A stretch of DNA of 64,000 nucleotides from an uncultured Cohaesibacter sp. (GTDB taxonomy: Bacteria > Pseudomonadota > Alphaproteobacteria > Rhizobiales > Cohaesibacteraceae), in the NCBI RefSeq assembly GCF_963682185.1, contig NZ_OY821667.1, forward strand, positions 1,862,001 through 1,926,000, given 5' to 3'. Shown here piece by piece: positions 1 to 64,000 of the stretch; the stretch's first letter is position 1; every line of letters begins with the position of its first letter. Under the pieces are notes generated by a model. That model saw only the letters and a list, made by a program, of their open reading frames with translations, searched no databases and was not told the origin of the DNA. The position numbers and the translations under genes were made by a program.

Positions 1-622
1 TGTTGCCCAAAATCATTTCCGAATAACCCAGTATGGCATTCAGAGGCGTACGCAAATCATGCCCCATGGTGGCATAAAAGCGATCCTTGGCTTCATTGGC
101 CTTCTTGAGATTGTCTATGGTTTGCTGCAGCTGCTGTTCCAATCGATGGGTATGGCGTGCGCTGCGAATGGTCGCCTCCAGCAACACAGGCGTCAGCTGG
201 TTTTTGTTGATACAGTGCCGGGCCCCTGCCTTGAGCGCGATTTTCTGCACGTCTTCTCCGGGCATCCCGGTCAGCAAAATGACAACCGAATTGGAATTGA
301 TGTCCCCGAAGGCATTGATCGCAGCCACCCCCGTTTCCACGCCAATCCAGAAATCCACCAGCACGACGTCATAATGCGTCTTTCTAGCGGCAATCACCGC
401 ATCGGACACAGACGTCACCCAGTCCAGATCCACCCTGTAGGAATCCAGATAGAGAAGCGCCTTCTTGGTGATCAGGAAGTCGGTCTCGTCATCTTCCAGC
501 ACCAACACACGAAGCGTCTTTTCAATCGGAAGCTGCTCCTCCGAGAACATATCGACAGAAGCAGCCTCACTTAACGCCTCACTCGATGGTACGCCCCCAA
601 GATCCCATTCCTCCAAGTGCAT
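1..622 (-). CDS. Receiver-histidine kinase hybrid, 5' part only
   Basis: This minus-strand gene starts at the ATG at 622-620 and runs off the window edge, so only its first 207 residues are visible. Residues 36-155 form a response-regulator receiver domain with the acidic cluster E43-D44-D45, phospho-acceptor D90, T118 and K140. A coiled-coil linker at about 157-185 leads to a HisKA domain whose H-box is HDLRTPLNAI with the phospho-acceptor H188. The ATPase domain must lie beyond the edge. The order receiver first, kinase second suggests a kinase controlled by an upstream phosphodonor. What it senses cannot be told. Start choice is moderately certain, as the 30 residues before the receiver domain are not conserved-looking. 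Confidence 0.85.
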   Translation of the reverse strand, partial: MHLEEWDLGGVPSSEALSEAASVDMFSEEQLPIEKTLRVLVLEDDETDFLITKKALLYLDSYRVDLDWVTSVSDAVIAARKTHYDVVLVDFWIGVETGVAAINAFGDINSNSVVILLTGMPGEDVQKIALKAGARHCINKNQLTPVLLEATIRSARHTHRLEQQLQQTIDNLKKANEAKDRFYATMGHDLRTPLNAILGYSEMILGN

Positions 623-1007
623 GGCTAACCCCCTGTCAGCAACACTGCCTTATCACCGGAAACTACAAATAAAGACAAGTTTAGAATCAATTCAGTTATT
701 AACAAATAATTAACATGAATATATTTTTAAATCAAACAACTATTGTATTTCAAAAAATCCATTGCCCAAATCATTAAACAGCACTGAACAAAAACGCTGA
801 TTTACAAATAAAAGAACAGAAAAAGCGCCAGATAGTCAAAATCTATTTACCTATACTTGAACATCAACAGCCGCCCCAGAACTCATCTCATTAGCACTTG
901 AATTGTGGTAGCTATTCCCCTTTCCTTTCCGACAAAGCGCATACACAAACGCAAAAAACCACCCGACCATTAAAGGTCTGAGTGGTTTTGATAGTCCATA
1001 AACTATA
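623..1007. other. AT-rich intergenic region with one terminator
   Basis: No coding region is convincing here. The stretch is AT-rich, should hold the promoter of the receiver-kinase gene on the minus strand, and contains the hairpin at 953-989 that ends the tRNA transcript. Nothing else is recognisable. Confidence 0.5.
953..989 (-). terminator. Rho-independent terminator of tRNA-Leu
   Basis: Read on the minus strand, arms AAAACCAC and GTGGTTTT, with an inner GACC/GGTC pairing, form a hairpin followed by a run of six T. It lies just downstream of the minus-strand tRNA gene. Confidence 0.8.
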
Positions 1008-1095
1008 TGGTGCCCCTGGCCCGACTCGAACGGGCACTCCGGTGAAGGAAACGGATTTTGAATCCGTCGCGTCTACCAGTTCCGCCACAGGGGCT
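1008..1095 (-). tRNA. tRNA-Leu (anticodon CAA)
   Basis: The reverse complement folds as a class II tRNA: acceptor arm GCCCCTG pairing with CAGGGGC, a long variable arm, a T-arm with GTTCGAGTC, and the CCA end encoded in the DNA. The anticodon stem ACGGA/TCCGT closes the seven-base loop TTCAAAA, giving anticodon CAA, which reads UUG. The 88 nt length including CCA is normal for tRNA-Leu. It appears to be transcribed alone and ended by the hairpin at 953-989. Confidence 0.97.
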
Positions 1096-1339
1096 ATTTG
1101 AGGGCCGAATATAGAAGCAAAATCTGTCCCGTCAACTCATAACCGTCATAAATTTCTCATAGTCAACACGAATTGACACTTGTTTTCCCCTTCCGATATG
1201 AACGCGACTGGTATAAGCACGTGCGAGCACTTACTTTTAGGCTTCGACTTATCAAGAGAATGAGGGCGCCAACCTTCTTCGACACAGTGCCTCCTTCTAA
1301 AAGCAGAGGGTGCGCTAGGCAAAAGAGAAAGCAACGGCC

Positions 1340-1921
1340 ATGCTTCGCAAACTATATGATTGGACGATGGGGCTGGCCAGCAGCCGACGCGCCACTTGGG
1401 CACTGGCAGGCGTTTCTTTCGTTGAAAGCTCCGTCTTCCCCATACCTCCCGACGCGCTGCTCGTGCCCATGGTCATCGCCAAGAAAGAAAAGGCATGGTT
1501 TTACGGCACGATATGCACCGTTGCTTCGGTGATTGGTGGCCTGTTGGGCTACACCATCGGGGCGTTGCTCTTCACACAGGTGGCCGAGCCTATTCTCGCC
1601 TTTTATGGATATGCCGACAAATTCGCTTCATTTACGGAACGCTATAATGACTGGGGCGTCTGGATCGTATTGATCGCAGGGCTCACGCCATTTCCTTACA
1701 AGGTGATCACCATCGCCTCCGGCGCGACTGGCCTGTCACTACCCGTTTTCATGGCCGCCTCTATCGTGGCGCGTGGTTTGCGTTTTTTCGTTCTGGCCGC
1801 CCTGCTCTTCTGGCTAGGCCCTCCAATCCGCGATTTCATAGAAAAGCGCCTCGGCCTTGTCTTCACCATTCTCATGCTTCTGCTCGTGGGCGGTTTCGCT
1901 GCCGTCAAATATCTGTTGTGA
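1340..1921 (+). CDS. YqaA/DedA-type (VTT domain) membrane protein
   Basis: A 193-residue integral membrane protein. It shows the DedA/VTT pattern: an N-terminal segment with ESSVFPIPPDALLVPM (the E...P.P....PM signature), a glycine-rich membrane stretch (IGGLLGYTIG), the re-entrant-loop motif around GLTPFPYKVITIASG, and two C-terminal membrane helices. Family members are inner-membrane proteins linked to lipid scrambling and membrane homeostasis. The exact substrate of the YqaA branch is not established. It lies 109 bp before dsbB on the same strand. Confidence 0.85.
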   Translation: MLRKLYDWTMGLASSRRATWALAGVSFVESSVFPIPPDALLVPMVIAKKEKAWFYGTICTVASVIGGLLGYTIGALLFTQVAEPILAFYGYADKFASFTERYNDWGVWIVLIAGLTPFPYKVITIASGATGLSLPVFMAASIVARGLRFFVLAALLFWLGPPIRDFIEKRLGLVFTILMLLLVGGFAAVKYLL

Positions 1922-2030
1922 CCTAAGCCCGGCCTTGAGACGAATTGCAGCAGCCACGGCCATTGACAAAATTTGGACATGGTTGCTCTTTAGCGACATA
2001 TCGTAAGATATACCTCTGAAAGATAGCCTC

Positions 2031-2615
2031 ATGAATCTGACCGCTCCTATCGGCAAATCCCAAGCACTGGCTGCCACACTTCTCGTACTCGGCGCCCTCT
2101 TCATTTCAGCCTCTTCTCTCGGCTTTGAGCATATCGGCGGCTATCAGCCCTGCCATTTGTGCTACATTCAACGTCATATTCATTATACGCTGATCCCACT
2201 GACACTGGTCACACTGCTTACCGTTTGGCGCAAACTGCCGCCGGTCGTCGTGCGCCTCGCCTTCATCATTTTAGCTGGCGTGCTGATCTATGGAGCTGGC
2301 GTTGGCGTTTATCAAGCCGGCGCGGAATGGGAATTCTGGCTTGGCCCGAATGACTGCGCCAATACCATTCCTGTCACCAAAGACGCTTCCAACCTTCTGG
2401 CCCAGCTGAAAACCACCAAGCTGATCAGCTGCGATGTCGCCCAGTTGCGCATCCTCGGTCTGTCCTTTGGTGGCTGGAACGCAGTGCTATCTTCCATTGA
2501 GGTCATCATCGCGCTGTGCGGCGCCTTCCTTTCCAAAGATGCTCTGGCGCCTTTGTTTGCGCGCCTGCCCTTCCTTGGCAACTGGATGCAGGCAATCGTC
2601 AAGACCCGAGCCTGA
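2031..2615 (+). CDS. dsbB: Disulfide bond formation protein B
   Basis: This 194-residue inner-membrane protein should reoxidise DsbA and pass electrons to quinone. The first periplasmic loop carries the redox pair C41-H-L-C44 directly after the first membrane helix. The second loop carries C109 and C134, the pair that exchanges with DsbA. Four hydrophobic membrane segments are present, the expected topology. No dsbA is visible in the window. A TlpA-like thiol-disulfide protein is encoded at 22656-23288 but has no obvious link. Length and cysteine arrangement are typical. Confidence 0.93.
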   Translation: MNLTAPIGKSQALAATLLVLGALFISASSLGFEHIGGYQPCHLCYIQRHIHYTLIPLTLVTLLTVWRKLPPVVVRLAFIILAGVLIYGAGVGVYQAGAEWEFWLGPNDCANTIPVTKDASNLLAQLKTTKLISCDVAQLRILGLSFGGWNAVLSSIEVIIALCGAFLSKDALAPLFARLPFLGNWMQAIVKTRA

Positions 2616-2641
2616 TTGCCTCTGCCAGCGGACAAAAAATC

Positions 2642-2679
2642 AAAGGGCGTGCGGGTTACAGAACACCCTCGCGCCCTTT
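2642..2679. terminator. Bidirectional terminator between dsbB and the glycosylase gene
   Basis: AAAGGGCG and CGCCCTTT are the outer ends of an imperfect 15-bp inverted repeat lying between two convergent genes. The stop codon of the glycosylase gene (2656-2658) lies inside it. T-rich sequence follows on the plus strand. Confidence 0.6.
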
Positions 2680-3297
2680 CTTTATCTGCCGATAGAAGGC
2701 CCAGAACAGGTGAGCCGCCGCTCCGCGCTCCGGCGCCCAAAGCGCCTCGGCCATAGCCGCAAGCGCCTTCTCACCGGGGCGATCATCCAATCCCAGCGCT
2801 GAGGCCACCGAAACCTGAAGCGCCAAATCGCCAGCGGGGAATATATCGGCCTGCCCCAGACAAAATAGCAGATAGACATCCGCCGTCCATGGCCCGACGC
2901 CGTGGAGAGATATAAGCGCGCGCCGGATCTCTGACGGGTCTTGCTTTGCCAACGCATCGAGATCAAACCCGCCCTTGATGGCCTCAACGATCCGTTGCAC
3001 CGTCTTGATCTTGGGACGCGAGAGCGTGCAAGCGCGTAAGTCCTCTTCGCTAGCATCCGCTAACAGTTGGACATCGCACCCCGGAAAACGCGTCGTGAAT
3101 TTTTGCCAGATAGCACGGGCTGACGCCACCGAAACCTGCTGGGCCAGAATGATCTGCAACAGCCCCTCAAGTCCTGCTGGCTGACGTCGCAAGGCAATCG
3201 GCTCACACGGCTCCATAAGAGGCACAAGACGCGCATCAAGTGCAACCAGCCGCAGAAGCGACGCATCAAGATCTGCCTGACAATGCAAATAGGACAC
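2656..3297 (-). CDS. DNA-3-methyladenine glycosylase II (AlkA-like, HhH-GPD)
   Basis: A 213-residue base-excision repair glycosylase expected to remove alkylated purines. The helix-hairpin-helix is LHGVGPWTADVYLL at about residues 132-145. It is followed by the GPD element FPAGDLALQ with the catalytic aspartate. The protein matches the single-domain bacterial AlkA form and lacks the N-terminal Ada-like or AlkA-N extension of E. coli AlkA. It is convergent with dsbB and divergent from gluQ. Which lesions it prefers cannot be read from the sequence. Confidence 0.88.
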   Translation of the reverse strand: MSYLHCQADLDASLLRLVALDARLVPLMEPCEPIALRRQPAGLEGLLQIILAQQVSVASARAIWQKFTTRFPGCDVQLLADASEEDLRACTLSRPKIKTVQRIVEAIKGGFDLDALAKQDPSEIRRALISLHGVGPWTADVYLLFCLGQADIFPAGDLALQVSVASALGLDDRPGEKALAAMAEALWAPERGAAAHLFWAFYRQIKKGREGVL

Positions 3298-3415
3298 CAG
3301 GACCTCTCCTTATCAAAGATGGATGCTGCCCAGATGCAGCCAATATGCTGGACGAATCCCACATCTAGAGGCTATCAATGCAGCACGCAACACCAGCCGG
3401 ACCCCATTTCGCCTC

Positions 3416-4309
3416 ATGCCAGCACTCTTCCGCTTTGCCCCCAGCCCGAACGGCGCCCTGCATCTGGGCCATGCCCTCTCGGCTCTTCTGAATTTCGAGG
3501 CTGCAAAACAGACCGGTGGCCGTTTCCTGTTGCGCATTGAAGACATCGACACCGTCCGCTGCACTGAGGACAAGATCGAACAGATGCTCGACGATCTCGA
3601 CTGGCTGGGCATCCGTTGGGAAGAGCCGGTCATGCGCCAATCCGAACGGTTCGCCTTTTATGAAGACCACTTGCAACGCCTAAAGGTCAAGGGGCTGCTT
3701 TATCCATCGCAGGCAAGCCGCAAGGACATTCAAAGGGCCGTAAAAGAATGGGAGACAACAGCCAAAAGCCCGTGGCCGCGAGACCCCGATGGCGCCGTTC
3801 ACTATCCGCGCGCCCTCCTGTCAGAAAGGGAGAAGGATAAGGGAGATGCAGCCTGGCGGCTCGACATGGAAAAAGCGCTGAGCACCTATAGCCACCCGCT
3901 ATTCTGGCAAGAGACCGGCCCTCTCGCCCCCACCTATCCGCAAGCCACCCAAACAGCGGCATCCCCACAGGAGTGGGGCGACGTCATATTGGCACGCAAG
4001 GATTGCCCGACAAGCTATCATCTCTCGGTGGTGCTTGATGATGCCGCCCAGGGCATCACCCATATCGTGCGCGGACAGGATCTCTATGCGGCAACAAGTC
4101 TGCACCGGCTGCTGCAAAGCCTGCTCGATCTGCCCGCCCCGCTTTATCATCATCACCGGCTGCTCACCGACATTGAGGGGCAGAAGCTGTCAAAATCGCG
4201 CCAGAGCCTCAGCCTCAGGGCATTACGCAAAGACGGCGTCACCCCGTCCCAGATCAGGAAGCTGATCCGTTGGAGCGACGCCGACCTTGAAGCATTTACG
4301 GCTGACTAA
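3416..4309 (+). CDS. gluQ: Glutamyl-queuosine tRNA(Asp) synthetase
   Basis: A truncated GluRS paralogue of 297 residues that attaches glutamate to queuosine in the anticodon of tRNA-Asp. The HIGH-type motif is HLGHA within FAPSPNGALHLGHA at the N-terminus, and the KMSKS-type motif is KLSKS near residue 260. The anticodon-binding domain of true GluRS is absent, as expected for this family. The start at 3416 places the class I signature two to three residues after Met. An upstream in-frame start at 3323 would add 31 residues without homology. Confidence 0.93.
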   Translation: MPALFRFAPSPNGALHLGHALSALLNFEAAKQTGGRFLLRIEDIDTVRCTEDKIEQMLDDLDWLGIRWEEPVMRQSERFAFYEDHLQRLKVKGLLYPSQASRKDIQRAVKEWETTAKSPWPRDPDGAVHYPRALLSEREKDKGDAAWRLDMEKALSTYSHPLFWQETGPLAPTYPQATQTAASPQEWGDVILARKDCPTSYHLSVVLDDAAQGITHIVRGQDLYAATSLHRLLQSLLDLPAPLYHHHRLLTDIEGQKLSKSRQSLSLRALRKDGVTPSQIRKLIRWSDADLEAFTAD

Positions 4310-4321
4310 GAGTAAGACCGC

Positions 4322-5278
4322 CTAGTGGCCCATGATGGTATGTGCCACCGAAATCCAGAAAGGCAGTGTCACAAGACTGACCAGCACGGACAAGGAAATC
4401 GTGTTGGCTGACAATCTGTGGCCCACGCCAAAATGGTTGGCCAAAAGATAGGCGTTGACCCCGGTTGGGCTGGCAGCCCCCAAAAGGATCACCGCGGTCC
4501 ATGCATTGGGCAGTGGCAGGATGGTAGCCGTAATCAGATAGAACAGCGCAGGAAAAGCCACCGTCTTGATGATAGCCAGCGCAAGACCGTTGAGGACATC
4601 CCCCTGCAGGCCATATTCACGCATGCTCATGCCCATGGCCATCAGGGCAAGCGGCACCGTGACCGGCACAATCCGGTCAATCACGCCCGAAGCCAGCTCG
4701 GGGATCGGCAGCCCGATGAAGCCCCAGACACCACCGGCCAGAATGCCCAGAATGATGGCGTTGCGCATCAGGCTTTTGCCAACCTTGAGCAGAATGGCAC
4801 CGAAATGCAGTGCCTGCCCCGGCTCACGCGCATAGACCTCGACCATGATGGAGCTGAGCAAGGTCATGATCGGCAAATGGATCGTCAGCAACATGACCAG
4901 CGGCACCAGTGAATCCTCCCCGAACACGGCCGAAATAACCGGAATCCCCAGCAGCACCAGATTGGAAAAGCCGCTCGAGATACCAGCCACTGCCAATACG
5001 CTTCCTTCCCTCCCAAAAAGAAAGCGTGTGACAAGCATGCCCAGACCAAACATGGCAAAGACACAAAGAAAGAAAGCACACCAAAGGGACCAAGGCGCCT
5101 GCTCGGACAGATTGGCCGTAGCCAAAGAGCGGAACATGGTCAATGGCAGGGGTACGGTGAAAACGAACTTAGACAAGGCAGCGCCAGCTTCCTTGGGAAT
5201 AAGACCGCTGAAGATCAACCCATAGCCAATGGCTATCAAGGCAAAGATCGGGAAGACAATATTAAAAATATCGAGCAT
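4322..5278 (-). CDS. AEC-family (auxin efflux carrier) transporter
   Basis: A 318-residue inner-membrane protein with about ten hydrophobic helices. The N-terminal FPIFALIAIGYG and the repeated motif near residue 265, LLGAASPTGVNAYLLA, are typical of the AEC/MdcF group of the BART superfamily. Bacterial members have been linked to malonate, malate or other organic-anion transport, but substrate cannot be assigned here. It is convergent with gluQ, whose stop is 12 bp away, so it is probably transcribed alone. Confidence 0.85.
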   Translation of the reverse strand: MLDIFNIVFPIFALIAIGYGLIFSGLIPKEAGAALSKFVFTVPLPLTMFRSLATANLSEQAPWSLWCAFFLCVFAMFGLGMLVTRFLFGREGSVLAVAGISSGFSNLVLLGIPVISAVFGEDSLVPLVMLLTIHLPIMTLLSSIMVEVYAREPGQALHFGAILLKVGKSLMRNAIILGILAGGVWGFIGLPIPELASGVIDRIVPVTVPLALMAMGMSMREYGLQGDVLNGLALAIIKTVAFPALFYLITATILPLPNAWTAVILLGAASPTGVNAYLLANHFGVGHRLSANTISLSVLVSLVTLPFWISVAHTIMGH

Positions 5279-5478
5279 ATAAGAGCTCCGGAAGGAAGGG
5301 ATCGTTCGAGGGGCGTTGTTCCCGGAACATTAGCAAAAGAACCCACGACAAAGGACCATTGACCGAAAAGACAAGCGGTTCGAGGAAAATTGTGTTGGAA
5401 CCAGCCGAAAATACAGGGCATCTTAGGATGCAGACCCGTACTCTAATGAAACAACAATGTGTGCCTATAGCATAAATC

Positions 5479-6627
5479 ATGACAAGAAACAGCCTGAATA
5501 CCGATACAAAAAGACAAAAAACGGACAGTTTTCGTCACGACTTGCGCACACATTTGAGCGCTATTGTGTCTCTGACGGACCTTATCCGCAAATCCGAAGA
5601 TCAGCAGAAAACGGCAGCCCTCATTGAGGCTCTGCATTTTGCAGCCAGCAATGCCATGACCATGGTGGAAGGCGGGACCGAATTATACAAACAGCCCAAA
5701 CAGGAGACGATCCTCTTGAGCTGCTGGCTAAAAGAGTTCGAAGGTCTGGCGTCACTGCTGGCCAATTCCCATGGTGCCCGGTTCCAGTTGGCAATTTCTT
5801 CAGATCTTGAAGATAGTGCCCCTCTGGCCCCTGCGCCGGGCTATCTGCACCGCACCCTGATGCTGTTGCTCGACAATGCCCTCAAATATGCGCAGCAAGC
5901 AACGATCACGCTAACCGCCGCGCTCAAGTCAGACACCGAGATCCTGCTCACCGTATGCGACGATGGTCCGGGTTTTCAGGAACAAATTCCCGAATTGCTG
6001 TTTGAGCCCTACCATCGCGGCGAAGGTCAAAGCGCCTCAGATGGCAAGGGCCTCGGCCTATGGAGCGCACGCCACATTCTCTCCGTCATGGGCGGCACCA
6101 TCACGGCACAGGAAAACACGCCACACGGAGCCTGCTTTCTCATAACACTGCCCTTGGAACAAGCCCGCCTTCCCGAGCCGGAAAAGTCCAAGCCATCCAG
6201 GCCCAGCATCAAGCGCGCCCTGGCCGAGAAGCAAGGCGAGGACAAAGAGCGGGCAAAAATCCTCATCGTCGATGACAATAAAACCAATCTGCTTATTCTG
6301 GCCGAAATCCTGAAGGCGTTGGGCTTTAGCCCGATCACCGCACAATCAGGCAGCGAAGCGCTTGAGTTGCTAAAGCACATCCAGCCGGATCTGGCGATCT
6401 TTGATATCCGCATGGATGGCATGAGCGGATGGGACCTGATCAAGCAACTCAAGCAAGAGAAGAATCACACCGCATTGCCTGTCGTTGCCATCTCTGCAGA
6501 CGATGCCCCTCAGACGATTGCGCCCTTCAAGGCGTGGCTCAGACGCCCGATTGAAGCGGATACGCTCTATGAGCTGCTGACATCCTGCCTTGCAGGCAGC
6601 ACCCTTGATCGGCCTAAAAGCCAGTAA
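5479..6627 (+). CDS. Small soluble histidine kinase-receiver hybrid
   Basis: A 382-residue cytoplasmic protein with no sensor domain and no membrane helix. The H-box is HDLRTHLSAI at H20, where the usual proline after RT is histidine. The HATPase domain covers about 75-226, with N-box N133, D161-D162-G-P and the G2 loop GKGLGLWSA at 189-197. A charged linker leads to a receiver domain at 258-377 with D265/D266, phospho-acceptor D309 and S339. The usually invariant Lys-Pro is Arg356-Pro357. The kinase is probably active, while the receiver output may be altered. It may belong with the receiver-kinase at 1-622, which has the reverse domain order. Confidence 0.85.
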   Translation: MTRNSLNTDTKRQKTDSFRHDLRTHLSAIVSLTDLIRKSEDQQKTAALIEALHFAASNAMTMVEGGTELYKQPKQETILLSCWLKEFEGLASLLANSHGARFQLAISSDLEDSAPLAPAPGYLHRTLMLLLDNALKYAQQATITLTAALKSDTEILLTVCDDGPGFQEQIPELLFEPYHRGEGQSASDGKGLGLWSARHILSVMGGTITAQENTPHGACFLITLPLEQARLPEPEKSKPSRPSIKRALAEKQGEDKERAKILIVDDNKTNLLILAEILKALGFSPITAQSGSEALELLKHIQPDLAIFDIRMDGMSGWDLIKQLKQEKNHTALPVVAISADDAPQTIAPFKAWLRRPIEADTLYELLTSCLAGSTLDRPKSQ

Positions 6628-6668
6628 AATAACGAACCACCAAGCCAGCATCGGTAAAACACCATGAA

Positions 6669-6693
6669 AAAGGGCCCGTAATATGGGCCCTTT
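6669..6693 (+). terminator. Terminator of the kinase-receiver gene
   Basis: A perfect nine-base stem, AAAGGGCCC/GGGCCCTTT, with a seven-base loop, preceded by A and followed by a T-rich tract. It sits between two convergent genes (kinase on plus, ecm on minus) and could act both ways. Confidence 0.75.
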
Positions 6694-6743
6694 CTGTATG
6701 TGCCAGCATTTTCATATGCTGGAAGGCTCTGTTTAAAACGGGC

Positions 6744-8762
6744 TCAAGCGACCAGCTCAGCGATATTCTTCATGATTTCGTTGATCTGGAAATTCTTCGG
6801 CGTGTAAACGGCCGCAACTCCATAGCCCTTGAGGATCTCCTCATCTGCAGGTGGGATGATCCCCCCCACCACCACCGGCACATCATCGAGCTCGGCTTCC
6901 TTCATCAGCTTCATGACATCGCCCACCAGTGCCAGATGCGAACCAGATAGAATGGACAGACCAACCACGTGAACACCCTCTTCCAGCGCGGTATTGACGA
7001 TCTGCTCCGGCGTCAGGCGAATGCCCTGATAGACAACTTCCATGCCAGCGTCCCGCGCCCGCACAGCAATCTGCTCCGCACCGTTGGAATGACCATCAAG
7101 GCCCGGCTTGCCGACCAGAATCTTGAGGCGTCGACCAAGGCTTTCCGAAGCCTTGTTCACCGCTTCACGCACATCGGAAACATCGTCCCCCTCCATGCGG
7201 GCGGATTTGCCAACGCCGGTTGGGGCTCGATATTCTCCAAAAACATCCCGCAACACGGCGGCCCATTCGCCGGTTGTCACGCCTGCCTTGGCGCAAGAAA
7301 TGGAAGGCTCCATGATGTTGGCCCCGGCCTCGGCCGCCTCGCGCAGAGCTGTCAGCGCATCTTCAACAGCAAGATCATCGCGCGCCTCGCGCCAAGCCTT
7401 GATCTTGTTAATGGCTTCCTCTTCAACAGCAGGATCAACGGTCAGGATTCCGCTATCTTCGCCGGATGAGAGCGGGGAAGGCTCGCTTTCCTGATATTTG
7501 TTGACGCCGACAAGAACCTGTTCACCACTCTCGATCCCCTCAAGGCGCTTGGCGTTTGATTCAACGAGCTTCTGCTTCATATAGCTTGATTCAATAGCCG
7601 AAATCGCACCGCCCATTTCTTCAATGCGGACCATTTCCTCACGGGCTTCAGCCTTGAGTGCCCTGACCTTGGCATCAATCGCGGATGACCCGTCAAACAG
7701 ATCCCCATATTCCAGAAGGTCTGTCTCAAAAGCCATGATCTGCTGCATCCTCAAAGACCATTGCTGATCCCACGGGCGAGGCAGACCCAACGCTTCGTTC
7801 CAGGCGGGGAGCTGAACCGCACGGGCGCGGGCATTCTTGGACAGCACCACCGCCAGCATCTCGATCAGAATACGGTAGACGTTATTTTCGGGCTGTTGTT
7901 CGGTAAGCCCCAACGAATTGACCTGCACTCCGTAGCGGAAGCGGCGATAGCGTTCCTCTTCCACCCCGTAACGCTCGTGGCAGATCTCATCCCACAATTC
8001 CGCAAAGGCGCGCATCTTGCAGATTTCGGTCACAAAGCGCATGCCCGCATTGACGAAAAAGGAAATGCGCCCCACAGCCTTTGGGAAGTCCTCTTCGCTG
8101 AGCACATCGCTTGCCTTGACGGCATCCAGCACGGCGATCGCCGTTGACAGCGCATAGGCCAACTCTTGCACCGGTGTCGCGCCCGCTTCCTGCAAATGAT
8201 AGGAGCAGACATTCATCGGGTTGAACTTGGGCATATGGCTGTAGGTAAAGCCGATGATATCGGTTGTCAGCTTCAGGGATGGCTTGGGCGGAAAGACATA
8301 GGTCCCCCGCGAGAGATATTCCTTGATAAGATCATTCTGTGTGGTGCCTGCAAGCTTGGCTCTGTCAGCCCCCTGCTCGTCAGCCACCGCGATATAGAGC
8401 GCCAGCAACCAGGCAGCCGTTGCATTGATCGTCATCGAGGTATTCATCTGCTCGAGCGGTATCTGATCGAACAGCTCCCGCATATCGCCGATATTGGCAA
8501 TAGGCACACCAACCTTGCCCACTTCACCACGCGCCAGCGGATGGTCCGGATCATAGCCCGTCTGGGTCGGCAGATCGAAGGCGACCGATAGACCCGTCTG
8601 CCCCTTGGACAGATTGTTTCTGTAAAGCGCATTGGATGCCTTGGCGGTTGAATGCCCCGCATAGGTGCGAAAGATCCATGGGCGGTCCTTTTCCTGACCG
8701 GACACGGATTTTTTGGCACCGGCAACTTCCATACTTTTGTTTATAGCTTCTGCGCCACTCAT
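6744..8762 (-). CDS. ecm: Ethylmalonyl-CoA mutase (coenzyme B12-dependent)
   Basis: It converts (2R)-ethylmalonyl-CoA to (2S)-methylsuccinyl-CoA in the ethylmalonyl-CoA pathway. The protein has 672 residues: an N-terminal TIM-barrel mutase domain containing the motifs RPWIFRTYAG and GLSVAFDLPTQTGYDPDH, and a C-terminal B12-binding domain with the DxHxxG-type motif GLDGHSNG near residue 555. The single-subunit length and the pairing with ccr fit Ecm rather than methylmalonyl-CoA mutase. The start at 8762 follows a strong GGGAGGAG ribosome-binding site, so the ATG nine codons upstream is unlikely. It is divergent from ccr across 361 bp. The adenosylcobalamin it needs could be made by the enzyme at 17568. 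Confidence 0.95.
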   Translation of the reverse strand: MSGAEAINKSMEVAGAKKSVSGQEKDRPWIFRTYAGHSTAKASNALYRNNLSKGQTGLSVAFDLPTQTGYDPDHPLARGEVGKVGVPIANIGDMRELFDQIPLEQMNTSMTINATAAWLLALYIAVADEQGADRAKLAGTTQNDLIKEYLSRGTYVFPPKPSLKLTTDIIGFTYSHMPKFNPMNVCSYHLQEAGATPVQELAYALSTAIAVLDAVKASDVLSEEDFPKAVGRISFFVNAGMRFVTEICKMRAFAELWDEICHERYGVEEERYRRFRYGVQVNSLGLTEQQPENNVYRILIEMLAVVLSKNARARAVQLPAWNEALGLPRPWDQQWSLRMQQIMAFETDLLEYGDLFDGSSAIDAKVRALKAEAREEMVRIEEMGGAISAIESSYMKQKLVESNAKRLEGIESGEQVLVGVNKYQESEPSPLSSGEDSGILTVDPAVEEEAINKIKAWREARDDLAVEDALTALREAAEAGANIMEPSISCAKAGVTTGEWAAVLRDVFGEYRAPTGVGKSARMEGDDVSDVREAVNKASESLGRRLKILVGKPGLDGHSNGAEQIAVRARDAGMEVVYQGIRLTPEQIVNTALEEGVHVVGLSILSGSHLALVGDVMKLMKEAELDDVPVVVGGIIPPADEEILKGYGVAAVYTPKNFQINEIMKNIAELVA

Positions 8763-9123
8763 TTTGCTCTCCTCCCGCAAAGGCCGCACGGGCTCCGCTC
8801 CTATTCAGCCCCCTTCCCTGTCAGGCCGCCGCCGAACGCATCCGGACAGCTCAATTGAGACAAGGTCTTACGGCTTTTCCCCTCTACTCTCCCGTTCTTC
8901 ATGCCCCTCAAGACAGCCTCAGGAGAGATTGCCTCTCTTCAAGCTCCGAGTGTCTCTTCGCACACGCAAAATGCAAATTGGCAATAAGACTTATATCTTC
9001 TGGCCCAATAATTTTGGATAATTTCGCAATCGCACCATAAAATGGGACCAAGCTCACCCATTTTTGCTGCACCGCAACATAACCAGAATCGCTGACAGTT
9101 CGTAATGATCGGGAGGAGCACCA
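8763..9123. promoter_or_regulatory. Divergent ecm-ccr promoter region
   Basis: This 361-bp region must drive both ecm (minus) and ccr (plus). No ORF in it looks real. It contains the conserved motif at 9060-9082 close to ccr. On the ecm side a looser TGC-rich stretch (GCAAAATGCAAATTGGCAAT, about 8966-8985) may be related, but I cannot align it convincingly. Confidence 0.6.
9060..9082 (+). promoter_or_regulatory. Candidate operator of ccr (TGCACCGCAACATA motif)
   Basis: The core TGCACCGCAACATA (9068-9081) is repeated with one difference at two places in front of mcd. It is preceded by ATTTTTGCTGC, which is also present in front of phaB. It ends 42 bases before the ccr start codon. The TGC-N3-GCA core resembles the TGC-rich sites described for PhaR. 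Which protein binds is inference. Confidence 0.6.
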
Positions 9124-10410
9124 ATGACCGAGGACTTGCTTGCCCAAGGCACAACCGGTGAGAAGAAAGATCTCTATGAAATCGGAGAAATTCCACCGCT
9201 GGGCCATGTGCCGAAAGAAATGTATGCCTGGGCCATCCGCCGCGAACGCCATGGGCCACCGGAAAAATCATTTCAGGTCGAAGTGGTGCCAACATGGGAA
9301 CTGGACAGCCACGAAGTGCTGGTTCTGAATATGGCCGCCGGTGTCAACTATAATGGCATCTGGGCAGGCCTTGGCGAACCGGTCTCCGTATTCGACGTGC
9401 ACAAACAGCCTTACCACATCGCAGGGTCTGACGCCTCCGGCATTGTATGGGCGGTTGGCAGCAAGGTCCGCAACTGGAAAGTCGGCGATGAAGTTGTCAT
9501 CCATTGCAATCAGGATGACGGCGACGACGAGGAGTGCAATGGTGGCGACCCGATGTTTTCGCCTACCCAGCGCATCTGGGGCTATGAGACGCCAGACGGC
9601 TCCTTTGCCCAATTCTCCAAGGTTCAGGCGCAGCAGCTGATGCCCCGCCCCAAGCATCTCACGTGGGAAGAAAGCGCCTGCTACGTGCTGACCCTCGCCA
9701 CCGCCTACCGAATGATGTTCGGCCATATGCCTCATGAGCTGAAGCCTGGTCAGAATGTGCTGATCTGGGGAGCTTCGGGTGGCTTGGGTGTCTTCGGCGT
9801 GCAGATTGCAGCGGCAGCAGGCGCCAATGCCATTGGCGTCATCTCCGATGAAAGCAAGCGCGATTTTGTCATGAACCTTGGAGCCAAGGGTGTCATCAAT
9901 CGCAAGGATTTCCATTGTTGGGGCCAGCTACCCAAGGTGAACTCCCCCGAATATGCCGACTGGTTCGCCGAAGTGCGCAAATTCGGCAAGGCCATCTGGG
10001 AATATACCGGCAAGGGCAAGAATGTCGATCTGGTCTTCGAGCATCCCGGTGAAGCCACGATGCCGGTCTCCACATTCGTCGTCAAGCGCGGCGGCATGGT
10101 GGTCATCTGTGCGGGAACCTCAGGCTTCAACCTGACCATGGATGCCCGCTATGTCTGGATGCATCAAAAGCGTGTTCAGGGCTCCCATTTTGCCCACCTA
10201 AAACAGGCCATGGCCGCCAATCAGATGGTGATCGACCGCCATATCGATCCTTGCATGTCAGATGTCTTCACATGGGAGCAAATCCCCAAGGCACATGAAT
10301 TGATGCTGAGCAATAAGCATCAACCGGGCAACATGTCCTGCATGGTCAATGCCACCAGAACGGGCCTCAAGACGCTGGAAGAAACCATTCTGGCCAGCCG
10401 CAGCTCCTAA
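9124..10410 (+). CDS. ccr: Crotonyl-CoA carboxylase/reductase
   Basis: The key enzyme of the ethylmalonyl-CoA pathway: it reduces crotonyl-CoA with NADPH while fixing CO2 to give ethylmalonyl-CoA. The 428-residue protein belongs to the medium-chain dehydrogenase superfamily. It has a GroES-like domain (NYNGIWAGLGEPV near 75-87), the nucleotide-binding motif WGASGGLGVFGVQ near 215-228, and the Ccr-typical segment FEHPGEATMPVSTFVVKRGG near 305-325. Length and motifs match true Ccr rather than generic quinone reductases. The start follows a GGGAGGAG site. A strong terminator follows, so it appears monocistronic. Confidence 0.97.
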   Translation: MTEDLLAQGTTGEKKDLYEIGEIPPLGHVPKEMYAWAIRRERHGPPEKSFQVEVVPTWELDSHEVLVLNMAAGVNYNGIWAGLGEPVSVFDVHKQPYHIAGSDASGIVWAVGSKVRNWKVGDEVVIHCNQDDGDDEECNGGDPMFSPTQRIWGYETPDGSFAQFSKVQAQQLMPRPKHLTWEESACYVLTLATAYRMMFGHMPHELKPGQNVLIWGASGGLGVFGVQIAAAAGANAIGVISDESKRDFVMNLGAKGVINRKDFHCWGQLPKVNSPEYADWFAEVRKFGKAIWEYTGKGKNVDLVFEHPGEATMPVSTFVVKRGGMVVICAGTSGFNLTMDARYVWMHQKRVQGSHFAHLKQAMAANQMVIDRHIDPCMSDVFTWEQIPKAHELMLSNKHQPGNMSCMVNATRTGLKTLEETILASRSS

Positions 10411-10442
10411 CCGGCAAGGCCAATCTGGAAAGCAGACAAACA

Positions 10443-10468
10443 AAAGCCGGGATATCCCGGCTTTTTCT
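10443..10468 (+). terminator. Terminator of ccr
   Basis: Stem AAAGCCGGGAT/ATCCCGGCTTT is a continuous palindrome, followed by TTTTTCTTT, 33 bases after the ccr stop codon. Confidence 0.85.
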
Positions 10469-10530
10469 TTCCCGCCAATTGTTCAACATCACCTTATGAG
10501 CGTGTGACCGCACACACGCCAGCTCGGGCC

Positions 10531-11454
10531 CTAATAATCATTGGCCGGTTCTTCCGGTGGTGGCATGGCCGTCTTTTCATCAGGATCAGGATAGGGCTTG
10601 GCATGCTTGCTGCGCTGAATACGGCGCCAGCGAATAATCCAGGCATTCACCTCGGCGCCATACAGAAAGATCATGGAGATGATCTGCAAAAAGATCAGCG
10701 TTGCCACAACACCGGCCAGGCCCGCATAAACGCGTGCATATTGGGCAAAATGCGACAGGTAGTAGGAATAGGCTTCGGCCGTAAACCACCACAAAACAAG
10801 CGTGGTCAAGGCTCCGGGCCAGAGATCGGCCCACTCGGTCGTACGCATGGGCAGCCAGCGATGACTCGCCACCAGAAACAGGGTCAAAAGCGGGATGGCG
10901 ATCCCCAACCGCACCACGTTGAAGGTGTACTGAAAATCCTCGATCCATGAAAAATGCGGCTTGAGCATATTCCATGCGATGGGCGCAAAGAACAGGGCCG
11001 AGGCAACAATGATCATCACGCCCGTCGCCCCGAAAATGGCCAGCAGCCCCATAGCCCTGCGCGACAGGATCGACCGGCGTTCATAATAGCCATAGGCTCG
11101 ATTAAGCCCTTCGCGCAGGCTCTCCACCAGTGACGTCAGAGTAACGAGGAAGACGACCAGAGAAATAGACAGCAGGCTACGGGTACGCTCGGCGATAACC
11201 GCATCCACATCAGGCTGCAAAATATCGGCAATTGCGTCCGGCAGCAGCAAGGTCAGCATATCCTGCAGCACCTTGCCCAGCGCATCGCCACCGATCCAGA
11301 CGGACACCCCCGTAAGCAGCAGCAAAAAGGGAAAGATTGACAGCAGCATGGAAAAGGCAATGTTGCTGGCGAGTGCAAAACCGTGATTGTCTGAAAAGCG
11401 CCAGAAAATCCGGACCGGCACGACTATCCATTCCCAAAGACGCATCATATCCAA
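10531..11454 (-). CDS. YihY/BrkB-family inner-membrane protein
   Basis: A 307-residue membrane protein of the YihY (formerly called RNase BN) family, with six hydrophobic segments. Family features are the N-terminal FSDNHGFALASNIAFSMLLS, the LREGLNRAYG motif after a long loop, and the C-terminal LYGAEVNA motif (near 270), where YxGAExN is the family signature. No enzymatic function is established for the family. The last 25 residues are charged and proline-rich, as in many relatives. Confidence 0.88.
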   Translation of the reverse strand: MDMMRLWEWIVVPVRIFWRFSDNHGFALASNIAFSMLLSIFPFLLLLTGVSVWIGGDALGKVLQDMLTLLLPDAIADILQPDVDAVIAERTRSLLSISLVVFLVTLTSLVESLREGLNRAYGYYERRSILSRRAMGLLAIFGATGVMIIVASALFFAPIAWNMLKPHFSWIEDFQYTFNVVRLGIAIPLLTLFLVASHRWLPMRTTEWADLWPGALTTLVLWWFTAEAYSYYLSHFAQYARVYAGLAGVVATLIFLQIISMIFLYGAEVNAWIIRWRRIQRSKHAKPYPDPDEKTAMPPPEEPANDY

Positions 11455-11791
11455 CTATCCGAATTCATCAGCCTTACGCAAAAACAGGAAACCACAAACA
11501 CAGCATGCTCCATGTGAAAGACAGAAAAGACAGACAGATATGGAGGACAGCACGCTTATCTGATTTTCAGAGAATGTTCCCGCCATGCGCACAGTCTTTA
11601 TAGGCTTTTGATATAAAAAAGCAATCCAGTCCGTTTGTCATTGGAACGCGCCCAAGCCCATATGACAATCAATGCATAACCTGTCGTTCCGGTTCCCATT
11701 GGACTTTTTCTTCCCAAGCAGATAAAGCTATAGCCTCTCACCTTTCCACCTTTTCTTCCGACCACCCCTCAAGAAAAGCCCGGGCAAAATC
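11455..11791. other. Intergenic region between divergent transporter genes
   Basis: No gene is evident in these 337 bp. It should hold the promoters of the YihY gene (minus) and the EamA transporter gene (plus). A spaced inverted repeat, TTGTCAT (11635-11641) and ATGACAA (11662-11668), is the only structure I noticed. Confidence 0.4.
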
Positions 11792-12676
11792 ATGACATCT
11801 CGCATCACCGGCATCTTGCCGATCCTCGCTCCTCTTTTGTTTGTTGTCCTCTGGTCAACGGGCTTTGTCGGATCGCGCATGGGCGCACCTTATTCCGAAC
11901 CCATGACATTCCTGTCACTGCGCTTTGGTTCGGTGCTCTTGCTTTTGCTGGCGATTTCGCTCATCCAGCGCGCGCGCTGGCCCAATCCGCGCCAAGGCTT
12001 TCATGCCTTTGTATCCGGTTTCCTGATTCATGGGGTTTATCTATCGGGCGTCTTCTGGGCGATTGATGATGGCATGCCTGCAGGCCTGTTCGCCCTGATG
12101 ACCGGATTGCAGCCCGTATTAACGGCCTTTTTCGCCCATCTTGTTCTGAAAGAGCAGATCACCAAAAACCACGCCCTTGGCTTTGTCCTCGGGCTTATAG
12201 GCATCTCCATGGTGCTGCTTCCGCGTCTCAGCGGCGGGGCTTTCTCTGTCACCCCGATGCAGATTCTCGTCTCCCTCGTGGCCGTCATCGCCATTTCCTT
12301 TGGAACGGTCTACCAGAAGCGCTTCGCTGCCAATCTGGACATCCGCACGGCCACTATCTGGCAATATATCGCCGCAGTGCTTTTATGCGGTGGCCTCAGC
12401 CTGCTAACGGAAAGCCAAACCATCATCTGGTCCGGTGAATTCGTCTTTGCGCTGGTTTGGCTCGTGCTGGTGCTGTCCATCGGCGCCATCTTCCTGCTGC
12501 TCTGGCTCATCGAGAAGGGGGCCGTGTCCAACACCGCATCGCTTTTTTATCTCGTACCCGCCGTGACCGCGACCATTTCCTTTCTGCTCTTTGGCGAGCC
12601 CATCACGCCCATGCAGGTGGCCGGCATGATCGTCACCGCCCTCGGCGTCATTCTGGCCAGCCGTAGCAAAGGCTGA
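11792..12676 (+). CDS. DMT-superfamily (EamA) transporter
   Basis: A 294-residue protein with ten predicted membrane helices in two EamA repeats. The first repeat carries LWSTGFVGSRMGAPYSEPMTFLSLRF near the N-terminus. The second begins near residue 150 and contains FLLLWLIEKGAVSNTASLFYLVPAVT. EamA proteins usually export metabolites or amino acids. No substrate can be assigned. It lies directly upstream of the mcd control region on the same strand but is separated from mcd by 246 bp, so they are probably separate units. Confidence 0.85.
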   Translation: MTSRITGILPILAPLLFVVLWSTGFVGSRMGAPYSEPMTFLSLRFGSVLLLLLAISLIQRARWPNPRQGFHAFVSGFLIHGVYLSGVFWAIDDGMPAGLFALMTGLQPVLTAFFAHLVLKEQITKNHALGFVLGLIGISMVLLPRLSGGAFSVTPMQILVSLVAVIAISFGTVYQKRFAANLDIRTATIWQYIAAVLLCGGLSLLTESQTIIWSGEFVFALVWLVLVLSIGAIFLLLWLIEKGAVSNTASLFYLVPAVTATISFLLFGEPITPMQVAGMIVTALGVILASRSKG

Positions 12677-12732
12677 CAGCAACGGCCCGTCGACCACCTC
12701 AAAGAGAACGGAAAATTCTGCGACAAAAGTCG

Positions 12733-12748
12733 TGTGCACCGCAACATA
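12733..12748 (+). promoter_or_regulatory. Distal copy of the TGCACYGCAACATA motif before mcd
   Basis: TGTGCACCGCAACATA matches the ccr site over 14 bases and the proximal mcd site over 15 of 16. It starts 80 bp upstream of the proximal copy and ends 174 bases before the mcd start. Confidence 0.6.
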
Positions 12749-12812
12749 TCATACGAACGTCTTTGATGCTTTACCCCTTTGGCTTATTGCAAATATAGCC
12801 CTCTCCCTTCAA

Positions 12813-12828
12813 TGTGCACTGCAACATA
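12813..12828 (+). promoter_or_regulatory. Proximal copy of the TGCACYGCAACATA motif before mcd
   Basis: TGTGCACTGCAACATA is the second copy in the mcd control region. It ends 94 bases before the start codon. Same orientation and nearly the same sequence as the copy at 12733. Confidence 0.6.
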
Positions 12829-12922
12829 AAAGCATTTGATTGCACCCGTCACCCTGTCTCAAGCCGTCATCTGGCGGAAAAGACCATCGACAGGCCAGAC
12901 ATTGCATCAGGGGGGAGAAACC

Positions 12923-14608
12923 ATGTCTTTGACCATCGAGACCCAGCCAATCGCCATTCCTGACACATTGATGTCCGACATGGACGCAACGGTCGCCACC
13001 TGCGAAAGCCTGCTCAAAGGCCTTGTCGATATCGTCTATGAAAAGGTGGCCGAGGATGGCCGCGTCAAGTCTGGCAAAGTGGAAGCAGAACAGCGCCTCA
13101 CCCACGGCCTTGCATGGTTTGCCACCTATGTGGAAGCGCTCAAGGAAATGCGCGGCTATAGCAAGACCATGAGTAATGAAGGGCGCTATGGCGAGATGGA
13201 ATCGCTCGTCACCCGCCTTGCCTTTGCTGAATATCTGGCACAGATTTTTGGCGGCATTCCCATGACGCAGGGCGAAATCGTGCGCCTTGCTGATTTTGGC
13301 GTGTCTGCCGAGACCATCGCAGCCGCCCAGAGCCCGGAAGTGGCCCGCCTTATGGCCGAAGGCAACACCAAGGAAATCCGCACCCGTCTTGTCGCTCTCA
13401 TGGAAACGGCAGAAGGGGCCGCCTCCTTTGGCGATGCGGGCCTTGACGAAACCATGGAAGCCTTCCGCGATGAAATGAACCGCTTTGCCGAAAGCGAAGT
13501 CACCCCGCATGCCCATGAGTGGCATCTCAAAGATGCCTATATTCCGATGGAAATCATCGAACAAATGGCCGAAATGGGTGTCTTTGGCCTGACCATTCCC
13601 GAAGACTATGGCGGATTGGGGCTTGGCAAGGAAAGCATGTGCGTGGTCTCCGAAGCCCTTTCGCGTGCCTTCATCGGCGTGGGCTCACTCGGCACCCGCT
13701 CCGAGATTGCCGCCGAGCTGATCCTGTGCGGCGGGACGCAAGAGCAAAAGGAAAAATGGCTGCCGATGATCGCCTCAGGCGAAATCTTGCCAACCGCTGT
13801 TTTCACCGAGCCGAACACCGGCTCCGACCTTGCCAGCCTGAAGACTCGCGCCACGCTGGACGGGGGCACCTACAAGGTGACCGGCAACAAGACATGGATC
13901 ACTCATCCTGTGCGCGCTGACCTGATGACCCTGATGGTCCGCACCAATCCGGCCGAAGCTGGCTACAAGGGCCTGTCCATGCTGCTGGCAGAAAAACCAC
14001 GCGGTGATGATGACAATCCCTTCCCTGCGCAAGGCATGGATGGCGGCGAAATCGAAGTACTCGGTTATCGCGGCATGAAGGAATATGACATTGCCTTCGA
14101 CAATTTCGAAGTCAGCAAGGAGAATTTGCTGGGCGGAGAAGAAGGGCAAGGCTTCAAGCAATTGATGCAGACCTTCGAGGCAGCCCGTATCCAGACAGCT
14201 GCCCGCGCCATTGGCGTGGCCCAGAATGCTCTGGATCTTGGCCTCCGATACGCGCAAGAGCGGGTGCAGTTCGGCAAATCGCTGATCAACTTCCCACGTG
14301 TCATCGACAAGCTGGCCATGATGGCCGCTGAAATCATGGTGGCCCGTCAGCTCACCTATTATTCAGCCCGTCAGAAAGACCACGACAAGCGCTGCGATCT
14401 GGAAGCAGGCATGGCCAAGCTGCTTGGCGCTCGCGTCGCTTGGGCCGCTGCTGACAATGCCTTGCAGATCCACGGCGGCAACGGCTTCGCGCTGGAATAT
14501 GCCATCTCCCGCGTCTTGTGCGATGCCCGCGTGCTCAATATTTTCGAAGGAGCAGGCGAAATTCAGGCACAGGTGATCGCGCGCCGCCTTCTGGACACGC
14601 GCAGTTAG
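12923..14608 (+). CDS. mcd: (2S)-Methylsuccinyl-CoA dehydrogenase
   Basis: An acyl-CoA dehydrogenase-family flavoenzyme that oxidises methylsuccinyl-CoA to mesaconyl-CoA in the ethylmalonyl-CoA pathway. At 561 residues it carries the N-terminal extension of about 160 residues that is typical of Mcd and absent from ordinary acyl-CoA dehydrogenases. The catalytic core shows FTEPNTGSDLASLKT and KTWITH, and the C-terminal LQIHGGNGFALEY and IFEGAGEIQAQVIARRLL. The start at 12923 follows AGGGGGGAGAAACC. Electrons should pass to ETF, encoded at 19246-20946. The two upstream copies of the motif shared with ccr suggest co-regulation. Confidence 0.93.
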   Translation: MSLTIETQPIAIPDTLMSDMDATVATCESLLKGLVDIVYEKVAEDGRVKSGKVEAEQRLTHGLAWFATYVEALKEMRGYSKTMSNEGRYGEMESLVTRLAFAEYLAQIFGGIPMTQGEIVRLADFGVSAETIAAAQSPEVARLMAEGNTKEIRTRLVALMETAEGAASFGDAGLDETMEAFRDEMNRFAESEVTPHAHEWHLKDAYIPMEIIEQMAEMGVFGLTIPEDYGGLGLGKESMCVVSEALSRAFIGVGSLGTRSEIAAELILCGGTQEQKEKWLPMIASGEILPTAVFTEPNTGSDLASLKTRATLDGGTYKVTGNKTWITHPVRADLMTLMVRTNPAEAGYKGLSMLLAEKPRGDDDNPFPAQGMDGGEIEVLGYRGMKEYDIAFDNFEVSKENLLGGEEGQGFKQLMQTFEAARIQTAARAIGVAQNALDLGLRYAQERVQFGKSLINFPRVIDKLAMMAAEIMVARQLTYYSARQKDHDKRCDLEAGMAKLLGARVAWAAADNALQIHGGNGFALEYAISRVLCDARVLNIFEGAGEIQAQVIARRLLDTRS

Positions 14609-14648
14609 GCCAGCATTCCAGCTGAGCAAATGCCACAACCAGCATCAT

Positions 14649-14676
14649 GAAGGGGAGGCCCACGCCTTCCCTTTAT
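14649..14676 (+). terminator. Probable terminator after mcd
   Basis: AAGGGGAGGC and GCCTTCCCTT form a hairpin with one mismatch and a four-base loop, followed by TTATGTATTTT. It is weaker than the other terminators and may be partial. Confidence 0.5.
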
Positions 14677-14818
14677 GTATTTTGCCACTTGCCATTCCTT
14701 GCGAAATAAGGCTTTTTCACAACCCTGTCATGCCTCTGCCATCAATCAGGGAAAAGCTCTTGATCCGATGCGCTCAGGCGCGTTTAACTCCAATTGATCA
14801 AGAAGGAAGGAAAAGACA

Positions 14819-15367
14819 ATGCGCTGGCGCGGAATCAATCATGTGGAATTTTCAGTCCTCGATTATGACAAATCGATTGCCTTTTACGATCTGATGTTTG
14901 GCTGGCTCGGCTACAAGAGTTTCTGGACTCTGGATGTGGGCTACCGCTCCACCTATTACATGGCCCGCTTCCCCATGCCGCACAGCTATATCGGCATTCA
15001 GCCCGCCAAGAGCGGAGAAAAATTCGACTTCCCGGCCCGCCCTGTCGGCGTGCATCACATCGCGCTCTGGGCGAAAAACCGCAAGGAAGTGGATGCCTTC
15101 CACAAAGGGTTTCTCTTGCCCAACCACGTGCCGGTGACAGAAACACCCGCTGAATATCCGCTTTATGCGCCGGGCTATTATGCCACCTTCTTTAATGACC
15201 CAATCAATGGCATCCATTGGGAGCTGGCCCATATCCCGCGCTTGCCGTCCCTTAAGGCCATTCGCAACTGGCGCAAGGCCATGAAGGACGAAGAAACAAA
15301 ACATCCCGAATGGAAACACCCATTCTCGAAAGAATCTGAGCGTTCCCTCCCCCCGCGCGATTGTTAA
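14819..15367 (+). CDS. VOC-superfamily (glyoxalase-fold) protein
   Basis: A 182-residue protein with two vicinal-oxygen-chelate repeats. The first begins with INHVEFSVLDYDKSIAFYD. The second begins with VHHIALWAKNRKEVDAFH and ends with DPINGIHWELAHIP. Candidate metal ligands are His8, the second His of VHHIAL and the Glu of HWEL. It starts after AAGGAAGGAAAAGACA. It follows mcd on the same strand by 210 bp, but the hairpin between them makes a shared operon doubtful. It is not a clear match to the ethylmalonyl/methylmalonyl-CoA epimerase. Function unknown. Confidence 0.75.
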   Translation: MRWRGINHVEFSVLDYDKSIAFYDLMFGWLGYKSFWTLDVGYRSTYYMARFPMPHSYIGIQPAKSGEKFDFPARPVGVHHIALWAKNRKEVDAFHKGFLLPNHVPVTETPAEYPLYAPGYYATFFNDPINGIHWELAHIPRLPSLKAIRNWRKAMKDEETKHPEWKHPFSKESERSLPPRDC

Positions 15368-15414
15368 GCGCGCCATCCTCCCCCAGGCCCTGAAGACATT
15401 ACCCGAAAGATATC

Positions 15415-16245
15415 ATGACCCAGCGTTCCATCCTCATCACCGGCTGTTCCTCAGGCATTGGTCACCACTGTGCGCTGCAACTTCATAATGAGGGCTGGCA
15501 GGTTTTCGCTACCGCCCGCAAGATCGAAGACATAGAAGCCCTCAAGAATGAAGGGGTCACGGCCATCTACATGGACTACACCGACCACCAGTCGATCAAG
15601 GCCTGTGTGGAAGCGGTGTTGAACCATACCGGTGGCCAGCTTGATGCTCTCTTCAACAATGGCGCCTATGGACAGGCCGGCGCGGTGGAAGACCTCAAGA
15701 CCGATGTGCTGCGCGCCCAATTCGAGGCCAATCTGTTTGGCTGGCACGAATTGACCCGCCAGATCATTCCCGTCATGCGGCGGCAGGGATATGGCAGGAT
15801 CATCCATTGTTCTTCGGTTCTGGCGCTTACCGGCCTTGCATTCCGCGGTGCCTATGTGGCCTCGAAATATGCCCTTGAAGGCCTGACGGACACCATGCGC
15901 ATCGAGATGCACGGCAGCAACATCTCCATTTCGATGATCCAGCCAGGCCCGATCACCAGCCAGTTTCGTGAAAATGCCCGCTTGAATTTCATCGCAACGG
16001 TGGACACCGAAAAATCTGTCTATAGCGAGCGCTACAAGCATCGCCTCAAGGCCATGGAATCCGATGCGCCGGGCAAATTCGAGTTGCCGCCCGAAGCGGT
16101 TTACAAGAAGCTGCACCACGCCCTTCATGCCCGCAACCCGAAACCGCGCTATATGGTAACCGTACCAACCTACATCATGAATGTCTTGCGTCGCTTTCTG
16201 CCCACCAGAGCGCTTGATGCCTTTTTGCGCGCTTACGGGGATTGA
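15415..16245 (+). CDS. Short-chain dehydrogenase/reductase (classical SDR)
   Basis: A 276-residue oxidoreductase. The cofactor motif TGCSSGIG lies at residues 8-15. The NNGAYG motif replaces the usual NNAG near 79. The catalytic Ser lies in HCSSVLALTG and the Tyr-x3-Lys in YVASK. Replacement of NNAG by NNGA occurs in one branch of SDRs that act on hydrophobic or steroid-like substrates, but no substrate can be assigned. It lies 48 bp downstream of the VOC gene, so the two are probably co-transcribed. Confidence 0.85.
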   Translation: MTQRSILITGCSSGIGHHCALQLHNEGWQVFATARKIEDIEALKNEGVTAIYMDYTDHQSIKACVEAVLNHTGGQLDALFNNGAYGQAGAVEDLKTDVLRAQFEANLFGWHELTRQIIPVMRRQGYGRIIHCSSVLALTGLAFRGAYVASKYALEGLTDTMRIEMHGSNISISMIQPGPITSQFRENARLNFIATVDTEKSVYSERYKHRLKAMESDAPGKFELPPEAVYKKLHHALHARNPKPRYMVTVPTYIMNVLRRFLPTRALDAFLRAYGD

Positions 16246-16448
16246 CCCCGCCCAACCAAAGTTCAGTAACGGAGATCTTTCATGCGGTTATGCCCTCCTG
16301 CTAGACTGCGCCGACAAGCCCTTGTGAGTGCCCCTCTTTTCCAGAGAGATCAAAAGAGAAACCGCGATCAACAAAAAGGGCGCCTTGGCAGCATCCTGCA
16401 AGAATGAAGAATCGCGCATGTTGCTTGACCCCAGATCAGGAGTGCAGC

Positions 16449-16637
16449 ATGTCTTCGATTCTTTCCGCTCTCATTCCAATCGCTCTGCTCGCCGTTGCGC
16501 TGATTCTGGTCGCAGGCCTTATCACCATGATGCGCGGCAGCAACCCCAATCGATCACAAAGGCTGATGCGTTGGCGCGTTCTTTTGCAATTGTTGGCGAT
16601 CGTCATCGTCATGGCGAGTTTATATTTCCTGCAATAA
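16449..16637 (+). CDS. Small twin-transmembrane protein (HIG1-like)
   Basis: A 62-residue protein with two membrane helices, about residues 5-27 and 42-60, joined by a short basic loop (MRGSNPNRSQRLMRWR). This is the pattern of the twin-transmembrane or HIG1-like proteins of alphaproteobacteria, often encoded next to the PduO-type cobalamin adenosyltransferase, as here. The start is chosen because CAGGAG precedes it at a good distance and the helix begins at once. The in-frame ATG 15 codons upstream lacks such a site. HIG1 proteins are linked to respiratory complexes; that role is only inferred. Confidence 0.75.
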   Translation: MSSILSALIPIALLAVALILVAGLITMMRGSNPNRSQRLMRWRVLLQLLAIVIVMASLYFLQ

Positions 16638-16790
16638 GGGCCAAGCAGGCAAGAGCCACCCCTGTGACCAAAACAACACGCCCCCATGAAGAAGCCTGCG
16701 AGCGAATAAAAAAATCCTGATTTCGAGTGACATTCACCGCTGCCTTGGGCTAGAGATAAGAAAACAATACCTTTGTCTTGGACGATTAGC

Positions 16791-17354
16791 ATGAAACATG
16801 CCGCTCTTATTTCAGCACTAATGCTCACCTGTGCCGCTGGTGCAGCCAACGCAGCCGACTATTCCGCATCCGGCGATATGGGCTTTCTCAGCGAACTGCG
16901 TATGGGCGTCATGGCTCATGACGCGACCCGCCGCGAAGACGGTACGGTTGATCTGCAGGCCGAAGTTCTTTTCAATGCCTTTGGCACACCATCAGAAAAC
17001 GCCTCTGTCTGGGAGCGTTTTTTGACGCCACGCCCTCATATCGGTGCTTCCCTCAACACGGATGGCAAAACGTCTTACGGCTATGCAGGCTTTAGCTGGT
17101 TGTTCCCGGTCTACGGCCCTGTATTCGTTGAAGGCAGCTTCGGCGGCATGGTGCATGACGGCAAGTTGAACAATACCGACCCTGACCGTGAGCCTCTGGG
17201 CACGCGTGCCCTGTTCCACGAATCAGCTTCCATCGGTCTGGACTATGATCGCATCCGCGTGATGCTCACCGTTGAGCACAGCTCCAACGCTGGTCTTGGA
17301 AACTGGAACCACGGCCTGACCAACGTCGGCGCACGCGTCGGATACAAATTCTGA
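16791..17354 (+). CDS. PagL-like outer-membrane beta-barrel protein (acyloxyacyl hydrolase family)
   Basis: A 187-residue secreted protein with a signal peptide ending near ANAADY and amphipathic beta-strand segments ending in GYKF, typical of an outer-membrane barrel. The C-terminal HSSNAGLGNWNHG resembles the PagL motif (His-x-Ser-Asn-Ala-Gly) of lipid A 3-O-deacylases, giving the expected His and Ser. The Glu found shortly after this motif in Pseudomonas PagL is Thr here by my alignment, so deacylase activity is uncertain. The start is chosen at MKHAAL, since residues upstream of it do not fit a signal peptide. Confidence 0.65.
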   Translation: MKHAALISALMLTCAAGAANAADYSASGDMGFLSELRMGVMAHDATRREDGTVDLQAEVLFNAFGTPSENASVWERFLTPRPHIGASLNTDGKTSYGYAGFSWLFPVYGPVFVEGSFGGMVHDGKLNNTDPDREPLGTRALFHESASIGLDYDRIRVMLTVEHSSNAGLGNWNHGLTNVGARVGYKF

Positions 17355-17434
17355 TAAGCCTGCGGGCTGACACAAAGGCCGCTTGAAGCAAGAGAAGGGC
17401 AATCCGTCATCTTGCGTCTGATCAGGAACCATTT

Positions 17435-17469
17435 AAAGTGCGTCTGACATTGCATCAGGCGCATTTTTT
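17435..17469 (+). terminator. Terminator after the PagL-like gene
   Basis: Arms TGCGTCTGA and TCAGGCGCA (one G-T pair) with a seven-base loop, flanked by AAA and followed by six T. Confidence 0.8.
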
Positions 17470-17567
17470 GTATGTGCCGACTCGTTCAATCTGGTGACCA
17501 TATTTCATTCAACGGCGCAGCTTGTGACAGCGCCGCAATCCCATAGCCAAAAACGGAAAGATCTTCG

Positions 17568-18146
17568 ATGGTTCGTCTCAACAAAATCTACACGCGTACA
17601 GGTGACAAGGGAACAACCATGCTGGGCACAGGCGAGCGCCGCGCCAAGCACGATTTGCGCGTTGAAGCCTACGGAACAGTTGACGAAACAAACTCGATTG
17701 TTGGCCTCGCCCGATTGGAAACGACAGACAGCCCGGAACTGGATCTGATGCTTTCCCAGATTCAGAACGACCTGTTTGATCTGGGCGCCGATCTGTGCAC
17801 GCCAGACAGCGGCGAAAAGCTCGATTATGAACCGCTGCGCATCATTGCCAGTCAGGTCGAGCGCCTTGAAAAGCAGATTGACCACTTGAATGCAGATCTG
17901 GAACCCTTGAAGAGCTTCATTCTGCCCGGCGGCGCCAGAGCATCGGCCTATCTGCACTATGCCCGCACGGTTTCGCGCCGCGCCGAGCGTCTGGTAACAG
18001 CCCTTGCCGCAGAGGAAAGCGAACCCGTATCCGCTGAGGCCATTCAATATCTTAACCGGCTTTCCGACTTCTTCTTCGTTGCGGCTCGCTGGGCCAATGA
18101 CAAGGGCACCGCAGATGTGCTCTGGGTTCCCGGCCAGAATCGTTAA
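17568..18146 (+). CDS. Cob(I)yrinic acid a,c-diamide adenosyltransferase, PduO type
   Basis: A 192-residue ATP:cob(I)alamin adenosyltransferase that makes adenosylcobalamin, the cofactor of ethylmalonyl-CoA mutase and methylmalonyl-CoA mutase. The N-terminal ATP-binding motif is RIYTRTGDKGTT-like (KIYTRTGDKGTTMLG). Further family motifs are YGTVDETNSIVGLAR and, at the C-terminus, ILPGGARASAYLHYARTVSRRAER followed by LNRLSDFFFVAARW. Length and motif order are canonical. It is followed by the rhomboid gene after 63 bp, and the operon may continue towards etfBA. Confidence 0.94.
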   Translation: MVRLNKIYTRTGDKGTTMLGTGERRAKHDLRVEAYGTVDETNSIVGLARLETTDSPELDLMLSQIQNDLFDLGADLCTPDSGEKLDYEPLRIIASQVERLEKQIDHLNADLEPLKSFILPGGARASAYLHYARTVSRRAERLVTALAAEESEPVSAEAIQYLNRLSDFFFVAARWANDKGTADVLWVPGQNR

Positions 18147-18209
18147 GAGACCAGAGCTGAGCCTGAGCACGACACACCAAAGAAACAGGCCAACGGAGGC
18201 ACGCTGAGC

Positions 18210-18899
18210 ATGTTCATACCCTTGCATGACAGGAATGCCCTGCATTATGTCCGCTGGCAATATGTCACGCTCGGCCTCATCCTTGCCAATTGTCTGGTTT
18301 TCCTGATCAGTGGCGGCGCAGACGACGGACAAACCCTGCAAAGATTTGCAGTGTCCTATGGTCTCATTCCGGGTAGCCTGATTTGGCAATCTCCAGACCT
18401 GCTCGGGCCAGCCTCTGGTATGCATTGGACCACATTCATCTCCTACGCCTTTCTGCATGGCGGCTGGATGCATCTCATAGGCAACATGGCCTTTCTCTGG
18501 GTCTTTGGCGACAATATCGAAGACGCGATGGGGCATGTCCGCTTTCTCGTCTTCTATTGCCTTTGCGCCGCAGGGGCAGCCCTGCTGCATGCTCTGGCCA
18601 ACTGGGGCTCGCCGGTGCCGCTCATCGGAGCCTCGGGCGCGACAGCGGGCATTATCGCCGCCTATCTAATGCTGCATCCCGATGTGCGCGTCTGGATCCT
18701 GATCCTTGGCCGCATACCCCTTCCAATTCCCGCCATTTACTGCCTTGGTGCCTGGCTCGGGCTGCAACTTTTCAACTCCCTGACCAGCACGGAAGACACC
18801 GTCGCATGGTGGGCCCATGTGGGCGGAGCGATTACCGGGGCCATTCTTATCCCCTTTATGAAGCGAAAAACGGTCCCCCTGTTCCAACGCGCTACGTGA
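18210..18899 (+). CDS. Rhomboid-family intramembrane serine protease
   Basis: A 229-residue protein with six membrane helices. The catalytic serine lies in GASGATAG (near residue 136) and the catalytic histidine in WWAHVGGAITG (near residue 199). The L1 loop motif WTTFISYAFLHGGWMHLIGNMAFLW, with HxxxxHxxxN-type residues, precedes them. All elements of an active rhomboid are present. Substrate unknown. Its place between the adenosyltransferase and etfB follows an arrangement I recall from other Hyphomicrobiales. Confidence 0.92.
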   Translation: MFIPLHDRNALHYVRWQYVTLGLILANCLVFLISGGADDGQTLQRFAVSYGLIPGSLIWQSPDLLGPASGMHWTTFISYAFLHGGWMHLIGNMAFLWVFGDNIEDAMGHVRFLVFYCLCAAGAALLHALANWGSPVPLIGASGATAGIIAAYLMLHPDVRVWILILGRIPLPIPAIYCLGAWLGLQLFNSLTSTEDTVAWWAHVGGAITGAILIPFMKRKTVPLFQRAT

Positions 18900-18921
18900 A
18901 ACTACCCAAAGGTTGAAGGCC

Positions 18922-19080
18922 ATGACAGAAACTCATGCGTCTCAGACTGACGGATTGTTGACAGGCCCAAACGCTGCCATTACCGTCCTCCCCGATCAGG
19001 AACAAAACAATGAAGCCGCTGATATTGGATGGTCTTTTCCAAATGATGTCAGCCAAATAATATCTGTGATCAATTTCTGA
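18922..19080 (+). CDS. Possible small ORF, 52 residues, function unknown
   Basis: An in-frame ATG 22 bp after the rhomboid stop codon, preceded by AAGGTTGAAGG, opens a 52-residue reading frame that ends at 19080. The product would be acidic, rich in Asn, Gln and Thr, without membrane helix or known motif. It could be a translated small protein or just chance. Its only support is the ribosome-binding site and position. Confidence 0.25.
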   Translation: MTETHASQTDGLLTGPNAAITVLPDQEQNNEAADIGWSFPNDVSQIISVINF

Positions 19081-19245
19081 AATCCCAAGACATCAGAAAT
19101 TGATCTCGTGGGCCTCAAACAGCAGGGACGGCACAACGGAGCATAAAGACTCCAGGCGCTCGCAGCGAGCCAAAGCCAGTTCTCTTGCACAACGCTCAAG
19201 TCAATTGAGCCGGCCTAATGCCGGTTCACATGGGAGAATTAATCC

Positions 19246-19995
19246 ATGAAGATCCTTGTACCCGTCAAGCGGGTTGTCGATTACAACGTCAAAATCCGCG
19301 TCAAGGCCGATGGCACTGGTGTCGATCTGGCCAATGTCAAAATGTCCATGAACCCGTTTGATGAAATTGCGGTAGAGGAAGCCGTTCGCCTGAAGGAAGC
19401 CGGCGTGGCCAGCGAGATCGTTGTTGTCTCCATCGGCGTGCAGCAGGCGCAGGAAACCCTGCGCACCGGTCTGGCCATGGGCGCCGACCGTGCCATCCTC
19501 ATCAAGACAGACGCCCCCATCGAACCACTGGGCGTTGCCAAGCTGCTCAAGGCCGTTGTTGAAGAAGAACAGCCCGGCATGGTCATCGTGGGCAAACAGG
19601 CCATTGACGATGATGCAAACCAGACCGGCCAGATGCTGTCCGCACTTCTTGGCTGGGGCCAGGGTGCTTTTGCTTCGGGCATCAAGGTTGAAGGCGATGT
19701 TGCCAGCGTGACGCGCGAAATCGACGGCGGCCTGCAGAATGTCACGATCAAGCTGCCTGCCGTAATGACCGCGGACCTGCGCCTCAACGAGCCGCGCTAT
19801 GCATCTCTGCCCAACATCATGAAGGCCAAAAAGAAGCCGCTTGAGACAAAGGACGCAGCTGACCTTGGCGTCGATATCGCACCGCGTCTTGAAGTGCTTT
19901 CCACCGCAGAGCCGGAAGCCCGCAAGGCAGGCATCAAGGTTGAAAGCGTGGCCGAACTGGTCGACAAACTGAAAAACGAAGCCAGCGTGCTTTAA
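19246..19995 (+). CDS. etfB: Electron transfer flavoprotein, beta subunit
   Basis: The AMP-binding small subunit (249 residues) of the heterodimeric ETF that collects electrons from acyl-CoA dehydrogenases. It opens with [20 protein letters not shown] and contains [17 protein letters not shown] and the AMP-binding [16 protein letters not shown]. The subfamily pattern is that of the beta-oxidation ETF rather than the nitrogen-fixation FixA. Partners in this window would be Mcd (12923) and GcdH (61918). etfA follows after 21 bp. Confidence 0.96.
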
Positions 19996-20016
19996 GGCAA
20001 AGCGAGGAGATAGATT

Positions 20017-20946
20017 ATGACAACCCTTCTGATTGCCGAACATAACAACGCGGCTTTGAATGATGCCACTGCAAAAGCCCTGACCGCAGCGCTCGAGCTG
20101 GGTGGTGACGTGGATATCCTGATTGCTGGCAAGGATTGCGCAGCTGCTGCTGAAGAAGCGGCCAAACTGAGCGGAGCGGCCAAAATTCTGGTTGCTGAAA
20201 GCGATGCCCTTGGCCACCATATTGCAGAAGCCCTGTCTGCTCAGGTCGTTGCCATGGCTGACGCATATGATGCAATCGTGGCTCCGGCCACTTCCGTGGG
20301 CAAGAACTTCATGCCGCGTGTCGCCGCTCTGCTCGACGTCATGCAGCTGTCCGAAATCACCAAGATTGTCTCGGCCGACACCTTCGAGCGCCCGACCTAT
20401 GCTGGCAATGCCATCCAGACCGTCAAAAGCGCCGACAGCAAGAAGGTCATGACGGTACGGACGGCCAATTTTGCAGCCGCAGCATCTGAAGGCTCTGCCC
20501 CAATCGAAAATGTTGCGGCAGCTGACGCGCCGGACACCACGACCTTCGTGAGCGAAGAGCTTTCCACATCGGATCGTCCCGAACTTGCAAGCGCCCGCGC
20601 CATCATCGCCGGGGGCCGTGGTCTGGCATCTGAAGAACAGTTCAACGGACTTCTGACCCCGATTGCCGACAAGCTGGGCGCAGCCATTGGTGCTTCACGC
20701 GCAGCTGTTGATGCTGGCTACGCACCGAACGACCTGCAGGTCGGCCAGACCGGCAAGGTGGTTGCTCCCGAGCTGTATATCGCAGCAGGCATCTCCGGTG
20801 CCATCCAGCATCTGGCAGGCATGAAGGATTCCAAGGTCATTGTTGCCATCAACAAGGATGAAGAAGCTCCGATCTTCCAGGTTGCCGATTATGGCATCGT
20901 GGGTGATCTGTTCGACATTTTGCCAGAGCTTGAAAAAGCCCTCTGA
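20017..20946 (+). CDS. etfA: Electron transfer flavoprotein, alpha subunit
   Basis: The FAD-binding subunit (309 residues) of ETF. The C-terminal FAD domain carries the hallmark [23 protein letters not shown] and [21 protein letters not shown]. The N-terminal domain is the ETF alpha/beta fold, beginning [10 protein letters not shown]. It passes electrons to ETF:quinone oxidoreductase, which is not in the window. It forms an operon with etfB and is followed by a clear terminator. Confidence 0.96.
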
Positions 20947-21297
20947 TCTTGCGCCGAATGGCCGTACCGATCTGGCGAAGCCGGTCGGATGACGAACCGG
21001 AACGCACCATCCCATTCATCCCGCGCTCTATAAGGAGTGCGGGATTTTTCATATCTGGCCTCACGGGACTGGCAAATTATCCCCATTGTTTGGCACAACT
21101 ATCAAACTTTGATCGTAGTTTTGTCGAGCAAAGGCGCTTAGCACTTGCTGCACACATTCCATGCATTCATTTGCATTTGCGAAGCAATGCACAATCTGCC
21201 AAACTTGCCCGACCATCTGGAGGCCATGCCCTGGGCATCTTCCAGCCGCCGTATCAACGAGCAGAGAACCATAGCAGAGCAATCGGTGAGCAGTGAA
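20947..21297. other. Intergenic region between etfA and hbd
   Basis: This 351-bp stretch holds the etfA terminator (21018-21049) and then a TGC-rich region (about 21140-21200) with TTGCTGCAC and TGCGAAGCAAT. The latter fits the TGC-N3-GCAAY pattern seen before ccr, mcd and phaB, though loosely. It should contain the promoter of the 3-hydroxybutyryl-CoA dehydrogenase gene. Confidence 0.45.
21018..21049 (+). terminator. Terminator of etfBA
   Basis: Eleven-base arms ATCCCGCGCTC and GAGTGCGGGAT (one G-T pair) with a six-base loop, ending in a run of five T. Confidence 0.85.
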
Positions 21298-22176
21298 ATG
21301 TCTGAAATCAAGAAAGTTGGTATCATTGGAGCCGGACAAATGGGCAGCGGCATTGCTCATGTCTGTGGTCTGTCTGGGTATGATGTGCTCCTGAATGACA
21401 TCAATCAGGAAAGACTCGATGAGGCCATTGCCGAAATCACCAGCAATCTCGAGCGACAGGTCACCAAGGGGCGCATTTCCGATGGGCAGAAACTGGCAGC
21501 GCTGGCCAGGGTCACCACAACGCTGGATTTGCAGACCATGGCTGATGTGGATCTGGTCATCGAGGCTGTCACCGAGCATGAGGAAACAAAGCGCAAGGTT
21601 CTTGCCTCCATCACGCCATTCCTCAAACCCGAAGCTCTGATAGCATCCAACAGCTCGTCCTATTCCATCACCCGCCTTGCGGCGGCCACCGACAGGGCAG
21701 AGCAGTTTATTGGCATGCATTTCATGCGCCCCGTGCCCGTCATGAAGCTGATCGAACTTGTGCGCGGCATAGCGACAGACGAGGCGACCTTCAGAACCTC
21801 GGAAAAATTCGTCGAGAGTCTGGGCAAAACCGTTGCCGTCTCGGAAGACTTCCCCGCCTTCATCGTCAATCGCATCCTGCTTCCCATGATCAATGAAGCC
21901 ATCTACACCCTGTATGAAGGGGTCGGCACGGTGGATGCTATCGATACCGCCATGCGGCTGGGGGCCAATCACCCGATGGGGCCACTGGAATTGGCCGACT
22001 TTATCGGACTGGATACCTGCCTGTCCGTCATGCAGGTGCTTTATGATGGATTGGCGGACAGCAAATATCGCCCCTGCCCGCTGCTGGTCAAATATGTCGA
22101 AGCCGGCTGGTTGGGTCGAAAAACACAGCGCGGCTTCTATGATTATCGCAGCGAGACCCCCATCCCGACGCGCTAG
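21298..22176 (+). CDS. 3-Hydroxybutyryl-CoA dehydrogenase
   Basis: A 292-residue NAD(P)-dependent dehydrogenase that interconverts acetoacetyl-CoA and (S)-3-hydroxybutyryl-CoA. The Rossmann motif is GIIGAGQMGSGIAHVC at 8-23. The HAD-family signature is DFPAFIVNRILLPMINEA, and the C-terminal domain contains GANHPMGPLELADFIGLD. The catalytic His lies in IGMHFMRPVP. The start at 21298 is chosen because it places the Rossmann strand directly after the Met; upstream codons look non-coding. It links C4-CoA metabolism to crotonyl-CoA, the Ccr substrate. Confidence 0.93.
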   Translation: MSEIKKVGIIGAGQMGSGIAHVCGLSGYDVLLNDINQERLDEAIAEITSNLERQVTKGRISDGQKLAALARVTTTLDLQTMADVDLVIEAVTEHEETKRKVLASITPFLKPEALIASNSSSYSITRLAAATDRAEQFIGMHFMRPVPVMKLIELVRGIATDEATFRTSEKFVESLGKTVAVSEDFPAFIVNRILLPMINEAIYTLYEGVGTVDAIDTAMRLGANHPMGPLELADFIGLDTCLSVMQVLYDGLADSKYRPCPLLVKYVEAGWLGRKTQRGFYDYRSETPIPTR

Positions 22177-22216
22177 GCTGTACCCAAGCGATCAGGCGCC
22201 CCCCCCATCGAACATC

Positions 22217-22245
22217 AAGCCAGCCCGGCATCTGGGCTGGCTTTT
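22217..22245 (+). terminator. Terminator after 3-hydroxybutyryl-CoA dehydrogenase
   Basis: Perfect ten-base stem AAGCCAGCCC/GGGCTGGCTT with a seven-base loop, followed by TTCTG. Confidence 0.8.
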
Positions 22246-22373
22246 CTGTACAGAAATATAGAAAAACACAGAAAACTATTTAAACACACTTTAACACAGT
22301 CTTAAGAGAGCTACCGGACAATTGGGGTAAGGCAAACCCTGAAACAGGAGTAACCCCAAAAGGAGAATACTCG

Positions 22374-22580
22374 ATGTCCAGCGTCGCTTCGTCCGGTGCG
22401 GCAATCGCCTACACCAACGCAGCCCAGACTAGCATGGATCTGGGTTCGACCCTTATGAAAATGGCCCACGATGCTGATAGCAACATGGCCAACACCCTTG
22501 ATGCCCTTGTCCAGAAAGGGATGCAAAATAGCGGCTCGGCTCCGCAAGGCATGGGCCAGGAAGTCAATATCAAGGCATAA
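22374..22580 (+). CDS. YjfB-like putative motility protein
   Basis: A 68-residue protein preceded by a strong AAAAGGAGAAT site. The pattern of a Ser/Ala-rich N-terminus, a central amphipathic segment (LGSTLMKMAHDADSNMANTLDALV) and a C-terminal GQEVNIKA resembles the short YjfB family annotated as putative motility proteins. The resemblance is by eye only. The upstream 190 bp are AT-rich and non-coding. No flagellar gene is adjacent. It could equally be a small unrelated helical protein. Confidence 0.5.
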   Translation: MSSVASSGAAIAYTNAAQTSMDLGSTLMKMAHDADSNMANTLDALVQKGMQNSGSAPQGMGQEVNIKA

Positions 22581-22655
22581 GGTCGCTCAAACACGCCCTG
22601 ACAGCAAAGCCGCGCAGCCATCCTCAAAGGCCTGCGCTGCTTTTCCCCACGTACC

Positions 22656-23288
22656 CTAGTTCGAGTCAACAATCGCTTTAACAAGTTCTTGCGCTTCTGC
22701 TGATGCCCAGGCAGCAGGGCCTGCCATATGCGCCAACGAGCAACCATCCTTGTTGATGATCAGCGTTGAGGGCATACCAAACGCCATGCCCTTTGAGCGC
22801 AGGGCCGGAAACATTCCCATTTTCTCATCATAATAAAGCGTCAGATGCTCGATGCCGATCTCATCGAAAAAGGCACGGGGCTTGTCTGGCGATTTGCGAT
22901 CGAGGCTCACCGTGACCACTTCAAAGTCATCCCCCCCGAGCGCAGCCTGTAGCCCATCAAGATCGGGCATCTCGTGACGACAGGGCGCGCACCAGGTCGC
23001 CCACAAATTGAGAAGCACCGTCTTGCCCTTGAAATCGGCAAGAGAAACAGCGCTGCCATCCTCGCGCTTGAACGCAAGTCCTGAGAAATCCACCGGATGC
23101 CCGCTGGTCTGGAGCGCCGCAATCGGCCCCTTGATCATGGGATCGATGACACCAATCTGCTGCTTGGCAGCAGGGCAGCTTTCTTGCGCGGAAACGGAGG
23201 GAGCCGCGATGGCAACAGCGCCGGAAAGGGCCATCAGAAAAAGCAGGCCAGCACGCAAGGGCCGGAATTTTTGAGCAAATGAAAGCAT
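22656..23288 (-). CDS. TlpA-family thiol-disulfide oxidoreductase
   Basis: A 210-residue exported protein. A hydrophobic signal segment (LRAGLLFLMALSGAVAIAAP) spans about residues 9-28. The thioredoxin-fold domain contains FKGKTVLLNLWATWCAPCRHEMPDL with the redox WCAPC pair. Such proteins reduce disulfides in the periplasm, for example for cytochrome c or cytochrome oxidase assembly. The start at 23288 (after AAGGGGAAACAGAA) gives a proper signal peptide. It is divergent from argH, an arrangement I recall as common in related genomes. Confidence 0.9.
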   Translation of the reverse strand: MLSFAQKFRPLRAGLLFLMALSGAVAIAAPSVSAQESCPAAKQQIGVIDPMIKGPIAALQTSGHPVDFSGLAFKREDGSAVSLADFKGKTVLLNLWATWCAPCRHEMPDLDGLQAALGGDDFEVVTVSLDRKSPDKPRAFFDEIGIEHLTLYYDEKMGMFPALRSKGMAFGMPSTLIINKDGCSLAHMAGPAAWASAEAQELVKAIVDSN

Positions 23289-23448
23289 TTCTGTTTCCCC
23301 TTCTTCAATCAAGACCCCCGCCGAAGACGGGAAATCATCACAATGAGCCACAAGTGAACGATCTTTCCTCAGTATTGGCGCTGACAGTCCCATTTTGTTA
23401 TGGCATAAAGCAACACGACTTACCGATCTGATCAATGGAATAAGCATC

Positions 23449-24849
23449 ATGAGTAATAAAATGTGGGGCGGCCGCTTCTCCGAAGGTCCGGACGCCATTA
23501 TGGAAGAAATCAATGCTTCCATCGATTTCGATAAAAAACTCTACTCCCAGGACATTGCCGGATCCAAAGCGCATGTGCGCATGTTGGCCAAGCAGGAAAT
23601 CGTGCCTGCCGATGATGCCAAAGCCATTGAACAAGGTCTAGACACAATCGCTGGAGAAATTGAGGCAGGGGACTTCACTTTTTCGCGCGCGCTGGAAGAC
23701 ATTCACATGAATGTGGAAAGCCGCCTTTCAGACCTCATCGGCCCCAATGCCGGACGGCTCCATACAGCCCGCTCGCGCAATGATCAGGTAGCCACCGACT
23801 TCCGCCTCTGGGTACGCGACACCCTCGATACCCTTGATGGCCAGCTGCTCGAGCTACAGAGCACTTTTGCAAGCAAGGCAGAAGAGTTCGCCAATGCCGT
23901 CATGCCAGGCTTCACCCATCTTCAGAGCGCCCAGCCAGTGACCTTCGGCCACCATATGATGGCCTATGTGGAAATGCTCTCCCGTGACAGGGGCCGGGTG
24001 CAGGATGCCCGCAAGCGCATGAATGAATGCCCACTGGGCTCTGCCGCATTGGCTGGCACCTCCTTCCCGATCGACCGTCACATGACGGCTGAAGCCCTTG
24101 GCTTTGACCGCCCGACCGCCAACTCTCTGGACGGGGTTTCTGATCGTGATTTTGCTCTTGAAGCACTGTCTGCCGCCTCCATCTGCGCCATGCATCTTTC
24201 GCGCTTTGCTGAAGAGCTGGTCATCTGGTCCTCAGCCCAGTTCCGCTTCGTGAAGCTTTCGGACAAATTCTCCACCGGCTCTTCCATCATGCCGCAGAAG
24301 CGCAATCCGGACGCAGCCGAGCTGGTCCGCGCCAAATCCGGCCGCATCATCGGTGCGCTCAATGCCCTGTTGATCGTCATGAAAGGCCTGCCGCTTGCTT
24401 ATTCCAAGGACATGCAGGAAGACAAGGAACAGGTCTTCGACGCCTTGCAGAATCTGTCCCTGTGTGTCGCAGCCATGACCGGCATGGTTGCGGATCTGGA
24501 ACCCAATGTGAAAGAGCTGAAAAAGGCCGCTGGCTCTGGCTATTCCACCGCCACGGATCTGGCCGACTGGCTCGTGCGGACACTGGGCATGCCCTTCCGC
24601 AACGCTCATCATGTCACCGGCAGCCTTGTTGCCATGGCCGCTGAGCGCAATATCGAGCTGCACAAGCTTAGCCTCGAAGACATGCAGACGGTCGAGCCGA
24701 CCATCACCGAAGATGTATTCTCCGTGCTCTCGGTCGACAAATCCGTCCGCAGTCGCGTCTCTTTTGGGGGCACCGCCCCGGCCAATGTCAAAAAACAGGC
24801 AAAAAGCTGGCTGAAAAAGCTTGAAAAAGAAAAAGCAGCCAAGCAATAG
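23449..24849 (+). CDS. argH: Argininosuccinate lyase
   Basis: Catalyses the last step of arginine synthesis, splitting argininosuccinate into arginine and fumarate. The 466-residue protein has the fumarase/aspartase superfamily signature [12 protein letters not shown] near residue 283. The N-terminal [21 protein letters not shown] and the [13 protein letters not shown] region are typical. The start at 23449 places [10 protein letters not shown] at the N-terminus as in other ArgH proteins. The order argH, lptM, lysA is a widely shared arrangement in proteobacteria. Confidence 0.97.
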
Positions 24850-24953
24850 TCAACAGTGACAAACAGGCCGGAGCCAGCAAGGCCCGGCCTTGTTCACGGT
24901 GCGCCGACCTCCGCCACCATTCAGACCATGCGAAGAAAAAGGGATATCAAGCG

Positions 24954-25202
24954 ATGGCTCATGGCATTTTTTCAAAGTCCGTCGTCAAAACCGCCGCAAC
25001 CGGCCTCATCGCATTGGGCATGGTGGCCAGCCTAGCCGCCTGTGGCGTGCGCGGACCACTGCAGGCCCCGTCAGCCAACACCAATGCACAAAGCACCATC
25101 AAGGATCCGGTGGCAAGCGAAGGAGCCGTTGACGAGCAAGAGCCTCAGGCCACCCCGACGAAGACGGCCAATGACAGCTTCTTCCTCGACCCTCTGCTCT
25201 AG
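24954..25202 (+). CDS. lptM: LptM-like small lipoprotein
   Basis: An 82-residue predicted lipoprotein. A hydrophobic segment ends in the lipobox LAAC, directly followed by GVRGPLQAP, matching the CGxxGPLxxP pattern of YifL/LptM. In E. coli LptM assists assembly of the LPS translocon LptD-LptE. The rest of the protein is acidic, low complexity and probably disordered. The position between argH and lysA supports the call. Confidence 0.82.
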   Translation: MAHGIFSKSVVKTAATGLIALGMVASLAACGVRGPLQAPSANTNAQSTIKDPVASEGAVDEQEPQATPTKTANDSFFLDPLL

Positions 25203-25313
25203 GACCAGCCTTACGGTACGGCCCTCCGGCGCCCGGAATCGAAACCATGCCCCCTCGTCTGCCGCGCAAAAGCGTGTGCTTTCGACTGAAGAGCCAAAAG
25301 AAAAGAGATAGCC

Positions 25314-26585
25314 ATGCACCATTTCGATTATATCGACGGCGTCATGCATGCCGAAGGCGTTTCCATTCCGGATATCGCCAAGCAAGTCGGCACCCCTTTC
25401 TATGTCTATTCCACCGCCACGCTCGAACGCCATTACAAGGTGTTTTCCGAGGCTTTTAGTGATGTGGACTCCATGCTCTGCTACGCCATGAAGGCCAACT
25501 CCAATCAGGCTGTGCTGAAGGTGCTCGCACGCCTTGGCGCTGGTGCCGACGTTGTTTCTGAAGGGGAAATGCGGCGCGCTCTGGCCGCAGGCATTCCCGC
25601 TTCCAAAATCCTCTTCTCCGGCGTAGGCAAAACCCGCCGCGAGCTGACCTTTGCGCTGGAACAGGACATTCTCTGCTTCAATGTCGAATCCGAGCCCGAG
25701 CTTGAGCATTTGAGCAAGATCGCAGCAGAGCTTGGCAAAGAGGCACGCATTTCCTTGCGGATCAATCCAGATGTGGATGCAAAGACCCATGCCAAGATCG
25801 CGACCGGAAAATCGGAAAACAAATTCGGTATTCCCTGGAAGCGCGCCCGCGAGGTATATCAACGCGCCAACAGCCTGCCCGGCATCAAGGTCACCGGCAT
25901 CGACATGCATATCGGCAGCCAGATCACCCATCTGGAACCCTTTGATTCTGCATTCGAGCGCCTTGAAGATTTGGTCAAACAATTGCGCAGCGACGGCATC
26001 GAGATCGATCATGTGGATCTGGGGGGCGGTCTGGGCATTCCCTACCAGAACACCCAGTCGCCACCGCCTCTGCCGCGCGACTATGCAGAAACGGTCAAGA
26101 AGCATGTCAAGGATCTCGACTGCAAGGTCTATTTCGAACCCGGTCGCCTCATCGCAGGCAACGCGGGCGTGTTGGTCACCGAGGTCATTTATCGCAAGGA
26201 AGGGGAAGGCAAAACCTTCGTCATCGTCGATGGTGCCATGAATGATCTCATCCGGCCCACGCTCTATGAAGCATGGCACGAGGCCAAACCCGTAACCGAA
26301 CCATCCTACGACACCCCAGTCTCGAATGTGGACATTGTAGGACCCGTTTGTGAAACAGGAGATTTCCTGGCGCAGGATCGTCCCCTGCCTCATATGGATT
26401 CAGGCGATCTGGTGGCTATCATGTCAGCGGGAGCTTATGGCGCGGTGCAGGCCTGCACTTATAACAGCCGCCTGTTGGTGCCCGAAGTGCTGGTCAGTGG
26501 CGACAAGTGGCATGTCATCCGAGAACGCAAGAGCTATGACGCGTTGCTCGCGCTGGACAGTGTGCCAGACTGGCTGGAAGAATAG
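25314..26585 (+). CDS. lysA: Diaminopimelate decarboxylase
   Basis: A 423-residue PLP enzyme that forms lysine from meso-diaminopimelate. The PLP lysine lies in CYAMKANSN. Further family features are HIGSQI, the glycine-rich DLGGGLGIPY, EPGRLIAGNAG and the active-site GPVCETGDFLA. All catalytic elements are intact and length is standard. It is the last gene of the argH-lptM-lysA cluster and ends with a strong terminator. Confidence 0.97.
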   Translation: MHHFDYIDGVMHAEGVSIPDIAKQVGTPFYVYSTATLERHYKVFSEAFSDVDSMLCYAMKANSNQAVLKVLARLGAGADVVSEGEMRRALAAGIPASKILFSGVGKTRRELTFALEQDILCFNVESEPELEHLSKIAAELGKEARISLRINPDVDAKTHAKIATGKSENKFGIPWKRAREVYQRANSLPGIKVTGIDMHIGSQITHLEPFDSAFERLEDLVKQLRSDGIEIDHVDLGGGLGIPYQNTQSPPPLPRDYAETVKKHVKDLDCKVYFEPGRLIAGNAGVLVTEVIYRKEGEGKTFVIVDGAMNDLIRPTLYEAWHEAKPVTEPSYDTPVSNVDIVGPVCETGDFLAQDRPLPHMDSGDLVAIMSAGAYGAVQACTYNSRLLVPEVLVSGDKWHVIRERKSYDALLALDSVPDWLEE

Positions 26586-26605
26586 TCCGACCGATAGCTG
26601 AATGT

Positions 26606-26637
26606 AAAAAGGGATGGCAAATGCCATCCCTTTTTTT
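26606..26637 (+). terminator. Terminator of the argH-lptM-lysA cluster
   Basis: Stem AAAAAGGGATGGCA/TGCCATCCCTTTTT with a two-base centre, followed by further T. It may also end the convergent cpdR transcript. Confidence 0.9.
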
Positions 26638-26671
26638 AAACGCTTGTCATAAGCTCCAGGCGGAAACCATC

Positions 26672-27082
26672 TTATCCATACATCGCACGCGACATGGAAA
26701 CCGGACCAAGAGACGCCTCTCCAGACAGGGCCTCTCTTACGGCACGGCGAATTTCTGCCAGAGAAAAGGGTTTTGACACCACATCATGCACAATAGCAGC
26801 GAGGCTATCACAGCGCTCGCGCTGATCGGCAAATCCGGTCATCATAAGGATGGTCATTTCCGGCCAGCTGGTTGCGGCAGACTTGGCCAGTTCAATGCCA
26901 TCCATTTCGGGCATCTTGATATCAGTCAGAAGCAGATCAAAAGACCCTCCATGCTCAGCAAGAAGATCCATAGCATCTGTTCCGTCTTCAGCGGTTTTGA
27001 CGTCATGCCCGTCCATCATCAATGCCCGCTGAACAAACATGCGAACCCCGTCGTCATCTTCGGTAAGAAGAATTCGGGCCAT
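26672..27082 (-). CDS. cpdR: Single-domain response regulator CpdR
   Basis: A 136-residue stand-alone receiver. It opens MARILLTEDDDGVRMFVQRAL, with the acidic cluster, has the phospho-acceptor Asp in LLTDIKMPEMDG, Thr in MMTGFADQRER and Lys in VVSKPFS. The wording closely follows rhizobial CpdR. In Caulobacter and rhizobia the unphosphorylated form helps deliver cell-cycle proteins to ClpXP and is controlled by the CckA-ChpT relay. A 15-residue C-terminal tail follows the receiver fold. Confidence 0.9.
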   Translation of the reverse strand: MARILLTEDDDGVRMFVQRALMMDGHDVKTAEDGTDAMDLLAEHGGSFDLLLTDIKMPEMDGIELAKSAATSWPEMTILMMTGFADQRERCDSLAAIVHDVVSKPFSLAEIRRAVREALSGEASLGPVSMSRAMYG

Positions 27083-27300
27083 AACCTTACCCCCAAAATA
27101 CTCTTTTTAGTCACACCAAGATCTTTTGCCGATCTTGCTCCTCTATTTGACAGCCAAAAGGTTTACCAAAAGCGAAAACGGGACGGAAAAATTGAAGCAC
27201 CGGCATGTTTACACATAAGGAAAAGCGCAAATCAAACCCATTGGCTCGACCTGCGCTTTCAACGTCACAGAAATTCAAATATTTGATTTTATTGATTAAT

Positions 27301-27825
27301 TTATTCCAGATAGCCAACAAACGGCACTTCCCGGTATGAGTGTGCCTTGTCCATTCCATAGCCGACGACAAATTTATCAGGACATTCAAAACCGACATAC
27401 TCGGCATTAAGATCGACAGCTCTTTTTCCCGGTTTGTCGAGCAAAACGGCGATGTCAGCCCGGTTGGCGCCACGCTCCTGCAACAGGTTCTTAGCATAAG
27501 CCAGAGTACGCCCGGATTCCAGAATATCATCGATCAGAAGCACATCGCGATCCTTCACAATGACCTCGATGTCCCGCACAACCTTCACATTGCCTGAAGA
27601 TTTGGTGCCAGAGCCGTAGCTAGAGAGCGACATGAATTCCACTTCCAGCGGAACGCCGGCGCGATACAGAGCGCGCAGCAGATCAGCTGCGAACACGAAG
27701 CTTCCCTTGAGGACGGCAATAACGAGCAGATTTTTATAACCAGCCTCTGCGATGGCGTTTGCCAGTTCCTGATTTCGGCTGGCGAGTGTCGCCTCGTCAT
27801 AGAGGACTTCAATGGTATCTGTCAT
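27301..27825 (-). CDS. hpt: Hypoxanthine phosphoribosyltransferase
   Basis: A 174-residue purine-salvage enzyme. The PRPP-binding loop is VLLIDDILESGRTL near 95-108. The substrate-contact region LKGSFVFAADLLRAL lies near 39-53, and the flexible-loop SYGSGTKSSG near 68-77. The C-terminal ECPDKFVVGYGMD is the base-binding segment. It is encoded just downstream of the zinc-ribbon gene on the same strand (60 bp gap), an order I recall from other Hyphomicrobiales. Confidence 0.94.
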   Translation of the reverse strand: MTDTIEVLYDEATLASRNQELANAIAEAGYKNLLVIAVLKGSFVFAADLLRALYRAGVPLEVEFMSLSSYGSGTKSSGNVKVVRDIEVIVKDRDVLLIDDILESGRTLAYAKNLLQERGANRADIAVLLDKPGKRAVDLNAEYVGFECPDKFVVGYGMDKAHSYREVPFVGYLE

Positions 27826-27884
27826 GAATTTTTCCGGCTTCCCTTCAGACGCAGACTCTGTCAGATGGCCTGGCCTTTGATGAT

Positions 27885-29216
27885 CTATTCGTTGAACACG
27901 CGCATCGAGAGATATCGTGCTTGCGCAGGCGCAGCAATCGACGTCTCGATCAGCTTGCGCTCACCCGGCCCGAGACCCACATGGTCCGGTCCGATGGTCC
28001 ATGAATAAAGCTCAAGACGCTCCTTGCCAAGGACGGAAAACTCCACAGAGGGAAGAATCACAGGTTCAGTGCCCGGATTGACCAGTTCCGTCTCGATAGC
28101 AAGCACTGGTGACCCGCTTTTCTGCTCAAGGCGCACATCAACCATCTCGATATCGACACCGACCACATTCACATCCATTCCAAACATGGAATAAAGAGAG
28201 GCAAGGTCTGGAATGCGTTTTACCCAGAATTGAGGCGCCATGAACAGGGCCCCCAGCAAAATCACCGTCGCGGCAAGAGCGGCGCCACCCAGCACCCACT
28301 CCTTTTTCACTGAGCGGCTGGCGCCAGCTCCCCCCTTTTGCTTTTTGGCTCGCGCCTTGCGCCGTCGGCGACGTGCTCGGGCTTCTGTTCCGCCGCGCGC
28401 GACTTTCTTTTGCGCTTCAAAAGCAGCGGCATCCAGAAGATCGACCACAGGAGGCTGGAAATCATCCCCGCCGTCCCCCTTCACGACAAAGGGCTTGGAA
28501 GCCCCATCATCAGCAGCGACGTCGTCCGACCCGGCATCAGACTCTCCTGCAGGCGAAGCCTCGGCTTTCTCAGCTTTCTTGGGTTTTTCAGCTTTCTTAG
28601 TTTTCTTGGGTTTTTCAGGTTTCTCCACCTTGCCAGCAGGCTCATCAAACAGGGAATCGATATCGTCTTGGCTCTGCTCCTCCCCGCCGGAGGGGCTATC
28701 GAACAGAGCGTCGATATCATCCTGACTTTGATCTTCACCGCCGGAAGGGCTGTCAAACAGAGCATCGATATCATCTTGGCTTTGTTCCTCGCCACCAGAC
28801 GGGCTGTCAAACAGAGCGTCGATATCATCCTGGCTTTGCTCTTCACCACCGGAGGGGCTGTCAAACAGCGCGTCGATATCATCCTGACTTTGCTCTTCAC
28901 CACCTGAGGGGCTGTCGAACAACGCGTCGATATCATCCTGACTTTGCTCTTCACCACCGCCAGAAGGGCTATCGAACAAGGCATCGATATCATCCTGACT
29001 TTGTTCCTTTCCCTCAGCAGGCTGCACCTCGGGCTCTTTTGCCGCTGGCTTTGGGGCTGGTTTGGGGTCAGGTGCCTTTTCAGGCTTCGGTTCAGGGGTC
29101 TGTTCCGCATGCCAGGTTTCCCCGCAACTGGAACAACGCACGGACCGCCCTTCAGCGCCGATATAATCATCGGGGACCTGATAGCTTGTCGCACAATTTG
29201 GGCAGGTTATCTTCAT
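27885..29216 (-). CDS. Zinc-ribbon membrane protein with seven SQDDIDALF repeats (MJ0042/DUF3426 type)
   Basis: A 443-residue protein. Residues 1-38 are an MJ0042-type zinc ribbon with C5-x2-C8 and C28-x2-C31. A Pro/Lys/Glu-rich stretch leads to seven tandem copies of an 18-residue unit (core QSQDDIDALFDSPSGG) at about residues 69-195. A Lys/Ala-rich segment, a very basic RARRRRRKARAKKQK stretch and one membrane helix (VLGGAALAATVILLGALF) follow. The C-terminal domain of about 115 residues looks like DUF3426. The start at 29216 puts the first Cys at residue 5. Topology would leave repeats and zinc ribbon in the cytoplasm. Function unknown. Confidence 0.85.
   Translation of the reverse strand: MKITCPNCATSYQVPDDYIGAEGRSVRCSSCGETWHAEQTPEPKPEKAPDPKPAPKPAAKEPEVQPAEGKEQSQDDIDALFDSPSGGGEEQSQDDIDALFDSPSGGEEQSQDDIDALFDSPSGGEEQSQDDIDALFDSPSGGEEQSQDDIDALFDSPSGGEDQSQDDIDALFDSPSGGEEQSQDDIDSLFDEPAGKVEKPEKPKKTKKAEKPKKAEKAEASPAGESDAGSDDVAADDGASKPFVVKGDGGDDFQPPVVDLLDAAAFEAQKKVARGGTEARARRRRRKARAKKQKGGAGASRSVKKEWVLGGAALAATVILLGALFMAPQFWVKRIPDLASLYSMFGMDVNVVGVDIEMVDVRLEQKSGSPVLAIETELVNPGTEPVILPSVEFSVLGKERLELYSWTIGPDHVGLGPGERKLIETSIAAPAQARYLSMRVFNE
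28634..29010 (-). repeat. Seven in-frame 54-bp tandem repeats
   Basis: The GATATC within each copy occurs at 28659, 28713, 28767, 28821, 28875, 28929 and 28986, a period of 54 bp with one step of 57. The copies differ at many synonymous positions while the encoded peptide SQDDID(A/S)LFD stays constant, so the repeat is maintained at protein level. Confidence 0.95.
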
Positions 29217-29442
29217 CGGTGCTTCAACGCTGCAAAGGAATGGGTATAAGCGGCTCCCCGCCTTTTGACGCCCACATTCTAGACAAAGCATTGAAAGGAG
29301 GCGAATCATCCACAACATAGGATATCAGCCATTAAGGCTTTGCCAAGCCCCGCTCAAAGATCAATGATTGTGTATAGTTATCGGGTGAATCGGGACACCA
29401 AATCATGCAAGCTGCCATCAAACGACCAGAAGGAAGATCATA

Positions 29443-30102
29443 TTGATTCGCTTTGAGAATGTTGGCCTGCGCTATGGAATGGGACAGGAAGTGCTGCGCG
29501 ATGTGTCTTTTCACATCCCACAGAACTCCTTTCAGTTTCTTTCCGGCCCCTCGGGGGCTGGCAAGACATCCCTGCTCAAACTGATGTTCCTTTCGCTCAA
29601 GCCCAACCGCGGCCTGATCAAGATCTTCGGACGTGATACCGCTCGCCTTGACCATGACGAACTTGCCAAGCTGCGCCGACAGATCGGCTTTGTCTTTCAG
29701 GAATTCCGCCTGCTCAACCATCTAACAACCTTCGAAAATGTCGCTTTGCCATTACGGGTCAAGGGCATGTCTGAGAGTGCCTATAGAACCGATGTGGCCG
29801 AATTGCTGGAATGGGTTGGTCTTGGCCACCGTATGCATGTCTATCCGCCTGTAATGTCTGGTGGGGAAAAGCAGCGCGCTGCGATTGCGCGTGCCCTCAT
29901 CTCCCGCCCGAAGCTTCTGCTGGCAGACGAGCCCACCGGTAACGTTGACCCGATTCTTGCCCGCCGCCTTCTGCGCCTGTTTGTTGAATTGCACAGATCA
30001 GGTACTTCCATTGTCATCGCAACGCACGACACCAGTCTGATGGATCAGATTGAGGCGCGCCGCATTGTGCTGAACGATGGAACTCTCTACATTTACGATT
30101 AA
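29443..30102 (+). CDS. ftsE: Cell division ATP-binding protein FtsE
   Basis: A 219-residue ABC ATPase that works with FtsX to control septal peptidoglycan hydrolases. Walker A is GPSGAGKTS, the signature is MSGGEKQRAAIARAL, Walker B is LLLADEPTG and the switch His lies in IATHD. The start codon is TTG at 29443, preceded by AGAAGGAAG; no ATG fits, since the fold begins at once with IRFENVGLRY. ftsX follows after 14 bp. Confidence 0.96.
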   Translation: MIRFENVGLRYGMGQEVLRDVSFHIPQNSFQFLSGPSGAGKTSLLKLMFLSLKPNRGLIKIFGRDTARLDHDELAKLRRQIGFVFQEFRLLNHLTTFENVALPLRVKGMSESAYRTDVAELLEWVGLGHRMHVYPPVMSGGEKQRAAIARALISRPKLLLADEPTGNVDPILARRLLRLFVELHRSGTSIVIATHDTSLMDQIEARRIVLNDGTLYIYD

Positions 30103-30116
30103 GAGAGGAGAGCCCC

Positions 30117-31307
30117 ATGGCCAGACGCCCCACCGATAGAGACGGACAAGACAGAACGCACGCCCCGATGCCGTCCAGCACGCCACGCGTCGGCCCCAAT
30201 CTTGGTCCCAGGCCCGGTCCTGTGGGCGAGGAAGCGTTCAAGCCGCATGCCAGCACCAGACAACCGGCAGGCCCCAATGAGCTGCCTTCCCTGACCAAGG
30301 GCAAGAATCCGCTCTCCAAACCGGGCAAGGTGCGCAAGAAAAGCTCCAGAATGCGCCAGCTGCGTCAGATGAAGCCCAAGCGCTTTACCCAGCAGATCCC
30401 CTTCTCGGACAAGAAGCCCGGCCCGATTGTCCCCAAAGGAACCATCGCGGGTCACGCGCTCGTACTGGTGATCGCCATCATGAGCTTCCTTGCCGCACTC
30501 ACTGTCGCAGCCGTGACCATCATTTCCGATGCCACGCGGGACTGGCAATCTGACATCAGCCGCGGCGCAACCATCCAGATCAGACAGCTGGAGGGCGTCG
30601 AGATGGAAGGGGAATTGGCCAAGGCCATCAATATTGCGCGCCAGACTCCGGGCATCACAAGCGCCACGGCCCTCACCTCAGACGAATCCAATTCGCTGCT
30701 CGAGCCATGGCTGGGGTTGGATATCACCTTTGATGATCTGCCAATTCCACGTCTCATTGAGTTGACCATCGATGACCCTTCGGCAGTGGACTTCGCCTCA
30801 TTAAGCAAGCAATTGCAGGAGCAGGTGCCCGGCGCCGTTCTGGATAACCACCGCTTCTGGGTGGAACGACTGCGTTCCATGGCCGAAACCGCCATCTTCA
30901 TCGGCTTCACCATCATGGTGCTGGTCGTCACAGCCACGGTTTTGACTGTGGTCTTTGCCACCAGATCGGCCATGTCGGGCAACAAGGAAACGATCGAGGT
31001 GCTCCACTTTGTGGGGGCCAGCAACAAGTTCATTGCTGGCGAATTCCAGCGCAAATTCTTTACCCTCGGCTTTCAGGGCGCCCTTGCTGGCGGCGGAACC
31101 GCCGTCGTCACCTTCCTCATCATACAGGTGTTGCTGCGCGCTCAGGAAGGGTCTGCGGCCCTTGACCAGATGCAGGCCCTGCTCGGCGTGGTGCAACTGG
31201 GCACCAATGCCTATCTTGGCACCTTCGCTCTGGTGATCTTGATCGCCGTATTCACCGCAATCACAACACGATTGACAGTTATGAATACGTTGAAAAAACT
31301 ATCCTGA
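30117..31307 (+). CDS. ftsX: Cell division protein FtsX with long N-terminal extension
   Basis: The membrane partner of FtsE, 396 residues. The first membrane helix (ALVLVIAIMSFLAALTVAAVTI) starts only near residue 118. The preceding part is a basic, Pro-rich, probably disordered cytoplasmic extension. The periplasmic loop covers about 140-255. The FtsX core with three further helices follows, including EVLHFVGASNKFIAGEFQRKF. The core is canonical. The extension is longer than in E. coli FtsX. Translated with ftsE. Confidence 0.93.
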   Translation: MARRPTDRDGQDRTHAPMPSSTPRVGPNLGPRPGPVGEEAFKPHASTRQPAGPNELPSLTKGKNPLSKPGKVRKKSSRMRQLRQMKPKRFTQQIPFSDKKPGPIVPKGTIAGHALVLVIAIMSFLAALTVAAVTIISDATRDWQSDISRGATIQIRQLEGVEMEGELAKAINIARQTPGITSATALTSDESNSLLEPWLGLDITFDDLPIPRLIELTIDDPSAVDFASLSKQLQEQVPGAVLDNHRFWVERLRSMAETAIFIGFTIMVLVVTATVLTVVFATRSAMSGNKETIEVLHFVGASNKFIAGEFQRKFFTLGFQGALAGGGTAVVTFLIIQVLLRAQEGSAALDQMQALLGVVQLGTNAYLGTFALVILIAVFTAITTRLTVMNTLKKLS

Positions 31308-31378
31308 GCAGAATTGGCCTCGACAGGCTATGCCCAAATGCGGATAAAGCACCCATTAGAACAAACGCCGGATCCGGA

Positions 31379-32020
31379 ATGCCCCAGTCACTCGCACAAC
31401 AGAGCTCTGCCTTGAGAAAAGGGCTATACGCACTTTTGTTCGCAGCCTCTATTGGTCTGTGTGCGCTGTTGATCGGCTGGGCAATCTTCATCGCCTACGC
31501 GCTGACAGCCGACGAAACGCCCCCTGAGCCAGCCGACGCCATCGTGGTTGTTACAGGAGGCGCAGGACGACTGGAAAGAGCCATTGAGCTGCTCAAGGAA
31601 GGCAAAGGCCACAAACTGCTCATTTCCGGCGTTCACTACAGAAACTCGGACCACACGCTCTTTGCCCGTTTCGATCTGGATAAAGAAATGATCAACTGCT
31701 GTGTCGATCTGGACAGGGAAGCGCTGAATACGGTTGCCAATGCCACCCAGACGGCGATCTGGGCCAAGGAAAACAATTTCAAAAGCCTCATCATCGTCAC
31801 CAGCGCTTATCACATGCCCCGGACCCTTTTGGAAATGCGCCGTGCTGCACCAGACGTATCCTTCCAAAGCGATCTCGTAGCCGGACCAACCAAACAGCCG
31901 CTCTTGTCGCGCCTGATCAACTGGAACACGGTACACCTGCTAACCAAGGAATATTTCAAGCTTCTGGCCGCTGTACTGCACGGGACTACCGAGAGACTCT
32001 TGAGCCATCGGGGGCAATAG
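31379..32020 (+). CDS. YdcF-family (DUF218) membrane-anchored protein
   Basis: A 213-residue protein with one N-terminal membrane helix (about 19-42) and a DUF218 domain beginning ADAIVVVTGGAGRLERAIELLKEG. It includes LLISGV and VTSAYHMPRTLLEMRRA, typical of the ElyC/SanA/YdcF group, which has been linked to envelope polysaccharide metabolism. The location between ftsX and plsC is the arrangement seen in related Hyphomicrobiales. Precise function unknown. Confidence 0.87.
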   Translation: MPQSLAQQSSALRKGLYALLFAASIGLCALLIGWAIFIAYALTADETPPEPADAIVVVTGGAGRLERAIELLKEGKGHKLLISGVHYRNSDHTLFARFDLDKEMINCCVDLDREALNTVANATQTAIWAKENNFKSLIIVTSAYHMPRTLLEMRRAAPDVSFQSDLVAGPTKQPLLSRLINWNTVHLLTKEYFKLLAAVLHGTTERLLSHRGQ

Positions 32021-32214
32021 CCTGAGACGATCATGTCTCTGGACAGATCTGTCATTTTCACCGATAAATGGTTTCACCAAGCCAGATCCGAGAGCTGAGC
32101 GTTCGGAGCTGCACAAAGGCACATAAAAACCAATGGACCAGTGCGTGTCTTTCAAACCGGAAGAGCCGAATGAAAGAAAAACGCATCAGATAACCCGAGC
32201 GGAACAAGACCCAG

Positions 32215-32976
32215 ATGCTGATTATCCGATCCGTGCTATTCAACGCAGCCTTTTATCTGTCGACAGCGCTCATGCTGATCATATCCATTCTCACCTACCC
32301 CCTGCCCCGCCGCTATCTGATCAAGTTGGCAGGCATTTGGGCAAAGGTCTGTGCATGGTTATTCACCACCATCGTGGGCGGCAGCTATGAGGTGAGAGGG
32401 GCGGAAAATATTCCCAAAGGCCAGAGCATCATCCTCGCTTCCAAACATATGAGCGCCTTTGAAACCTTCGCTCTGGTACCGCTGGTGGACGACCCACTAT
32501 TCATTCTCAAGCGCGAATTGCTGCGCTATCCACTTTTCGGCTGGGCCTTGCTGAAAACCGACATGATCCCCATCGACCGCAGCGCCGGACTGAAAGCCCT
32601 GCGCGGCATGCTGCTCGAAGCGCGCAAGAAAATGACCGCCGACAGCCGGCAACTCATCATCTTTCCCGAAGGCACACGCCGGCGCCCGGACACCGAGCCA
32701 GCCTATAAATTCGGTATCAGCCATATCTATCATGCCCTGAAAGTGCCCTGCTATCCGGTGGCTCTCAACACCGGTCTGTTCTGGCCGAAAGGCAGCCCGA
32801 TTCGCCATTCCGGCAAAATCATCATCGAGATTCTACCTCCGATCGAACCGGGCATGGGGATGCGGCCATTTTTCGAACAACTTAGTAAAACCATAGAATC
32901 GCATTCAAATCGGCTGATTTCCGAAGCCCGTGCCGCGAACAAAGACCTCCCTCCACCAACAAAAACCGAAGCCTAG
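32215..32976 (+). CDS. plsC: 1-Acyl-sn-glycerol-3-phosphate acyltransferase
   Basis: A 253-residue membrane-bound acyltransferase of phospholipid synthesis that makes phosphatidate from lysophosphatidate. An N-terminal hydrophobic segment (about 5-30) precedes the catalytic block. The usual HX4D motif appears as HMSAFE (H-x4-E) within SKHMSAFETF. The glycerol-phosphate site is FPEGTRRRPD. H-x4-E forms occur in rhizobial relatives, so activity is likely. The last gene of the ftsEX-ydcF-plsC run. Confidence 0.9.
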   Translation: MLIIRSVLFNAAFYLSTALMLIISILTYPLPRRYLIKLAGIWAKVCAWLFTTIVGGSYEVRGAENIPKGQSIILASKHMSAFETFALVPLVDDPLFILKRELLRYPLFGWALLKTDMIPIDRSAGLKALRGMLLEARKKMTADSRQLIIFPEGTRRRPDTEPAYKFGISHIYHALKVPCYPVALNTGLFWPKGSPIRHSGKIIIEILPPIEPGMGMRPFFEQLSKTIESHSNRLISEARAANKDLPPPTKTEA

Positions 32977-33098
32977 ATTCTAAATATTGTATTTTTTAAG
33001 AATCGAACTACATAATGTAGATAAAGAACAAGTTGCATCCCATTAAGGAATGTTCTATATTTGTTCTCGTCAAGATCAAGATGTGTTGGGGATCGAGT

Positions 33099-33461
33099 AT
33101 GTCGTTTGGGGCCATTGGGGACTTTGCTGTCGACAGCCTGCGCAATCGCTTCTGCTACTGGCAGAGCGACAGCGGCAATCGATATATTTTCACCCAGATT
33201 CCCGAAGATGACATTTCCAGCTTTGAAAATTGCATCCTGTTGCTGGCCACCGAAAGCGCCGACAAGCTTCAGCCTGAATTGAAGTGGATCGGCGAAATTT
33301 CGGATCTGTCCCCGCTCGCCTTTCGCGATATCGCCCCTGAGGACATCAAGGATGTTGCGGTCTATGTTCACCTGCTGGCAGGCAGCGAACATGAACGTCA
33401 ACAGGTCATTGACGATCTGGCACGCGATGCCGGACGGGAAATCTGTCTGCTCAGCGCCTGA
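33099..33461 (+). CDS. Hypothetical protein, 120 residues
   Basis: I do not recognise this protein. It is soluble, mildly acidic, starts with SFGAIGDFAVDSLRNRFCYWQSD and has alternating hydrophobic residues (CILLLATES, VAVYVHLLAG) suggesting an alpha/beta fold. Codon use matches the neighbours. The start at 33099 follows GGGGATCGAG. An in-frame start 22 codons upstream is possible but has no better site. It is transcribed in the direction of plsC, 122 bp downstream. Confidence 0.6.
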   Translation: MSFGAIGDFAVDSLRNRFCYWQSDSGNRYIFTQIPEDDISSFENCILLLATESADKLQPELKWIGEISDLSPLAFRDIAPEDIKDVAVYVHLLAGSEHERQQVIDDLARDAGREICLLSA

Positions 33462-33545
33462 GACACATCAGGCTCAAAGCTACAGACGGCCTCATGATAG
33501 CCGCCTCTCATATAATCGCTCTTGCTTCTCCGCTGCGTCGTGCCT

Positions 33546-34094
33546 TTAGGGTTTGGCCTTTTGCCTTAGTGCGTCAGCCAGCTCATAAAGAGCTTCATCC
33601 TCGATATTGATCTCCTTGAGATGATCCACCGTGTTGAGCACATAGTCGATATTCGGACCGGCGTCACCCTGACTTTTCAGAACAATCTTAACTTGTTCCT
33701 CAAGGCCTAGCTTTCCGGCATATTGCCCATGCGTTGTGTCGGCAATATAGGTCACGGCATCCACCTTGCGCGGGGCACCATCAGCCGTGATCGAAGCGAT
33801 CTTGACGGGCACGAATTCTTCCAGATAGACGGAGGTAACCTGTTCGCGCGCACGCAGATAGTCAATCACCGCATCGCGCTGGCTGGCGTCGACGCGGAAC
33901 ACCATCCCCTGGCAGGAACCGCCCTCACTCAGTCCCATCACCAGTCCTGGATTTTCCGGCGATCCGCGATAGACATGGGAATAGACACAGAGTGCGCGGT
34001 GATAGCCTTCGAGGGTACCAATATAGGATTCTTCAAAGTCGAATCCGGGTCGCCACATGAGTGAGCCATAACCAAAGACCCAAAGATCGCGCAT
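33546..34094 (-). CDS. ChaC-like gamma-glutamylcyclotransferase
   Basis: A 182-residue enzyme expected to cleave glutathione to 5-oxoproline and Cys-Gly. The substrate loop is WVFGYGSLMWRPGF at residues 5-18. The catalytic Glu is probably that of YLRARE near 88-93. The chain then runs through YIADTTHGQYAG, as in ChaC proteins. The start at 34094 follows GGAGGCAGTTGGC; an ATG ten codons upstream has no such site. Confidence 0.9.
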   Translation of the reverse strand: MRDLWVFGYGSLMWRPGFDFEESYIGTLEGYHRALCVYSHVYRGSPENPGLVMGLSEGGSCQGMVFRVDASQRDAVIDYLRAREQVTSVYLEEFVPVKIASITADGAPRKVDAVTYIADTTHGQYAGKLGLEEQVKIVLKSQGDAGPNIDYVLNTVDHLKEINIEDEALYELADALRQKAKP

Positions 34095-34231
34095 GCCAAC
34101 TGCCTCCAAACAGGATACAAACAACTAAAATCGGTTCGCTATAAAAACCGCCATGATTGCGCCATAAGATAAAGCAACAAAGGACGTGAAATACCAACAC
34201 CGATCGACATTTGCAACAGAACGAGTGCCAA

Positions 34232-35287
34232 ATGCCTCAACAGCCAGCTGAGCAAACCAACCAGATCAAGCAGAAAAAAGGCGCCAAACACCTCCTATGG
34301 GGTGTCGCCATCATTCTTGTCCTGATCGCAGCTGGATGGTCAGGCTTCTGGTATTATGGCTATACGACGACCCAGGCGCTGGTGGATCGCTTTGTCGCCC
34401 GTGAGGTGAACGGACAGAAAGTAGTTCGCTGTCAGGATCGCACTCTAGGCGGCTACCCGGTGCGGCTGGCCCTTGATTGTTCGTCCTACGCGGTTGTCGA
34501 TCCCGCCTCCGGATGGCAGGTCACCGGCGGCCCCTTGCAAGTCTACTGGCAAATTCATGAGCCGGGTCAGGCCAGTATCAAGACCCACGCCCCCATGCAT
34601 ATCGAGCAGCCAGCCTTTGGCCAGAGCTATGACATCACGGGCAGCCTGATCCAGAGTTCAGTTTTGCTCACCCCGCCCAATGGCATACGCGCCGTATCCT
34701 TCAAAGCGGAGGACGCCACGCTGGCCGCCAACAATGCAGCCCTTGGCCAACCCGTTGGCACCATCAAGGCTGACAGCCTTGAGTTCAATGCCAGCCCACG
34801 ACAGCAGACAACCGGCGATCTGGATCTCACTTTCAAGGCCAGTGAGCTTTCCATCGACCGCATCCCTGTTCTCAATGGCGAAATGACCTTCACCGCCAAG
34901 GAAGGCCTGAATGCCCTGTTACAGGACCGAAGGGATCCGACCGGTCTATGGCTACGCCAATCGGGCAAAATCGAGAATATCGATGGTTGGCTGGAAATTG
35001 GCCAGAAGACCCTGAAGCTGAAGGGTGACATCACCTTCAATCAGGCAGGTCTTGCCAATGGCACCCTCAAGCTGCGTATTCTCAATCCCAACCTTGAAAC
35101 CGCCCAGATAAAGCCGACCCTCTCGGCCAAGCGCGACGGCTTTAACGGCCCGCTCACCGGCCTGCAATTGATGGGGAAACCAGTTCGGGATGGAGATCTG
35201 GTCGGCTCTGAAGTCAAGATCACACTGATCAATGGTGCAATAAAGGCAGGATTCCTGCCTTTGGGAACCCTGCCTGCTTTACGATAG
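34232..35287 (+). CDS. DUF2125 domain-containing protein
   Basis: A 351-residue protein with an N-terminal membrane anchor (LLWGVAIILVLIAAGWSGFWYYGY) and a large periplasmic region of beta-rich character. The conserved CQDRTLGGYPVRLALDC segment near residues 70-90 contains two cysteines that may pair. It matches the alphaproteobacterial DUF2125 family, which has no known function. Start is uncertain: the ATG at 34232 or a TTG at 34211. It is encoded next to tyrC, convergent with it. Confidence 0.82.
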   Translation: MPQQPAEQTNQIKQKKGAKHLLWGVAIILVLIAAGWSGFWYYGYTTTQALVDRFVAREVNGQKVVRCQDRTLGGYPVRLALDCSSYAVVDPASGWQVTGGPLQVYWQIHEPGQASIKTHAPMHIEQPAFGQSYDITGSLIQSSVLLTPPNGIRAVSFKAEDATLAANNAALGQPVGTIKADSLEFNASPRQQTTGDLDLTFKASELSIDRIPVLNGEMTFTAKEGLNALLQDRRDPTGLWLRQSGKIENIDGWLEIGQKTLKLKGDITFNQAGLANGTLKLRILNPNLETAQIKPTLSAKRDGFNGPLTGLQLMGKPVRDGDLVGSEVKITLINGAIKAGFLPLGTLPALR

Positions 35288-35355
35288 CGTTTTAGAACAA
35301 AGTGCGTTAGGGCCGAAAACCAGATACCTCACGCTTGCGCATCCAGTGATAGCGA

Positions 35356-36330
35356 TCAGCTGCCTGTATATTCGTGATCGTCGCTGCTCAGAGTCGGCGC
35401 ATGGGTCTCGCCCTCTTTGATATGGCGGCCAAAGTCCGATGCGGCAATTTCCTGACCGGCATCGATAATGCTGCGGCGAATGGAACGCGTGCGCGAGAAG
35501 AGATCGAACAGCGCATCTCCGTCTCCCCAGCGAATGGCCCGCTGCAAAGCCGTCAAATCTTCGGTAAAGCGCCCCAGCATTTCCAGAGCAGCTTCCTTGT
35601 TATGCAAAAAGACATCCCGCCACATGGTCGGGTCGGATGCCGCAATACGGGTAAAGTCGCGGAAACCACCGGCAGAATATTTGATGACTTCGGAATTGGT
35701 CACCATTTCCAGATCCGACGCGGTACCCACGATATTATAGGCAATCAGATGCGGCAGGTGAGAGGTGATGGCCAGAACATTGTCGTGATGATGCGCATCC
35801 ATCAGCTCCACGTTGGACCCGACCGTTGACCAGAAGGTCTTGACCTTCTCGATCGCTCCTTCATCCGTGCCCTCAGGTGGCGTCAAAATACACCAGCGAT
35901 TGACAAAGAGCTCGGCAAAGCCCGCATCAGGGCCGGATTCCTCGGTGCCCGCAATCGGGTGCCCCGGCACGAAATGAACATGAGCGGGCAGATGTGGCTG
36001 CATCTGGCGAATGATCGACATCTTGACCGATCCGACATCCGTGACGATGGCGCCTTCTTTCAGGTTGGGCGCAATCGCCTCGGCCACGGTGCCACAAACA
36101 CCGACAGGCGTACAGACCACAACGAAGTCGGCATCCTTTACGCTCTCAGCCACATCCTTGTGATAGCTGTCTCCCAAGCCCAATTCTTCAGCACGCGCCA
36201 ATGTGGCGTCTGATCGCGTATGCACCGCGATATGCTCGACCAGCCCTTTTTGACGGGCGGCCAAAGAAATGGAAGACCCCAGAAGACCGATACCGATCAG
36301 GGTCATGCGCTTGAAAAGAAAGTCTGTCAT
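35356..36330 (-). CDS. tyrC: Prephenate/arogenate dehydrogenase
   Basis: A 324-residue enzyme of tyrosine synthesis that oxidatively decarboxylates prephenate or arogenate. The Rossmann motif is LIGIGLLGSSISLA at 11-24. The active-site region shows VTDVGSVK, HFVPGHPIAGTEESG and TSHLPHLIAY. There is no fused chorismate mutase or ACT domain. It begins only 5 bp after the hisC stop codon, so chorismate mutase, hisC and tyrC probably form one minus-strand operon. Confidence 0.93.
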   Translation of the reverse strand: MTDFLFKRMTLIGIGLLGSSISLAARQKGLVEHIAVHTRSDATLARAEELGLGDSYHKDVAESVKDADFVVVCTPVGVCGTVAEAIAPNLKEGAIVTDVGSVKMSIIRQMQPHLPAHVHFVPGHPIAGTEESGPDAGFAELFVNRWCILTPPEGTDEGAIEKVKTFWSTVGSNVELMDAHHHDNVLAITSHLPHLIAYNIVGTASDLEMVTNSEVIKYSAGGFRDFTRIAASDPTMWRDVFLHNKEAALEMLGRFTEDLTALQRAIRWGDGDALFDLFSRTRSIRRSIIDAGQEIAASDFGRHIKEGETHAPTLSSDDHEYTGS

Positions 36331-36335
36331 CCAAT

Positions 36336-37445
36336 TTACCCTTTGAGGAATTTCGCCAAATGGCCGATCACGGCCTCACACGCTTCTGCGGTGCCAATGG
36401 TCATACGCAGAGCGTTTGGCAAACCATATCCTCCAACCTGTCGCAGCACGCAGCCCTTGGTCTGCAAGAAAGCGTCTGCTTCTGCTGCACTTTTGCCCGG
36501 TGCATCCGGGAAATGAATGAGAATGAAGTTGCCCACACTCGGGGTCACTTTCAGTCCCAGTGCTTCCAGAGCAGCAGAGGTCTTTGGCAGCCATTCCTTG
36601 TTATGCACCACGGCATTGCGGATGAAATCCTGATCACGCAGAGCAGCAACACCAGCAGCCTGAGCCGCACCGGAAATATTGAACGGCGGGCGAATACGGT
36701 TCATGGCATCGATAATGGCCTGCGGTCCATAGCACCAGCCAAGGCGCAACGCGGCAAGGCCATACACCTTCGAGAAGGTGCGCGACATCACCACATTCTC
36801 TGTGGTCGCGGCAAGCTCGATGCCAGCCTCATAGTCATTTTCAGCCACATATTCCGAGTAGGCCGCATCCAGAACCAAAACCACATGCTTTGGCAAACCG
36901 GCATGCAAACGGCGCACTTCGGACACTGGAATATAGGTACCAGTCGGATTGTTCGGATTGGCCAGAAAGACCATTTTGGTCTTGTCCGTCACGGCAGCAA
37001 GAATGGCGTCCACATCGGTCGTCAGATCCTGCTCCTCGGCAACGACAGGAACACCGCCCGCAGCCCGAATGGCAATGGGATACACCGCAAAACCATATTG
37101 GCTGTAGATTGCTTCGTCGCCACGCTCAAGGAAGGTATAGCACAGCAGGCTGAGCACTTCGTCAGAGCCAGCACCACACAGAATACGATCAGGATGCAGG
37201 CCATGCACCTCGCCAATCACCTCGCGCAGAACAACACTGCTGCCATCGGGATAAAGCTCCAGATTGCCCGTCATCTGACGGAAGGCATCCATTGCCTTGG
37301 AGCTTGCACCGAAAGGAGATTCGTTGGAGGACAGTTTGTGAATGGGCGCCGCCCCATCAATCTCGGCCTTGCCGGGAACATAAAGCGGGATATCGAGAAG
37401 CCCTTCACGCGGCTGAGGCCGTTGGGGCTGTCCGGAAGAGGACAT
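36336..37445 (-). CDS. hisC: Histidinol-phosphate aminotransferase (aromatic type)
   Basis: A 369-residue class I/II aminotransferase. The PLP lysine lies in MSRTFSKVYGLAALRLGW. The N-terminal HKLSSNESPFGAS and NPNNPTG are family motifs. In this gene context the enzyme may also transaminate prephenate or aromatic keto acids, as HisC/AroH proteins do. The start at 37445 follows ATCAGGAGTGGTGAA; an upstream in-frame ATG would add 23 unrelated residues. Confidence 0.93.
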   Translation of the reverse strand: MSSSGQPQRPQPREGLLDIPLYVPGKAEIDGAAPIHKLSSNESPFGASSKAMDAFRQMTGNLELYPDGSSVVLREVIGEVHGLHPDRILCGAGSDEVLSLLCYTFLERGDEAIYSQYGFAVYPIAIRAAGGVPVVAEEQDLTTDVDAILAAVTDKTKMVFLANPNNPTGTYIPVSEVRRLHAGLPKHVVLVLDAAYSEYVAENDYEAGIELAATTENVVMSRTFSKVYGLAALRLGWCYGPQAIIDAMNRIRPPFNISGAAQAAGVAALRDQDFIRNAVVHNKEWLPKTSAALEALGLKVTPSVGNFILIHFPDAPGKSAAEADAFLQTKGCVLRQVGGYGLPNALRMTIGTAEACEAVIGHLAKFLKG

Positions 37446-37601
37446 TTCACCACTCCTGATAATCTTAAGTCTACAATTGCTTCCGGCAGTCTTACAGCCA
37501 AGCCGGAAGCCCATTCAAGCAAAAAGGTGGGATTGAACGATCAAAGAGCCAGATTTGATCGAAAGATCGAAAATTCGCGCCTATCAAAGCAAAATCAAGG
37601 C

Positions 37602-38447
37602 CTATTCGGCAGCAGAGAGCGCAATTGGCGTCCAGTAGCCACCAACAACCCCGCGGATCACCATCGGATTGCTCGGCGAGCGTGTCAGCCCTTCCACTTC
37701 CACATCAGACACCGAGAAAGGCACGGCAACAAGGCATTCACAATGCCCCTCTTCCATGACGCAGGAAATCAACTGGCCACCGATGCGGTTGACAGCATCC
37801 TGCACCCCTTCCTCATGCGGAGCACAAAGTGCCACCAGACGCATATCCGGTACGGTCGTATCCATCAATGGCATGGACAGCACGAAGGTATCCAGATCCA
37901 CCGGGCGCCCCGCCTGTTTGATCACCGGCAAGCGACCGATGATCTGTACGCCATCTTTGGAAAGCGGAACCCACCAGGCGCTCTTGGCGTCGTTCTGGTT
38001 GGCGACCAGCCCGAGTGCAGCCCCATCGCCCACGCGCACCTGTTCGATCACGCCAGCGCTGTCGGCGGCTTCCTTGAAGCCAACCGTGAAACCGAAATAG
38101 AAGCGTGCGACATCGCGCACGTCAACGCCCGGCTCGACAATCACATCATAAGGGGCCTGCATATGGGTAAAGGTGGCGATGATTTCGCGCCAGAGATGCT
38201 CCACGGTCGTAATCGGCAAAATACCCCGATGCCGCCCGACAAGCCGGCGCATCATGTCCATCTCGCGTCCGGGCCGGAAGGCCGCGCCAGGCTTATGCGT
38301 GCGCTTCACCGCGATCAGGGCCTGAACGATTTCACTGCGCTCGATCAAATGCCGGTGAATGGACTCATCAATGCTGTCAATTCTCTGCCGCAGCTCATCC
38401 AGTGTCGGCTCGTCCTTTTGCGCGCCGCCCTCTTTGCTATCCGTCAT
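37602..38447 (-). CDS. Chorismate mutase (AroQ) with C-terminal extra domain
   Basis: A 281-residue protein. Residues about 15-100 are an AroQ-type chorismate mutase domain (LDELRQRIDSIDESIHRHLIERSEIVQALIAVK, then the FRPGREMDMMRRL segment). Residues 105-280 form a second region whose layout recalls a degenerate prephenate-dehydratase-like or ACT-type domain, though I see no TRF-type dehydratase motif. It heads the operon with hisC and tyrC and would feed prephenate to them. Confidence 0.85.
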   Translation of the reverse strand: MTDSKEGGAQKDEPTLDELRQRIDSIDESIHRHLIERSEIVQALIAVKRTHKPGAAFRPGREMDMMRRLVGRHRGILPITTVEHLWREIIATFTHMQAPYDVIVEPGVDVRDVARFYFGFTVGFKEAADSAGVIEQVRVGDGAALGLVANQNDAKSAWWVPLSKDGVQIIGRLPVIKQAGRPVDLDTFVLSMPLMDTTVPDMRLVALCAPHEEGVQDAVNRIGGQLISCVMEEGHCECLVAVPFSVSDVEVEGLTRSPSNPMVIRGVVGGYWTPIALSAAE

Positions 38448-38699
38448 GATCGTCCTGTCTTCATTTGTCTTTGCGCAGTCTCTTGGCCAACGCCGATGAG
38501 CCGATGAAACGCATCCGGCAACAGGCTGATTTCCGCGCGCCGTTCAATGCGCTTAATCGAATAGTATCCCTTTGGTTGGATAGTATCCTTAAAAGGGAGA
38601 CACCACAAAAGCAAAGAAAAGATTTGACTTGTCCCCCCATGCTCCCTAGCTACTTTGCACAAGACAAAAAAACCAGTCCGTCTTTGGAGAAAATGCCCA

Positions 38700-39932
38700 A
38701 TGAACAGTCCGACCGACAAGAACAATCCGGAAACCGGAGTGAAAAGTCGGGAAGAGCGCGCCCACCACGAGGCGCTGTCTCCATCCAGCCGGAGTGTCAC
38801 CTTCGGCCCGGACACCCCGCTCAAGCTGGATGCTGGCGGAGAACTCTCTCCCTTCACCATCGCCTATGAAACCTATGGCAGCCTGAACGAAGACCACTCC
38901 AACGCTATCCTCGTTTTCCACGCCCTGACCGGTGACCAATATGCCGCCTCCCCCTCGCCGGTAACCGGCAAGCCGGGCTGGTGGTCCACCATGATCGGAC
39001 CGGGCAAGCCCATCGATACCGAACGCTATTTCGTTATCTGCTCAAACGTTCTGGGCGGCTGTTCAGGCTCTACGGGGCCGGCCTCCATCAATCCGGCCAC
39101 CGGCAAGCCCTATGGTCTTGATCTACCGGTGATCACCGTGCCTGACATGGTGCGCGCTCAGACGATGCTGGTGGACCATCTGGGTATCGACAAACTCTTC
39201 AGTGTAATTGGAGGCTCCATGGGCGGCATGCAGGCCATGCAATGGGCGGCTGCTTACCCCGAACGGGTCAACTCGGCGATCCTGATCGCCACCGCTTCGC
39301 ACCATTCATCGCAGAATATTGCCTTTTACGAGGTTGGCCGCCAAGCCGTAATGGCCGATCTGGACTGGCATGGCGGGCGCTACTATGACTATGACGTCAC
39401 GCCGAAAAAGGGGCTCGCCGTAGCGCGGATGGCAGCCCATGTGACCTACATGTCCGAGCAGTCACTGCAGAATAAATTTGGCCGCAATCTGCAAAATAGT
39501 ACGGAAAAGGGCTTTTCCTTTGATGCCGAGTTTGAAATCGAAAGCTATCTGCATCATCAGGGCATGACCTTCGTGGATCGCTTCGACGCCAATTCCTATC
39601 TCTATGTGACGCGGGCGATGGATTATTTCGACCTGGCCGCAAGCTATGATGGACAGTTGGCCAAAGCCTTCATGGGAACCAAGGCGCGCTTTTGCGTTGT
39701 CTCCTTCACCTCGGACTGGCATTTCCCAACCTCGGCCAGCCGCACCATCGTGCACGCGCTCAATGCGGCAGGCGCTTCGGTCAGCTTTGTCGAGATTGAC
39801 AGCGACAAGGGCCATGACGCCTTTTTGCTCGAAGAGCCAGAATTCTTCGATGCCATCAACGGCTTCCTGCATGCTGCCGATCGCAACAATGACCAGCCCG
39901 GCAACCACGATGATACGGAGGAGCGCTCATGA
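38700..39932 (+). CDS. metX: Homoserine O-acetyltransferase
   Basis: An alpha/beta-hydrolase-fold enzyme of methionine synthesis, 410 residues. The nucleophile Ser lies in [13 protein letters not shown]. The oxyanion region shows [10 protein letters not shown]. The catalytic Asp/His are probably in SDWHFPTS and [14 protein letters not shown]. The start at 38700 follows TTGGAGAAAATGCCCA. The gene overlaps metW by 4 bp (ATGA), so the two are translationally coupled. I looked for a SAM-II riboswitch upstream and did not find a convincing one. Confidence 0.95.
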
Positions 39933-40582
39933 GCAAGCCCGACAAGAAGGCCCTCATCGTCGGCGGACGCGCAGACAACACCCGCATCGACTTCGAGCTG
40001 GTGGCAGACATGATCGAACCCAACACCAAGATTCTTGATGTGGGCAGCGACGATGGCGCCCTGCTGGAATTGCTGCGTGACAGTCGCAATGTGGAAGGAC
40101 GCGGCATCGAGCTGTCCCAGAAGGGGGTCAACAAATGCGTGGCCCGTGGCTTGTCGGTCATTCAGGGCGATGCGGATGAAGATCTGATCTATTATCCCGA
40201 TGACAGCTTTGATTATGTCATCCTCAGCCAGACCATTCAGGCAACGCGCAATCCAAAGCTGGTGCTGGAACATTTGCTGCGCATCGGGCGCAAGGCGATT
40301 GTCTCCTTCCCCAATTTCGGCCATTGGCGTGTGCGTTCGGATCTTCTCTTCCGTGGCACGATGCCGGTCAACGATTACCTGCCCTACAGCTGGTATGACA
40401 CACCGAACATCCATTTCTGCACGGTGCGGGATTTTGTCAATCTGTGCCGAGAAACCAATGCGGAAATAGAGAAGGCCCACGGCCTTCAGGGAGAAGGAGA
40501 GCGCATTTCCTTTTCCGCCCCCTGGTGGTTCTGGAACCTGTTTGCCGAACAGGCCATTTTCCTCCTAAGCCGCAAGCACTAG
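39929..40582 (+). CDS. metW: Methionine biosynthesis protein MetW
   Basis: A 217-residue methyltransferase-fold protein that stimulates MetX in homoserine acetylation. The SAM-fold motif is [16 protein letters not shown] near 33-48. The conserved middle contains [17 protein letters not shown], and [18 protein letters not shown] is the MetW hallmark. It overlaps the metX stop codon. The end overlaps the convergent methyltransferase gene by 4 bp. Confidence 0.94.
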
Positions 40583-41382
40583 TCGCTCTCCCCCTTCGGC
40601 CAATCTTCAGCATTGGCAAAGGGATTGTAGGCTGGAAAATGCCCACCCGCTGCAGGCAGGTTGGGAACCGGCAGGAACACAGGCCGGAAGCTGGTCTTAA
40701 CCTTGCTGGCTTCCGTGCTCACCAGCCCTTGCGCCAACAGCTTGGTTGCTTCCACTATCAGAACGCCGGAAAAAGCGGGCCAACATTGCGCCCCGATCCG
40801 CTCCCACAGATGAGCCGAGCCCAAAAAGCGCTGCCGCTTGAAGGGTGCAAAAAAAAGCCCGTCATTCCAGCGTGTCGGCGTAAACATGGTATCGCGCAAG
40901 AGGTGTCTTAGCTGTCTTTTGGAAAAGGGACGCCCATAGGCAAAGGGAGAATGCTCCACCCGCGCCCAAACGCCGCGTCGATTGGGCACCACGATCATCA
41001 AGCGCCCGCCTGGCGTCAAAACGCGCCAGATTTCGCGCAAATGCTCAGCCGGATTGTCAACCAGTTCCAGCATATGCACCAGCACGACCCGATCGAGACT
41101 GGCATCGGCCAAAGGCAAATCATTGCTGTCGACAAGCGCGGTTGAAGAAGCGCCATCGGAAGGCCAATAAACGGCGCCCTGCTGTGAGGGCATGAAAGCC
41201 AAGGCACGCTCCGCCTTATCGCGCATATTGCGTATATAGGGGGGGGCATAACCCATCCCCAAAACACTCAGCCCCTTGAGGTTGGGCCAAAGAGTCTGGA
41301 TACGCTGATTGACGTGATGCGCCGTGACGCGTCCCAACGGCTGGGTATAGAAATTTCTCAAATCCAGAACATCAAGAAACAT
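40579..41382 (-). CDS. Class I SAM-dependent methyltransferase
   Basis: A 267-residue protein. SAM-binding motif I is LSVLGMGYAPPYI, the acidic strand is ALVDSNDLPLADASLDRVVLVHMLELVDNP, and motif post I is WRVLTPGGRLMIVVPN. This arrangement is that of Methyltransf_11 proteins found beside gloB in Hyphomicrobiales. Substrate unknown. The start at 41382 is an ATG; a GTG four codons upstream is an alternative. It is divergent from gloB. Confidence 0.85.
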   Translation of the reverse strand: MFLDVLDLRNFYTQPLGRVTAHHVNQRIQTLWPNLKGLSVLGMGYAPPYIRNMRDKAERALAFMPSQQGAVYWPSDGASSTALVDSNDLPLADASLDRVVLVHMLELVDNPAEHLREIWRVLTPGGRLMIVVPNRRGVWARVEHSPFAYGRPFSKRQLRHLLRDTMFTPTRWNDGLFFAPFKRQRFLGSAHLWERIGAQCWPAFSGVLIVEATKLLAQGLVSTEASKVKTSFRPVFLPVPNLPAAGGHFPAYNPFANAEDWPKGESD

Positions 41383-41610
41383 GAAAAACAGCACGCACCG
41401 CGCAAGCGGCTCCCCATCGTTGGCCTATGGCTAGTGCTTCTAATGTGGCATCTCGCATCACCAATTCCAAGCGACAAAAATCACATATTGAGAAAGCTGG
41501 CGATTGCGTCAGCGTAGGCCAACCTTATATTGAGAAAGAATCTGGGCATTCCCCCCAAAACATGCCACTGTTGACGGGACTGCCAGACAGCAATCACTGG
41601 AGAGACCCAA

Positions 41611-42387
41611 ATGGCCAATCAGCCCCTTGAAACAAAACTCATTCCCTGCCGCTCGGACAATTATGCCGTTTTGGTCCATGACAAGGAGGCGAATCTCACT
41701 TTTCTGGTGGATGTCCCCGAAGCACCGGCCATCCGACAAGCCTTAAAGGAAACGGGCTGGTCTCTGACCCATATTCTGATCACCCATCATCATTATGATC
41801 ATGTGGAAGGGCTTGCTGCCATCAAAGAAGAAACCGGAGCCAAAGTCTATGGCCCCGCCGACAGTGCCAGCAAGATAGGGAATATCGACGAGCCTCTCTC
41901 CGACGGAGACAGTTTCAAATTTGGCGACCAGAAGGTCTATGTGCTGGGAACGCCAGGCCACACGCTCGACCATATCAGCTATTGGTTACCCGACGCCGAG
42001 TTGGCCTTCACGGGCGACACACTCTTCGCCATGGGCTGTGGTCGCGTGTTTGAAGGCACCCTCAAGGACATGTGGTTTTCCGTTGACAAGCTGGCAAAAC
42101 TGCCGCCGGAAACCACCTTTTTCTGCGGTCACGAATATACCGAGGCCAATGGCAATTTCTGCCTGACCATCGAGCCGGAAAACGAACTGCTTCTGCAGCG
42201 GGTAGAAGAGGTTAAAAGCTTGCGAGCCCAGGGACTGCCAACTGTGCCGTCGACCATTCTGGATGAACTGACCACCAACAGCTTCTTGCGTGCCAATGAC
42301 GCGGACGTTAAGGCATCGTTGGGCATGGCCGATGCTGAGGATTGGGAAGTGTTTGCCGAAATCCGCACCCGCAAGGACAATGCCTGA
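41611..42387 (+). CDS. gloB: Hydroxyacylglutathione hydrolase (glyoxalase II)
   Basis: A 258-residue metallo-beta-lactamase-fold enzyme that hydrolyses S-D-lactoylglutathione. The dinuclear metal motif is THHHYDHVEG (HxHxDH) near 56-65. Further ligands are in GTPGHTLDHISY, FTGDTLFAMGCGRVFEGT and CGHEYTEANGNF. The C-terminal HAGH-type domain for glutathione binding is present. All elements are intact. Confidence 0.96.
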   Translation: MANQPLETKLIPCRSDNYAVLVHDKEANLTFLVDVPEAPAIRQALKETGWSLTHILITHHHYDHVEGLAAIKEETGAKVYGPADSASKIGNIDEPLSDGDSFKFGDQKVYVLGTPGHTLDHISYWLPDAELAFTGDTLFAMGCGRVFEGTLKDMWFSVDKLAKLPPETTFFCGHEYTEANGNFCLTIEPENELLLQRVEEVKSLRAQGLPTVPSTILDELTTNSFLRANDADVKASLGMADAEDWEVFAEIRTRKDNA

Positions 42388-42417
42388 CATGCCGGGAAGC
42401 GGAACAAAGGGCTCAAA

Positions 42418-42453
42418 ATGACAATAGAGGCGCGTCGGCGCCTCTATTGTCAT
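42418..42453. terminator. Perfect 16-bp hairpin between gloB and lrp
   Basis: ATGACAATAGAGGCGC and its exact reverse complement flank the loop GTCG. It lies between two convergent genes and very probably acts as a bidirectional terminator or mRNA 3' end, though the T-tracts on both sides are short. Confidence 0.75.
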
Positions 42454-42472
42454 GCACAAAAAAGATCCAACC

Positions 42473-42964
42473 CTAGAAGGGTTCGCTGCCAAACAGCTTC
42501 TTGGCGGTTTCATTGATCAAGGTATGGCGGCGGTCGAATTTCTTAGCCAGAATGATGTTGGTCATCGTGCGCACAACACCCTGAATTTCGCCGATCTCAT
42601 CAAGCAGCACATCCAGATCTTCAAGCTGTGGCATTTCCACGATCAGAGACAGATCGAACGCCCCGTTCACCGTGAAGCAAGAGGAAATTTCGGGATAGTC
42701 TTCAAGCTTCTGCACGATAGGCCCCTGCAATTTGGGGTCGATCTCGACAAAGACGATTGCCCGATTGAGCGCTTCCATGGGGTCGCTGTTGAGCAACACG
42801 GTAAAGCCGTCAATCACACCTTCTCGCTTGAGCCGTTCAATACGCTCATGCACCGTGGAGCGTGCGACATCCAGCTTGCGTCCGATTTCAGAGGTCGAAA
42901 GACGCGCGTCTGCCTGCAACAACCGGATAAGTTTTCTGTCCAGATCATCTAGCGAACGCCGCAT
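42473..42964 (-). CDS. Lrp/AsnC-family transcriptional regulator
   Basis: A 163-residue regulator with an N-terminal helix-turn-helix (LDRKLIRLLQADARLSTSEIGRKLDVARSTVHERIERLKREGVI) and a C-terminal RAM/ACT-like domain. It is divergent from the aminoadipate-semialdehyde dehydrogenase gene across 330 bp, which suggests it senses lysine or a derivative and controls that gene. That is inference from position; the effector is not visible in sequence. Confidence 0.9.
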   Translation of the reverse strand: MRRSLDDLDRKLIRLLQADARLSTSEIGRKLDVARSTVHERIERLKREGVIDGFTVLLNSDPMEALNRAIVFVEIDPKLQGPIVQKLEDYPEISSCFTVNGAFDLSLIVEMPQLEDLDVLLDEIGEIQGVVRTMTNIILAKKFDRRHTLINETAKKLFGSEPF

Positions 42965-43294
42965 TGCTTTCTCCTGAATGCTATCGAGCCTCTTGGCTCA
43001 ATCTTGTAAACAGGCTATTGTCCTCACCTGTATTTCATTAGCTCACTTATTCATGATTTTCCCTCAAGAGCTACCGCTAATTTGACCTATTACCACATAT
43101 TTCCAGCAAAATGCTTTAATTTTTCGGCACATTGCCAAACGGCACCCAACACCCCTCTGTTTCTGCTGTTCCCGGCTCATTATACTAACAGCCGACAAAA
43201 TCTTTTTCACAAATAAAATCAACATATTAAAGACGGATTGATTTCCCTCCCCTTTTCAAAACCGTCTTCAAACACACTTTCCGGAGATCCCTCG
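42965..43294. promoter_or_regulatory. Divergent lrp / aminoadipate-semialdehyde dehydrogenase promoter region
   Basis: A 330-bp AT-rich region with no gene. It should contain the promoters of both flanking genes and binding sites for the Lrp-type regulator, but I cannot pick out a clear operator. Confidence 0.45.
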
Positions 43295-44809
43295 ATGAGT
43301 TCATCCCTCGCTTCTGAAGCAAAAATCCTGCTCGACGCCATGGGCGTTGATGCAGCCAGACTTGGCGGCACCATTTCCGTTTCAAGCCCGATTGACGGCT
43401 CCGCCATCGCAACGGTCGCAGAACAGTCCGCCAACGACATGAACAAGGCAGTCGAAGCCGCCCATGCCGCATTCCTTGAATGGCGCACCGTACCGGCCCC
43501 TGTGCGTGGCGAGCTGGTACGCCTTTTGGGTGTGGAACTGCGCAAACACAAGGAAGCACTGGGCAAACTGGTGTCCATTGAGGCTGGCAAGATCCTGTCT
43601 GAAGGCCTTGGCGAAGTGCAGGAAATGATCGACATTTGCGATTTCGCCGTTGGCCAGTCCCGCCAGCTTTATGGCAAGACCATCGCGTCTGAACGCCCTG
43701 GCCATCGCATGATGGAAACATGGCATCCGATGGGCGTTTGTGGTGTCATCTCAGCCTTCAACTTCCCCGTTGCAGTCTGGTCTTGGAACACATGTCTGGC
43801 ACTCGTCTGTGGCGATAGCGTCATCTGGAAGCCATCGGAAAAGACCCCGCTCACCGCGCTCGCCTGCGAAGCAATCCTGAACAGCGTGATTGCCTCCTTC
43901 GATCAGGCTCCTGCTGCTCTGGCTCAGGTGGTTATCGGTGGTCCGGCTGTCGGCGAAGCACTGGTAGACAATCCGCTGGTTCCGATCATTTCTGCCACCG
44001 GCTCCACCCGCATGGGCAAGGCTGTCGGCCCGCGTGTAGCAGCCCGCTTTGGCCGCTCCATTCTGGAACTGGGCGGCAACAACGCCATGATCGTGGCCCC
44101 GAGTGCCGATCTCGATATGGCTGTGCGCGCCATCTGCTTCTCCGCAGTGGGCACCGCCGGTCAGCGTTGCACTTCGCTGCGTCGTCTCATCGTGCATGAG
44201 AGTGTGGTTGACAAGCTGGTGCCACAGCTCAAAAAGGCTTACGGATCTCTGCCCGTCGGCACCCCGCTGGATGGCGGCACTTTGGTTGGCCCGCTGATCG
44301 ATGAAGCAGCCTTCTCCATGATGCAGGATTCCCTTACCAAGGCCAAGGAACAGGGCGGCACCGTCACCGGTGGTGAACGTGTCACTGTCGAGAAATGCGA
44401 AGGCGGTTTCTATGTGCGTCCGGCCATTGCCGAAATGCCTGGCCAGAGCGACGTGGTCAAAACCGAGACCTTTGCCCCAATCCTTTATGTCATGACCTAC
44501 AAGGACTTCGACGAGGCCCTCAAGCTGCATAATGAAGTCCCACAGGGCCTGTCTTCCTGCATCTTCACGCTGGACATGCGCGAAACCGAGCTCTTCATGA
44601 GTGCTGCCGGCTCTGACTGCGGCATCTGCAACGTCAATATCGGCCCGTCGGGCGCAGAAATTGGCGGTGCCTTTGGTGGTGAAAAGGAAACCGGCGGTGG
44701 CCGCGAATCCGGCTCCGATGCCTGGAAAGGCTACATGCGCCGCGCAACCAACACCATCAACTACTCCACCGAGCTGCCTCTGGCACAGGGTGTTTCCTTC
44801 GACGTCTGA
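43295..44809 (+). CDS. amaB: L-Aminoadipate-semialdehyde dehydrogenase (ALDH7 type)
   Basis: A 504-residue aldehyde dehydrogenase that oxidises 2-aminoadipate semialdehyde (in equilibrium with piperideine-6-carboxylate) to 2-aminoadipate in lysine catabolism. The sequence follows the antiquitin/ALDH7 branch: VISAFNFPVAVWSWN, LELGGNNAMIV with the catalytic Glu, GQRCTSLRRL with the nucleophilic Cys, and the C-terminal GAEIGGAFGGEKETGGGRESGSD (part). The start at 43295 follows CCGGAGATCC. It sits divergent to an Lrp-type regulator and is followed by a strong terminator. Confidence 0.9.
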   Translation: MSSSLASEAKILLDAMGVDAARLGGTISVSSPIDGSAIATVAEQSANDMNKAVEAAHAAFLEWRTVPAPVRGELVRLLGVELRKHKEALGKLVSIEAGKILSEGLGEVQEMIDICDFAVGQSRQLYGKTIASERPGHRMMETWHPMGVCGVISAFNFPVAVWSWNTCLALVCGDSVIWKPSEKTPLTALACEAILNSVIASFDQAPAALAQVVIGGPAVGEALVDNPLVPIISATGSTRMGKAVGPRVAARFGRSILELGGNNAMIVAPSADLDMAVRAICFSAVGTAGQRCTSLRRLIVHESVVDKLVPQLKKAYGSLPVGTPLDGGTLVGPLIDEAAFSMMQDSLTKAKEQGGTVTGGERVTVEKCEGGFYVRPAIAEMPGQSDVVKTETFAPILYVMTYKDFDEALKLHNEVPQGLSSCIFTLDMRETELFMSAAGSDCGICNVNIGPSGAEIGGAFGGEKETGGGRESGSDAWKGYMRRATNTINYSTELPLAQGVSFDV

Positions 44810-44843
44810 TGACGACAAGAAATTTTAAAGTGAGAATTTCAGG

Positions 44844-44868
44844 AAAGGGCCGCTTGCGGCCCTTTTTT
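44844..44868 (+). terminator. Terminator of the aminoadipate-semialdehyde dehydrogenase gene
   Basis: Stem AAAGGGCCGC/GCGGCCCTTT followed by further T, 35 bases after the stop codon. Confidence 0.85.
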
Positions 44869-44906
44869 GTGTTATGTAGCGCTCACCACTTGCGCTTTGC
44901 GCAAAA

Positions 44907-44921
44907 TGTTATAGCGTAACA
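44907..44921 (+). promoter_or_regulatory. Zur-box-like palindrome before znuCB
   Basis: TGTTATAGCGTAACA has TGTTA/TAACA arms and lies 16 bp upstream of the proposed znuC start. It resembles alphaproteobacterial Zur boxes (TGTTATA-N-TATAACA type). A Zur-like regulator is encoded at 58455-58964. Confidence 0.7.
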
Positions 44922-44937
44922 CCCCCATTTATAGTCC

Positions 44938-45783
44938 TTGACCAATCAAGATTGCACACTCGTGACCCATACCGATCCTTTGCTCGTTGGAACAGACATA
45001 ACTGTCAAAGCTGACGGCAAGACATTGCTGAATGACGTTTCCGTCTCGGTTTGTGAAAATGAAATCGTGACCATTATCGGCCCCAATGGCGGCGGCAAGA
45101 CCACTTTGCTGAAAGCCTTGCTCGGCCTCAGACCGATCTCGTCCGGCACCGTCAAACGCAAGAAGACTCTCAATCTGGGTTATGTGCCCCAAAAACTCGT
45201 CATTGATCGCACGCTGCCACTGACCGTGCAGCGCCTGATGCAGCTCACCGGCTCTTACAAGCGCACCCAGATTGAGGATGCACTGGGAGAAACGGGTGTC
45301 GCACATAAGATCCACGACAATATCCACTCGCTTTCGGGCGGCGAAATGCAGCGCGTGCTGCTCGCTCGCGCCATTATCCGTCAGCCGGAGCTGATGGTAC
45401 TGGACGAGCCGGTACAGGGCGTCGACTATCTTGGCGAAATCGCCCTTTATCAGCTCATCGAGGCCATCCGTAACAAATATAAATGCGGCATTCTTCTGGT
45501 CTCCCACGACCTACATATGGTGATGCGCGCCTCCAACAGAGTCATTTGTCTCAACACCCATGTCTGCTGTTCAGGACAACCGACCGACGTGGAACAGAGC
45601 CCCGACTATCAGCGCCTGTTTGGCTCCCGCGGGTTGCAGACCATGGCTCCCTATGGCCATCGCCATGGCCATTTTCACGATATCCCGCCAGATCCGGCGT
45701 CCCTTAGTGACCATAGTGCCGATGGGCATTCATGCTCGGACCATAACCATTGCGATCCCGAGGGACATAACCATGCTGGATGA
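44938..45783 (+). CDS. znuC: Zinc ABC transporter, ATP-binding protein
   Basis: A 281-residue ATPase of the ZnuABC zinc importer. Walker A is GPNGGGKTTLL, the signature is LSGGEMQRVLLARA, Walker B is LMVLDEPVQG and the switch His lies in LVSHD. The last 45 residues are rich in His and acidic residues (HRHGHFHD, DHNHCDPEGHNH), likely a zinc-binding tail. The start is uncertain: TTG at 44938 or GTG at 44962; no ATG or good ribosome-binding site fits, and the Zur box is very close. It overlaps znuB by 11 bp. Confidence 0.92.
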   Translation: MTNQDCTLVTHTDPLLVGTDITVKADGKTLLNDVSVSVCENEIVTIIGPNGGGKTTLLKALLGLRPISSGTVKRKKTLNLGYVPQKLVIDRTLPLTVQRLMQLTGSYKRTQIEDALGETGVAHKIHDNIHSLSGGEMQRVLLARAIIRQPELMVLDEPVQGVDYLGEIALYQLIEAIRNKYKCGILLVSHDLHMVMRASNRVICLNTHVCCSGQPTDVEQSPDYQRLFGSRGLQTMAPYGHRHGHFHDIPPDPASLSDHSADGHSCSDHNHCDPEGHNHAG

Positions 45784-46585
45784 TTTCTTTATACGCGCCC
45801 TGCTCGGAGGCATCGGCATCGCCCTTGTATCCGGCCCCCTTGGCTGCTTCATCGTCTGGCGCCGCATGGCCTATTTTGGCGAAACCATGTCTCATGCGGC
45901 TCTGCTGGGCATTTCCCTAAGCCTGATGATGGATCTGATGCCTTTCTGGGGCGTGTTCTCAGTTTCCATAGCGATCGCTCTGGCGCTCTATGGTCTGGAA
46001 AAACTTGACCGTCTCTCAAGCGACACACTGCTGGGCATCCTGTCGCATGCCTCGCTCTCCATCGGGCTCATCGCTCTGGGCTTCATGGCGTGGCTGCGCG
46101 TGGATGTCATGTCGCTGCTGTTTGGCGATATCCTCTCAATCACCCGTGGTGATCTGGCCCTCATCTGGGGCGGTGGCATTCTGGTGCTTGGCCTGCTTCT
46201 GTTTCACTGGCGCAGCCTTTTGGCGGCAACCGTCAGTCAGGACATTGCCTCTGCGGAAGGTCTGCCAACCAAGCGAGCCAATCTTGTCTTCATTCTGCTA
46301 ATCGCGCTGGTCATCGCGGTCGCGATGAAGCTCATCGGCGCCTTGCTGATCACCTCGCTTTTGATCATCCCGGCCGCCAGCGCCAGACAGTTTGCCCGCA
46401 GTCCGGAAATGATGGCGATTTTGGCCGCCATCATGGCCTGCCTGTCAGCCATTCTGGGTCTCAACATGTCGATGATCTGGGATTCAAACCCCGGTCCATC
46501 CATTGTTCTGGGGGCCTTCATGCTGTTTCTGTTGTCTCTGGTCATCGCCCCGCTGGTGCGAGCCCTGCGCCCACCCCAGCGCTAA
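45773..46585 (+). CDS. znuB: Zinc ABC transporter, permease
   Basis: A 270-residue inner-membrane permease of the ABC-3 family with about eight helices. It opens MLDDFFIRALLGGIGIALVSGPLGCF and contains WRRMAYFGETMSHAALLG, the characteristic coupling region. The C-terminal half has IGALLITSLLIIPAASARQFA. It overlaps znuC and ends 4 bp into the convergent DMT gene. The periplasmic binding protein gene znuA is not in this window. Confidence 0.94.
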   Translation: MLDDFFIRALLGGIGIALVSGPLGCFIVWRRMAYFGETMSHAALLGISLSLMMDLMPFWGVFSVSIAIALALYGLEKLDRLSSDTLLGILSHASLSIGLIALGFMAWLRVDVMSLLFGDILSITRGDLALIWGGGILVLGLLLFHWRSLLAATVSQDIASAEGLPTKRANLVFILLIALVIAVAMKLIGALLITSLLIIPAASARQFARSPEMMAILAAIMACLSAILGLNMSMIWDSNPGPSIVLGAFMLFLLSLVIAPLVRALRPPQR

Positions 46586-47454
46586 CGACGCAGGAACAGA
46601 TCCTTGGAAGCCAACACAGCGCCGCAGGTGATCAACAGCGCTGCGGCCCCGATGATGACCGTAAAGTCAGACACGCCTGCCAAAATGAGAAGACCGGTAG
46701 ACAGGAGCGGCGCTGCATAGGCAGCCGCTCCCAACACCTGAATGTCACCGTGCTTGACCCCGAAATCCCAAACATAGAAGGCCCCGCCAGCCGGGCCAAG
46801 CCCCAGCCCGATGGTTGCCATCCACTGAATGGCATTTTCCGGCCAAACCGTGGTTTCAAACAACAAGTGCGCCACAATGCTGAGCGCAGCCGCTACAAAG
46901 CAGAAGCCCACCACAATATCCGTGGGCACATGGGAGAAGCGACGTGAGAGAACCGAATAGCCTGCCCAGAAGAAAGCGCCGAACAGCGCCACGCTATAGC
47001 CGCGAATATATTGCGGATCGATCGAGATCGTTTGTCCCTTGGTGACGACCAGCACCGCACCGGACAGGCCCAGAAGCGCCCCCAGACTGTGAAACCAGCG
47101 CAACCGCTCTCCGGGCAACAGAGACGAGAAGACAACGATAAGCAGCGGCCAGAGATAATTCACGAGCCCCGCTTCCACTGGCGGTGCCAGACGCAGCGCT
47201 GCATAATAGGCGGCATGATAGCCAAACAGCCCGAACACCCCTAGCGCCCAGACATTCCACGGCTGCTTGAGCACCCTTATCGCGGAAGGGCGAAACACCC
47301 AGCTGACCAGACCAACCAGCCCACCCACGATGAAAGACATCGCGGTCAGCTGAAAAGGCGGCACTGTTCCACTCCATACGGTGAACAAGGCAAGGAGCGA
47401 CCACATAAGGATTGCCGTAAAACCGACAAGCGTGGCAAGCAGGCGTTTGGACAT
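46582..47454 (-). CDS. DMT-superfamily transporter (YddG-like)
   Basis: A 290-residue protein with ten membrane helices in two EamA halves. The motif VEAGLVNYLWPLLIVVFSSLLPGE near residues 85-108 resembles the NYLWP motif of YddG, an exporter of aromatic amino acids. The similarity supports an amino-acid exporter role but does not fix the substrate. It is convergent with znuB and lies downstream of phaB on the same strand, separated from it by a terminator. Confidence 0.82.
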   Translation of the reverse strand: MSKRLLATLVGFTAILMWSLLALFTVWSGTVPPFQLTAMSFIVGGLVGLVSWVFRPSAIRVLKQPWNVWALGVFGLFGYHAAYYAALRLAPPVEAGLVNYLWPLLIVVFSSLLPGERLRWFHSLGALLGLSGAVLVVTKGQTISIDPQYIRGYSVALFGAFFWAGYSVLSRRFSHVPTDIVVGFCFVAAALSIVAHLLFETTVWPENAIQWMATIGLGLGPAGGAFYVWDFGVKHGDIQVLGAAAYAAPLLSTGLLILAGVSDFTVIIGAAALLITCGAVLASKDLFLRR

Positions 47455-47499
47455 GGAAACTTCACTTTCAACAGACCATCAAAAAACGCCTCAGCAAAG

Positions 47500-47534
47500 A
47501 CAAAAAAACCGCAGAAGAAAAGCTCCTGCGGTTT
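47500..47534 (-). terminator. Terminator of phaB
   Basis: On the minus strand AAACCGCAG and CTGCGGTTT pair around an 11-base loop and are followed by a run of T. It lies just downstream of the phaB stop codon. Confidence 0.8.
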
Positions 47535-47567
47535 GTTATCAAACGCTTTTTAGGCAATGACTAAAAT

Positions 47568-48296
47568 TTAGCCATTTGCTATATATTGGCCGCCATTGAT
47601 CGTCATCACAGCCCCCGTGATAAAGGCCGCTTGCTCGGAGACCAGAAAGGCCACCATGGCGGCAATTTCCTCGGCCTGCCCCAACCGTCCAACCGGAATA
47701 TTGGAGACGATGCTTTCCAGCACTTTCTCGGGTACAGCCGACACCATGTCGGTATCGATATAGCCCGGACAGATGCAATTGACCGTAATCCCCTTGCGCG
47801 CAACCTCCTGCGCCAACGCCTTGGTAAAGCCGATCACGCCTGCCTTGGCCGCAGAATAGTTGGTCTGGCCCATCTGCCCCTTCTGGCCATTGATGGACGA
47901 GATATTGATGATCCGCCCATGCCCACGTGCACGCATTTCGTCGATGATCGGCTTGGTCATGTAATACATCGAGTTCAGATTGACATTGATGGCTTCATGC
48001 CACTGCTCAAATTCCATCTTGTGCAACATGCTGTCGCGCGTGATACCTGCATTATTGACCACAATATCGATGATACCGAGATCTTCCTCGACCTGTTTCA
48101 GGCCCGCCTTGCAGGCTTCGAAATCCCCCACATCCCATTTATAGGCCTTGATGCCCGTGCGCTCCGTGAAGCCCCGGGCACTGTCATCATTGCCAGCATA
48201 GTTGGCTGCAACAAAAAACCCGGCCTCTTTCAGGGCAATGCAGATCGCCTCGCCAATACCCCTTGTTCCACCAGTTACAACTGCAACCTTGGACAT
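47568..48296 (-). CDS. phaB: Acetoacetyl-CoA reductase
   Basis: A 242-residue SDR enzyme that reduces acetoacetyl-CoA to (R)-3-hydroxybutyryl-CoA for PHB synthesis. The cofactor motif is TGGTRGIGEAI at 8-18, NNAGITRD follows, and the catalytic Ser/Tyr/Lys lie in NISSINGQKGQMGQTNYSAAK. The GQMGQTNY context is typical of PhaB rather than FabG. The usual upstream thiolase gene phaA is not next to it. Instead phaR is divergent at 48901, after a 604-bp region with a TGC-rich site. Confidence 0.92.
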   Translation of the reverse strand: MSKVAVVTGGTRGIGEAICIALKEAGFFVAANYAGNDDSARGFTERTGIKAYKWDVGDFEACKAGLKQVEEDLGIIDIVVNNAGITRDSMLHKMEFEQWHEAINVNLNSMYYMTKPIIDEMRARGHGRIINISSINGQKGQMGQTNYSAAKAGVIGFTKALAQEVARKGITVNCICPGYIDTDMVSAVPEKVLESIVSNIPVGRLGQAEEIAAMVAFLVSEQAAFITGAVMTINGGQYIANG

Positions 48297-48900
48297 GCTC
48301 TCTCTCCCCTCATGAAAACCATTGCCCGTCCCCCTCTCCGGATCGGGCTGGTTCCTCCACCTTGAATGTTTGTCGCTGCCGCGCCCTCGTCACCTCGGGC
48401 AGACCAGCAAGCAGTCAGACGTCCTGGTCCGTTTTGTGCCTTTTGAATGTCGTCCGGCCCGCCTTCATTGCGCATCGCAGTTTACATCTCGGCGCATCTT
48501 TTCACCTTGTGTGCACCGGCCAACCGAATGGACGCAGGATGCCATTTATCCCGAGCCCGAAATGCGCTCGATATTCTTGCGGCGAAACAGCAACTTCGGG
48601 TACCTCATCCCTTATTGCGCCGCAGCAAAAATCTCAAATTCGCCAGCTCCCGAGAAGAATTTGGCCTCTTGAAAATCGTTTAGAAAGTGGCAAGGAGTCA
48701 ATTACGCCATGGGCCTAGTCTGAAAGACCTAGAAAATAGACATGCCCTTTTACTGGTCATTCCTATTTTTTTGCACTTGCTAAAAGGATAGGTCAGAGGC
48801 TCTTGGCAATGCAGCATGAACGAATTAAGTTGGAGGACAACAGCAGGCGCTTTTCAAGCAGCTGCCACCAGTGTCCATTCCGTCACGAGGCCTTGCATAA
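48297..48900. promoter_or_regulatory. Divergent phaB-phaR control region
   Basis: No ORF in these 604 bp looks real; codon pattern and overlapping frames do not support one. The region must hold the promoters of phaB (minus) and phaR (plus). It contains the TGC-N3-GCAATA site at 48611-48632 and several other TGC/GCA steps closer to phaR, such as TGCAGCA near 48813. Its length is unusual and could hide a small RNA. Confidence 0.55.
48611..48632 (-). promoter_or_regulatory. TGC-N3-GCAATA site before phaB
   Basis: On the minus strand ATTTTTGCTGCGGCGCAATAAG shares the 11-base lead ATTTTTGCTGC and the following CGCAA with the ccr site at 9060-9082. It lies about 315 bp upstream of the phaB start. 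The TGC-N3-GCA core is like the sites reported for PhaR. Confidence 0.5.
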
Positions 48901-49476
48901 ATGACAAAACAAGCGGATCAAACTGTCATCAAGAAATATGCGAACCGCAGATTGTACAACACCGGCACCAGCACCTATGTCACGCTGGAAGATCTGTCCG
49001 ACATGGTAAAGGCGCAGGAGGATTTCGTCGTCTATGATGCCAAGAGCGGAGAGGATATAACCCGCTCTGTTCTCACGCAGATCATCTTCGAACATGAGAA
49101 TAAGGGCCAGCATCTGCTGCCCATCGATTTTCTACGCCAGCTGATCCGTTTCTATGGCGACTCGATGCAACATCTGGTGCCAAGTTATCTTGATTTCACC
49201 ATGCAGAATCTGGCCAAGGACCAGGAAAATCTGCGCAAGCAGATGGCCGACTCCTTCGGCGACTCAGCCATGGAAGCCATGGAGGAGCAGGTTCGCCGGA
49301 ATTCCGAAATTTTTGAAAATGCCATGAAGATGTTCATGCCCTTCGGCTCGGCACCCCAGAAGCCAAAGAAGGAGCCCGAACCCAGCAAACCGAGCGAGCT
49401 GGAACAACTAAAGGACCAGATCGCCGATATGCAGAAAACGATTTCCGAGTTGGTTGTTCGCAGCAAGAAAGACTAG
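48901..49476 (+). CDS. phaR: Polyhydroxyalkanoate synthesis repressor PhaR
   Basis: A 191-residue regulator that senses PHB and represses PHB and phasin genes. The N-terminal DNA-binding domain carries IKKYANRRLYNTGTSTYVTLEDLSDMV at about 10-36, the hallmark of PhaR, followed by the PHB-accumulation regulatory domain with ITRSVLTQIIFEHENKGQHLLPIDFLRQLI. The C-terminal third is charged with a coiled coil (LEQLKDQIADMQKTISELV). It is divergent from phaB. In some alphaproteobacteria PhaR also affects central carbon genes. Confidence 0.95.
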   Translation: MTKQADQTVIKKYANRRLYNTGTSTYVTLEDLSDMVKAQEDFVVYDAKSGEDITRSVLTQIIFEHENKGQHLLPIDFLRQLIRFYGDSMQHLVPSYLDFTMQNLAKDQENLRKQMADSFGDSAMEAMEEQVRRNSEIFENAMKMFMPFGSAPQKPKKEPEPSKPSELEQLKDQIADMQKTISELVVRSKKD

Positions 49477-49550
49477 CAAATCATCAAATCAGTTGAACGA
49501 CAGGGCTGCAGCGCATGACGGTGCCCCAACGGGCCAAATGGACCAACCCA

Positions 49551-51293
49551 TCACTTGGTTCTCGCCTGCGCATCATCCTCCTGCCCGGGCAGCTTGTTCA
49601 CCGGCTCACCGAAATGGAAGCCCTGTAGGTAGGCAACCTTAAGCGGCGCCAACAGATCGGCCACTTCAGCACTAACCACCCATTTCGCCACAACATCAAA
49701 GCCCAATTCGCTCGCCAGCTCGGCAAACATACGCACAATTGCCCGGTTCTGTTCATTCTCGGCAATATCTCGCATCAGGCTACCGGCAATCTTGACCATA
49801 TCCGCATCCAGCGCATGCAACTGCTGGAAGGATGTGTAGCCAGCCCCGAAATCGTCAATCGCAACACGAATGCCCAATTCTTTGACAGAGCGAACAAATT
49901 CGACGGCAGTCTCCGGATTTTCCAGCGTCGAGCGTTCGGCAATTTCGATCATCAACCGCCCGGCCACATCCGGGTTATTCACCAACCGCGCCCGCAAATA
50001 GCTCATCCACTCTTTGTCCCCGCCAACATCAGGGCAAACATTCATGCTCAATTGCACCTTTTCATGCGCGAACAGCAGATCCAGCGTCATTTCCAGAATG
50101 CGGTGGTCCAGCATTGCCGCCAGTCCCAACTGCTCGGCATAGTGAACAAAGCTCTCCGCAGGGATTGGATTGCCATCACGATCCTTGACCCGCACCAGCA
50201 CCTCGTGGAAGGCAACGGCGCCTGTGCGTGCCTCGACAATGGGCTGAAAGGCCAGATCAATGCGCCGTTCATTGAGCGCCGTAATCACCTCATCGGACAT
50301 CCGGATTTTCTGCTGGCGTTCTTCCAGAGCAAAGGTCTTGGCCTGGAAAGCACGGAATGTTCCGCGACAATGGCTTTTGGCCCGATCCAAGGCATCCAGA
50401 GCGCAAATCTCGGCCTGACGCAGATCCTCAACGCCTTCGCCCAGATACACACCACCCATCGTCAGGGTCACATGCACAGGGCCGACATCGGTCATGATCA
50501 GCTCTTCTCGGGCTGCATCCAGAAAACGCTCCGCGGCAGCAGCCATTTCCTTCTCTGAGCAATTGTTGATCAGAAGACCGAATTTGGTGCCCGAGATACG
50601 CCCCACCAGATCACCATCGCGCAAGCGCCGTGCGATACGTCGGGCAACCTCGCATATCACTTGATCGGCAACATCGAACCCATAGGCCTCATTGACCACA
50701 CGAAAATTGTCGATATGGGCGATCAGGAAGCAGGCCTGTTTGCCCTTTTGTTTGCATTGCTCAAGAGTGAGCTGCAATTGATCCAGAAAGACAGAGCGGT
50801 TGAACAGGCCGGTCAGCGCATCAAACTGGGAGAGAAAGCGCAAACGCTGCTCGCGATGCTGCTCTTCATTGACCACGCGAATGATGCCGTGCACCCGTTC
50901 AGCCCGGCCAGTACCATCCGTGAACCATCGCCCACTCTCTTCGACCCAGAGCCTCAGCTCATTCTCAAAGCCCAGAGGCGCAAGACAATAGATGCATTCA
51001 AAGGGCACGCCCTCACCATCATCGCTTTTACCGGAGCCGAAAATGGCTCTGTAGCGTGAGGTCAGCGTGTCTGGCGTGATCAGGTCCGTGTAGGATTTGC
51101 CGCTTGGAAAGACACTCAGAATATCGGTCTTGAGCACATCGAACGCATTGTTGCTCCAGCGCAACCGATCCGTGGCCGCCTGCCATTCATAAACCACCTC
51201 TCCGATGGATGTCAGAATGTCACGCGCCTTGATGGCCGTTTTTGATCGGGGAGATGAAGTGTCCAACCCGCTAAGCCCTCTCTGCCTGCCCAT
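49551..51293 (-). CDS. PAS-GGDEF-EAL protein with degenerate catalytic motifs
   Basis: A 580-residue protein: a PAS-like region (about 28-140), a GGDEF-type domain (about 155-320) and an EAL-type domain (about 335-570). The cyclase motif is SGTKF (234-238), not GGDEF, so no diguanylate cyclase activity is expected. In the EAL domain the first motif is EVLVR (364-368), metal ligands E450 or E453 and D480-D481 are present, but AEGVE has become AKWVV (536-540), which removes a catalytic Glu. It is therefore probably a c-di-GMP receptor or a weak enzyme. No membrane segment. Confidence 0.87.
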   Translation of the reverse strand: MGRQRGLSGLDTSSPRSKTAIKARDILTSIGEVVYEWQAATDRLRWSNNAFDVLKTDILSVFPSGKSYTDLITPDTLTSRYRAIFGSGKSDDGEGVPFECIYCLAPLGFENELRLWVEESGRWFTDGTGRAERVHGIIRVVNEEQHREQRLRFLSQFDALTGLFNRSVFLDQLQLTLEQCKQKGKQACFLIAHIDNFRVVNEAYGFDVADQVICEVARRIARRLRDGDLVGRISGTKFGLLINNCSEKEMAAAAERFLDAAREELIMTDVGPVHVTLTMGGVYLGEGVEDLRQAEICALDALDRAKSHCRGTFRAFQAKTFALEERQQKIRMSDEVITALNERRIDLAFQPIVEARTGAVAFHEVLVRVKDRDGNPIPAESFVHYAEQLGLAAMLDHRILEMTLDLLFAHEKVQLSMNVCPDVGGDKEWMSYLRARLVNNPDVAGRLMIEIAERSTLENPETAVEFVRSVKELGIRVAIDDFGAGYTSFQQLHALDADMVKIAGSLMRDIAENEQNRAIVRMFAELASELGFDVVAKWVVSAEVADLLAPLKVAYLQGFHFGEPVNKLPGQEDDAQARTK

Positions 51294-51594
51294 GCTGCAT
51301 GCGGCTCACCCCTCCTTTTGAGGAAAACCACCTGCAAGTGAATTCCATTGGTCCGACACCGCTCTGGATATGAAGGAACCACATCTCAAAGCTGTCGGAA
51401 AGATCGAACCCCATGATGGCATTCCCATGGTTAATTTTTGCCAAATTTGCGCCATCCCAAAGCACTTACACCCAACGGCAAAATCTTAACAGACCGTTAA
51501 CAGTCTGGCCCGCTTCTTGCAAATTCTCCCAGTAAAGACAGAAAAACAAACATAATCGTCTCATAATGAGACATTCTTTGGGAAGGCCTCAACA
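51294..51594. other. Intergenic region with a 15-bp palindrome
   Basis: This 301-bp stretch between divergent genes contains TTAACAG twice (near 51487 and 51497) and the perfect palindrome GTCTCATAATGAGAC at 51558-51572, 22 bp upstream of the next gene. No gene is seen. Confidence 0.5.
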
Positions 51595-51927
51595 ATGTCT
51601 GGCTTGAAAGTGGTTCCGGCGCTTTATCATCCGGCGGGAAGTGGCACACAATATCAGCCGCTCTTGACCGACGGCAGGCAGCAGCCTCAACAGGCCGCCG
51701 CTCCGGTTGAAGTGAACAACGCGGTTGTCCCCTCGATCACGCCTATGCAATATGCGGGCAATCAGCAGGCCTATATTCAGGCGCAGTTGCTCAGCAGCGA
51801 GCTAAACCGCAGCCCGCGGCGCCACAGCGCGGCCCGTAGCCCACGAGAAGTCGCGCGCGCCTACGGTCAGGCCCGCCGCCGCCCGCAAGCTGTTGCGGAT
51901 ATGCCCATTCATCGCAAAGTTGTTTAA
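51595..51927 (+). CDS. Hypothetical protein, 110 residues, Gln/Ala/Arg-rich
   Basis: I do not recognise this protein. It is predicted to be disordered, with a Gln/Ala/Pro-rich middle (QQPQQAAAPVEVNN, then AGNQQAYIQAQLL) and a very basic C-terminus (SPRRHSAARSPREVARAYGQARRRP). There is no signal peptide or membrane segment. GGGAAGG lies upstream of the ATG. It is transcribed alone behind a palindrome. A nucleic-acid-binding or surface-structure role is imaginable, but nothing proves it. Confidence 0.65.
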   Translation: MSGLKVVPALYHPAGSGTQYQPLLTDGRQQPQQAAAPVEVNNAVVPSITPMQYAGNQQAYIQAQLLSSELNRSPRRHSAARSPREVARAYGQARRRPQAVADMPIHRKVV

Positions 51928-52169
51928 CGAAATGTCCGAGGGCGATTAGGAGCAGCCATCCTCCAAGGTTGACTGTGCCCGAATGATACAGATCCCCCAA
52001 TTGGGCCCGAAAGCCCGGTTCTTCGGGCCTGTTTCCCTCGCCTTCTGAGGCAGTATCCAAACAGAGCCGTGCGCTTCTTTGCGCTCGGCCTGCATTCATC
52101 GTCAAATTCTTTTAATAAAATTGTATCAATTCAGGACACATGGAGAGCTGTTTCGCCTTCTGGCTCTGA

Positions 52170-52589
52170 TCATGCATGCGGTCCAGGCCCGAAGCTCATG
52201 TCTCTACGGGCACCACTGATCGTAACGGAATAACCAGCGATCACATCCACCAGAGAAATAATCATCAGAATGAAGAAGACGGATGTTGCCGTTTCCCGCA
52301 CCAGCAGAAACTCGACCAGATAGATGATGAACAGCAGCGTGGACAGGATGTGATCCACAATGGAGCTAACACCGGTGCGTGTTGCCTTGAGGATCTCGAC
52401 AAACAGCAACACAAGCGCAGCCACAATCATCACGTCCCCCAGGGTAAGGGTCCAGCGCGCAGAGGAGATCATCTCGATCGTCACAATCGGCACGCTCCAT
52501 GGATCACCGACCGAAGCGCCCAGCAGCCCGAAGGCAAAGAAATTATAGACAGCCAGAGGTGCAATCAAAAGCGGAATATTAAAAAGCAT
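52170..52589 (-). CDS. Conserved four-helix membrane protein of unknown function
   Basis: A 139-residue protein with four hydrophobic helices, near residues 2-24, 43-66, 78-96 and 100-122. Sequence landmarks are MLFNIPLLIAPLAVYNFFAFG and VDHILSTLLFIIYLVEFLLV. The start at 52589 follows AGGGAGATACAA. I cannot name a family. The short C-terminus (ISGARRDMSFG) is probably cytoplasmic. Confidence 0.75.
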   Translation of the reverse strand: MLFNIPLLIAPLAVYNFFAFGLLGASVGDPWSVPIVTIEMISSARWTLTLGDVMIVAALVLLFVEILKATRTGVSSIVDHILSTLLFIIYLVEFLLVRETATSVFFILMIISLVDVIAGYSVTISGARRDMSFGPGPHA

Positions 52590-52769
52590 TTGTATCTCCC
52601 TGCAGCATGGCGAACGGCGTGCAGCTTTCACGATTATGGTCAGGCGCTCTCAAAAACGGCATTCAACAATAGAATTGACGTGTGACCAGATTTTGAAACG
52701 GGGACATAATCCAATATGCAGGGTGCTTTGCCAACGGCCAACGCACCCCTTTCACAAAAAATGCGCATG

Positions 52770-52800
52770 AAAAAAGGCCGGATAAAATCCGACCTTTTCT
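52770..52800 (-). terminator. Terminator of rpmF
   Basis: On the minus strand AAAAGGTCGGAT and ATCCGGCCTTTT pair around a three-base loop and are followed by further T. It lies 45 bp downstream of the rpmF stop codon. Confidence 0.85.
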
Positions 52801-52844
52801 CAATTCTTCATCGTCAAGAAGCGTAGAACCAAACCGGTAAAGGC

Positions 52845-53024
52845 TTAGTCTTTCTGCTCCAGAATCTGACGACCACGATACATGCCGGTCTTCAGGTCGA
52901 TATGATGAGGACGGCGCAGTTCGCCAGAATCCTTGTCTTCGACATAGACCGACTGTTTGAGTGCATCCGCAGAGCGGCGGAAGCCACGCTTCATACGGGT
53001 CACTTTACTTTTTGGCACAGCCAT
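52845..53024 (-). CDS. rpmF: 50S ribosomal protein L32
   Basis: A 59-residue protein beginning [22 protein letters not shown], the universal L32 start, and ending [16 protein letters not shown]. Like many alphaproteobacterial L32 proteins it lacks the four-Cys zinc ribbon. The start at 53024 is set by the conserved N-terminus and by GGAG upstream. It appears monocistronic. Confidence 0.97.
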
Positions 53025-53351
53025 GGTCAAAACTCCGTCGTCAATAGACCGCAATCCGGGGCTAGCCCCGTTGCGGGAATAACTCTAATGGAAGAGGTTG
53101 CGGGCCTTATACAGAACCGGAACGCACTTGACCAGAGCAATCTTTCAAAAAAAGACCGCATTCACGAGATTCTTTGATCAAGTAGCGTCACTTCGCCCCT
53201 TACATATCCCAATCAGTTGAAAATTCAAGCCCTACATTGGAGAGAATCGCTTCAGGCACCGTTTCTTGGCCAGAATCGGCAATGCAAGGCAGGACATTCT
53301 GGCAAAAGGGTAAACAGGCTCCCTATCTGTCCGATCCTATAGGGAAGGCCC
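53025..53351. other. Intergenic region between rpmF and oxyR
   Basis: No gene or clear repeat is visible in this 327-bp stretch. It should hold the rpmF promoter at the left end and the end of the oxyR transcript at the right end. Confidence 0.4.
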
Positions 53352-54266
53352 TTAAACGAAATTGGACAAGTGCCCGGCCAAAAGCCGGATATTCGGTTCA
53401 AAGGCTGAGTTCTTACGCCAGATGATCGCCAGCTCCCGCTCAGCCGGCTGCTCAGCAAGCGGCCGCAAGGCAATGTCCAGCCCATCGGCCAACCCGGCCC
53501 TTAAGGCGATCTCGGGCAGAAGAGTAACACCCAGCCCGTTGGCAACCATTTGCACGATGGTAATAAGGCTGGTCGCCTCAATATGCTCGGCCCCACTCTC
53601 ACGCGATCGGCGAGCCGCATTGGCAAGATCAAGGCAGGAGAGAATGTGGTCTCTTATACAGTGACCATCTTCGAGCAAAATGAGCGCCTCATTCTGTAGT
53701 GCCTCTGATGATATGGCCTCTTTGTCGGCAAGAGGATGGTCCAGCGGCAAGGCTGCCCGAAAGCCATCATTGCCGATCGATTGGCAGGCAAAATCATCAA
53801 TCGGATAGGGCAAGGCCAAAACAGCTGCATCAAGCCGACCGGCCCGCACATCATCAAGCAATTGCCGCGAAAGAGCCTCCCTCAGATAGAGCTTCAACTC
53901 TGGGAAACTCTGGCGCAGACTGGGCAAGGCCCGCGGCAACAGGAATGGCCCGATGGAGGGAATGACCCCCAGCCGCAATCGCCCTGCAAGGGGCTTATCA
54001 TGACGCTGGGCGGCTGCCACCAGATCATCCGCATCGCGCAACAGACAGCGGGCCCGTTCGAGAATTTCACCCCCAAGCACCGTCAGCCGGAAATGATCAC
54101 ACTCCCTGTCCACAAGTGTCACCTGCAAGATCTCCTCAAGCTGGCGGATACCCGCACTCAGCGTCGATTGGGATACCAGACAGGCCGCTGCCGCCTCACG
54201 AAACGACTGTTTTTCGGCAAGCGCAGACAAATATTGTAATTGCCGTAAGGTTGGGCGAATGGTCAT
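53352..54266 (-). CDS. oxyR: OxyR-like hydrogen-peroxide-responsive regulator (LysR family)
   Basis: A 304-residue LysR-type regulator divergent from ahpC-ahpD. The helix-turn-helix lies in LRQLQYLSALAEKQSFREAAAACLVSQSTLSAGIRQLEE (about 6-44). The redox region reads LLEDGHCIRDHILSCLDLA, giving two cysteines at the positions of OxyR Cys199 and Cys208. The cysteines are separated by seven residues instead of the usual eight. Function as peroxide activator is supported by the two cysteines and by the ahpCD neighbours. Start chosen at MTIRPTLRQL; an alternative Met lies seven codons upstream. Confidence 0.88.
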   Translation of the reverse strand: MTIRPTLRQLQYLSALAEKQSFREAAAACLVSQSTLSAGIRQLEEILQVTLVDRECDHFRLTVLGGEILERARCLLRDADDLVAAAQRHDKPLAGRLRLGVIPSIGPFLLPRALPSLRQSFPELKLYLREALSRQLLDDVRAGRLDAAVLALPYPIDDFACQSIGNDGFRAALPLDHPLADKEAISSEALQNEALILLEDGHCIRDHILSCLDLANAARRSRESGAEHIEATSLITIVQMVANGLGVTLLPEIALRAGLADGLDIALRPLAEQPAERELAIIWRKNSAFEPNIRLLAGHLSNFV

Positions 54267-54309
54267 GACATGAGAACTCCAAAACAATCAAATCACGCGC
54301 TGACCGGCG

Positions 54310-54347
54310 TTCGATCAGATAGCACGTAGAAACACTATATGATCGAA
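54310..54347. promoter_or_regulatory. Inverted repeat in the oxyR-ahpC promoter region
   Basis: Arms TTCGATCAGATAG (54310-54322) and CTATATGATCGAA (54335-54347) match in 12 of 13 positions with a 12-bp spacer. The span of 38 bp suits a LysR-type tetramer, so this is the probable OxyR operator controlling ahpC, oxyR or both. Confidence 0.6.
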
Positions 54348-54478
54348 AAAATCGATTGGCAAATTCGAAATTAGAAGTTTGCCACCCTGTCCAAAATATG
54401 GTTCATAGGGTTCAGAGATTTTGAATTATTCTAATCTGGACCTTACCTCCCATAAGGTCCAAACCTCGGAGAAAGAAC

Positions 54479-55030
54479 ATGCTTGGCATTGGTGATAAAC
54501 TTCCAGAATTTACTGTAACCGGCGTAAAACCTGGTTTTAACGAGATCGTTGAAGACGGCGTTGAAGCATTTGAGCCGATCACCGAAAAAAGCTTTGAAGG
54601 CAAGTGGAAAGTCATCTTCTTCTACCCGAAAGACTTCACCTTTGTGTGCCCGACTGAAATCGCCGAGTTCGCACGCCTGAACGAAGAATTCGAAGATCGT
54701 GACGCAGTCGTCATGGGCGGCTCCACCGACAACGAATTCGTCAAGCTCGCATGGCGCCGCGACCACCCGGATCTCAACAAGCTCGCAATCTGGAGCTTTG
54801 CAGACACCAAGGGTGAACTGATCGACGGCCTCGGCGTGCGTCACCCGGATGGTGTTGCATACCGCTACACCTATGTTGTCGATCCGGACAACACGATCCA
54901 GCATGTTTACGCAACCAACCTCAATGTTGGCCGTAACCCGAAAGACACCCTGCGCGTTCTCGACGCTCTGCAGACAGATGAGCTGTGCCCATGCAACCGT
55001 GACATCGGCGGCGCAACTCTGGTTGGCTAA
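54479..55030 (+). CDS. ahpC: Alkyl hydroperoxide reductase subunit C (peroxiredoxin)
   Basis: A 183-residue typical two-Cys peroxiredoxin. The peroxidatic Cys lies in FYPKDFTFVCPTEIAEF near residue 52. The C-terminal DELCPCNRDIGG carries the resolving cysteine(s). This form, paired with AhpD rather than AhpF, receives electrons via AhpD. The gene follows AACCTCGGAGAAAG. It is divergent from oxyR, which suggests peroxide-induced expression. Confidence 0.95.
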   Translation: MLGIGDKLPEFTVTGVKPGFNEIVEDGVEAFEPITEKSFEGKWKVIFFYPKDFTFVCPTEIAEFARLNEEFEDRDAVVMGGSTDNEFVKLAWRRDHPDLNKLAIWSFADTKGELIDGLGVRHPDGVAYRYTYVVDPDNTIQHVYATNLNVGRNPKDTLRVLDALQTDELCPCNRDIGGATLVG

Positions 55031-55199
55031 TCAGCCTACCGACCCCACAGATCGAGGGCGGGCCGCTGGCCCGTCCACTCCCGCTGCCGCAAGGTAGATT
55101 TCCCGGAACACCTAAAGCCTGCAGACCCTGCGACATATCTGGCGCGGACATGATGCTGCCTGGCCAATTTCCAGCAAATTTGAAGAAAGAGACATTGCA

Positions 55200-55718
55200 A
55201 TGACCATCGACAGCCTTAAATCCCAGATGCCTGATTTCGCCAAGGATGTGAAGCTGAACCTGTCCAACATTGCCGGCGATGAGAGCCTGACCGATCAGCA
55301 GAAATATGGCCTGATGGTTGCTTGCGCCATCGCGACCCGCAGCCCGGCCATCCGCGAAGCCTTCCTGGCAGAAGCTGCCGACAAGCTTTCCCCGGAAGCC
55401 CTGACCGCAGCCAAGGGCGCGGCCACCATGATGGGCATGAACAATGTCTATTACCGCTTTGTCCATCTGGCTTCCAACAAGGAATATGCCTCCCTGCAGG
55501 CCAAGCTGCGCATGAATTTCATCGGCCGTCCGGGCGTTGACAAGGTCGACTTCGAGCTTTGGAGCCTTGCTGTTTCAGCCATCAATGGCTGTGGCATGTG
55601 CATCGATTCCCACGAGGCTGTTCTGCGTCAGGGTGGCATGACCACCGATCAGATCCAGACAGCGATTCGCTTTGCTGCCATCATCCAGTCCGCCGCCATT
55701 GCGCTGGAAGCGGCTTAA
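55200..55718 (+). CDS. ahpD: Alkyl hydroperoxide reductase AhpD
   Basis: A 172-residue protein of the AhpD/CMD fold that reduces AhpC. The active site is [18 protein letters not shown] near 130-147, with Cys-x2-Cys and the proton-relay His three residues on. The preceding [13 protein letters not shown] is also typical. It follows ahpC by 169 bp on the same strand and ends at a strong terminator, so both belong to one unit. Confidence 0.94.
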
Positions 55719-55745
55719 TCGCCAATAAACTGGTAGGCAAGCCAG

Positions 55746-55796
55746 CCCCGGCAACAGAAAACCGCGCCTGTTGCCGGGGTAATTTATTTTTTTACC
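55746..55796 (+). terminator. Terminator of ahpC-ahpD
   Basis: Perfect 12-bp stem CCCCGGCAACAG/CTGTTGCCGGGG with a ten-base loop, followed by TAATTTATTTTTTT. Confidence 0.9.
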
Positions 55797-56024
55797 CTTT
55801 TGACTGTGCAAAGCCTTGCACGCCCCCTTCAGCCTCTTCCATATAGGACTATGCTTTTGCTGTAGCTGATCGGATGAAATTCTGATTGGTTTGCTGGTTG
55901 TTTTCATACCATTGAGCAGCTAAGAACACAGCACAGGGTAAAGCCTTTTGCCACCTGCCCGCACCGCCATGCACCATGGCGCGAAGACAAGATGACAAGC
56001 CGGGTTAACGAGCTTTAGGGAGTG

Positions 56025-56948
56025 ATGTCGCGTATGTCCCCACAGTCGCAACCATTGAAGACACGCCTGAAAGCCTGCGCAGAAGACGTGGCGCAGAAGC
56101 TGGAACGGATGCTTTCCGAAGACCCAAGAGGGGCCGAGCAATATCGCCCTCCAAGACTTCTGGAGGCGATGCGCCACGGTGTCCTGAATGGTGGCAAACG
56201 CATTCGCCCCTTCCTGATGATAGAGACCGCCAGAATGCTTGGCTATGAGCATCCCGGCGTGCTGCGCGCCGCCTGTGCGCTGGAATGCGTGCACAGCTAC
56301 AGCCTCATCCATGACGACCTGCCTGCGATGGACGATGATGCCTTGCGCCGTGGCAAACCCACGGTTCACGTCGCCTTCGACGAGGCAACAGCCATTCTGG
56401 CAGGCGACAGCCTGCTGACGATGGCCTTTGACATCATGGCCGATGAAAAAACCCACTATAAGGCAGAAGTGCGCACCGAACTCGTCCGCGGCCTTGCCCA
56501 GAATGCCGGCGTCGGCGGCATGGCAGGCGGCCAGAGCCTTGATATCGACTCGGAAGGCAAATCCATCACGGAAGGGGAAATCCGCCAGCTGGAGCAGATG
56601 AAAACCGGCGCCCTGTTGCGCTTTGCCTGCGAGGCTGGCGCCATGTTGGCCGAGGCCAACGCCAAGGAACGCGCCGCCGTGACCCGCTTTGGCACCATCA
56701 TCGGCCTCGCCTTCCAGCTTGCCGATGATCTGCTGGATGTCACCTCCACCTCGGCCCAATTGGGCAAAACCGCAGGCAAGGATCAAAAAGCCAAGAAGGC
56801 GACCCTTGTCAGTCTGCACGGGATAGAAGCCACGCGCGCCGAACTCAACACGCTGATCACGGAAGCAGAATCCCTGCTCGCCCCCTTCGGCAGTCAGGCC
56901 GATACGCTTACCGCAACGGCCCGCTACATCGCAACGCGCAAAAACTGA
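56025..56948 (+). CDS. ispA: Farnesyl/geranyl diphosphate synthase (polyprenyl synthetase)
   Basis: A 307-residue trans-prenyltransferase. The first Asp-rich motif is DDLPAMDDD and the second is DDLLD, preceded by QLADD. GGKRIRPFLMIE and the GGMAGGQSLDI segment are also typical. The short chain-length signature and the overall length fit farnesyl diphosphate synthase. The start is the ATG at 56025 (AGGGAG upstream); GTG at 56022 is possible. It lies next to ispG, another isoprenoid gene, but is convergent with it. Confidence 0.92.
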   Translation: MSRMSPQSQPLKTRLKACAEDVAQKLERMLSEDPRGAEQYRPPRLLEAMRHGVLNGGKRIRPFLMIETARMLGYEHPGVLRAACALECVHSYSLIHDDLPAMDDDALRRGKPTVHVAFDEATAILAGDSLLTMAFDIMADEKTHYKAEVRTELVRGLAQNAGVGGMAGGQSLDIDSEGKSITEGEIRQLEQMKTGALLRFACEAGAMLAEANAKERAAVTRFGTIIGLAFQLADDLLDVTSTSAQLGKTAGKDQKAKKATLVSLHGIEATRAELNTLITEAESLLAPFGSQADTLTATARYIATRKN

Positions 56949-56994
56949 CCAAAACAGCATTGGCCGCAAAAGGCGCCAAGGCTACGGGCCTCAA

Positions 56995-58260
56995 TCAGAC
57001 CGAGCCGAAGCGCTTTTCGATATAGTCCAGTACCATCTGATGGAAATCCTCTGCAATCTGGGCGCCGCGTAAGGTTGCCACCTTTTCGCCATCCACAAAG
57101 ACCGGCGCAGACGGGGTTTCTCCGGTGCCCGGCAGGGAAATACCGATATCGGCATGCTTGGATTCCCCCGGTCCATTGACGATGCAGCCCATGACGGCAA
57201 CATTGAGCGCCTCGACACCGGGATATTTCTCACGCCAAACCGGCATGTTATCGCGAATGTCAGTCTGAATGGCCTGCGCCAGCTCCTGAAAGACGGTTGA
57301 CGTTGTCCGCCCACACCCCGGACAGGCCGCCACGATGGGCACGAAGGAGCGGAAACCCATGCATTGCAACAATTCCTGAGCCACCTGCACTTCGCGCGTG
57401 CGGTCTCCGTTTGGTTCCGGCGTCAGAGAAACGCGGATCGTATCGCCAATCCCCTGCTGCAACACAAGTCCCATGGACGCGGCCGAGGCCACGATCCCCT
57501 TGGTGCCCATGCCCGCTTCCGTAAGCCCCAGATGCAGCGCATAATCCGAGCGGCGGGACAATTCGGTGTTGACCGCAATCAGATCCTGCACCTGAGATAC
57601 CTTGGCCGACAGGATGATCTTGTCTGCCCCCATGCCGAGCTCTTCAGCCCGTTCGGCTGAAAGCAGCGCGGACTGGATGATCGCCTCATGCATCACCTTT
57701 TGGGCAGGCATGGGATCTTCGCTAACGGAATTTTCGTCCATCAGGCGCGTCAGCAATTCCTGATCCAGCGAGCCCCAGTTGACCCCAATGCGCACCGGCT
57801 TGTCATAGCGATTGGCCAGCTCGATCAGGGTCGAAAACTGCTTGTCGCGTTTATCCTTGAAGCCCACATTGCCCGGATTGATCCGGTATTTGTCCAGCGC
57901 TTCGGCGCAGGCGGAATTCTCTGCCAGCAATTTGTGTCCGATATAATGGAAGTCCCCCACCAAGGGCACATCAATACCAAGCCGCAGAAGCCGCTCCTTG
58001 ATATGGGGCACAGCCTTTGCCGCTTCGTCCCGATCCACCGTAATGCGCACCAGTTCCGAGCCAGCCCTATGCAAGGCTGCCACCTGCGCCACCGTGCTGT
58101 CCACATCCGCCGTATCCGTGTTGGTCATCGATTGCACGACAATCGGCTCACCACCACCAACCGTAACGGACCCAACCTTGACGGCATGGGTAATTCTACG
58201 AGGCAGGGGCTCGGTGAGAAATGGGGTGGAGCCAACAGGCATCTGGGACAAAAGAGACAT
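56995..58260 (-). CDS. ispG: 4-Hydroxy-3-methylbut-2-enyl diphosphate synthase
   Basis: A 421-residue iron-sulfur enzyme of the MEP pathway for isoprenoids. The TIM-barrel part contains [20 protein letters not shown]. The cluster cysteines lie in CPGCGRT and [10 protein letters not shown], with the third ligand in the latter. The start at 58260 follows GAGAGGGTCC; an upstream ATG would add seven residues. No other MEP-pathway gene is in the window. Confidence 0.96.
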
Positions 58261-58454
58261 GGACCCTCTCTTTTCCGACATTCAGGCGACAAGCAAGCCG
58301 CAATGCCGGAGGGATGAAAATATGCTGAATTTATATGGCAAATTGCATCTAGACACGCAAGTCAACAAAGGCAAGGAAGAACAGATGCATCCGCGCAAAT
58401 CCGGCCAAACCGAAAAAGGAAAGTCACAATCTGGTGAGCTTGATGAAGAACCGT

Positions 58455-58964
58455 TCAGCCATTGCCTTCCAGCATTTGGCATTCTTCGCAAAGGCCACGA
58501 ATCTCCATGACCGGAGCATTGGGACTGAACTTCACCTTGTCGGCGATGGATTCAATCAGCCCACCAAGACTTTCAGACTGAAACTCGGCGGCGCGCCCGC
58601 ATTTGTCGCAAAGCAGAAAGATGGTCGCTTCCCCATGCCTGTGCCGAGCATCCGGTCCTTCATTGCAGGCCACATAGGCGTTTCTGCTTTCTATACGATG
58701 GATGATGCCATGCTGGATCAGGAATTCAAGGGCGCGATAGATGGAGACCGGAGCGAGCATCGTTTCGCCCTTATCCTTGCGCTCCTTGTTGAGCTGATTG
58801 AGAATATCATAGGCACTTGAGGGCACATGACTGGCCGCCAGAACCCGCAAGACCGCCTGCCGCTGATCCGTGAGACGCACGCCCTTTTCGGCACACACAG
58901 CCTTGGCATCGGCAAGGACACGATCTATGCAAGAACTATGATCATGGTCTCTCAGTTCGATCAT
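58455..58964 (-). CDS. zur: Zinc uptake regulator Zur (Fur family)
   Basis: A 169-residue Fur-family repressor. The winged helix includes RLTDQRQAVLRVLAASHVPSSAYDILNQL and SIYRALEFLIQHGIIHRIES. Metal-site residues are seen in ARHRHGEATIFLLCDKCG and the C-terminal GLCEECQ, giving CxxC pairs. The pattern fits Zur rather than Fur. A likely target is znuCB with the palindrome at 44907-44921. It sits near rirA, another metal regulator. Confidence 0.87.
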   Translation of the reverse strand: MIELRDHDHSSCIDRVLADAKAVCAEKGVRLTDQRQAVLRVLAASHVPSSAYDILNQLNKERKDKGETMLAPVSIYRALEFLIQHGIIHRIESRNAYVACNEGPDARHRHGEATIFLLCDKCGRAAEFQSESLGGLIESIADKVKFSPNAPVMEIRGLCEECQMLEGNG

Positions 58965-59299
58965 CGCATTTTCCTCTAAAGCCCCAAAAGAGCATTCCCC
59001 TTAAGCAAACCTCATGCTTCTAGCGGCGGTCATTCCCTTTGTGGCATCTTTTCGAACATACAAGTCAGCTTTTACAGCAAGCAAACACGGCAGCGCTATG
59101 ATACACTATTACAATCCCGATTGTGCATATCCTTAATCACTTGCCAAGGCTGATACGGCAATAAAATGCTGAAAAGCGCGCACAAATTGACACAGGTCTA
59201 CGCGCATAACCCTTTGTCAGTGCCAAGCGGGGTCTAGCACCCTCCCCGACACGCAAAAAGCGCCCCTGAAGCATCCCAGAGCGCCCGGCCAACCAGATA
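58965..59299. other. Intergenic region between zur and rirA
   Basis: A 335-bp stretch with the zur promoter near its left side and the end of rirA on the right. A GC-rich stem-like segment (GCGCCCCTGAAGC... GAGCGCCC, near 59260-59285) could end the rirA transcript but is imperfect. No gene is seen. Confidence 0.4.
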
Positions 59300-59749
59300 T
59301 CAGGCAGACGCGGCTTCAGAAATGTTAAGCAGATTGCGCATATCGCCTTCCCGAGCAGTAAGATCCGCCAGAGTGTATTTGTCGAGCGCCTTGAGGAAGG
59401 ACTCAAGCGCATCATTGAGCGCCTGGTTGAAATCACACATGGAGAGCAGCGGACAGTCATAACTGCCTTCGTCGAAGCAGTCGGCGAGATGGAAATTCTC
59501 TTCGGCCGCACGAATGATCTGACCAAGCGTGATCTCGCTTGGCTCCATGGCCAGCTTCAGGCCGCCGTTACGTCCACGATGCGTTGTGATGAAGCCGTTG
59601 GACACCAGAATCGGCAGAATCTTGAACAGGTGATATTCGGAGATGGCATAAACCTGCGCAATTTCGCTCACCTTGGCAAAATCGTCTTTTTTGGCAGCAC
59701 AATACATCAGAATGCGAACAGAATAATTAGCCTGCTGAGTTAGTCTCAT
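59300..59749 (-). CDS. rirA: Rrf2-family iron-responsive regulator RirA
   Basis: A 149-residue Rrf2-type repressor. The helix-turn-helix domain opens MRLTQQANYSVRILMYCAA and contains GRNGGLKLA. The three cluster cysteines are C-x8-C-x5-C in ADCFDEGSYDCPLLSMC. Sequence and cysteine spacing match RirA, the Fe-S cluster sensor that represses iron-uptake genes in rhizobia. The start at 59749 follows AGGTGGTGAAATT. No iron-uptake gene is adjacent. Confidence 0.9.
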   Translation of the reverse strand: MRLTQQANYSVRILMYCAAKKDDFAKVSEIAQVYAISEYHLFKILPILVSNGFITTHRGRNGGLKLAMEPSEITLGQIIRAAEENFHLADCFDEGSYDCPLLSMCDFNQALNDALESFLKALDKYTLADLTAREGDMRNLLNISEAASA

Positions 59750-59919
59750 AATTTCACCACCTGCCTGTTGGCGCTGCACAAAAAGTCACCGCTTGTCACT
59801 TGTGCCTTTTATCCCTTTTCACCATATCCTTCAATCCCGGAGGGCGGAAACATTAGAAGAATACATACTCCCATATAGGAATGATTGCAGCACATGTCAT
59901 GATTCCGAAGTGATTTTCT

Positions 59920-60279
59920 TTATTTACACTTTGGAAAATCAGAATCGGTTTCTTGCGAAAGCTCTTCAGCCCACCGAATGGACCAGTCTGCGAGCGGCTG
60001 CAACAAAGAATAGAGCTCTTCGCCAAGGGCTGTCAAAGCATATCCCTGTGGTGTCTTCTCAATCAGACCGGCCTCTCGCAGGTCTTTAATTCGGCTGTTC
60101 AAAATGGAAGGAGAAATGGTTTCGCAATGATCCTGCAGGGCCCTGAATGTAGCAGGCCCCTTCTTGAGGTTCCAAATGATCCCCATGGCCCATCGACGGC
60201 CCAATAGATCGAATGCTGCCATGACCGGGGCTCCGCTTTGGGAGCCTCGGACAGGATTGCCGGGGCGTGGTATCGCCAT
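59920..60279 (-). CDS. HxlR-family transcriptional regulator
   Basis: A 119-residue winged-helix regulator. The HxlR pattern is FDLLGRRWAMGIIWNLKKGPATFRALQDHCETISPSILNSRIKDLREAGLI, followed by YALTALGEEL. There is no cysteine in a clear sensor position. It lies 92 bp downstream of the tautomerase gene on the same strand. Two TGCTACT-N5-AGTAGCA-type palindromes in front of the tautomerase gene are likely operators for it. Confidence 0.88.
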   Translation of the reverse strand: MAIPRPGNPVRGSQSGAPVMAAFDLLGRRWAMGIIWNLKKGPATFRALQDHCETISPSILNSRIKDLREAGLIEKTPQGYALTALGEELYSLLQPLADWSIRWAEELSQETDSDFPKCK

Positions 60280-60371
60280 ATGTGTCTCTTCTTCCTTCGC
60301 TGTTATGCTGTCACACTAGCGCAAAGAACCAAAAAGAAAAGACCGTTTTGCCATCCCTTGGTACAAAGCCC

Positions 60372-60578
60372 TTATGACGCCCTCAGCTTGCGTTTTTCCG
60401 TAAGCGACACACCACCTACGCCGATGTTATCGCTGTCGAGTTGCTCAATGAAGACGATGAAGGATTGCTCGGGAATATTCGTTATTTCCGCAGCGGATTT
60501 GGTAACGGTTTGAATGAAGGCATTTTTCTTTTGCTGGTCAATCTGATCAGCGCCCAAAGTCATTGTGATAACAGGCAT
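60372..60578 (-). CDS. DmpI-like tautomerase (4-oxalocrotonate tautomerase family)
   Basis: A 68-residue protein starting MPVITMTLG, so that removal of Met gives the catalytic N-terminal proline. EQSFIVFIEQLDSDNIGVGG is the C-terminal DmpI signature. Members isomerise unsaturated keto acids or act on halogenated substrates; which applies here is unclear. It precedes and probably shares a transcript with the HxlR regulator gene. Confidence 0.88.
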   Translation of the reverse strand: MPVITMTLGADQIDQQKKNAFIQTVTKSAAEITNIPEQSFIVFIEQLDSDNIGVGGVSLTEKRKLRAS

Positions 60579-60612
60579 GATAGACTCCATGAATGACAAG
60601 GATGAATATACG

Positions 60613-60633
60613 TTGCTACTGTTTTAGTAGCAA
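60613..60633. promoter_or_regulatory. Operator-like palindrome 1 (tautomerase promoter)
   Basis: TTGCTACT and AGTAGCAA flank five bases. Perfect eight-base arms, 35 bp upstream of the tautomerase start. Confidence 0.65.
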
Positions 60634-60647
60634 ACCCACACTATCAC

Positions 60648-60664
60648 GCTACTATTTTAGTAGC
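60648..60664. promoter_or_regulatory. Operator-like palindrome 2 (tautomerase promoter)
   Basis: GCTACT and AGTAGC flank five bases. The centre is 33 bp from that of palindrome 1, about three helical turns. Same core, so probably bound by the same HxlR-type dimer. Confidence 0.65.
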
Positions 60665-60834
60665 AATAATTATTTGGCATGACTTTTCTTCATTCCCTTT
60701 TGCAATCAACCGATATCAAATATGGGATCAGAGCATCATTTCCCGCCTTTTTGCTTTGATTTTCGGGTGAAATGGTGAAAAGCTCGAAGCAGCAAACAAG
60801 AAGCCAAAGAGCAACCATAATCAAACCTCATGTC

Positions 60835-61755
60835 ATGCTGAATTACCTCCCTTCTCTATCTGCCCTGCGCGCCTTCGAAGCAGCAGCCCGTCACCTCAGC
60901 TTCACCAAGGCTGCCAGCGAGCTGGGCGTCACCCAGAGCGCCATTTCCCGCCAGATGCGTTCCATGGAAGAGCTGTTGGGCCTGCGCTTGTTCGAGCGCA
61001 CAGGCTCAGGACTGGTTCTTACAGAGGCGGGCGCCGTCTATGCCCACAAAATCCGCACCAAATTGCAGGATATAGAAACCGCAACGCTGGAACTGCTCGC
61101 CTATCGCGGACAGGGTGGGGAATTGACCATTGCATGCCTGCCGACCCTTGGCGCACGCTGGCTGGTTCCGCGCCTCACAAAATTCACCACCACGCACCCC
61201 GAGATTCTAATCCAGATCGTGACCAAACTCGAACCTTTCGAGTTTGATGGCCTTGATATCGATGCCGCTTTCCATTTCGGTGAAAGCGCATGGCCCAATG
61301 CCCTCACAGACGAGCTGATGCCGGAATATGTCGTGCCCATGGCCCATCCGGCCCTGCAGGCAGAACTCAAGGAGGTTGGTTTGCAGGAATTATTGCTACG
61401 CCATCCCTTGTTGCAGGCCACATCTCGCCCGTCCCTTTGGTCCCACTGGTTCAGCCAGAAAGGCTATAGTCACCCAAACCCGCATGTTGGCCCGCGTTTC
61501 GAGCATTTTCATATGGTCATAAGGGCCGCCGCCTCGAAAATGGGCATTGCCGTTCTACCGCGTCTGTTGGCGGAGGAAGAACTGGCAAGCGGCGAGCTGG
61601 TGCAGCTTGATGACCAATTGACGCCTTCCAACGGCGATTATTATTTCGTCTATCCGCAGGCCAAGCGGGCCAATCCCAATCTTCAGACCTTCCGCACCTG
61701 GGTCATGCGCGAGGCACTAAGTACCAAGAAGAAGATGAACGCAGCCCTTTCCTGA
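60835..61755 (+). CDS. LysR-family regulator (GcvA-type) next to gcdH
   Basis: A 306-residue regulator with the GcvA/AmpR-type start LPSLSALRAFEAAARHLSFTKAASELGVTQSAISRQMRSMEELLGLRLFER. The C-terminal substrate domain begins near 90. It lies directly upstream of glutaryl-CoA dehydrogenase on the same strand (162 bp), so it may control gcdH, as GcdR proteins do. Start at 60835 is chosen since it begins the conserved domain; an upstream in-frame codon would add 21 residues. Confidence 0.88.
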   Translation: MLNYLPSLSALRAFEAAARHLSFTKAASELGVTQSAISRQMRSMEELLGLRLFERTGSGLVLTEAGAVYAHKIRTKLQDIETATLELLAYRGQGGELTIACLPTLGARWLVPRLTKFTTTHPEILIQIVTKLEPFEFDGLDIDAAFHFGESAWPNALTDELMPEYVVPMAHPALQAELKEVGLQELLLRHPLLQATSRPSLWSHWFSQKGYSHPNPHVGPRFEHFHMVIRAAASKMGIAVLPRLLAEEELASGELVQLDDQLTPSNGDYYFVYPQAKRANPNLQTFRTWVMREALSTKKKMNAALS

Positions 61756-61917
61756 ACCCGACAGGTTAGGCAGCCTCGCTATAAACAAATGTCATGAGCG
61801 ATTGAAATTTCATCGCTTCCAGCGCCTGACCGGCGGCACTACTATTGCGCCATCAATGCCAGCCCCGCATCGGCCCTCTACCGGCCTTTTCGCGCGGCAG
61901 AACAGGAGCAATGGGCA

Positions 61918-63105
61918 ATGTGCGCAAAACCGGCCTTCACATGGGATGATCCATTCCTCTTTCGCCAGCAACTGAGCGAAGATGAACGCATGATCATGGA
62001 CGCGGCCCGCGCCTTTTGCGACGACAAGCTGATGCCGCGCGTCCTTGAAGCCAACAGGCAGGAATATTTCGACAGCGCCATCATGCGGGAAATGGGCGAG
62101 CTAGGCTTCCTTGGCCCCACCATCAGCGAAGACTATGGCTGCGCAGGCGTCAACCATGTGGCCTATGGTCTGATCGCTCGCGAGATCGAGCGGGTGGACT
62201 CAGGCTATCGATCGGCCATGTCGGTCCAATCCTCGCTGGTCATGCACCCCATTCATGCCTACGGCACAGAAGCGCAAAAACAACACTATCTGCCCAAGCT
62301 GGCGACAGGAGAATTGATCGGCTGCTTTGGCCTCACTGAACCGGACCATGGCTCAGACCCCGGCTCCCTCGTCACCCGCGCCACAAAAGTCGAGGGCGGC
62401 TATCGCCTCAATGGCGCAAAAATGTGGATCACCAATTCTCCAATAGCAGACATCGCCATTGTCTGGGCCAAATCTGATGCGCACGACGGCAAGATCAAGG
62501 GCTTCATTGTCAAGGCTGACAGCGAAGGCTATTCGGCTCCCAAAATCGCAGGAAAACTAAGCCTCAAGGCCTCGATCACCGGCGAAATCGTGCTCAAGGA
62601 TGTCTTCGTGCCCGAAGATCATCTGCTCCCCAATGTGTCAGGCCTCGCAGGGCCCTTTGGCTGCCTTAACAAGGCCCGCTATGGCATCGCATGGGGCGTT
62701 TTGGGCGCTGCCGAATTCTGCTGGCATGCTGCGCGCCAATATACAATGGATCGCAAGCAATTTGGGCGCCCGCTCGCGCAAACCCAGCTTGTCCAGCTCA
62801 AACTTGCCGATATGCAGACTGAAATCACGTTGGGCCTACAAGCTGCCTTGCGCGTAGGCCGCATGATGGATGAAGGCAACTGCCCGGTCGAGAATATCTC
62901 ACTTATCAAACGCAACAATACCGGCAAGGCCCTCACCATTGCGCGCACAGCCCGTGACATGCATGGCGGCAATGGCGTTGCCGACGAATTCCACATCATG
63001 CGCCACATGGTCAATCTGGAAAGCGTGAATACCTATGAGGGCACGCACGACATCCACGCCCTGATCCTTGGCCGCGCACAAACCGGTTTACAGGCTTTCT
63101 TATAA
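61918..63105 (+). CDS. gcdH: Glutaryl-CoA dehydrogenase
   Basis: A 395-residue acyl-CoA dehydrogenase that converts glutaryl-CoA to crotonyl-CoA and CO2. Typical residues are [31 protein letters not shown] and the catalytic Glu in [21 protein letters not shown]. These motifs match GcdH specifically. The product crotonyl-CoA is the substrate of Ccr, and ETF (19246) can accept its electrons. The preceding LysR gene probably regulates it. Confidence 0.95.
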
Positions 63106-63213
63106 AACTCCATTGGCCAAGCCCATTGGCACATATCAATCACCATCCAATAACCGCAGCACTCCTTCCGCATGAGCATAAAAGCGGTTCCATAAAGAGA
63201 AAAGGACAGCGAC

Positions 63214-64000
63214 ATGACGCTGACAACAGGCGCAACCCTTCTGGTGGATTGCCTCATAGAGCAGGGAGCCTCAACCATTTTCGGCGTGCCCGGCGAGAGC
63301 TATCTGGCCGTCTTGAACGCAATTTACGATGCCCCCTCCCTGCGTTATGTCAACGCAAGACAGGAAGGCGGCGCCTCGATGATGGCAGATGCCTGGTCCA
63401 AGCTGACCGGCGAGGTTGGCCTTTGCATGGTCACTCGAGGCCCCGGTGCCACCAATGCAAGCTCCGGCGTGCATGTGGCCTATCAGGATTCCACCCCCAT
63501 GATCCTGTTCATCGGCCAGGTTGCCAGCGACCAGATCGAGCGCGAGGCCTTTCAGGAGATCGACTATCGCCGCATGTTCGGCCAGATGGCCAAATGGGTT
63601 GCCCAGATTGATGATGCATCCCGCATTCCAGAATATATCGCCCGCGCCTATCGCACCGCCCTCTCCGGTCGCCCCGGCCCCGTTGTTTTGGCCCTGCCAG
63701 AAGACATGCTGGTTACCGAAATTGAAAAGCCAGCAGCCCTCCCCGCCAAGGCCAAACCCGCAGACAGCGCACCATCTGCTGAGAGCATGAAAGAGCTTGA
63801 GGCGCTTGTCGCCAAGGCCGAACGCCCCTTCATGATTGTTGGCGGCGGCGGCTGGTCTCTGGCAGCCAAGAAGGCGGTCACCGCCTTTGCCGAGCAGAAT
63901 GCCATTCCCGTGGGCACCTCCTTCCGCTGTCAGGACTATTTCCCCAACGAGCATCCGAACTTTGCTGGCCATGTCGGCATCGGCATCGATCCCGCACTTG
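63214..64000 (+). CDS. ThDP-dependent enzyme (acetolactate-synthase-like), truncated
   Basis: The gene begins at the ATG after AAAGGACAGCGAC and runs off the window, so 262 residues are visible. The N-terminal ThDP-binding domain contains FGVPGESYLAVLNAI and the catalytic Glu in RQEGGASMMADAW. VTRGPGATNASSGV and RPGPVVLALPEDML follow, and a central domain begins near 195. This is the acetolactate synthase/IlvB-like family; the C-terminal half with the metal site is missing, so substrate cannot be judged. It follows gcdH by 108 bp. Confidence 0.88.
   Translation, partial: MTLTTGATLLVDCLIEQGASTIFGVPGESYLAVLNAIYDAPSLRYVNARQEGGASMMADAWSKLTGEVGLCMVTRGPGATNASSGVHVAYQDSTPMILFIGQVASDQIEREAFQEIDYRRMFGQMAKWVAQIDDASRIPEYIARAYRTALSGRPGPVVLALPEDMLVTEIEKPAALPAKAKPADSAPSAESMKELEALVAKAERPFMIVGGGGWSLAAKKAVTAFAEQNAIPVGTSFRCQDYFPNEHPNFAGHVGIGIDPAL

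Follow-up and report, generated by a model that had tools for sequence, protein, structure and literature searches.

The motif repeated in front of ccr and mcd in the window analysed here (a stretch of 64,000 nucleotides from an uncultured Cohaesibacter sp.) is most likely, from its sequence, an operator of the PHB-sensing regulator PhaR/AniA. The conserved unit is TGC-RNY-GCA with A/T-rich arms and not the 14-mer TGCACYGCAACATA, as which the motif had been described in an earlier note. Boxes of this kind stand before at least four ethylmalonyl-CoA genes, which suggests one switch for carbon storage and assimilation.

Motif copies before ccr and mcd

The three copies of TGCACYGCAACATA that the earlier note had placed in the same orientation before ccr and mcd were confirmed by exact-match search at 9068-9081, 12735-12748 and 12815-12828, all on the + strand. 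A search of the whole genome (5.39 Mb, both strands), which that note had proposed, returned no exact copy other than these three, one 5' of ccr and two 5' of mcd. The note's view that they are not due to chance agrees with an expectation of about 0.08 copies per 5.39 Mb (own arithmetic, equal base frequencies) against the 3 found. The mcd copies extend to the 16-mer TGTGCACYGCAACATA (12733-12748 and 12813-12828) and lie 80 bp apart in this genome, as had been stated. Three further genome-wide copies carry one mismatch: one within an ORF read by eye as glnA, one in the gap that separates a GntR-like ORF from the 3' end of a serine-dehydratase-like ORF (names by eye), and one within another ORF. 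The motif as a unique 14-mer was rejected, being exact in only two (G000 and G002) of the 17 genus ccr promoters; what stood of the earlier description is the TGC-N3-GCA core, kept across the genus, with TGC-RNY-GCA replacing the 14-mer as the unit. Within the window, both the bare core TGC-N3-GCA (42 found vs 43.3 expected) and the 14-mer with three mismatches allowed (12 vs 10.3) occur at chance level.

Two other candidate elements were discarded. CTGC-N3-GCAG, reported for R. sphaeroides, has 2 copies in the window, which is chance level, and none at these genes. A second shared word, CTTATTGCMAAW, which occurs in the ecm-ccr block as well as in the stretch separating the mcd boxes, is found six times genome-wide; of the remaining four copies, three are inside ORFs and one precedes an unrelated ORF, and the word is therefore no pathway element on present evidence.

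The gene ccr (crotonyl-CoA carboxylase/reductase; 9124..10410, + strand; TIGR01751, 612 bits vs a cut-off of 378.55) is preceded by the box TTTTGCTGCACCGCAACATAA (9062..9082, core 9068-9076, + strand). Upstream of this box, a consensus scan predicted a sigma-70-type promoter, TGGATA-17-TAAAAT (9015..9043, + strand, 9/12), with 1 found vs 0.1 in shuffles (prediction only), and 25 bp separate the predicted -10 element from the start of the box core further downstream. Most sequences in the genus alignment retain an ATAAA-like element at ccr. Divergent from ccr lies a gene with MM_CoA_mutase and B12-binding domains (6744..8762, - strand), which we take, from its neighbourhood, to be ecm, the probable ethylmalonyl-CoA mutase gene. 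Between its ATG and the core of the ccr box lie 306 bp; this box is the only YGC-RNY-GCR site in the ecm-ccr intergenic region.

The second gene (12923..14608, + strand) encodes a probable methylsuccinyl-CoA dehydrogenase of 561 aa with acyl-CoA dehydrogenase domains at 176-557 and a long N-terminal part; it is presumably mcd, a specific name that comes from pathway context. Before it stand an upstream box (12729..12749, core 12735-12743, + strand) and a downstream box, TCAATGTGCACTGCAACATAA (12809..12829, core 12815-12823, + strand), and the consensus scan gave no promoter match upstream of mcd. The 80-bp spacing is found in 9/17 genus genomes; the remaining eight have a spacing of 66 bp (two), of 24 or 23 bp, or a single box left (four), the upstream box being absent in some genus members. 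Because the spacing is not constant in the genus, it was rejected as a looping signature.

Conservation of the core within and beyond the genus

The genome scan also located a box 5' of mch (mesaconyl-CoA hydratase) and a pair of boxes 5' of an HpcH/HpaI lyase gene of the malyl-CoA-lyase type, in line with the sites that the earlier note had predicted before mcl or mch. The conservation in relatives that it had proposed to check holds in all genus promoters analysed, with a box in 17/17 at ccr, 17/17 at mcd, 18/18 at mch and 17/17 at the lyase gene, against shuffle means of 0.75, 1.19, 0.64 and 0.96. In the 17 ccr promoters TGC and GCA are invariant while their surroundings drift; in the alignment, the six half-site columns hold 2.0 bits, and the 33 columns beside them average 0.36. 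At mch, conservation within the genus extends to the sequence around the box (1.07 bits), which makes this footprint less informative. In-frame stops in the lyase matches are natural protein ends in the five genus cases checked.

Outside the genus, the box is present at ccr in 21/30, at mcd in 14/29 and at the lyase gene in 14/28 promoters (shuffle means 1.50, 1.26 and 1.11), and at mch in 3/30, which is near chance (shuffle mean 1.30). Left out of the counts are 13 of the 43 genomes outside the genus, for want of a strong ccr match; the mcd counts also omit G051 (best match 38% identity), and the lyase counts G023, G050 and G054 (matches of 34-42% identity); a second ccr copy in G020 was excluded, G004 (64% complete) was counted for mch only, and the p-values of the Fisher tests, uncorrected for relatedness, are inflated by related sequences. 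An RNY centre is carried by 154/180 upstream TGC-N3-GCA sites vs 27/123 in flanking DNA. When all 64 palindromic half-sites with an RNY centre were ranked outside the genus, TGC came first, with 52/117 promoters, and the next reached 13. Other spacings are also raised there (TGC-N1-GCA in 36/117 and TGC-N6-GCA in 35/117, beside 57/117 for N3), which may be ascribed to TGCTGC left arms.

Presence of the box was also compared with that of PhaR. Among the PhaR-bearing genomes outside the genus, 24/28 carry the box before at least one of the four genes and 4/28 before none. Just two genomes have the four genes but no detected PhaR; of their promoters 1/8 has the box, the ccr promoter of G035, an assembly 88% complete. 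A set of named ccr loci, kept as a second look only because some records, an 899,836-base contig among them, are shared with the main genome set, has the box in 32/80 and none in 48/80 of the best 80 of 596 loci; among these 80, no ccr-upstream box was found in Cereibacter johrii, Methylorubrum populi or Methylobacterium trifolii. Some Rhodobacter and Methylorubrum relatives show no box at ccr, where it may have disappeared or may never have arisen.

PhaR as the proposed binder and the direction of control

The consensus published for PhaR of S. meliloti, WNWD2NYGCRNYGCRNH2WNW, is a palindromic 21-mer with EMSA-bound examples such as that of ppdK, ATTTGGTGCACTGCAACAAAA (PMC12542648), and that of B. 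diazoefficiens, TGCRNYGCASMA, derives from footprints and promoter alignment (PMC6201568). The TGC-RNY-GCA core is matched by all three TGCACYGCAACATA sites. Against the S. meliloti 21-mer, the ccr box and the downstream mcd box have 0 mismatches and the upstream mcd box has 2, both located in the outer left arm. Elsewhere in the genus the number is 0 to 3, except for three lyase-upstream sites with 5. Position 10 of the Bradyrhizobium consensus is S and here is A, as it also is in the TGCGCTGCAACA listed for nirK of that species and in S. meliloti ppdK (TGCACTGCAACA). The match to published sites singles out PhaR, formerly just a candidate, as the binder. Sequence comparison thus supports the earlier suggestion of a shared operator, whose function is putative, and binding of PhaR at these boxes is well supported as a prediction.

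The proposed binder is encoded in the window by phaR (48901..49476, + strand; PF07879 and PF05233; TIGR01848 PhaR equivalog, 152.1 bits vs 109.45), which is the one PF07879 match in this genome; PF07879 is present in 51/61 genomes examined, and a PDB search with PhaR gave no match at E 0.01. Divergent from it lies phaB (acetoacetyl-CoA reductase; 47568..48296, - strand; TIGR01829, 361.5 bits vs 302.1), and between the two are a TGC-RNY-GCA box (48610..48630, core TGCGCCGCA at 48616, + strand) and a weaker YGC-RNY-GCR site, CGCATCGCA (48471..48479, + strand). In the roughly 600 bp preceding phaR, TGC-RNY-GCA occurs in 11/17 genus genomes, and in 15/17 if YGC-RNY-GCR is allowed, at a position that varies among them. 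In the phasin promoter of this genome (the one PF09361 gene found), TGCGATGCA stands 47 bp 5' of the start codon, and another 27 bp upstream is TGCGTTGCG.

PhaR probably represses the ethylmalonyl-CoA genes and is titrated off them by PHB granules. It would occupy TGC-RNY-GCA before ccr, mcd, mch, the malyl-CoA-lyase-type gene and the phasin gene, and at low PHB free PhaR would block transcription, with one box 3' of the predicted -10 element in the case of ccr and two boxes around the likely promoter in the case of mcd. As PHB granules form, they would bind PhaR, free PhaR would drop, and the phasin and ethylmalonyl-CoA genes would be released together, so that acetyl-CoA and hydroxybutyryl-CoA in excess of storage could pass via crotonyl-CoA to C4 acids. 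We infer repression rather than activation, control by PHB, and binding by the Cohaesibacter PhaR itself. Against this model stand the near-chance presence of the box at mch outside the genus, the named ccr loci and PhaR-bearing genomes that have no box, the box at ccr of G035, and the 306 bp between the ccr box and ecm. So does one result from Rhodospirillum rubrum: under light stress on acetate PhaR was lowered (0.44, p 0.01) and Ccr showed no significant rise (0.64, p 0.14) (PMC7109303). The wider proposal, that PHB granules turn on much of the route by titrating PhaR (ccr, mcd and malyl-CoA lyase, with mch in Cohaesibacter) and that the arrangement dates far back in the order, has about even chances; its age is proposed because of the 24/28 PhaR-bearing genomes outside the genus with a box.

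PhaR could instead bind the boxes and activate, so that low PHB and free PhaR would mean assimilation on and PHB would mean off. PhaR does activate genes in other species, with activated targets known in B. diazoefficiens (PMC6201568) and in modules 4-6 of S. meliloti (PMC12542648). In the latter, however, the motif lies upstream of only seven PhaR-activated genes and is clearly enriched in the repressed module 1 (PMC12542648), and the ccr box lies downstream of its predicted promoter, a repressor-type placement, which leaves activation rather unlikely.

Another acetate or propionate regulator, such as ScfR (RamB/PccR-like) or a CcrR-like TetR protein, is an improbable binder, even though this genome has one ScfR gene and a box lies about 90 bp upstream of a TetR-type gene. 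The PccR site consists of TTTGCAAA pairs, unlike TGC-RNY-GCA, and by eye TTTGCAAA is missing from all three sites; the RNY centre and arms fit PhaR sites and recur at phasin. Least probable is a promoter element or small mRNA hairpin with no protein operator. By eye, CATA/ACATAA looks like a -10 element, and RNA pairing is conceivable for TGYTGC-N3-GCARCA, but among ccr promoters ACATA gives way to ATATG, GCATT, CCATA or ACAAT while TGC and GCA are constant, one mcd box sits upstream of the conserved TTGGCTTATTGCAAA stretch, and a hairpin does not need an RNY loop.

Relation to known systems

How the ethylmalonyl-CoA pathway is switched on is only partly known, from an activator in Methylobacterium and RamB effects in Paracoccus (PMC10370305). 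It has its first steps in common with PHB synthesis, and the PhaR boxes conserved before ccr, mcd and the lyase gene offer a concrete, testable link between the two, as well as candidate sites to alter for steering carbon to bioplastic or to C4 acids.

RamB/PccR (ScfR family) resembles the present case in controlling acetyl-CoA assimilation genes and in its link to ethylmalonyl-CoA intermediates, but belongs to another protein family, and the RamB site at the glyoxylate operon is described as a pair of near-identical boxes separated by 18 bp (PMC10370305). CcrR (TetR) of Methylobacterium extorquens, an activator of an ethylmalonyl-CoA gene according to a title cited in PMC10370305, shares the pathway. 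In Methylorubrum extorquens AM1, PhaR is tied to acetyl-CoA flux, which is changed in phaR mutants, and phaA and phaB serve both PHB synthesis and the ethylmalonyl-CoA pathway (PMC6520949). Both were reportedly raised in a phaR mutant (Korotkova 2002, cited in PMC6520949); a newer transcriptome had a PhaA homologue raised, and the phaA/phaB effect was not seen (PMC6520949). The main text of that paper does not contain mesaconyl, meaA, ibd2, malyl-CoA or crotonyl-CoA. Methylorubrum populi differs in having no PhaR box in the 300 bp before ccr.

The B. diazoefficiens PhaR regulon, which involves both repression and activation, is alike in its consensus, exemplified by the nirK site given above (PMC6201568, PMC10888616); the main text of PMC6201568 lacks crotonyl, ethylmalonyl, methylsuccinyl, mesaconyl and malyl-CoA, and that of PMC10888616 lacks ethylmalonyl. 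No paper naming PhaR boxes at these ethylmalonyl-CoA genes was found among the open-licence PMC papers searched. The S. meliloti PhaR/AniA regulon shares the regulator family, the 21-bp palindrome that fits the ccr and downstream mcd sites, paired boxes at some promoters (phaP1, phaP2) and central carbon targets (PMC12542648). Its targets differ, comprising phasins, depolymerases, exopolysaccharide, ppdK, gltA, zwf and others, and ethylmalonyl, ccr and crotonyl are absent from the main text of that paper (PMC12542648). PhaR control of central carbon genes is already known, and the ethylmalonyl-CoA genes would be, as far as the papers searched show, new targets of a known regulator.

The conserved unit upstream of ccr and mcd

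The 14-bp motif TGCACYGCAACATA, described in the earlier note as shared by the ccr and mcd control regions, lies at 9068-9081, before ccr (9124..10410), and at 12735-12748 and 12815-12828, before mcd (12923..14608), on the + strand throughout and at the positions first claimed for it; the mcd pair is spaced 80 bp apart, inside a 16-base repeat. No further exact copy was found on either strand of the genome holding the window (one contig, 5,391,032 bases), which has three one-mismatch copies: two lie within ORFs, one of which was read as glnA, and the third lies between the end of a serine-dehydratase-like ORF and a GntR-like ORF. The Ccr protein of this genome is 93% identical to that of Cohaesibacter haloalkalitolerans, the closest named match among the best 80 of 596 loci, and the window comes from a Cohaesibacter species.

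Upstream DNA was compared in 17 Cohaesibacter genomes for each of the two genes. TGC-NNN-GCA is present in all 17 ccr promoters, with the start codon 46 to 56 bp downstream, and its three central bases vary between species, always as purine-any-pyrimidine (17/17). Its TGC and GCA columns carry 2.0 bits, against a mean of 0.36 bits over 33 flanking columns, and the ACATA portion of the 14-mer drifts. The conserved unit contains the TGC-N3-GCA core of the original motif but is shorter and of more general form than the full 14-mer. Such a pattern resembles the footprint left by a protein that reads two palindrome half-sites.

Two other elements were observed here. The block GCACACGCAAAATGCAAATTGGCAATAAGACTTATATC at 8960-8997, between ccr and its probable divergent neighbour ecm, is strongly kept in 17 Cohaesibacter genomes, AAATTGGCAATAAGA most, and may serve as the ecm promoter or as an activator site. 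CTTATTGCMAAW is common to both control regions, in opposite orientation (12783-12794 and 8977-8988), and of its six genomic copies the remaining four lie within ORFs in three cases and ahead of an unrelated ORF in one.

Boxes at other pathway genes and in other genomes

Scanning the same genome with TGCRNYGCARCAW gave 35 matches but 34 distinct cores, the ccr site being matched on each strand. About 14 matches, of which two or three are doubtful by reading of the loci, fall outside convincing genes, including those at ccr, mcd (two), the phasin region and the phaR region. A box lies 66 bp upstream of the mesaconyl-CoA hydratase gene mch (PF19315, 64.8 bits against a cut-off of 26.5), and another lies upstream of an HpcH/HpaI-family gene, with a second 17 bp further. 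The HpcH/HpaI-family gene most probably encodes the malyl-CoA/beta-methylmalyl-CoA lyase; its NCBIfam matches fall below cut-off. Sites before mch or mcl had been predicted, and the box at mch and the pair at the probable lyase bear this out. As both genes were picked by the scan itself, the presence of boxes in this genome is selected, and their conservation in relatives is unselected.

Conservation was counted as TGC-RNY-GCA within 300 bp upstream, with expectation from dinucleotide shuffles. Within the genus, boxes occur at ccr in 17/17 promoters (shuffle mean 0.75), mcd in 17/17 (1.19), mch in 18/18 (0.64) and the lyase gene in 17/17 (0.96). The half-site conservation test is less sharp at mch, because the columns flanking its box average 1.07 bits. 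The mcd match in genome G016 (G016:C21:152460-154140) is in two overlapping pieces, possibly a frameshift or assembly error.

Outside the genus, where the sample was one genome of the same family and otherwise one genome per family, boxes were found at ccr in 21/30 (shuffle mean 1.50), mcd in 14/29 (1.26), the lyase gene in 14/28 (1.11) and mch in 3/30 (1.30); the mch box is therefore largely confined to Cohaesibacter, and the other boxes extend beyond it. RNY sites have a density of 2.59 per kb in upstreams versus 0.10 per kb in flanks (264 kb, same kinds of loci), and an RNY centre is found in 154 of 180 upstream TGC-N3-GCA sequences versus 27 of 123 in flanking DNA. With this centre, TGC ranks first of 64 palindromic half-sites (52 of 117 outside-genus promoters; runner-up 13), and among spacings of 0 to 8 between TGC half-sites N3 is best, with N1 and N6 raised too. 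Boxes at one or more of the four genes occur in 24 of the 28 PhaR-bearing genomes sampled outside the genus, 17 of which have boxes at two or more, and the other four have none; the only two genomes without detected PhaR comprise one without a box and one with a single box, at ccr. Among named ccr loci (the best 80 of 596, a set overlapping the main genome sample), 32 have a box and 48 have none, the latter including Cereibacter johrii and Methylorubrum populi.

PhaR as the candidate binder

The box agrees with the published site of PhaR/AniA, the PHB-sensing regulator, TGC-RNY-GCA (PMC6201568, PMC12542648). Reported consensus sequences are TGCRNYGCASMA in Bradyrhizobium diazoefficiens, derived from footprints and promoter alignment (PMC6201568), and WNWD2NYGCRNYGCRNH2WNW in Sinorhizobium meliloti, where ATTTGGTGCACTGCAACAAAA before ppdK exemplifies an EMSA-bound site (PMC12542648). 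Against the S. meliloti consensus, the boxes at ccr and at the downstream mcd position show no mismatches, and the upstream mcd box shows two, both in the outer left arm. At 48901-49476 the window encodes a PhaR equivalog, the genome's single PF07879 match. The sole PF09361 phasin gene found there has TGCGATGCA 47 bp upstream of its ATG and a second site, TGCGTTGCG, 27 bp further upstream, which is the pattern that would be expected of a classical PhaR target. A box also lies between phaB and phaR (core at 48616); in the roughly 600 bp preceding phaR, TGC-RNY-GCA occurs in 11/17 genus genomes and the looser YGC-RNY-GCR in 15/17, at varying positions.

Other PhaR-like sites were observed in the same genome. 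Two, at 1150-1162 and 1501-1514 of locus L005 (G000:C1:4550569, 4550920), bracket a stretch that lies between a GntR-like ORF and the end of a serine-dehydratase-like ORF; a possible small RNA within it would merit attention, since in S. meliloti the small RNA MmgR is repressed by PhaR (PMC12542648). Single boxes lie about 90 bp upstream of a TetR-like regulator ORF (L122 1567, G000:C1:4397166) and about 110 bp upstream of a response-regulator-like ORF (L124 1501, G000:C1:5342296), and box pairs occur in apparently intergenic DNA (L070 1230/1501 and L100 1505/1621).

Proposed regulation and relation to known systems

The sole sigma-70-like promoter found at ccr is a predicted TGGATA-17-TAAAAT at 9015-9043. 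The core of the ccr box begins 25 bp past it, at an estimated +18 to +26, which by this estimate is a blocking position. No promoter was recognised at mcd, where the boxes flank a TTGGCTTATTGCAAA-like stretch present in most genus genomes, an arrangement resembling that at S. meliloti phaP1 and phaP2, where the -35 has a box on either side (PMC12542648). PhaR leaves DNA for PHB granules, releasing phasin and depolymerase genes (PMC12542648), and this behaviour, the ccr box position and the flanking mcd pair together favour repression of the ethylmalonyl-CoA genes by PhaR, which PHB would lift. The main rival is that PhaR activates these genes, because PhaR-activated targets occur in other species. 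In Rhodospirillum rubrum on acetate, a light stress lowered PhaR without significantly raising Ccr (PMC7109303), a result that does not help the repression model. Under repression by PhaR, the filling of storage would release phasin and ethylmalonyl-CoA genes jointly.

That PhaR controls central carbon metabolism is an established finding in rhizobia (PMC12542648), and work on M. extorquens connects the regulator with acetyl-CoA flux (PMC6520949). As phaA and phaB, which are common to PHB synthesis and the ethylmalonyl-CoA pathway, were reported raised in an M. extorquens phaR mutant, a rise that a later transcriptome did not show (PMC6520949), a PhaR link to pathway entry was already published. 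PhaR boxes at ccr, mcd, mch and mcl are not named in the main texts of the open-licence literature searched. On solid comparative evidence, these ethylmalonyl-CoA genes are candidate new targets of a known regulator, and the boxes are its putative operators.
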